DNA of 23,742 nucleotides from a virus, in the IMG/VR virus record IMGVR_UViG_3300009285_000569, positions 1 through 23,742 of that record. The stretch is one strand, 5' to 3'. The stretch's first letter is position 1. Each line of letters opens with the position of its first letter. Below, piece by piece: positions 1-23,742 of the stretch. The notes under the pieces were generated by a model that had not been told where the DNA came from, ran no database searches, and worked only from the letters and a program-made list of their open reading frames with translations. The translations under genes were made by a program, and so were the position numbers.

Positions 1-207
1 TTCCGGCTCTGCCAGGTAGATGTGATCGACGCCGAGATCGACAATGCCTGGATACGTGAGTACCTGGGCATCCCGGCCAGGACGAAAGAGCAGCAGGCGG
101 AGATAGATAAGCGGCGCGAGGAGATGCAGGCGGCGATAGCGCCGGCGTCGGCGGTGGCGGAGGTGGCGGGTGACACGACAGGAGCGACTCCGCCTGTTCC
201 GGCCTAA
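1..207 (+). CDS. Portal protein, C-terminal fragment (probable)
   Basis: This is the 3' end of a gene that begins before the window. The frame is open from base 1 and stops with TAA at 205-207, giving 68 residues. The visible part is charged and helical, with a segment reading DAEIDNAWIREYLGIP, then a Lys/Glu-rich helix, then a low-complexity Ala/Val/Pro tail. A segment of the type 'lower-domain helix ending in xxLGIP' is common near the C-terminus of phage portal proteins, and the next gene is a MuF minor head protein, which normally follows the portal. The assignment therefore rests mainly on position. A GTG at 22 is in frame but has no need to be a start. The gene overlaps the next one by 38 bases, which implies translational coupling. 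Confidence 0.55.
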   Translation, partial: FRLCQVDVIDAEIDNAWIREYLGIPARTKEQQAEIDKRREEMQAAIAPASAVAEVAGDTTGATPPVPA

Positions 208-2062
208 CGTCACCCTGGGGCGGCTCGACCGCATCGAGCAGGCGCTGGTCAGGCAGACGATGGTGCAGTGTCGCATCCAGGCCGAGAGCCTGCGCATCCA
301 ATACGAGCGCAACGCGAAGCCGAGCGGCCTCATCCTTGACCGGCAGATCGTGAGGCAGGTTGCCGACCACCTCGCGCTGTCGATGGTGGGGACACTCACC
401 CAGGGGCGGTTGTCCATCCGCGAGGAGATCGCCGAGGCGAAGCGCACGCGATACGGCGGCAAGCCTGCGGTCTTCGCGGCCATTCGGCGCATCGTGCCTG
501 AGCCTGGTTCGGAGGTGTTCTACCCCGAGGCCGGAATCAACTGGTATCGGGGCTACTCGCTCCGGCTGGCAGGCGTCCAGCAGGTCGACGCGCTGGAGGC
601 GGCGAAGCAGGCTGTCGTCCGTGGCGTGGAAGAAGGGCTGTCCTCCCGCAAGGTGATGCAGGAGTTGTCGGATACGTTCGGCGACTTCTCCAAGAACCGC
701 TTGGAGATGATAGCGCGGACGGAGACCTCGAAGATTTACAACCAGGCGCGCTGGCGCGAGATGGACGGCGACTCTGCGATAGTCGGCTATGAGTGGAGCG
801 CCATCCTCGACAGCCGGGTGTGTCCGATCTGTGCGGCGCGCGCAGGACGGAGTTTCCCGAAGGGCCAGATTGAGGGAAGCCTTCCTCCCGTGCACGTAAG
901 TTGCGTCTTACCCGGAACGCGGCTTGAAGCGCCCTGTGGAATCGTCGCGGGGCTGAGGTCCTGGTATGATGGACAAGCCGTTGAGCTTACGCTCTCCGAT
1001 GGCCGTAGGCTTGCCGTTACCGAGAATCATATGCTCCCGACGCTCTACGGATTCGCCACGGCGAAGAATCTCCGCAAGGGAGACTATGTATTCGGCAGCT
1101 CCGATTTCCAAAGGGGCGTGTCTGGACACCCAGACGATAATGGGCAGCCAGCCGTTGTCGAGGAGATAATCAGTGCGCTTTCGGAATCGTTCGGCATGGT
1201 CTCCGCTGGTATGCCAATTTCCGCCGAAGACCTCCACGGCGACGGGCGATTCATTCAGGGCAATGTCGATATTATAGCGTCCGACGGCTTTTTGGAGTGT
1301 ATACGTAAAGCCAAATCCGGCGAGCATTTCGGCCAGTATGATTTCAGTCCGGCAGATGTGCGTACCGTTCGCCTCTCTGGTCACAGCTCTCTGGTACATA
1401 ATCTCTTCAGATGGGCTAACGCCCTTGACAGCATCATGGGCGGCAGACGAGAGGCGACGTCTTTCCTCCTGCGAGGTCTGGGACATTCGGAGGAACATTG
1501 CTTCGCTTCGATTCCGCAAAGGAATTCCGACTTCCTTGAGCCGCGCTGTAATCACGATGCGCTCGACGTTCATGCGGTTCGATATTGCCTTGATAGACTC
1601 GCCGGATTGATATGCGTCAATGACGGCAGGAACATCTACGGGAATCCGTCTTTCTATTGCTCGCAGCATGAATCCTTCGCAACGGGAACGGCGAGGGATT
1701 CCATATTCGATCAGGCGTTGTCTGATCGTTTCGCTGTTGACACCCAATTGCTCAGCGACTTGATTGACGGAGAGGCCGGAACTATAGAGCCTCTTGAGAT
1801 CGTGAATGTTGACATTTTTCCTTATGTTGGGCATGTGTATGACCTCCAAACATTGAGTTCATTATACATTGCCAATGGGATTTTGTCAAGTAATTGTCGA
1901 TGTATGCTTTTGCCGGTCTTCTCCTGGGAGATTGACGAGGGGACATACGAGTGGACTCCGATCCCGCAGGGCGCGCCGCAAGTTCCCCGGGGCTGGGGTA
2001 GCACGACTATGAAGATACCGCCGCCGAGGGATAAGGCGGTCGGGAAGCTGATAGCAGCATAG
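170..2062 (+). CDS. MuF-like minor head protein (SPP1 gp7 / Mu gpF family) interrupted by an intein
   Basis: The host protein is a head morphogenesis protein that sits at the portal vertex. The GTG start at 170 follows GGAGG at 159-163 with a 6-base gap. The N-extein is residues 1-244 and contains the family hallmarks: an ARTET...NQAR segment, then WSAILDSRVCPIC with Cys218 and Cys221, then PPVHVS. The C-extein is residues 576-630 and begins CRCMLLPVF. Joined, they give PPVHVS-CRC, the usual MuF motif (CxxC...HxxCxC), and a protein of 299 residues, normal for the family. Residues 245-575 are an intein (separate entry). Without splicing, the CxxC...CRC cluster is split by 331 residues, so splicing is probably needed for function. 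An endonuclease gene lies antisense inside this gene. Confidence 0.9.
   Translation: MTRQERLRLFRPNVTLGRLDRIEQALVRQTMVQCRIQAESLRIQYERNAKPSGLILDRQIVRQVADHLALSMVGTLTQGRLSIREEIAEAKRTRYGGKPAVFAAIRRIVPEPGSEVFYPEAGINWYRGYSLRLAGVQQVDALEAAKQAVVRGVEEGLSSRKVMQELSDTFGDFSKNRLEMIARTETSKIYNQARWREMDGDSAIVGYEWSAILDSRVCPICAARAGRSFPKGQIEGSLPPVHVSCVLPGTRLEAPCGIVAGLRSWYDGQAVELTLSDGRRLAVTENHMLPTLYGFATAKNLRKGDYVFGSSDFQRGVSGHPDDNGQPAVVEEIISALSESFGMVSAGMPISAEDLHGDGRFIQGNVDIIASDGFLECIRKAKSGEHFGQYDFSPADVRTVRLSGHSSLVHNLFRWANALDSIMGGRREATSFLLRGLGHSEEHCFASIPQRNSDFLEPRCNHDALDVHAVRYCLDRLAGLICVNDGRNIYGNPSFYCSQHESFATGTARDSIFDQALSDRFAVDTQLLSDLIDGEAGTIEPLEIVNVDIFPYVGHVYDLQTLSSLYIANGILSSNCRCMLLPVFSWEIDEGTYEWTPIPQGAPQVPRGWGSTTMKIPPPRDKAVGKLIAA
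908..1834 (-). CDS. EDxHD/Vsr-like homing endonuclease encoded antisense within the intein
   Basis: The protein has 308 residues, starting at ATG 1834-1832 and ending at TAA 910-908. The start is fixed by GGAGG at 1847-1843 with an 8-base gap; a TTG further upstream (1849) is part of that ribosome site. Residues 12-56 and 67-115 are two copies of one repeat: a helix-turn-helix (around 21-46 and 80-103) followed by a xxGIPxRxRxE segment, likely the DNA-recognition part. Residues 160-255 look like a PD-(D/E)XK fold of the Vsr-like EDxHD family, with Glu164, Asp190 (in NIDIAL), Glu201, His208 (in VEVFGGNWH) and Asp222 as candidate active-site residues. The last 50 residues are the exact antisense of intein blocks A and B. 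Its likely role is to cut intein-free MuF alleles. Target and activity are inferred. Confidence 0.85.
   Translation of the reverse strand: MPNIRKNVNIHDLKRLYSSGLSVNQVAEQLGVNSETIRQRLIEYGIPRRSRCEGFMLRAIERRIPVDVPAVIDAYQSGESIKAISNRMNVERIVITARLKEVGIPLRNRSEAMFLRMSQTSQEERRRLSSAAHDAVKGVSPSEEIMYQRAVTREANGTHICRTEIILAEMLAGFGFTYTLQKAVGRYNIDIALNESPVAVEVFGGNWHTSGDHAERFRKRTDYLLDNGWLPIIVWVSRHAPLEIGAAEYIVSLAEILRRGESVERREHMILGNGKPTAIGERKLNGLSIIPGPQPRDDSTGRFKPRSG
1843..1847 (-). promoter_or_regulatory. Shine-Dalgarno of the antisense endonuclease
   Basis: GGAGG on the minus strand, 8 bases before ATG 1834. It decides the ATG start over the in-frame TTG at 1849, which is itself part of the ribosome-binding region. 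Confidence 0.85.
1861..1889 (-). promoter_or_regulatory. Perfect consensus sigma-70 promoter for the antisense endonuclease
   Basis: Read on the minus strand, TTGACA lies at 1889-1884 and TATAAT at 1866-1861, separated by exactly 17 bases. Transcription would start near 1855, giving a leader of about 20 bases that contains the Shine-Dalgarno. All of it lies within the codons of intein blocks F and G, and the -35 box is only 5 bases inside the intein boundary. No other consensus promoter of this quality was noticed in the window. The transcript would be antisense to the MuF message. Confidence 0.88.
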
Positions 2063-2130
2063 GGGATTTGACAATTTGACACTCTTGCCCGCATAGCCGG
2101 ACTGATCATCCGGGGAAGTGGCGATTTAGA

Positions 2131-2174
2131 GGCCGGGAGTTCTTGTGCACAAGTAGGGACTCCCGGCCTTTTTT
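2131..2174 (+). terminator. Rho-independent terminator after the MuF gene
   Basis: A perfect 10-bp stem (GGCCGGGAGT at 2131-2140 with its complement at 2159-2168) is followed directly by six T residues (2169-2174). The 18-base loop itself contains a 12-base perfect palindrome, CTTGTGCACAAG (2142-2153), so an inner hairpin can form. The rest of the 164-base gap between 2063 and 2226 holds only the ribosome site of the next gene; I see no convincing promoter in it. Confidence 0.85.
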
Positions 2175-2226
2175 GCGTTTACGGGCGGGCAGGCTCTTTG
2201 ACCATCAAACAGTGAGGTGATCTGAT

Positions 2227-3189
2227 ATGTCAGTAGCGACTTGCCTTCAGGGAGTCTTCGACCGCGTAGCGTGTGGCAGACAGGCGATGCAGACGGCTTA
2301 TGCTACCGGTAACGACTTCTGGACAAAGATCGATGCGGCGGCGGATGAGACGTTCGAGAACCGCGTCAAGGGTAGCGACATGACGGCGCTCGATACGGCG
2401 CTTGCGGCGGGGGCAGTCTGGTCTACCCCGGCGCTGAAGAAGCTCTACGAACTGCTCAATTCGTACTACCAGAACGATCTCTCACTCTCCAGCCCGCTGC
2501 TGGATGCGTACCTGGCGACAGTCGGCTGGCGCGTGCCGTATGAGGCGGCGGCGGCCTACTACGAGGCCATCGGGAGACGACTGTCGGAGGAATACGTATT
2601 CGCCGTCGGTACAAAGCCGGTCGAGACGGTCGCCGGCATTATGGACGCCACGCCGGTCGGCACGGGACTCCACCTCATCGGTACGTGGGATCCCACAGCG
2701 ACATGGACGGCAGGCACGGCGCTCTCCAACTGCTACTCACCGCTCGCCATCGTGTCGATGGTGGCAACGCCCGGCGGCAGCGGCCATCAGCTTACCGCCA
2801 CGCTCCAGGACGCCACCACGAAAGACATCGCGTTCACCCCGCACGCCACGCAGTACGGCTATGTGTTCCTAGGATCACAGGCCATCGGCGCAGCGGGCGC
2901 AGCGGCGGCACAGAAGGTCGTGCCCGTGGCGGCAACCGCTCAATTCAAGGCCGCCGAATGGGTGCTCCTGGTGGACATCGGCACCTACTTCTCGTTCGTG
3001 GAGGTTGCGCAGATCGACAGCATCGTTACTAACACGAGCCTGACGATGGAGTCCAACCTGATCAACACTTATACCGAGAACGACCTGGTGCTCCCCTTGT
3101 TTGTTGATGCGACCCGCAAGGCCGGAACGATAGCAAGCGAGAAGCAACTCAAGGTCTACGGCTACCCCGACCGGCTGATCGCGCTGTAG
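2227..3189 (+). CDS. Phage structural protein of unknown role
   Basis: The protein has 320 residues. The ATG at 2227 follows GAGGTGA (2214-2220) with a 6-base gap. Residues 1-125 are mainly helical, with Ala- and Tyr-rich stretches. Residues 126-320 are rich in beta-forming, Gly, Ala and Thr residues, including ATPVGTGLHLIGTW and strands around 225-300. There is no signal peptide or membrane segment. It lies between the MuF gene and the head protease, directly after a terminator, so it probably starts a new transcript or is reached by readthrough. The mixed helical and beta layout and position fit a head protein such as a decoration or capsid-associated protein. I do not recognise the family. 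It could even replace the capsid protein that seems truncated downstream, but nothing in the sequence shows that. Confidence 0.6.
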   Translation: MSVATCLQGVFDRVACGRQAMQTAYATGNDFWTKIDAAADETFENRVKGSDMTALDTALAAGAVWSTPALKKLYELLNSYYQNDLSLSSPLLDAYLATVGWRVPYEAAAAYYEAIGRRLSEEYVFAVGTKPVETVAGIMDATPVGTGLHLIGTWDPTATWTAGTALSNCYSPLAIVSMVATPGGSGHQLTATLQDATTKDIAFTPHATQYGYVFLGSQAIGAAGAAAAQKVVPVAATAQFKAAEWVLLVDIGTYFSFVEVAQIDSIVTNTSLTMESNLINTYTENDLVLPLFVDATRKAGTIASEKQLKVYGYPDRLIAL

Positions 3190-3199
3190 GAGGATGGCT

Positions 3200-4294
3200 A
3201 TGCCTAAAGAATACATGGACTGCGTAGAATCCGAGGTTGCTGGGGGCAAATCGAGAGATGATGCCCAACGGATATGTGCCATTGCCTACCAGAAGAAGCA
3301 CGGCGTAAGCGTCCAGGAGGCGGCGAAGCGCGCAGGCGAGAAGTTCTCTGCCGACGCCGTGGAGCGCGATGCCGAGTTGTTTGTTGCGGGCGAGTACCCC
3401 GACAAGGGCGTTACCATCAGTGAGGACGACCTGGATACCATCGTGGGCAACTTCACGGAGCAGAATGTGCTTCTGGAGCACTCGGAGACGCCGCTGGATG
3501 GCTTCTTCGGTAAGGTCAAGTCGGTCTGGCGTGACGGCAAGCGTCTCCTGGGCAAGCTGTCCCTGGACCCGAACTTCTGGGCGCTTGCGGAGAAGGCGGG
3601 GGCACGGAAGCTCTCCATCGGCTTGCAGCTAGACCCGCTCAGGTTATCGGAGGTGTCCCTGGTTAACGCTCCCAGAGTGAGCACAGCACAAATGTTCCAC
3701 TTCTCCGCAGGCGATATCGCAGACTATCTGACGCGCGAGGAAGTGATCTCACGGTTTGCCGCGCTTGTAGGCGGCATGTCAAACGAACTCAATAGTATCG
3801 GAGGTGATACACACATGGCAGACGAGACGAAGACCGAGAAGGTCGAGGAGAAGATCGACTTTACGGCAGAGTTGGCCGAGCGGGATCGCATGAGCAAGTA
3901 TAAGGGCGACTCAGGTAAGTCGTTGGGGATCATCCCGGACACGCTGGTGATCCCGCCTGACCTGAAGTGGACTGCCGGTGAACTGCTGACCTCCGACTAC
4001 AACGTAGACGAGTCGGCGGCGGCAGCCGTGAACATGAAGAAAAACATCCTGAGAGGCGAGGGCTTGCAACTTATGACAAGCCCTTACCTGACGGACACCG
4101 ACAACTGGTATCTGCTCTGCACCAGGCGAGCAGTCCGGCCTATCATCATGCAGGATCGCGTCCCCACGGAGTTCACCGGCCTTGAGGGCAACTCCGACAA
4201 CGGGTTCATGCGTGACCAGTGGGTCTACGGCGTCCGCGCGCGCTACAATGTGGGCTACGGCCTCTGGCAGTGCGCATACGGCGCGAGTGTGTAG
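3200..4294 (+). CDS. Chimera: Mu I-like head maturation protease fused to the C-terminal part of a gpT-like major capsid protein
   Basis: The second ATG (3200) is preferred because GGAGG (3189-3193) is 6 bases before it; the ATG at 3194 touches the ribosome site. The protein has 364 residues. Residues 1-40 are a Cys-containing motif (CVESEVAGGKSRDDAQRIC) seen at the N-terminus of many phage head proteins. Residues 50-165 are a head protease, with VLLEHSETPLDGFFGKV (His94) and KLSIG (Ser139) as probable active-site residues. Residues 206-230 are charged and scaffold-like. From about residue 231 the sequence changes to a Mu gpT-like capsid C-terminus: LGIIPDTLVIPP, the DNWYLLC strand, and an ending with GVRARYNVGYGLWQCAYG. 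A complete gpT is around 300 residues; only about 134 are here, so the capsid N-terminal part is missing. Confidence 0.8.
   Translation: MPKEYMDCVESEVAGGKSRDDAQRICAIAYQKKHGVSVQEAAKRAGEKFSADAVERDAELFVAGEYPDKGVTISEDDLDTIVGNFTEQNVLLEHSETPLDGFFGKVKSVWRDGKRLLGKLSLDPNFWALAEKAGARKLSIGLQLDPLRLSEVSLVNAPRVSTAQMFHFSAGDIADYLTREEVISRFAALVGGMSNELNSIGGDTHMADETKTEKVEEKIDFTAELAERDRMSKYKGDSGKSLGIIPDTLVIPPDLKWTAGELLTSDYNVDESAAAAVNMKKNILRGEGLQLMTSPYLTDTDNWYLLCTRRAVRPIIMQDRVPTEFTGLEGNSDNGFMRDQWVYGVRARYNVGYGLWQCAYGASV
3800..3817 (+). promoter_or_regulatory. Internal ribosome site and start codon within the protease gene
   Basis: GGAGGTGAT at 3800-3808 is followed after 6 bases by an in-frame ATG at 3815, residue 206 of the chimera. 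It would yield a separate 159-residue product of 3815-4294. In phage Mu the scaffold gene Z starts inside the protease gene I in the same frame, so this may be a conserved internal scaffold start. Here the product would carry a short scaffold head and the capsid C-terminus. Confidence 0.65.
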
Positions 4295-4303
4295 CTTCAT
4301 CGT

Positions 4304-4328
4304 CCTGGGGAGTCCGCGGCTCCCCGGG
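4304..4328 (+). repeat. GC-rich hairpin after the capsid segment
   Basis: CCTGGGGAG (4304-4312) pairs with CTCCCCGGG (4320-4328) with one T-G wobble and a 7-base loop. No T tract follows, so it is more likely a message-stabilising or processing hairpin in the 68-base gap than a terminator. Confidence 0.5.
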
Positions 4329-4362
4329 CGGTGGAGGGAGAACATCACAGGAGGATAACCAA

Positions 4363-5820
4363 GTGATTCCCTTCAGGCGATTCAGCATACCGATCCTCGC
4401 GGTCGTCCTCATATTGCTCGTCTCTCTGACGGCGTTCGGGGCGGGTGTGAGCAAGTTCCAGCAACTTCGGGCATCGCAGACCGGCTCAACCGGCTACGCG
4501 CTCCAGGTTGACCGCAATCTGACATCCACAAGCACGAATAGCGCGGTGGTCTATCTGCTACAGGATCATGCGTCCGATGACCAGGCACTGCTCTACCTGA
4601 AGCAGGATGCGGCGGCCAACTTGATCACGGCACTCGGCGCGAGTGCGGCTACTGTATTCCAGGTCGGTTATGGGGGCGCGGTGACGATCACGCCCACCAC
4701 GACTGTCACAACCGATGCTATAGCCATTGCGGGCAATGCGCTTACTACGGCGGACTTCCTGTCGCTAACCGCAGATGATGATGCCCTGAACGGCGGCAAG
4801 TACCTGAACTGCATTGGCGGTACGGGCGCCGATACAGCGGTGTTCACCATCGGCGAGGACGGCGCTACGGCAATCACGTCTATCGGTGTTGCTACCAATT
4901 CGCTGACGATTACGAACAACACCACGACATCCGGTGATCTCCTGACCCTGGTTGGTGACAATGATACCCTGGACGCGGACACGTTCTACATCTCCTGTCT
5001 GGGCGGTACAGATCACGCCACCAGTGTACTCACCATCGGGGAGAACGGAGTCATCGCATTCGGTGACGGCGGGACTATTGACGGCGTAACGGGAACCGAT
5101 GTAATCGCACTGACAGAGGCGACCATACAGCTATCCGGGGCTGTGGCGGCCAAGGGCATTGTCACCTTCGACGGTGGATTGACAGCAGCGGCACATGTCG
5201 GCAAGCTCCACGGCGCGGGCGCATCAGGCGCGGCATTCAGCCTGGGCGCGGGGGCTGCGGGTGTCAAAGCGATGTCGTACTATCTCAATTCGACATCGAT
5301 CACCGCTTCTCACTCACTAGAAGGGTTGTACATCAACGTTGACTATGGTGTCGGAGCGACCGATCCTGCACCGTTCGGTGAGGCTGGACGCTTCAGGGCA
5401 CGGCTGATGGGCGACTCTGCGATGACGGTTGCGGGTAGCCACTCAACGGTGGAGTGGGGGCAGGCGGGCGCGAGTACGACGGGTCTGGTCTGCGGAAGTC
5501 GGTCCAACCTGGTATTCGTGGACTCTACGGCGGGCGGCGGGACGATAACGGGGTGCCAGGCCGAGTTGTACTCCGGCGGCGCATCAACCGATCTCTCCGG
5601 CGCACGAGCCTCCATACTTAGGATGGTTATAGACGGGACGATAACCGCTGCCAACTGGGGGGCGGTGAATGCGTTCGAAATTGTGGTACCCGCCGACCTG
5701 GTATCGACAAATAGTTACCTGGTGGACACGAACGCGACTACGGCTGACTGCGACGCTAAGATGCGAATCATGATCAACGGCACCACATGGTGGATACCGC
5801 TTGACGACGCTGCCGATTGA
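4363..5820 (+). CDS. Beta-rich fibre-like structural protein with an N-terminal membrane or signal segment
   Basis: The GTG at 4363 is chosen because AGGAGG (4349-4354) precedes it by 8 bases; a longer in-frame extension to 4219 would overlap the capsid gene without a ribosome site. The protein has 485 residues. Residues 1-28 (a basic start, then a hydrophobic stretch IPILAVVLILLVSLTAFGAG) look like a signal peptide or anchor. The rest is Gly, Ala and Thr-rich beta sequence with loosely repeated units containing DDALNGGKYL / DNDTLDADTF and FTIGEDG / LTIGENG. A segment with STSTNSAVVYL and DHASDDQALLYLKQD resembles head- or tail-fibre proteins. It ends with a TTWWIPLDDAAD strand. A fibre or decoration role is inferred; a Sec-type start is odd for a virion protein. 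Confidence 0.65.
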   Translation: MIPFRRFSIPILAVVLILLVSLTAFGAGVSKFQQLRASQTGSTGYALQVDRNLTSTSTNSAVVYLLQDHASDDQALLYLKQDAAANLITALGASAATVFQVGYGGAVTITPTTTVTTDAIAIAGNALTTADFLSLTADDDALNGGKYLNCIGGTGADTAVFTIGEDGATAITSIGVATNSLTITNNTTTSGDLLTLVGDNDTLDADTFYISCLGGTDHATSVLTIGENGVIAFGDGGTIDGVTGTDVIALTEATIQLSGAVAAKGIVTFDGGLTAAAHVGKLHGAGASGAAFSLGAGAAGVKAMSYYLNSTSITASHSLEGLYINVDYGVGATDPAPFGEAGRFRARLMGDSAMTVAGSHSTVEWGQAGASTTGLVCGSRSNLVFVDSTAGGGTITGCQAELYSGGASTDLSGARASILRMVIDGTITAANWGAVNAFEIVVPADLVSTNSYLVDTNATTADCDAKMRIMINGTTWWIPLDDAAD

Positions 5821-5831
5821 GAGGTACCGAC

Positions 5832-6125
5832 ATGAGGAGATGGTTGATTGTGGCTGCGATGGCAATGATAGCAAGCCTCGCGCTGGCTGAGCCGGTCGAG
5901 TCTCCGTATGCCGCGCGCATCCGGGAACTCGTCAACATCCAGCAACAGGCTATCGTGCGTATCCAGGCGGTTCAGGAGCAGATAGCGAGCCTTCACAACC
6001 AGATTGAAAACGAAAAGGTCACAATCTGGAAGGCGGAGGGTGCTATCCAGGAACTCAAGCGGCTGGAGTCGGAGGTCAAGCCCGCGCACGACCCCAAGAC
6101 AGAGACACCAAAGACAGGAGGCTGA
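5832..6125 (+). CDS. Small exported coiled-coil protein
   Basis: The ATG at 5832 follows GAGGT (5821-5825) with a 6-base gap; an in-frame TTG at 5817 lies inside the preceding gene and is less likely. The protein has 97 residues. Residues 1-19 form a clear signal peptide (basic MRRW, then a hydrophobic core, then SLALA before EPVES). Residues 25-82 are a long heptad-like coiled coil rich in Gln, Ile, Val and Glu. The Pro/Thr/Lys tail is probably flexible. It is the second protein in a row with a Sec-type N-terminus. Possible roles are a partner of the preceding protein or an envelope protein. Family not recognised. Confidence 0.65.
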   Translation: MRRWLIVAAMAMIASLALAEPVESPYAARIRELVNIQQQAIVRIQAVQEQIASLHNQIENEKVTIWKAEGAIQELKRLESEVKPAHDPKTETPKTGG

Positions 6126-6126
6126 C

Positions 6127-6399
6127 ATGCCTTATTCGATACGAACCAGGCAGAAGCGGTTGCACAACTGCTCCGGCAAAGACTTCTACCTCGGCAGGGA
6201 GCGCGTCCTATCCGATGACCGGGTGACGCCGGAGATGCTGGCGGATCCCGAACTCGATGTGTTGCACATCGAGGAGGTGCAGACCGCCTATACCGAGCAG
6301 GGGCAGTGCATCGGAACCACCAAGAAGGGTAAGCGCTGCAAGAATCCTGCCATGCTGGACTCGCTGTACTGCGAAGGGCATCAGGGAGAGGCGGAATAG
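6127..6399 (+). CDS. Small protein with a C-terminal Cys/His zinc-knuckle motif
   Basis: The ATG at 6127 follows the previous stop by one base, with AGGAGG (6116-6121) just upstream inside the preceding gene. The protein has 90 residues. The N-terminal half is basic with a Cys (HNCSGKDFYLG). The C-terminal segment, roughly residues 59-86, has the pattern C-x(3)-T-K-K-G-x-x-C-x(10)-C-x(2)-H, a short treble-clef-like motif found in small phage and bacterial proteins (similar to DUF5763). It probably binds zinc. Its place in the fibre block gives no clear job. Confidence 0.7.
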   Translation: MPYSIRTRQKRLHNCSGKDFYLGRERVLSDDRVTPEMLADPELDVLHIEEVQTAYTEQGQCIGTTKKGKRCKNPAMLDSLYCEGHQGEAE

Positions 6400-6408
6400 G
6401 AGGCAACC

Positions 6409-7242
6409 ATGATACGAGCGCCACGCATCGAAGCTACAGATCAGTCGGTTACGTGGGCGGCATCGGCGGCGGTCAACACTGGCAAGCGTCTCACCATCAC
6501 CAAGCCGAATCCCGTGGCGCGTCTCTACTCCGTAGACGTGCTTAACCCGATGGGCGTCTCCGACCTGACGGTCAAGATTCACGACCTCGAACCATCAGGT
6601 GGTCCCAACTCGACAACCGAGCGTGTCCTGCTCGCGCAGGCAAGCATCCCGAAGACTCCACTGCTCTTGGTGGAGGACTGCGAGGATGTCTGGACGGATG
6701 GTTCCGGCGGGCAGGTTACGTGCGAACAAGGGGCGACCACATACAAGAAGGTCGGCACGTACTCCGCCAAGATGACAGTAGATGCAGGCGCGGCGGCAGG
6801 ATTACTGGCATACGAGAACTTCTCAGCGGCAAACCTCTCACCGTACACGCACCTGCGGCTCTGGATATACTCCACGAAGACGGTCACTGCCGGGCAGCTT
6901 CAAATCCTGCTCGATGATACCAACGGCTGCGCGTCGCCCATCGAGACGATTGACGTGCCTGCGATGACGCTGAATACCTGGTATCAATTCTGGCTGCCGA
7001 TTGCCGACCCGACGCTATGCACGGCGATAGCGAGCATAGGCATCCAGCAAGCCGAAGACCTGGGTGCGTTTGTCGTCTATGTGGACGATGTGAATGCCGT
7101 GTATCTATCCTGGTACAGGACACTCATACAGGGCGCATTCCTCGGCGGCGACATGCGAGTCAGCCTGTCCAACGACACGGCGCTCTCTGCCGCAGAGCCG
7201 GGACCGTTCACCGCCTACGTCCGAGTGCGGGGGATAGAGTGA
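6409..7242 (+). CDS. Structural protein with an inserted carbohydrate-binding-like beta-sandwich
   Basis: The ATG at 6409 follows TAGGAGG (6397-6403). The protein has 277 residues. Residues 1-80 and 240-277 look like two halves of one small beta domain (ARLYSVDVLNPMGVSDLTV and FTAYVRVRGIE). Between them, roughly 86-230, is a jelly-roll-like module: it starts EDCEDVWTDG, has SAKMTVDAG, LRLWIYSTK and WYQFWLPI strands, and ends with a VVYVDDVNAV strand. This layout resembles carbohydrate-binding and galactose-binding-like domains. The role is probably surface attachment on the virion. It overlaps the next start by one base. Confidence 0.65.
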   Translation: MIRAPRIEATDQSVTWAASAAVNTGKRLTITKPNPVARLYSVDVLNPMGVSDLTVKIHDLEPSGGPNSTTERVLLAQASIPKTPLLLVEDCEDVWTDGSGGQVTCEQGATTYKKVGTYSAKMTVDAGAAAGLLAYENFSAANLSPYTHLRLWIYSTKTVTAGQLQILLDDTNGCASPIETIDVPAMTLNTWYQFWLPIADPTLCTAIASIGIQQAEDLGAFVVYVDDVNAVYLSWYRTLIQGAFLGGDMRVSLSNDTALSAAEPGPFTAYVRVRGIE

Positions 7243-7433
7243 TGTACCGAGTCACCATCGACATGACGTTCGAGGAGGCCGCCGACCGCGACAAGCTCTA
7301 TGACGAGGCGGTGAAGGTGCGCGCGAAGGTTAGCAGGAAGGCGTCGGGTCGCGTCGAGCGGCACACCTGCAACCATGACAAGAGCCAGCCGTGTGTTGAC
7401 CAGGAAGTCACAGCGTGGGAGGCGGCAGGATGA
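7242..7433 (+). CDS. Small hypothetical phage protein
   Basis: The ATG at 7242 overlaps the TGA of the preceding gene by one base (TGATG), so it is probably translated by coupling. The protein has 63 residues. The N-terminal half (YRVTIDMTFEEAADRDKLYD) predicts a beta-strand then a helix. A Cys/His-containing loop (HTCNHDKSQPC) near residues 44-54 may bind metal. The following gene starts inside its last codons. I do not recognise a family. Confidence 0.6.
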   Translation: MYRVTIDMTFEEAADRDKLYDEAVKVRAKVSRKASGRVERHTCNHDKSQPCVDQEVTAWEAAG

Positions 7434-8107
7434 TACTGCCCGTCGAGCGGCCTGGAGTCATACCGCCTGTGTATCCGCTGGAGGCGCCGCAGGGCTGCGT
7501 GCTCTACCTGGACATGCAGGATAGGAGCGACAAGGCCATCGACCACAGCCGCCTCGGGAACCATGGGGCTATTACCGGTGCATCTCTGGCGAGCGCTCCG
7601 AGGGGTGTGTGCCGCAATTTCGATGGTGTGGACGACGTGATCACCGTTACCGGCGACCTCATCGGGACGGGCGCTGTCACCATCGAGGCATGGATCAACC
7701 CGGATGGCGCAGGCGAGAGTAGCCTGGGGCGGATTGTGTGCAGTGCGATCCCGGCAGAAGCGGCCTTCTACACAGCCGCCAACCGCCTAGGGTTCACCAG
7801 CGACTCTGCGACGGCGATGCTCTCTGCAGTCAGCAGCATCACATACGGTCTCTGGTATCACGCGGTGATCGTGCGTGCCGCCGATGCGACCGGCAACATC
7901 TACATCAACGGCGCGCTTAATGGGACGGCAGACCAGGCGACCGGCACCCCGTCATCCGGGGCGGCGACGCTCGTCGGGTCAAGCAGTCTAGGCATCAAGG
8001 CATACGATGGATTGATCGGGATGCTGCGCATATATAGCCGCGTGCTCACCGCCGTCGAGGTGATGAACGCATACCAGGAGCACGCCTGGCGATTCGGGAG
8101 GGGATAG
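7430..8107 (+). CDS. LamG / concanavalin A-like lectin domain protein
   Basis: The ATG at 7430 follows GGGAGG (7417-7422) with a 7-base gap. The protein has 225 residues. It is one LamG-like jelly roll from about residue 20 to 220: the opening CVLYLDMQD and DHSRLGNHG segment, the CRNFDGVDDVITV strand, the TIEAWINPD motif, YGLWYHAVIV, IYINGALNGT, and the closing GLIGMLRIYSRVLTAVEV. These are the standard LamG_3 features. Phages use such domains on fibres and decoration proteins to bind host or environmental glycans. Its position next to other beta-sandwich genes supports an adhesion role. Confidence 0.85.
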   Translation: MILPVERPGVIPPVYPLEAPQGCVLYLDMQDRSDKAIDHSRLGNHGAITGASLASAPRGVCRNFDGVDDVITVTGDLIGTGAVTIEAWINPDGAGESSLGRIVCSAIPAEAAFYTAANRLGFTSDSATAMLSAVSSITYGLWYHAVIVRAADATGNIYINGALNGTADQATGTPSSGAATLVGSSSLGIKAYDGLIGMLRIYSRVLTAVEVMNAYQEHAWRFGRG

Positions 8108-8110
8108 ACG

Positions 8111-8398
8111 ATGGCACTGACAGCATCCGAGGAGACGACACTGCGCGCGATCATCAAGCAGGTGAAAGACACGCCCGCGCTCACCGACGCAGTCAAGGCG
8201 GCACAGGCGGCGCTTGACGACGCCAACACACGATGGTTTGCCGAGCGCGACACCGCGCAACTTGCGGCGAACGAGGCTATGCAGAGCATCAACCTGGCAC
8301 ACGCGCCGGAGATAGCGCAGAAGACGACGGCGCTCGAAGCGGCGAAGAAGGCGCTTGAGGATAGCAAGGTATTGGTTTCGGGTGTAGAGCGGACGTAA
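8111..8398 (+). CDS. Small coiled-coil protein
   Basis: The ATG at 8111 follows GGGAGG (8097-8102). The protein has 95 residues, almost all helical, rich in Ala, Glu, Lys and Asp, with heptad spacing (LTDAVKAAQAALDDANTRW and IAQKTTALEAAKKALEDS). No signal peptide or Cys. After its TAA (8396-8398) the same frame continues for 14 more coding-like codons to a second TAA, so the C-terminus may have been shortened by a nonsense change (see findings). It could be a trimerising or linker component for the fibres around it. Confidence 0.6.
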   Translation: MALTASEETTLRAIIKQVKDTPALTDAVKAAQAALDDANTRWFAERDTAQLAANEAMQSINLAHAPEIAQKTTALEAAKKALEDSKVLVSGVERT

Positions 8399-8447
8399 CG
8401 ACAGACCGAGGAGTACCACGACAAGGTGTATGTGATGGGCTAAGCAG

Positions 8448-9695
8448 ATGGCGATCTGGTATTGTCAAAATAGCAGCAGCAACATAAACGACGCGAATAA
8501 CTGGAACAGCGTTCCTGCTGGCGGCGGCGACGTGCTTACCTGGGCGAACCTGGCTAACGGTGACATACTCCGGGCAAACGGCAAAACCTCCATCAACATC
8601 AATGTCGATGTTGGCTCGGAATCGGTGCAGGTAACGATTGACACGGTTACGGGTTTGGGCACAGCGGGCGGGGGGTTCATCCTCTCAGGATCGAGTGCGT
8701 TGACCCTGTATGCACATCTTACCGCCGGAACCACCAAAGCCTTAGTAGCCAGCCACACCGGGGTCGGTGCGAATAAGTTGAGCATCAAGGGTATCCTGAC
8801 CGGTGGCTCGGCATCGAGCACGTTTGCGCTCCAGAATACATCTACCGGTTCGGTAGATGTATCCGTGGCTTCCGGTAATGCTATTGTTGGCGGGGCGGGT
8901 GCATCTGCACGGGGACTTGCGAACGACTCGACTGGCATTCTGACATTTACAGGTAATGTCCTGGGGTCGGCAGCGGCTCAGGGGATTTACCAATCAGGTG
9001 TAGCGAATATAACCGGGGTCGGCAATGTGACCGGCGGGGCGGGGGCTCCTGGAATCTACTGCAATACTACCGGCAGTGTCAATATTACCGGTACTGTGCA
9101 GGCAGGCACGGCGGCTAATGGACACGGCATACAGGCCGGTACATGTGACATCGTGGTTAGCAGCGGAAATCTCATCAATACCTTGTATGGCAGTGCTGTG
9201 TATGGGAAACTGACCTACAACCCCGGCTCCGGCAACTACATCGCCTACCCGAAGACGAGCGGCGGCGCGGGCACCTATTACTATGCTTTCTGTCAAGACG
9301 CCGCCGACGTGCGCGCGGGCACGCTTCCAACAGGTGCGGTGCAGGGCAACCTGGTGGGCACTCTGGCGGTTCCGTCAGCAGCTCAGGTGCTCTTGGGTGT
9401 GGAGGTAGATGATACCAATGGCACATACGTTACTACGGCAGAGGCAGACGTTCGGGCCGGCACGACGTTCGGGGCTGGGTCGGCTGATGAGGGCACGCTC
9501 GCAGTCCCACCGGCGGCGGACGTGATCGAGGCTGTGCCCGTGGACGCCGGGGTGGGCACGTACCACGAGGCGACGGTCGCGGAGGTGCAGGACGGCGTGA
9601 TGTTCGGACCCGCATCGGCATACGAAGGCGAGTATGTCGGCGGCGGTGGCGGAGGCGGGGGACCGCTGGTGGGCGCAGGAGGGTTGGTAGGATGA
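8448..9695 (+). CDS. Repetitive beta-rich fibre-like protein with a Gly-rich C-terminus
   Basis: The protein has 415 residues with an ATG at 8448; its ribosome site is weak. Residues 1-280 are a stack of short Gly/Ser/Thr-rich strands (ITGVGNVTGGAGAPGIY, NITGTVQAGTAANGHGI), suggestive of a beta-helix. Residues about 284-400 contain three copies of a unit with ADVRAGT or AEVQDGV, then G-x-LAVP, then a VxVDxxxGTY strand. The C-terminus is a run of Gly followed by GPLVGAGGLVG, probably a flexible linker. The role is probably a virion fibre or whisker. It overlaps the next gene by 4 bases (ATGA). A perfect 12-bp hairpin lies inside its coding sequence. Confidence 0.65.
   Translation: MAIWYCQNSSSNINDANNWNSVPAGGGDVLTWANLANGDILRANGKTSININVDVGSESVQVTIDTVTGLGTAGGGFILSGSSALTLYAHLTAGTTKALVASHTGVGANKLSIKGILTGGSASSTFALQNTSTGSVDVSVASGNAIVGGAGASARGLANDSTGILTFTGNVLGSAAAQGIYQSGVANITGVGNVTGGAGAPGIYCNTTGSVNITGTVQAGTAANGHGIQAGTCDIVVSSGNLINTLYGSAVYGKLTYNPGSGNYIAYPKTSGGAGTYYYAFCQDAADVRAGTLPTGAVQGNLVGTLAVPSAAQVLLGVEVDDTNGTYVTTAEADVRAGTTFGAGSADEGTLAVPPAADVIEAVPVDAGVGTYHEATVAEVQDGVMFGPASAYEGEYVGGGGGGGGPLVGAGGLVG
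8836..8862. repeat. Perfect 12-bp inverted repeat within a coding region
   Basis: ATACATCTACCG (8836-8847) and its exact reverse complement (8851-8862) flank the 3-base loop GTT. It lies inside the fibre-like gene and is not followed by a T tract. Confidence 0.75.
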
Positions 9696-11467
9696 GTTTG
9701 TATTTGGGCGATTTCCCACTAGCCGGTACGGTAGAGTTCGGCTTCAACACGCGAACGCTCGCAAACGTCCCCATCACACTTGCCGGTGCTCCTACCATCG
9801 CGGTCTACAAGGCGGCAGCGACCTCGGCTCTGACGCTCGATCCTGCCCCGGTACTGGACGAGGCGCTCGGCGCGGTCGTGGGGCTGCATCACGTGACGGT
9901 CAGCCTCGCCGATGCCGACTTCACGGCAGGCGAGTACAAGGTGGTGCTCTCTGCCGGGACTGTGGACGGGGTGAGCGTCGTGGGCACCGTATTAGCTCAC
10001 TTCTCCATCAACAACCGAACCGAGGCAGCAGTAGCCACTGAACTGGCGAAGGTGCCGAAGTCGGACGGTACTGCGACCTGGAACGACACGGCGAAGGCGA
10101 CCCTGCAGGCCGAGGCGAACGATGCGCTCGTCGCCAACAACCTCGACCACCTGGCGCTGACCGCTACGGGTGGCACAGACATGACCACCGAGGTCGCAGA
10201 TAATACGGTGCTCTCACGCATCCTGGGCAACGGCGACACCAGCACGTTCGTGCCGTCAACTGATGGGCTGCACGCGGCTGGCGTAGACCTCGATGCGATA
10301 CTCTTCGATACCGGGACAACACTGGACGGGCGTATCCCGGCGGCGCTAACGAGTAACGGCAATATGAAGTGCAGCTTGATAGAGATTATGACAGTTGCGC
10401 TAACCGGCACGGCGGCTCAAATAGCCGCGGCCTTTATCAAGTTCTTCGACAAAGCCGCTCCAACCGGCACGATCAACTCCCTGCCGGATGCGGTTCCCGG
10501 CGCGACCGGCGGGCTCCCGACTACCAACGGCACAAAGGTATCCCAGACAGTTGACCTCACATCGGGGCAGAGCATAGCCGTGAGCGACAAGACCGGCTTT
10601 TCCCTCTCCGCCACCGGCGCGGATGCTATCACCAGCACATCTACCTTTGCGGTGGCTATGGCGGCGGCGGCGTGGAACGCGCTTACATCCGGGATGGTTA
10701 CGGTCGGCAGCGTCGGCAAGAAACTGGCGGACTGGGTGGTCGGCACCATCGACACTTATACCGGCAACACGAAGCAGACGGGTGATGCGTATGCGCTCCT
10801 TGGCACCGTGCATACAGATATAGATGCTATCCTGGCAGATACCAACGAACTCCAGACAGACTGGGCAAACGGCGGACGGCTCGACTTGCTTCTCGACACG
10901 GCATCAGCGGGTGCTGGGCTAACAGCACAGCAGACCCGCGACTCCATGAAGCTCGCGCCGAGTGTGGGCGATCCGGCGGCGGGGAGCGTGGATGCTCATC
11001 TGGACGCAGCGGCGCTTGAGGCGACGCTGGCGGCCATCAAGGGCGCTGGATGGAGCACGGAGACGCTGGCCGCCATAGACGTGCTGATCGACGCTATCAA
11101 GGCTAAGACCGACACCATCGGTACCGTGAGCGTTACCGTAGTCAGTCCCGTGGCGTCCACCGGTGACATCGCTATTGTGGCCGGTGATACCTATGACATT
11201 GATGACGGTCGGGAGATCACCTGGACGCAATCCGGCACATGGCCGTCACTCTCAGGCGCGACCGTTGTCTTCGACTGTGGCGACGTGTCTGTAGCCTGCA
11301 CGGTGAGCGGGGCGGACCCGAACCAGGTTATCACGCTGGAGCTCACGGCGGCTCAGACATTGGCGCTCACGCCGGGAAGCTACGTCTACCAAGTGCGGGC
11401 GACGCTTTCAGGCGGGCACGTCGTCACTATCGTGTCCGGCGGGATGCTCGTGGAGGCTCAAATCTAA
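9692..11467 (+). CDS. Large fibre or baseplate-like structural protein
   Basis: The ATG at 9692 overlaps the preceding stop. The protein has 591 residues. Residues 1-110 form an immunoglobulin-like beta domain (LGDFPLAGTVEFGFNTR, then AGEYKVVLSAG), a type seen at the N-terminus of phage fibre and baseplate upper proteins. Residues 115-220 and 350-460 are helical and probably coiled (DAILADTNELQTDW, AALEATLAAIKGAG, VLIDAIKAKTDTIG), which suits a trimeric shaft. Residues 490-591 form a second beta domain that resembles the BppU-type N-domain (DIDDGREITWTQSG to SYVYQVRATLSG). The partner is unknown. It ends one base into the next start codon. Confidence 0.65.
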   Translation: MSLYLGDFPLAGTVEFGFNTRTLANVPITLAGAPTIAVYKAAATSALTLDPAPVLDEALGAVVGLHHVTVSLADADFTAGEYKVVLSAGTVDGVSVVGTVLAHFSINNRTEAAVATELAKVPKSDGTATWNDTAKATLQAEANDALVANNLDHLALTATGGTDMTTEVADNTVLSRILGNGDTSTFVPSTDGLHAAGVDLDAILFDTGTTLDGRIPAALTSNGNMKCSLIEIMTVALTGTAAQIAAAFIKFFDKAAPTGTINSLPDAVPGATGGLPTTNGTKVSQTVDLTSGQSIAVSDKTGFSLSATGADAITSTSTFAVAMAAAAWNALTSGMVTVGSVGKKLADWVVGTIDTYTGNTKQTGDAYALLGTVHTDIDAILADTNELQTDWANGGRLDLLLDTASAGAGLTAQQTRDSMKLAPSVGDPAAGSVDAHLDAAALEATLAAIKGAGWSTETLAAIDVLIDAIKAKTDTIGTVSVTVVSPVASTGDIAIVAGDTYDIDDGREITWTQSGTWPSLSGATVVFDCGDVSVACTVSGADPNQVITLELTAAQTLALTPGSYVYQVRATLSGGHVVTIVSGGMLVEAQI

Positions 11468-11925
11468 TGTACTGCTCATACGGCGACCTCGATAACGAGA
11501 TAGTGACGCTCTCCGAGTACGTACCGACCGGCAAGACGGCGGCGACATGGATAAACCAGCGCATCCGGGCAGCTCAGGCGGAGATAGACGGGCGGCTGGG
11601 GATGCAGTACGCCGTGCCGTTCGAGTCGCCCGTGCCGGAGATCATCTGGACGATATGTCTGTACCTGTCGGCCAGTCGGATAATGAACCCTGGCTTCGTG
11701 GGCGAAGTCCCTTCCGACAGCCGGGTGGTGGATACCTACTACAAGCGGGCGAACGACCTGCTGGAGAAGATCGAGTCGGGCGAGATCACGATCCCCGGCG
11801 CGACAAAGGCAACTGATGGGGCAACCATCCAGAGCACCACAACCGATCTGAGCAGAGAGTTCACCCAGACAACTCACGACGAGGATGGCAATGTCCTGGC
11901 GACGGGCACACTGGACGGGGTCTAA
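11467..11925 (+). CDS. Mu gp36-like (DUF1320) head-tail connector protein
   Basis: The ATG at 11467 overlaps the preceding TAA by one base; longer in-frame sequence upstream lies inside the previous gene. The protein has 152 residues. The start MYCSYGDLDNEI, the following WINQRIRAAQAEIDGRL helix, and the VPEIIWTICLYLSASRIM segment are typical of the DUF1320 / gp36 family, which lies between head and tail genes in Mu-like phages and is thought to be an adaptor. Residues 120-152 are a Thr/Asp-rich flexible tail. Length is usual for the family. The next two genes are also joining and completion proteins. Confidence 0.8.
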   Translation: MYCSYGDLDNEIVTLSEYVPTGKTAATWINQRIRAAQAEIDGRLGMQYAVPFESPVPEIIWTICLYLSASRIMNPGFVGEVPSDSRVVDTYYKRANDLLEKIESGEITIPGATKATDGATIQSTTTDLSREFTQTTHDEDGNVLATGTLDGV

Positions 11926-11939
11926 GCAGAGGCTACAAC

Positions 11940-12527
11940 ATGGCGGGCACAGACATCCAGATAGACGTGATGGACCATGTAAGCCCACTTCTACGAAGCG
12001 CGGTTCGCTCGCTGACGGACTTCAAGAGGCCGCTCTCCCTGGCCGGTCACTACATGCAGAGGGAGACAATCCGCCAATTCGAGACTGAGGGCGCGCGGGG
12101 CGGGACTCCGTGGCAACCACTCGCAAAAAGCACCATCAGGCAGCGGCGAAAGCGATCAAATAAGATACTCCAGGATACCGGCAGGCTACGGCAGAGCATG
12201 ACTGCTATCACCGGCGGCGACTCGATATGGCAGTTGTCCAGCGATGCATTGAGGATGGGCACAAACCTGGAGTATGCAAACATCCACCAGCAGGGCGGGG
12301 ACATCAACCGGATAAGCAAGCCAGGACAGGTCAAGCTCCGGCGGCTCAAATCGGGCGCCGTGCGGTTCGCTGGGAAACAGCACAAGAAGACCTGGACGGT
12401 GAGTTACGTTGGCGGCAAGGCGTTTAGGATTCATATCCCGAAGCGGCCATTCCTGGTGGTGACTGCCGAGAACCGCGAGGAGATCGGGCGCATCTTCCTG
12501 CGGTATGCGACGGGGGCATTCAAGTGA
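11940..12527 (+). CDS. Phage virion morphogenesis protein (Mu gpG / tail completion family)
   Basis: The ATG at 11940 follows a GAGG ribosome site. The protein has 195 residues. Family features are the N-terminal helix pair with ETIRQFETEG, the GTPWQPLAKSTIRQRRK segment, the LQDTGRLRQSMTA segment, LEYANIHQQGG, and the C-terminal IPKRPFLVVTAENREEI. This family completes or stabilises the tail-head joint. An insertion of about 40 residues with a KLRRLKSGAVRF segment sits before the IPKRPF motif, as in many relatives. The following gene overlaps its stop codon (GTGA). Confidence 0.88.
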   Translation: MAGTDIQIDVMDHVSPLLRSAVRSLTDFKRPLSLAGHYMQRETIRQFETEGARGGTPWQPLAKSTIRQRRKRSNKILQDTGRLRQSMTAITGGDSIWQLSSDALRMGTNLEYANIHQQGGDINRISKPGQVKLRRLKSGAVRFAGKQHKKTWTVSYVGGKAFRIHIPKRPFLVVTAENREEIGRIFLRYATGAFK

Positions 12528-12739
12528 GGCTGAAGCCCTATACCCAGATTGGTATCCGTCGTAAGCGATGTGTCCGGTGTGGCGCTCGCGCAACCGCTCA
12601 ATGGAATATATGTGCTCTGGGGAAGCAGTTCGTCCCTATTTGTCGCGAATGCGACATTGCCCTAAATGCTTTGGCCTTAGAATTCATGTCTATTCCCGGT
12701 TCCCGGGAAATTCTTGTCGCGTATGAGGGGGCATCGTGA
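12524..12739 (+). CDS. Small double-CxxC zinc-ribbon protein
   Basis: The GTG at 12524 overlaps the preceding TGA, indicating coupling. The protein has 71 residues with CVRCG (residues 16-20) and CREC (around 40-43), spaced like a zinc ribbon, followed by a helix (IALNALALEFM). Small proteins of this pattern are frequent in head-tail joining regions of siphophages, with no known job. The DNA is clearly more A+T-rich than neighbours and uses codons such as TTG, AAT and TTA more freely, which suggests a separate origin or a lower expression level. Confidence 0.7.
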   Translation: MRLKPYTQIGIRRKRCVRCGARATAQWNICALGKQFVPICRECDIALNALALEFMSIPGSREILVAYEGAS

Positions 12740-13137
12740 TCGATTTCTCAGCCATCGAAGATGAACTGGTGGACGTAATCACGGCGGCGGCCACGTTCAC
12801 CAGCACACAGACCGGTTACATTCGCGAGGTCATCCCGATAACCCAGATGCCCTCGCTCGATGTGTCGGCACAGGGGCACTCCACTCAACACAACGCCAAC
12901 CGCACGTATACCGTGCCGATCATCTGCGTCATCAGACGGAAGGGGGTAGACCGGGCGGCAAACGCGACGGCGTTCAAGGTGCTGGTAGAGCAGATCTGCG
13001 CGGCGCTCGAAGCCTATACGCATCCGGCCAACTTCGATGCGGCTCGCAACTTTACCAGCAACATCGGCATGGAACAGTCCGGCGACGGCGCGATTGTGCG
13101 CACAGTCGTCATCACATTCAACGTTCTCGCACACTGA
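12736..13137 (+). CDS. Tail terminator-like protein (Mu gp37-like position)
   Basis: The GTG at 12736 overlaps the preceding stop. The protein has 133 residues. It starts with a helix (IDFSAIEDELVDVITAA), then beta strands (SLDVSAQGHSTQ, RTYTVPIICVI), a helix (AFKVLVEQICAALEAY), and closing strands with VRTVVITFNVLAH. This alpha/beta layout, the alternation of strands reporting VPIICVI and VVITFNV, and the gene order after gpG fit the tail terminator / minor tail protein class. The assignment is mainly from layout and order. Confidence 0.6.
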   Translation: MIDFSAIEDELVDVITAAATFTSTQTGYIREVIPITQMPSLDVSAQGHSTQHNANRTYTVPIICVIRRKGVDRAANATAFKVLVEQICAALEAYTHPANFDAARNFTSNIGMEQSGDGAIVRTVVITFNVLAH

Positions 13138-13158
13138 CATCGCGGAGGTGAATACAAC

Positions 13159-13565
13159 ATGGGTCGATTGTTCGCAAGCGACGTAACGACACTAACTCTC
13201 GATACTACGTCCATCCTGACGGGGGCAGGGCGAACGCCTTCCGAGTGGCACAGAAGAAGCTCGGTGTGCAGGTAGACGCCGCCGACCTCGAAGGGCTGGA
13301 GAGTTTCTTCCCAGATCTGGTAGAAGTGCCGGAGAAGCCCGGCAAGGCGGAGTTCTACTTGACGAATCTGCGGCAGGTGCAGATCGCCACGGCGCTCCAG
13401 ACATCGATTGTCGAGCCTGCGATGACGTGGCAGGCGGCGGCGATCTATGTGCGGGTCTGCGGGCCCGTCGCCATGCGGCTGATGAAAGAGATCAGCATCG
13501 CCACCGGCATGATGGAGAACGAGAAGGGCGACGCCGAGCCGCTGGACGACGCAAAAAACGACTGA
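13159..13565 (+). CDS. Tail assembly chaperone, G-like, with a frame break near its 5' end
   Basis: The best start is ATG 13159 (GCGGAGG at 13142-13148 upstream), which reads MGRLFASDVTTLTLDTTSIL and then hits a stop at about 13273. The chaperone body is in another frame, open to TGA 13563-13565, with its only standard start a GTG at 13245 that lacks a ribosome site. A -1 shift at the G5 run 13221-13225 joins the two into a 135-residue protein, close to lambda gpG length. The body is helical (GKAEFYLTNLRQVQIATAL, AMRLMKEISIATGMM) with an acidic end. Just before the stop is a slippery A AAA AAC, and the tape measure gene follows, the classic G/GT order. The 5' break may be a sequencing error, a real frameshift, or a deletion joining two genes. 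Confidence 0.65.
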
Positions 13566-13609
13566 AGGAGCACCAGCTCGACAAGTTGGTGCTCCATGTC
13601 TGCGTCGAG
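13553..13609 (+). promoter_or_regulatory. Programmed -1 frameshift signal with candidate H-type pseudoknot
   Basis: The slippery heptamer A AAA AAC lies at 13553-13559, in the correct phase with the G frame. After a 7-base spacer, a perfect 9-bp stem forms between GGAGCACCA (13567-13575) and TGGTGCTCC (13587-13595) with an 11-base loop. Loop bases CTCGAC (13577-13582) can pair with GTCGAG (13604-13609), giving a 6-bp second stem and an H-type pseudoknot with loops of 1, 4 and 8 bases. The zero-frame stop TGA lies 4 bases after the heptamer. Confidence 0.87.
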
Positions 13610-13720
13610 AAGCTGCACAGAGTCCCCGAGGAGTGCGGCGACGTGCCGATGTCCCGGATATGGGAGATGCTCGCGCTCGCCGAAGAGGAAGCCGAGAGGA
13701 TGAAGAAATCCAATGGGTGA
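13559..13720 (+). CDS. Tail assembly chaperone T extension, made by -1 ribosomal frameshift (GT product)
   Basis: This frame is open from within the G gene to TGA 13718-13720. After slippage it adds 53 residues beginning RLKEHQLDKLVLHVCVEK and ending AEEEAERMKKSNG. It has no ribosome site of its own, and its reading only makes sense as an extension of G. In lambda, gpGT binds the tape measure protein while gpG coats it; the tape measure gene starts 8 bases before this stop, as expected. Residues before the shift in this frame are an Arg/His-rich shadow, so a separate protein starting at 13427 is not supported. Confidence 0.82.
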   Translation, partial: RLKEHQLDKLVLHVCVEKLHRVPEECGDVPMSRIWEMLALAEEEAERMKKSNG

Positions 13721-15566
13721 AGACGTCACCATCGTCTTGAAGGCGATAGACAAGGCTACGGCCACCATACGGGGCGTGGAAGCAACGCTGAAGCGGCTTG
13801 GAGGGACCTCCTCCTCCGTCGGACGTGGCATCGGCGGCATGATGAACCTGTTCGCGGGCGGGTTCACCACCATCGGCACGGTGCTGAACATGGTAGGCGG
13901 CATCGTCAAAACAGTGTTTGGGGTCATTCATGGTGTACTGGAGAAGGCTATCGACCTGGTGATGGGCTTCGGCCACAAGCTCCTGTGGGTAGCGGGCATC
14001 CTCGCAGGCGTGGCAACGGCGGCGGCGGTCAAGCTGGGGCAGAGCGCGCTCGACATGGCCGGCAACTGGCAAGCAGCGGAAATAGCCTTTACCTCGATGT
14101 TGGGATCCGCCCAGAAGGCGACCGCGTACCTCGGTCAACTCCGGCGGCTCGCGATAGAGACACCATTCACATTCAGCCAGGTGCGCGCTATCGCTCAGAT
14201 GTTTCTGGCGTTCTCGATCCCGGCACAGACGATCCCGCGTTACCTGACAGCGATCTCTGATGCTGTGTCCGCGATGGGTGGGAATGCTGAGACGATAGAC
14301 CGCGTGGCGCTCGCTATCGGGCAGATGGCAACACTCGGCAAAGTCAACGCGCGCGACATGCTTCAGCTTACCCAGGCCGGAATCCCCGCATGGTCAATGC
14401 TTGCGGAGGCGGTAGGCAAGACTACGCAGGAGGTGATAAAGCTCTCCGAGCAAGGACAACTCACGGCGGCGGTCGGCATCGAGGCGATCATCGGCGGCAT
14501 GGAACGCAGGTTTGGCGGTATGTCGAAAGCTATGATGGGCACCTGGCAGGGCGCACTCTCCAACCTGGTTGACGTGTGGGAGATCGCTATGCAGAGGGTC
14601 GGGATGCCGCTTGCCGAGCAGGGCGTCAAGATCGTGAAGGCGTTGACCAATGCTATCGGGCGGCTGTCGGACTCCGGCGCGCTGGAGAAGATCGGGAGTA
14701 CCATCGCCGGCTGGTTCTCAGCAGAGAACATCGGCAAGGCGCTTAACTTCTTCGCCAACATGGTCAACTTTGGCGTCAAAGCATTCCAGTGGATACAGGG
14801 CATGTGGCAGAAGGTCATTGCCTTTTTGTCAGACGAAAGCCACATCCGCAGAATCGCAGTGGTTTTTCTCCAACTGGCTGACTATGTGAAATCGTTAGGC
14901 CGGACTATCTGGGATGTGTTCAAGGATGTTTATGGCATAATCCGGGGCGTCGCGGATATTCTGATTCGTGTTGTCGGGGCATTCAAGATCGCGTTCAACA
15001 CACTCCGAATAGGCATCGGGCGCATGATGGGATGGCAAAACGAGCCATACATGGCGAAGCTGTGGGAGAACGCGCAGAAGGGCGAGGACTGGCTGACGAA
15101 GGGCTTGGGTAACTGGAAGCTGCCGGCTACGCCTCAGTGGGGCGCAGGCAACGATCCGCGTGCGGACGCCCTGGTGAACTCCTACAGGCAAGGCGTCAAC
15201 TCCATCAAGAACATGTTCACCTCGTCAGGCGCGTCCTGGGTAGGGCAGTTTGTGAAGGACATGGGCAAAGACATCACCATGTCCCAGAATCCACTCGGCA
15301 AGACGAATCAGCTGTTGTCACAGATCGCCGACAATACCAGCCCGATTGACGACATGCTGGGGCGTATCTGGGGGGGCGGCGACAGGACTCAGGCGCTCGC
15401 GGCACGGCTCAATATGAGCGCCGGCAGGATCGCTGTAGACGTGCGCGTGCCGGGTGGGACGGCGAGGGACCAGCAGATAGCTGCTGAGGCCGTGAAGATG
15501 TTCTGTGAGAAGATGGGCATTCCCACGACCGGCGCTATGCCGATGCAGAGAGGGTCGATGATTTAG
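13713..15566 (+). CDS. Tail tape measure protein
   Basis: The ATG at 13713 overlaps the GT frame. The protein has 617 residues. Residues 1-85 are helical, with a Gly-rich hydrophobic zone. Residues about 85-115 include possible membrane-active segments (KLLWVAGILAGVATAAAVKL). Residues about 115-280 match the tape measure N-terminal domain: WQAAEIAFTSMLGSAQKA, ETPFTFSQV, AQMFLAFSI, LGKVNARDMLQLTQAGIP and the EVIKLSEQGQLTA segment. The remainder is helical with Trp-rich parts and a C-terminal RIAVDVRVPGG strand. At about 0.15 nm per residue the length implies a tail near 90 nm, within the siphovirus range. That estimate is an inference. Confidence 0.9.
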   Translation: MGEDVTIVLKAIDKATATIRGVEATLKRLGGTSSSVGRGIGGMMNLFAGGFTTIGTVLNMVGGIVKTVFGVIHGVLEKAIDLVMGFGHKLLWVAGILAGVATAAAVKLGQSALDMAGNWQAAEIAFTSMLGSAQKATAYLGQLRRLAIETPFTFSQVRAIAQMFLAFSIPAQTIPRYLTAISDAVSAMGGNAETIDRVALAIGQMATLGKVNARDMLQLTQAGIPAWSMLAEAVGKTTQEVIKLSEQGQLTAAVGIEAIIGGMERRFGGMSKAMMGTWQGALSNLVDVWEIAMQRVGMPLAEQGVKIVKALTNAIGRLSDSGALEKIGSTIAGWFSAENIGKALNFFANMVNFGVKAFQWIQGMWQKVIAFLSDESHIRRIAVVFLQLADYVKSLGRTIWDVFKDVYGIIRGVADILIRVVGAFKIAFNTLRIGIGRMMGWQNEPYMAKLWENAQKGEDWLTKGLGNWKLPATPQWGAGNDPRADALVNSYRQGVNSIKNMFTSSGASWVGQFVKDMGKDITMSQNPLGKTNQLLSQIADNTSPIDDMLGRIWGGGDRTQALAARLNMSAGRIAVDVRVPGGTARDQQIAAEAVKMFCEKMGIPTTGAMPMQRGSMI

Positions 15567-15576
15567 GAGGCGGCTC

Positions 15577-17724
15577 ATGCCGGTTGACAAGATAACGGTT
15601 CGGCTCGACGCCGCACAAATCATCCCGATGCCCACGACGCCGACGATCCGGCAGGACATCACCATCCGCGATACGCAGGCGCGCGCGTTCAAAGAGGGCG
15701 TCTGGATCGAGCCGTTCTCACAAATCCTGATGGTGAAGCCGCTTCAGATGGCGGAGAACGCCTATACGGATACCGAGATCATCCGCCACCCGGCGGCGGC
15801 CTGGTTTGTGTCCGGCACGGCAGGGACAGCCATCACAGACCACTGGGACAACGTGTACCGCGACCAGGAGGTCTGGATCGCAGGCGACGGCACAGCGCAG
15901 ACTATCGAGACGCTTGCCAAGTTCCCCACAAACGCCGGATTCCTGTTCAAGGTTTGGCCCTACGGCACGAGCGACGACCTGTTCGACGCCTTCGAGGTAT
16001 TCTTCGGCCAGTGGCGGCTCACCGTCCGCTCGGATGGGCTGGCGTCCCTGTACGAGAACACGGAGGACTTCTCCCGCGTCTCCGGCGTGCTCTCCACGGG
16101 CGCGCAGGACAAGCTCACCGGTCATATCAGCGAGTTGCTCATCCTCCCCACTGCGTCAGATACCCTATTCATCCGGCGGAACGGTGTGGCGGGCTTTACC
16201 TACAAACTACCGGCAACGGAAGGCGTCTCCGGGGCCGTCATCGAGGCAGGGAGCTTCAAGGTCAAGACGTTCAACGGCTGTGCCATGCGCTGCGAACTGA
16301 CACAACTGCGCTGGCCGACCGCGTTGACCGGGTACCACTTCGTGACGCCGAACATGGTATTCGCCAAAGCGCCGGTCGAAGGCCAGAGCGTTGCCGTGGA
16401 GTTGGTATCCGACATCCCCGGCATCTCCGGCGGCGTGGTAGCGAGCATCTGCAACCCGTGGAGTGATGGGGACACGTGGGCGGACATCAACGGCAGCCCG
16501 TTTGTGGCAGATGGGAGTGCCGTTGACTATTGCGTCGCCGTTTCGCTCATCGGCGATTCTGCGTACAACTCGACGCCGATGGTGATGGGACTCCGGCTCA
16601 CCGCCGACCCGCTGGACCCGTCCGCGCCGTCGGATCCGACGGACATCACCGCCGACGTACGAAGCCTCTCCATTCAGACCGGCGATTCCGTGTTCGACAC
16701 GCAGGCGTGCATCGTCATCCGCGACCCGGAAGACCATCCCATCTACGGCGCGTGCAACCGGCGCGTAACCATTACAGCGGGGAGTACCACCATCTTCGAC
16801 GGAGTCCTGAAGGAGCCGTCACGCTACGCCTACACAGAGCAGGGCGATAACTACTACGAGTGCACGGCTATGTCGCTGGCGAAGGGGCTGGAGGAACAGT
16901 GCCTGCCTAATTCTTTCTTCTTCGACGGCGTAGACCATACCGAGGCCGTGCGGGTGCTCTGCTATCACGCGGGCATGGTGGATGCAAATCTGGATTTCCA
17001 GGAGGATGATACACCGCTCCCCGATACGCGGAGAATCGGCCCCAACGGGGAAATGGACAGCGAATTAAGGCCAGGCAATGCGGACAAGCCGCTCGACTGG
17101 ATCGAGCAGATCATCGAGAAGACCGGCTGGGAGTTCACGGATGGCTACTCCGAGGGCGGGAATTTCGTATTCAAGTACCGCGATCCCTATGCGCTCTCCA
17201 CGACCGTCGCGCACACGTTCTACATGAAGACCGCCGACTGCACGGAGGATTACCAGAAGGTCTACTCCTGGTACCCCGACAGCCTGGAACCTGAAGCAAA
17301 CGAGGTATACGTCATCGGACGCGACCGGGAGGGCAAGAAGATAGCCGGGCGCTGGTGGCATCAGCCGTCGCAGGACGCCTCATTGACCGAGGAGGAGCGC
17401 CCGGATAACTGGCTCGGCATCCGGCGCATGGCAACCATCGAAGTAGGCTATGAGGTCAACCAGGACTGGGTACAGCAGGCGGCGCTCCGGTTCGGGCGAG
17501 AGGTCGGTGGGCGGCGGGACGTGGTGACGTTCGAGGCGGACTATCCGCTCGGCCTGTGGAAGGGTGACGTAGTGGAGGTCATTGACTCCTCAGCGGTGAA
17601 ACAGGAGCGCGTCGGAAAGCTCCGTATACTCACCATCGACAACATCGCATTCGAGAACGAGGCGCTGGACGTGCCCGACCGCCGGGCGACGTATCAGGCG
17701 GTTTGGATCGGGGTGAACGGCTGA
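15577..17724 (+). CDS. Baseplate hub / distal tail protein (probable)
   Basis: The ATG at 15577 follows TTTAGGAGGCGG. The protein has 715 residues. Residues 1-350 are beta-rich and include a lectin-like jelly-roll candidate (FFGQWRLTVRSDGLASLYEN, ISELLILPTASDTLFIRRN). Residues about 365-715 resemble hub proteins: SLSIQTGDSVFDTQACIVI, RVTITAGSTTIFDGVLKEP, YECTAMSLAKGLEEQ, then AVRVLCYHAGM, the DWIEQIIEKTGWEF segment with EANEVYVIGRDREG, and a closing beta domain (GLWKGDVVEVID). Position directly after the tape measure supports a distal tail or hub role. The exact family is uncertain. Confidence 0.7.
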   Translation: MPVDKITVRLDAAQIIPMPTTPTIRQDITIRDTQARAFKEGVWIEPFSQILMVKPLQMAENAYTDTEIIRHPAAAWFVSGTAGTAITDHWDNVYRDQEVWIAGDGTAQTIETLAKFPTNAGFLFKVWPYGTSDDLFDAFEVFFGQWRLTVRSDGLASLYENTEDFSRVSGVLSTGAQDKLTGHISELLILPTASDTLFIRRNGVAGFTYKLPATEGVSGAVIEAGSFKVKTFNGCAMRCELTQLRWPTALTGYHFVTPNMVFAKAPVEGQSVAVELVSDIPGISGGVVASICNPWSDGDTWADINGSPFVADGSAVDYCVAVSLIGDSAYNSTPMVMGLRLTADPLDPSAPSDPTDITADVRSLSIQTGDSVFDTQACIVIRDPEDHPIYGACNRRVTITAGSTTIFDGVLKEPSRYAYTEQGDNYYECTAMSLAKGLEEQCLPNSFFFDGVDHTEAVRVLCYHAGMVDANLDFQEDDTPLPDTRRIGPNGEMDSELRPGNADKPLDWIEQIIEKTGWEFTDGYSEGGNFVFKYRDPYALSTTVAHTFYMKTADCTEDYQKVYSWYPDSLEPEANEVYVIGRDREGKKIAGRWWHQPSQDASLTEEERPDNWLGIRRMATIEVGYEVNQDWVQQAALRFGREVGGRRDVVTFEADYPLGLWKGDVVEVIDSSAVKQERVGKLRILTIDNIAFENEALDVPDRRATYQAVWIGVNG

Positions 17725-17954
17725 TGGACTATCGGACGCGGCAGAAGCTGGCACAGATGCGGCAGGTAGTGAGGAATGCCGCTCCGCGCATCGCGCCGCT
17801 CGCGCCCGTGGGCAGTCCGGTCATGCCGGACAACGCCATGCAACTCCCCGGCAGGGGGCAACTCACGGCGATCTATGACGTGCTGGACGCAGACGGCAAC
17901 GAGCTCTACGTCCACGGCGTGAACGGGATGGATGACAGCACTTATGTACCGTAA
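17724..17954 (+). CDS. Small hypothetical tail protein
   Basis: The ATG at 17724 overlaps the preceding TGA. The protein has 76 residues: a basic helix (YRTRQKLAQMRQVVRN), a Pro-rich linker (APRIAPLAPVGSPVMP), then a short beta domain (GQLTAIYDVLDADGNELYVHG). The design resembles an adaptor that docks a helix to one protein and a strand pair to another. It lies between two large tail proteins. I do not recognise the family. Confidence 0.65.
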   Translation: MDYRTRQKLAQMRQVVRNAAPRIAPLAPVGSPVMPDNAMQLPGRGQLTAIYDVLDADGNELYVHGVNGMDDSTYVP

Positions 17955-17964
17955 AGGAGAGACA

Positions 17965-18159
17965 ATGCCCAGGCAGATCGTGATAGTAGAGACAGATGAT
18001 GGTCAGATCGCAGTGTCGGCTCAGGGGCAGTGGCCGAAGATAACCGAGATACTCGGCGTGCTGGAACTCGGCAAGGCGATTCTACTGAGCAAGCAGATGC
18101 AACCGGCGGAGCAGAGTTCCATCATTCCTGTCAGGGCGAGCAAGTTCAAGGTGGTCTAA
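17965..18159 (+). CDS. Small hypothetical protein
   Basis: The ATG at 17965 is preferred because AAAGGAGAG lies just upstream; an in-frame extension to 17932 overlaps the preceding gene. The protein has 64 residues, with a beta hairpin (RQIVIVETDDGQIAVSAQG), an amphipathic helix (KITEILGVLELGKAILLSKQ), and a closing strand (SIIPVRASKFKVV). It ends directly at the next start codon. No recognised family. Confidence 0.6.
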   Translation: MPRQIVIVETDDGQIAVSAQGQWPKITEILGVLELGKAILLSKQMQPAEQSSIIPVRASKFKVV

Positions 18160-21100
18160 GTGGCGGCTCCGACTGTAGCAACATACAACTCGAATGGGCG
18201 CGTGCAGACCGGCAGGACGGGGTTCCGCGCTGGTGTGTGGACGAACCTTGCATTCCGCGCATACCATCAGGGCGAGGGTCCCGTGCTCCTGAGCGGCGGC
18301 TCGCTGGGCTGGCTCATGTCTGTCTGGCCGTTGAAAATCAAGCAGGTTACATACGGCTGGTGCCTGACCTTCGCCGACTACAAGACCGGGTGGATTGAGC
18401 ATTACTATGATGGGACTTGGCATTCCGACGACCCAACGTATGGCGACCCGGCGGTACAACAGAGCATGGACGACTATGCTGCGGGGGACTACTGGCACCC
18501 CAACGGCTCAGGGAATCCTTACTATCATGCTTGGGAACTCCGACCCTATGTGTGGGTAGATGCTCATAGCGCCCCGTTCAGCGCCTCGAAGAGTTGGATA
18601 TGGTTCGGAGACGGACTGTCGGTTGAAATGGTATCCAGCATAGGCGCCTGGTTTCTTATCCCCGGCGACTGGGACGAAACCGCCCAGGTCGAGTTCGAGT
18701 GTTCATGCCCTGCGGTCGAGGTGGTAGACATCCACCAGGTGGGCGGAGACAACTGGAGTTACCCCGACGGCGCGTGCTCCGGCATCGGGAGTACACAGGC
18801 AACCTTCACCTGGTCGGCAGACCTTGTGGGCTATTCGCCCGGCGACCTCGTGCCAGACGTGCATTCGGTCAACGGCGAAGGGTGCCCCGGCTACGCAGAC
18901 GACTTTCTCGGCAGCGACTTCCCGGAGGAGCAGGAGGGCATACCGGTTATCACTGCCGGCGGCTGGGGTGCCGGAGCTACCCAGCCGATGGTCTGGGGCT
19001 GGGGACACTTCACCAGTTTCAACGTAGACCATGCCATCGAGCAGAATACCTCCTTCAACACCCATATCAACAATGGCAGTTGGTATCCCGGCTGGATAGG
19101 GGCAACGCCGATATTGCTCAACCGGTTCAGCGTCGGCACAAGTGCAATGGACTTCCGGCTCCCGTCCGATGTACCGGAGTATTGGGCGGCATTCTCAGAG
19201 ACAGATGAGCAGTGGGGTACGGGCGTCCATCATCATAATATCAACGCATCCGGCTCAACGTTTTCCGTGTATTCCAGCGGTACGGCAGACGGCTTTTCGG
19301 GACCGGCTTGTGCAATCGATTGGCATAAGCTGCCGATGGTCTATCAGTTCCAGGGCACGACGGTCTACATGGATAACTCCGTGCCGTACATCGACCCGCG
19401 CTATGAGGAGACGAGCGGCGGCACAAAGGATGGTGCATGGGAGGGGGACAACGGGCCCATCACTGTCTACTCCGGCACATGGCTGCTTTCGATGACAGAC
19501 CCATCGGCGGAATCCAGCGTCTGGGGGCCGACGGCGATTGACTACGTGGCGGAATCGAATGTGCAATGGACCCGCGAGGAGGAGGATCCGCCGGGGGCAT
19601 TCAGCCTGAAGCTGTCCAACCCGCAGGCTTTCAATGCCGTCAAGGATGACAACCGCGTCCTGCTCACCTATCCGCGCGTCGCCAACGCGCTTACCCACGC
19701 GGTCGCCGATGCGACGATAGACGGCCTAGCGGACATCAGCGGCACAGATGACGGCATGGGCGGCTGGACGGGCGTCAACTGCGATCTCGCCATTGACGGC
19801 GGCAAGTTGCAGGTCAGTAACATCACTGCCGACGCCTACATCTACCGGGCGGACTTGTATGACATCGGGCACGTCTACCCAGGTGGGGCTACCTACCCTG
19901 ACGATGATCTCTGGTGGCCGAAGCACTGGCCGCCTCACCGGTTCGCCAAGTTGGTTGCGGAGGTGACGGAGGGCGGGAGCCCCATCGACTTCGAGGGGCA
20001 GCTTCGTGCGATCCGCACTCATCCCACAGCATCCGGCTATGCTGCGGTCGGCGCGGCGGGATACACGCTGACAAGGACCTTCTCGCACTTCAAACTCGTC
20101 GCGGACGGCGTGCGCTTCGATACCTGTATGCCGGACTCGGCAGGGACTACGGATACCGAGCAGTCGTACATCGACCAGTGTACTCCCGTCGAGAGCATCG
20201 AACTCGGCGAGGGCGCGACAAAGCACACTGTGTTCACGGAGCGGAATCCGAGCGCCATGTGGGGGCTGGGCGCATTCGACCGTATCGAGATTGGCGGCCT
20301 CAAAGTCGGCGCCGTCTACACATTCGATGTTCTTCAGGGGGTCTGGTACACGCCGGGCGAGCCGGACGAAGGCAAGTATTTGCATGTCAGCCCGTTCGAG
20401 TATTCGCCGCCGTCCGAGTCCGACTGGGACTCCGAAGCGATGCGACGCGCGATGGTGAACCGCCCGCGTTTCGATGGCGGAAGCGCATACCTGGGCAGGG
20501 GCGATGACTACATCGAGCACAAACATCGATACGACCGCATGGTTCAACTTGACGTAAACGGGCATGTGGGGCAGGAGTACCCGGGGCGCTACCGCATCAT
20601 CCTGCCATCCGGCGTATACATAGATTACAACTATTCCGTCCAGCAGGCGCTGATGCTCCTGGAGAACGCATGGCCGCAGGACGATTGGTCATCCGTGGCG
20701 TTCTCACTTGCCGGTGGCATGAGCCTATTTGATCCGGGATGGTGGGACGCCGGGCTGGACAGATACACGAACGAGAAGACGCTATTCGCGCCGGACGTTG
20801 TGCCGATGTCCTGGCTCGTGCCGGGGCTTGTCCGTCCTGGCGGGGACATCCAGGTCAAGCCGGTCTATGACACGGTGAACATGCACCGCTGGTATGGCGA
20901 TGGCGTGGGCGCACTCCGGGCGGGCCTAACCATTATCAACTTCCGAACCATCCTGCGGGGTAGGCCGCACGGCATACAGTGGCATGGACAGAATACACCG
21001 GACGATGTGGGCGAGACTCACTTCCATACCGTCTATGAGTCCGACCGGGCGGAGGACCGTACCACAGACCTATACGGCTACTCGATCTCGACGCATCATC

Positions 21101-21759
21101 GGAGCCCGGCGTATGTGATATGGGATCCACCGCTTACATGCTCGCCGGTGCTGAATCGCAGTCTGTTCCGGGTCTGCGGCGGCGGGCTCAAGCTCGGCGC
21201 GGCGATGGGCATGGTAAACTCCGAACGCAAGGGGCGGACATATCTGGTCTACCAGCATCCGACAAACGCAGAGACGCTCAGGATATACGATCACCACCAT
21301 GCCCGGTATATCGAGCGGGCTATCGGCGTGACGATGGCCTCTGGTGGCGGTATCTGCTTGGCAGAGGAGCGCACGCCCCTCCTCCGAGTAGTTTACGAGA
21401 ACGCCGGAGGCGACATCAATATCATCCAGTCCGCCGATGAAGGCAAGAGTTGGAGTAACGGCGACATGGCAATAGCGACAGGCACATTCCCACAGATAGC
21501 ATACAATCCGTGTACCGGCGTGGAGATGGTCTGCTATATCGCAGGCGGCTACGCCTGTGTGCGGCGGAAGTTGGGCAGTATTGCCTATGGAGATGAGATA
21601 CAGGTCACGGCGGTCGCAGCGGACTCGATGGCAGCGCTCACACCCATCGTAGACAGCCGGGAGGGGCTTTGGACGCTCATCTGCAAAGACGCCGTGAGCA
21701 GTGAGCTCAATCGCTACGTCAGCCGGAACTCCGGGCGGACGTGGGCACTGGAGGGATAA
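18160..21759 (+). CDS. Large tail tip protein with C-terminal Asp-box (sialidase-like) repeats
   Basis: The GTG at 18160 directly follows the previous TAA; AAGGTGG just upstream is the ribosome site. The protein has 1199 residues. Residues 1-200 are Trp- and Tyr-rich with a beta-sandwich look (LSVEMVSSIGAWFLIPGDWDE). A Cys-rich stretch lies near 185-230. A NVQWTREEEDPPGAFSLKL segment near 467 resembles the start of hub-like domains. The C-terminal 200 residues hold Asp-box motifs SADEGKSW (1091-1098) and SRNSGRTW (1188-1195), typical of sialidase or BNR beta-propellers. No catalytic sialidase set is evident. It is probably the receptor-binding or tail-tip protein of the phage. Two large minus-strand open frames inside it are shadows. 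Confidence 0.72.
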   Translation: MAAPTVATYNSNGRVQTGRTGFRAGVWTNLAFRAYHQGEGPVLLSGGSLGWLMSVWPLKIKQVTYGWCLTFADYKTGWIEHYYDGTWHSDDPTYGDPAVQQSMDDYAAGDYWHPNGSGNPYYHAWELRPYVWVDAHSAPFSASKSWIWFGDGLSVEMVSSIGAWFLIPGDWDETAQVEFECSCPAVEVVDIHQVGGDNWSYPDGACSGIGSTQATFTWSADLVGYSPGDLVPDVHSVNGEGCPGYADDFLGSDFPEEQEGIPVITAGGWGAGATQPMVWGWGHFTSFNVDHAIEQNTSFNTHINNGSWYPGWIGATPILLNRFSVGTSAMDFRLPSDVPEYWAAFSETDEQWGTGVHHHNINASGSTFSVYSSGTADGFSGPACAIDWHKLPMVYQFQGTTVYMDNSVPYIDPRYEETSGGTKDGAWEGDNGPITVYSGTWLLSMTDPSAESSVWGPTAIDYVAESNVQWTREEEDPPGAFSLKLSNPQAFNAVKDDNRVLLTYPRVANALTHAVADATIDGLADISGTDDGMGGWTGVNCDLAIDGGKLQVSNITADAYIYRADLYDIGHVYPGGATYPDDDLWWPKHWPPHRFAKLVAEVTEGGSPIDFEGQLRAIRTHPTASGYAAVGAAGYTLTRTFSHFKLVADGVRFDTCMPDSAGTTDTEQSYIDQCTPVESIELGEGATKHTVFTERNPSAMWGLGAFDRIEIGGLKVGAVYTFDVLQGVWYTPGEPDEGKYLHVSPFEYSPPSESDWDSEAMRRAMVNRPRFDGGSAYLGRGDDYIEHKHRYDRMVQLDVNGHVGQEYPGRYRIILPSGVYIDYNYSVQQALMLLENAWPQDDWSSVAFSLAGGMSLFDPGWWDAGLDRYTNEKTLFAPDVVPMSWLVPGLVRPGGDIQVKPVYDTVNMHRWYGDGVGALRAGLTIINFRTILRGRPHGIQWHGQNTPDDVGETHFHTVYESDRAEDRTTDLYGYSISTHHRSPAYVIWDPPLTCSPVLNRSLFRVCGGGLKLGAAMGMVNSERKGRTYLVYQHPTNAETLRIYDHHHARYIERAIGVTMASGGGICLAEERTPLLRVVYENAGGDINIIQSADEGKSWSNGDMAIATGTFPQIAYNPCTGVEMVCYIAGGYACVRRKLGSIAYGDEIQVTAVAADSMAALTPIVDSREGLWTLICKDAVSSELNRYVSRNSGRTWALEG

Positions 21760-21762
21760 CAG

Positions 21763-22617
21763 ATGGCAACTGTTGACAGGGGATACCCAGGCGACCTCGC
21801 CGCAGGTCTGGGATTTCGCACGGCGCTGAACGCCGACCGTGAGGACGCATACGGCCACTTAGAAGGGCTGGAGGTATCCGTCGAGACGCTCGCGGATTAC
21901 TTCGGCAACGGCACGCTCCCCAGCAATACCGCCGTATGCTACATCAACAATCCCGTTGCCGGGCGCGTGTACTGCGAGGTCGGCTACATGGCTATCGTCG
22001 GCGGCGTGCCGGTCGTGACGGCGGCTGTCATAGACCAGGGCTATACCGCAGCGGCGCTCAATCATGTATACCTGGTGGTGGACACATCGGACGGCTCGCT
22101 CTCTCTCCGGGTGGCAACCGGAGCGGTGTCTGAGGGCGCGAACGAGCTCTGGATCGCCGACGTGACCGCTGTGCCGGCCATCGACAATACCCCGGTAGGG
22201 AAGGCGACGGCGCTTATCGTCGCCTCGAAGCTGGCTGTTGCGCTCAGTGCACTAATTCAGGGCACCCCGACCTTCACAGTCGGAGCGGAGGCGGCGAATA
22301 TCATCAACGTCGCAGTCCAACTCAAGGACTCGGCGGGAACAAACCTTGCCGCGCGGCACATGGTACACGCCTGGCTGTCGGATGCTATCGCAGGAGCGCC
22401 CCCTGCGGCGGATGATACCCCTGACGGCGGAGTTGCTATTGGGGCAAACGGCACCATCATCGAGGCCGGGCACCTCCAGGATTACTACTGGGAGATCGTG
22501 AGCTCCGCAACTGGGGCATTCGACATAGACATCACGCATTCGGCAGTCCATACCTACTACCTGAACGTAGAATATCAGGGGCAGGTATATACGACTGACG
22601 CTATTGCATTCGCATAA
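21763..22617 (+). CDS. Tail fibre protein with C-terminal immunoglobulin-like domain
   Basis: The ATG at 21763 follows GGAGGGATAACAG, with the ribosome site inside the preceding gene. The protein has 284 residues. Residues 1-55 (GYPGDLAAGLGFRTALNADRE, then LEGLEVSVETLADYFG) form a docking segment. Residues 60-160 are beta-rich. Residues about 165-284 form an Ig-like domain with FTVGAEAANIINVAVQLKD and MVHAWLSDAIAG, a pattern common in distal phage tail proteins. It is the last structural gene before the lysis genes. Receptor binding is inferred from position. Confidence 0.75.
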   Translation: MATVDRGYPGDLAAGLGFRTALNADREDAYGHLEGLEVSVETLADYFGNGTLPSNTAVCYINNPVAGRVYCEVGYMAIVGGVPVVTAAVIDQGYTAAALNHVYLVVDTSDGSLSLRVATGAVSEGANELWIADVTAVPAIDNTPVGKATALIVASKLAVALSALIQGTPTFTVGAEAANIINVAVQLKDSAGTNLAARHMVHAWLSDAIAGAPPAADDTPDGGVAIGANGTIIEAGHLQDYYWEIVSSATGAFDIDITHSAVHTYYLNVEYQGQVYTTDAIAFA

Positions 22618-22654
22618 GCGCAGAACACCGCGCATCCATAGCAGAGGTGAGCGC

Positions 22655-22897
22655 ATGACAGTAGACAACAGCAACAGCAGGAGCCTGATCGCATGGCTGG
22701 CACTGATAGCCACTATCGTACTGGCGTTGGGCGGCTGGCTCGTGAAGTCGCAGGCGGCGCTCTCTCAGACCATGTGTGAGAGAGTGAACAAACTTGAGCA
22801 AAAGTACGACGGCGTGGAGACTCGGCTGACGGAAATCAACGTGAGCATCGCGGAGTTGAAGACGCTCCTGCGGGAGCGCATGAGAGAACGACCTTAG
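22655..22897 (+). CDS. Small membrane protein with coiled coil (lysis accessory, spanin- or XhlA-like)
   Basis: The ATG at 22655 follows AGAGGTGAGC; an in-frame extension to 22604 overlaps the fibre gene and is Arg/His-rich. The protein has 80 residues. Residues 10-31 form one transmembrane helix (LIAWLALIATIVLALGGWLV), and residues 35-77 form a charged coiled coil (VNKLEQKYDGVETRL, SIAELKTLLRER). A membrane anchor plus coiled coil next to a holin suggests an inner-membrane spanin or a haemolysin XhlA-like protein. XhlA usually has the coiled coil first, so the reversed order favours a spanin-like or novel accessory. Confidence 0.65.
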   Translation: MTVDNSNSRSLIAWLALIATIVLALGGWLVKSQAALSQTMCERVNKLEQKYDGVETRLTEINVSIAELKTLLRERMRERP

Positions 22898-22907
22898 GAG
22901 GCTGATT

Positions 22908-23144
22908 ATGGACGCAGCAAAACTGGCGGCGGCGATTGCAGCCGTCAAAATAGCGACGGACGTGACGAAGGCGGCGGCTCCGAAACTATCGGGACGCTGG
23001 ACACAGGCACTTGTACTGGCGCTCTCCATCGGCGGAGCGTTCGCAGTCACCGGTGGGGGAGATGCGCTTACCATCGTAGGCGCGGTACTCACGATCTTCA
23101 CCGGTGCCGTTACAGCGGATCAGGTGATCAAACGCAAGGTGTAA
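22908..23144 (+). CDS. Holin candidate
   Basis: The ATG at 22908 follows TTAGGAGGC. The protein has 78 residues: an Ala/Lys-rich amphipathic N-terminal helix (residues 1-26), then two hydrophobic segments (about 31-48 with QALVLALSIGGAFAV, and 53-72 with LTIVGAVLTIFTGAV), and a basic C-terminal tail (DQVIKRKV). Small size, two membrane helices, a charged tail, and neighbours (membrane coiled-coil protein and putative lysin) fit a class II holin. No direct family signature was seen. Confidence 0.68.
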   Translation: MDAAKLAAAIAAVKIATDVTKAAAPKLSGRWTQALVLALSIGGAFAVTGGGDALTIVGAVLTIFTGAVTADQVIKRKV

Positions 23145-23145
23145 C

Positions 23146-23346
23146 ATGCTCTGGCTCGGCATCGGCATAGTCTTCATAGGCGTGCCGCTGTACGCGCTCT
23201 GCGTGGCATCGAAGCAGGCGGACGCCGTGGCGAAGCGGCTGGCGGACACTGAGGCGGCGCTCTGCTACCTGCACGGCGACGACCTCAAGGAGTTCCACGA
23301 GGCATATGTGCGTGTGCGTGAGAGGATGGAGGTGAGGGATGAGTAA
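23146..23346 (+). CDS. Small single-pass membrane protein
   Basis: The ATG at 23146 lies one base after the previous stop. The protein has 66 residues: residues 2-20 are hydrophobic (LWLGIGIVFIGVPLYALCV), followed by an acidic/basic helix (SKQADAVAKRLADTEAALCYL, broken by Cys near residue 40) and a charged end. It overlaps the next gene by 8 bases. The arrangement resembles a small inner-membrane spanin or a lysis regulator; the family is not recognised. Confidence 0.58.
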   Translation: MLWLGIGIVFIGVPLYALCVASKQADAVAKRLADTEAALCYLHGDDLKEFHEAYVRVRERMEVRDE

Positions 23347-23737
23347 ACTACACTGGGCTATCGGGCACCTGAAGAACCGCAAGAACAGGCCGAAGACGTG
23401 CCTGGGCGACACACGCTGGGCGCTCGGCAAGGAGGGCTTACGGCTGCCGTGGCGGCCCTGGCCGTTCAACACGGCGCTAGGGTGCCTGAAGGCGTTGAAG
23501 CGGAACCCCGCGAAGTACGGGTGGCGGCAGGTGGGCCCGTCCGTCGGGCTGCCGTTCGCGGAGTACGACGCCATATTGGTTTTCTTCGACCGTTGCGGGG
23601 AACTGAAAGACGGCAGGATCGCCGGGCATGTGGGGATCCTTGACGTGGATACCAATACTCTGTTCAGCAATCGGGATGATAGGTTGAACTCGTGGTGGCT
23701 TGAGCGGATCGCCGCCGCCTACGTGCCGCTTGGCTGA
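23339..23737 (+). CDS. Putative peptidoglycan hydrolase of CHAP or NlpC/P60 type (divergent endolysin)
   Basis: The ATG at 23339 overlaps the preceding gene and follows GGAGGTGAG. The protein has 132 residues. The N-terminal KTCLGDTRWALG (Cys21) could carry the nucleophile, and the later YDAILVFFD, then GHVGILD segment (His near 97) matches the 'GDIVVF ... GHVGIV' pattern of CHAP and NlpC/P60 amidases. The lysis neighbourhood supports a lysin. It is short for a phage endolysin and has no visible cell-wall binding domain. The assignment is moderately sure. Confidence 0.55.
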   Translation: MSKLHWAIGHLKNRKNRPKTCLGDTRWALGKEGLRLPWRPWPFNTALGCLKALKRNPAKYGWRQVGPSVGLPFAEYDAILVFFDRCGELKDGRIAGHVGILDVDTNTLFSNRDDRLNSWWLERIAAAYVPLG

Positions 23738-23742
23738 CAATT

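Follow-up and report, generated by a model that had tools for sequence, protein, structure and literature searches.

The MuF-like minor head protein gene of the IMG/VR virus record IMGVR_UViG_3300009285_000569 is interrupted by what is very probably a mobile intein, with protein splicing encoded on the plus strand and a homing endonuclease on the minus strand of the same DNA. The stretch analysed here, referred to below as the window, comprises positions 1 to 23,742 of that record (23,742 nucleotides). From comparison with relatives, it seems likely that elements of this kind are widespread, that they combine splicing and homing as autonomous genes on opposite strands with control signals placed within the splicing motifs, and that they have arisen at least twice.

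An Intein in a MuF Gene

The plus strand of the window carries the following features.

170-2062 (+): open reading frame (ORF) of a MuF-like (SPP1 gp7 family) minor head protein, host of the intein (profile matches)
170-901 and 1895-2062 (+): exteins of this frame
902-1894 (+): intein of 331 amino acids, Cys1 to Asn331, followed by Cys+1 of a CRC motif (splicing blocks, Pfam profile, HINT-like model)
902-940 (+): block A (CVLPGTRLEAPCG), within which the antisense stop codon falls
1010-1042 (+): block B (LAVTENHMLPT), whose codons read antisense as the conserved last strand (HMILGNG-type) of the endonuclease
1229-1246 (+): island in the sense product at residues 110-115 (D/E-L/F-H-G-D-G), facing the catalytic strand VAVEV of the antisense protein
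1280-1771 (+): sense spacer, approximately residues 127-290, open, with conservation only as the antisense gene imposes it and low AlphaFold confidence
1829-1852 (+): block F (GHVYDLQT); its His codon CAT is the antisense ATG, and its D-L-Q codons hold the Shine-Dalgarno complement
1862-1894 (+): block G (LYIANGILSSN); the antisense -35 element lies within it, as does the -10 element apart from position 1861

In profile searches, the frame at 170-2062 matches Pfam Phage_Mu_F (E 1e-16), in the N-extein, and the phageSPP1_gp7 profile (E 1e-18). The insertion point lies directly 5' of a conserved CRC in the MuF motif, the first residue of which is Cys+1. The original prediction, made from the letters of the window, had placed a 331-residue intein with blocks A, B, F, and G at 902-1894, and these coordinates hold: the host frame stays open across the entire intein, ORF residues 266-574 match the Pfam Intein_splicing profile (E 1e-4), and Cys1, the T-x-x-H of block B, block F, the terminal Asn, and Cys+1 are all found. 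The same profile is matched by 72 of 78 relatives. In an AlphaFold model of the sense product, residues 1-70 and 295-331 are confident and HINT-like, and the best Foldseek matches in the PDB are mini-inteins; a small subdomain at about residues 85-126, which includes the HGD island, is also confident, and most of residues 131-275 are of low confidence. No Pfam endonuclease domain was matched in the sense middle, between blocks B and F, and most of this middle is only an open spacer. With its endonuclease antisense rather than in frame, the sense product is not a canonical bifunctional intein. Downstream of the MuF gene, the plus strand holds a strong terminator-like hairpin (2128-2171; 19 pairs and a T tail).

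The His that usually occupies the penultimate position of block G is replaced by Ser, Lys, or Arg in about half of the members (Ser in 79 of 208 inteins), and Ser at this position may entail slower or different splicing chemistry. Such replacements could indicate that the intein no longer splices efficiently and that MuF stays fused or is cut by the Hint domain. We consider this very unlikely: the MuF sequence flanking the junction is conserved on either side; C1, T-x-x-H, the terminal N, and C+1 are nearly invariant; and a phage intein with Gly in place of the penultimate His does splice (PMC5050341). An intein that excises itself is the reading that we prefer.

The Antisense Endonuclease Gene

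On the minus strand, the following are predicted.

908-1834 (-): homing endonuclease gene, 308 amino acids plus stop, in exact codon register with the intein (profiles, model)
1499-1813 (-): helix-turn-helix repeats, approximately amino acids 8-112 of the endonuclease (profiles, model)
1061-1351 (-): Vsr/EDxHD-like catalytic domain, approximately amino acids 162-258 (invariant Y187, N188, D190, and E201)

A minus-strand gene of 308 residues at 908-1834, inside the intein, had also been predicted and was recovered as such; its open frame spans 908-1849, with the ATG at 1832-1834 and the stop codon at 908-910. Positions 902 and 1832 differ by a multiple of three, which places the first base of each sense codon opposite the third base of an antisense codon. 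Separate profile searches of the two translations, proposed as a check, returned the intein profile for the sense product and, for the antisense protein, REase_MTES_1575 (3e-5), Vsr (7e-5, NCBIfam), and several helix-turn-helix families. The AlphaFold model of the endonuclease (pLDDT 89) consists of helix-turn-helix units and a beta-sheet nuclease core, for which Foldseek returned Vsr (probability 1.00, E 0.007) and I-Bth0305I (0.99, E 0.03). A PDB search with the single endonuclease sequence gave no informative match; a profile built from 78 relatives matches I-Bth0305I (PDB 3r3p) with an E of 2e-5. In agreement with the EDxHD/Vsr-like identity first suggested for it, the antisense product is predicted to be an endonuclease that joins helix-turn-helix units to a Vsr/EDxHD-type nuclease.

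A Widespread Family

The intein with an antisense endonuclease is a widespread family and not a singleton. Searches by tblastn recovered 120 phage records with the sense intein and 129 with the antisense protein, largely the same MuF-type genes, in phages of Salmonella (Jersey-type), Escherichia, Klebsiella, Pseudomonas, Vibrio, Idiomarinaceae, Aggregatibacter, Edwardsiella, and Gordonia. All 15 representatives, comprising 14 named phages and the window, have both frames open and in register. Scans of IMG/VR with either product as a single protein found no relatives, and a 13-row alignment (A1) was too divergent; closer sub-alignments were used instead, those of the antisense protein yielding 136 loci, two of them from bacterial genomes. 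In a first set of 153 loci, most found via the endonuclease, the opposite frame is open and intein-like in every case (weakly so in L153). From scans with intein motifs, which turned up 397 and at least 568 related stretches, 160 were kept; among the 152 complete inteins found via the intein strand, 149 have no interior in-register antisense stop. Together, the two search directions yield 208 complete inteins that are distinct from one another; 186 fall below 60% identity, and nearly all of the 208 keep both frames open. GE_vB_HIL (L156), an unverified record with split frames, was left out.

Further members occur in plasmid records of Promineifilum (Chloroflexota) and Streptomyces and in a Helicobacter prophage. 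Homologues with a stop in the sense frame were sought among the relatives, and none was found. An endonuclease broken by an in-frame stop within an intact splicing frame is rare (L146, L211, L214, and L282) and appears to reflect decay of the homing gene after fixation. Of the records examined in full, just one annotates the antisense gene at its position, that of Salmonella phage PK1 (L155:1444-2253), where it is listed as hypothetical protein XRA40086.1 opposite the head gene. In Virus Rctr197k (L011, 616-1968), a dual-coding intein lies between PCVA and C in an apparent dCMP deaminase gene, which is annotated as a head morphogenesis protein. A portal-MuF fusion frame (L041:3899-8089) contains an ordinary LAGLIDADG intein in its portal part and an antisense-endonuclease intein in its MuF part.

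Open Frames and Selection on Both Strands

A long open frame may lie opposite a gene by chance, as in G+C-rich genes; here stops are fewest in the in-register antisense frame, and some members of this family are G+C-rich. We nevertheless give this explanation next to no chance. Across the 47,108 interior codons of the 186 inteins below 60% identity, 32 in-register antisense stops were counted, against 1109 +/- 26 expected from synonymous redraws of the sense codons that follow the codon usage of the host gene itself. Stops in the other two antisense frames number about 8 and 18 per intein. Opposite the endonucleases of the first set, no sense stop was seen (542 +/- 20 expected). The matches of the antisense product to Vsr, MTES_1575, and helix-turn-helix profiles and to I-Bth0305I, together with its confident Vsr-like model, also tell against chance, and the explanation was rejected on the substitution pattern, in which the wobble position is reversed in most pairs of relatives, and on the control signals, which include a selected start codon, Shine-Dalgarno sequence, and promoter. 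We retain the view that the antisense frame is a gene.

Substitutions were compared in 29 disjoint pairs of relatives. Divergence in the intein middle is 0.448, 0.237, and 0.346 at sense positions 1, 2, and 3, so that the middle changes fastest at position 1, the endonuclease wobble base, whereas the exteins change fastest at position 3. The ratio of position 3 to position 1 divergence is 1.35 in the exteins, 2.16 in block A, 1.94 in block G, and 0.77 in the middle, and the excess at position 1 is present in most pairs, whatever their base composition. Classified as synonymous (S) or non-synonymous (N), first for the sense product and then for the endonuclease, single-base codon changes per opportunity amount to 0.091 (SS), 0.058 (NS), 0.016 (SN), and 0.007 (NN); changes that are silent in the endonuclease and alter the intein are thus nearly fourfold more frequent than the reverse. 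The implied ratios of non-synonymous to synonymous change are approximately 0.17 for the endonuclease and 0.63 for the sense middle (0.77 after residue 130).

These values bear on a second explanation, that selection acts on the sense protein only and the antisense similarity is its mirror image. In codon register, conservation of one strand does force some similarity on the other. As an account of the whole element this is scarcely credible, however, since the middle is fastest at sense position 1 and not 3, NS changes outnumber SN per opportunity, and relatives of the endonuclease stand free outside any intein. A column-by-column synonymous redraw was used to separate the conservation of each strand's protein. 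The sense product is conserved beyond the needs of the endonuclease at residues 1-60, 291-331, and the island 110-115, and not at about 121-250; the endonuclease is conserved beyond the needs of the sense product nearly everywhere, including opposite sense residues 21-60 and 291-331, and not opposite 1-20. Selection on the sense protein only was rejected for residues ~61-290 and holds for residues 1-20, where the endonuclease has no excess conservation. The sense motif D-F/L-H-G-D-G (window 1229-1246) is nearly invariant beyond what the antisense strand requires. Over the element as a whole, the substitution data point to an endonuclease under purifying selection and to splicing blocks selected as in an intein; dual coding is recognised by purifying selection on both products within the shared region, and this was found. 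The proposal that both strands code, made for the window, extends in this way to the family.

Expression Signals within the Splicing Blocks

Three candidate signals precede the antisense gene.

1884-1889 (-): -35 element TTGACA
1861-1866 (-): -10 element TATAAT, with a 17-bp spacer to the -35 element and 12 of 12 consensus matches
1843-1847 (-): Shine-Dalgarno sequence GGAGG, 8 nt before the ATG

In the window, the minus-strand promoter is spelled by the codons of block G, and the ribosome site and start by those of block F. The predicted possession of its own promoter, ribosome site, and start codon supports the original suggestion that expression of the endonuclease is uncoupled from splicing. 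Tests of these signals over the 186 divergent inteins used a synonymous redraw as the null. The block F His codon is CAT (antisense ATG) in 129 of 154 cases (59 +/- 5.5 expected from host codon usage), a Shine-Dalgarno sequence together with ATG is present in 101 inteins (12 +/- 3 expected), and the mean promoter score is 8.80 (4.84 +/- 0.13 expected), with 13 perfect promoters against 0. Against this null, chance is rejected for the start, Shine-Dalgarno sequence, and promoter of the antisense gene, and the signals are taken to be selected. AGGAG(G) is still present where block F reads DISSQS instead of DLQT. Some inteins have no His/ATG at the usual start, a Tyr there giving ATA, and some, notably several G+C-rich ones including those of Gordonia phages, have no recognisable sigma-70 promoter. 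The block F of the ordinary LAGLIDADG intein in L041 has Pro in place of His.

The position of the promoter differs with the end of the intein. In Ser-Asn inteins, TATAAT lies at a fixed 26 nt from the start, and a TTGACA-like box occupies the SSN codons of 42 of 79; in His-Asn inteins the distance is 45 nt, and 0 of 105 have such a box. Loss of the penultimate His goes with the antisense -35 box, an association whose significance is inflated by shared ancestry. Antisense control may have reshaped intein chemistry in this way, with the promoter as the putative cause of the loss of His.

Mobility and Origin

MuF homologues both with and without the insertion exist, as had been proposed for study. 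The MuF gene of phage K1ind2 is uninterrupted and without a scar, reads CCTAAC|TGTCGA at the junction, and is 87% identical to the joined exteins of LSPA1; intein-free homologues (K1ind2 and many Guernseyvirinae) align cleanly across the junction. Two loci (L022 and L023) have inteins that are 99.5% identical, N-exteins that are 64% identical, and an adjacent C-extein (84 nt) that is 98% identical, a pattern consistent with recent transfer accompanied by co-conversion of one flank. L002 and L012 present the opposite pattern, the intein being more diverged than the extein.

Relatives of the endonuclease also occur as free-standing genes. One lies convergent with and just downstream of an uninterrupted MuF gene in Acinetobacter phage IME285 (L157:413-1345); another, of zinc-finger type, is likewise convergent and just downstream of an uninterrupted MuF gene (L327:2842-3726). 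The in-register frame opposite each is interrupted by stops, from which it follows that an open opposite frame is not intrinsic to such endonuclease genes. Another intein, unlike the first, occurs in the same MuF gene (residues 232-620 of the sense ORF of L178/L326) and has its own antisense in-register endonuclease between the splicing blocks, a zinc-finger array with a Vsr/DUF559-like domain that is 50% identical to L327. It has 0 opposite stops in 289 codons, with TTGCTT-N17-TATAAT upstream and AGGAG before the ATG. This intein, represented by one contig, is possibly an independent origin of the arrangement, and the free-standing relatives (L157 and L327) are possible ancestors of it. On this view, inteins would have acquired convergent free-standing endonuclease genes on two or more occasions, and the gene of the main lineage would later have grown over the splicing blocks.

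The empty sites, the near-identical inteins in diverged hosts, the free-standing relatives, and the second lineage together lend support to homing. The antisense product might instead have another job, as a repressor, in Vsr-like nicking repair, or in phage exclusion, with the intein moving passively: its DNA-binding part consists of helix-turn-helix repeats like those of regulators, its free-standing relatives sit beside intein-free MuF genes, and a nuclease that cuts the MuF genes of competitors would double as a means of exclusion. We consider this unlikely in view of the near-exclusive tie to insertion in one MuF motif, the clean empty sites, and the horizontal transfer, all of which fit homing, and of the nearest solved relative of the nuclease, which is a homing endonuclease.

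Our preferred model is accordingly one of homing from the opposite strand. The plus strand would be translated with the late capsid gene, and the intein, judging from its splicing blocks, would excise itself from MuF. The minus strand would act as an autonomous gene, with a stop in or near block A and with block G and F codons doubling as sigma-70 promoter, ribosome site, and start. Its product would cut the intein-free MuF alleles of co-infecting phages, and repair would copy the intein in. Antisense transcription would precede late MuF transcription, a timing suggested by the host-type promoter consensus and by the late timing expected of capsid genes.

Here nature provides a widespread example, sampled in depth, of complementary strands that encode two proteins in codon register; the two opposed selective regimes can be measured column by column, and splicing motifs double as promoter and ribosome site. 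The arrangement points to a way in which an endonuclease could be expressed separately from the late capsid gene that houses its intein. An endonuclease family also comes to light in phages that are well studied (Salmonella Jersey-type, Klebsiella, Pseudomonas, and Gordonia), where annotation almost always records the capsid gene only. Intein-free sister phages exist, which makes homing directly testable.

Comparison with Known Systems

We know of EDxHD members that are intron-encoded or free-standing, and of none that lies inside an intact intein or is antisense; free-standing EDxHD endonucleases were reportedly described between split inteins by Dassa in 2009. The parts of the present element, an intein and an EDxHD-type endonuclease, are known. 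The original prediction knew of no dual-coding intein of this kind, and we found no published intein with an antisense endonuclease in the open-licence literature; a 2025 preprint on "non-canonical" actinophage inteins, cited in PMC11855218, may have priority for the Gordonia members.

Inteins in the capsid-morphogenesis genes of Guernseyvirinae (Snoke, LSPA1, and Jersey-type phages) have been reported (PMC6776784, PMC8425127), as has the lack of the insert in K1ind2 (PMC6776784); these are the same inteins, described as inteins only and apparently without mention of the antisense endonuclease. With I-Bth0305I and other EDxHD homing endonucleases (reviewed in PMC3943268), the antisense product has in common a Vsr-like catalytic fold and separate DNA-binding modules. 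The TerL inteins of mycobacteriophages are bifunctional, with a LAGLIDADG (or HNH) endonuclease fused in frame between blocks B and F (PMC5050341). Like these, the present element has HINT blocks, insertion in a conserved motif, an inferred endonuclease-driven mobility, and empty-site alleles in related phages; unlike them, it encodes its endonuclease as a separate protein on the opposite strand, in a gene that overlaps the splicing blocks and comes with a predicted promoter and start of its own.

The nearest published analogues are the antisense homing endonuclease genes of Didymium nuclear group I introns (PMC9548176) and the ShiLan element, in which an HNH endonuclease is hidden out of frame within phage methylase genes (PMC11855218). 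In Didymium, too, the endonuclease gene lies opposite a splicing element and its own promoter has been proposed, but the splicing element is an RNA intron in eukaryotic rDNA, and since the gene occupies a peripheral loop of that intron, no DNA there is protein-coding on both strands. The ShiLan insert, like the present one, is open in the frame of its host gene while the endonuclease is read in another frame; that frame is the third frame of the same strand, and neither a splicing domain nor a ribosome site was detected (PMC11855218). The element described here differs from ShiLan in being a true intein, with its endonuclease on the opposite strand, in codon register, and preceded by a predicted promoter and Shine-Dalgarno sequence.
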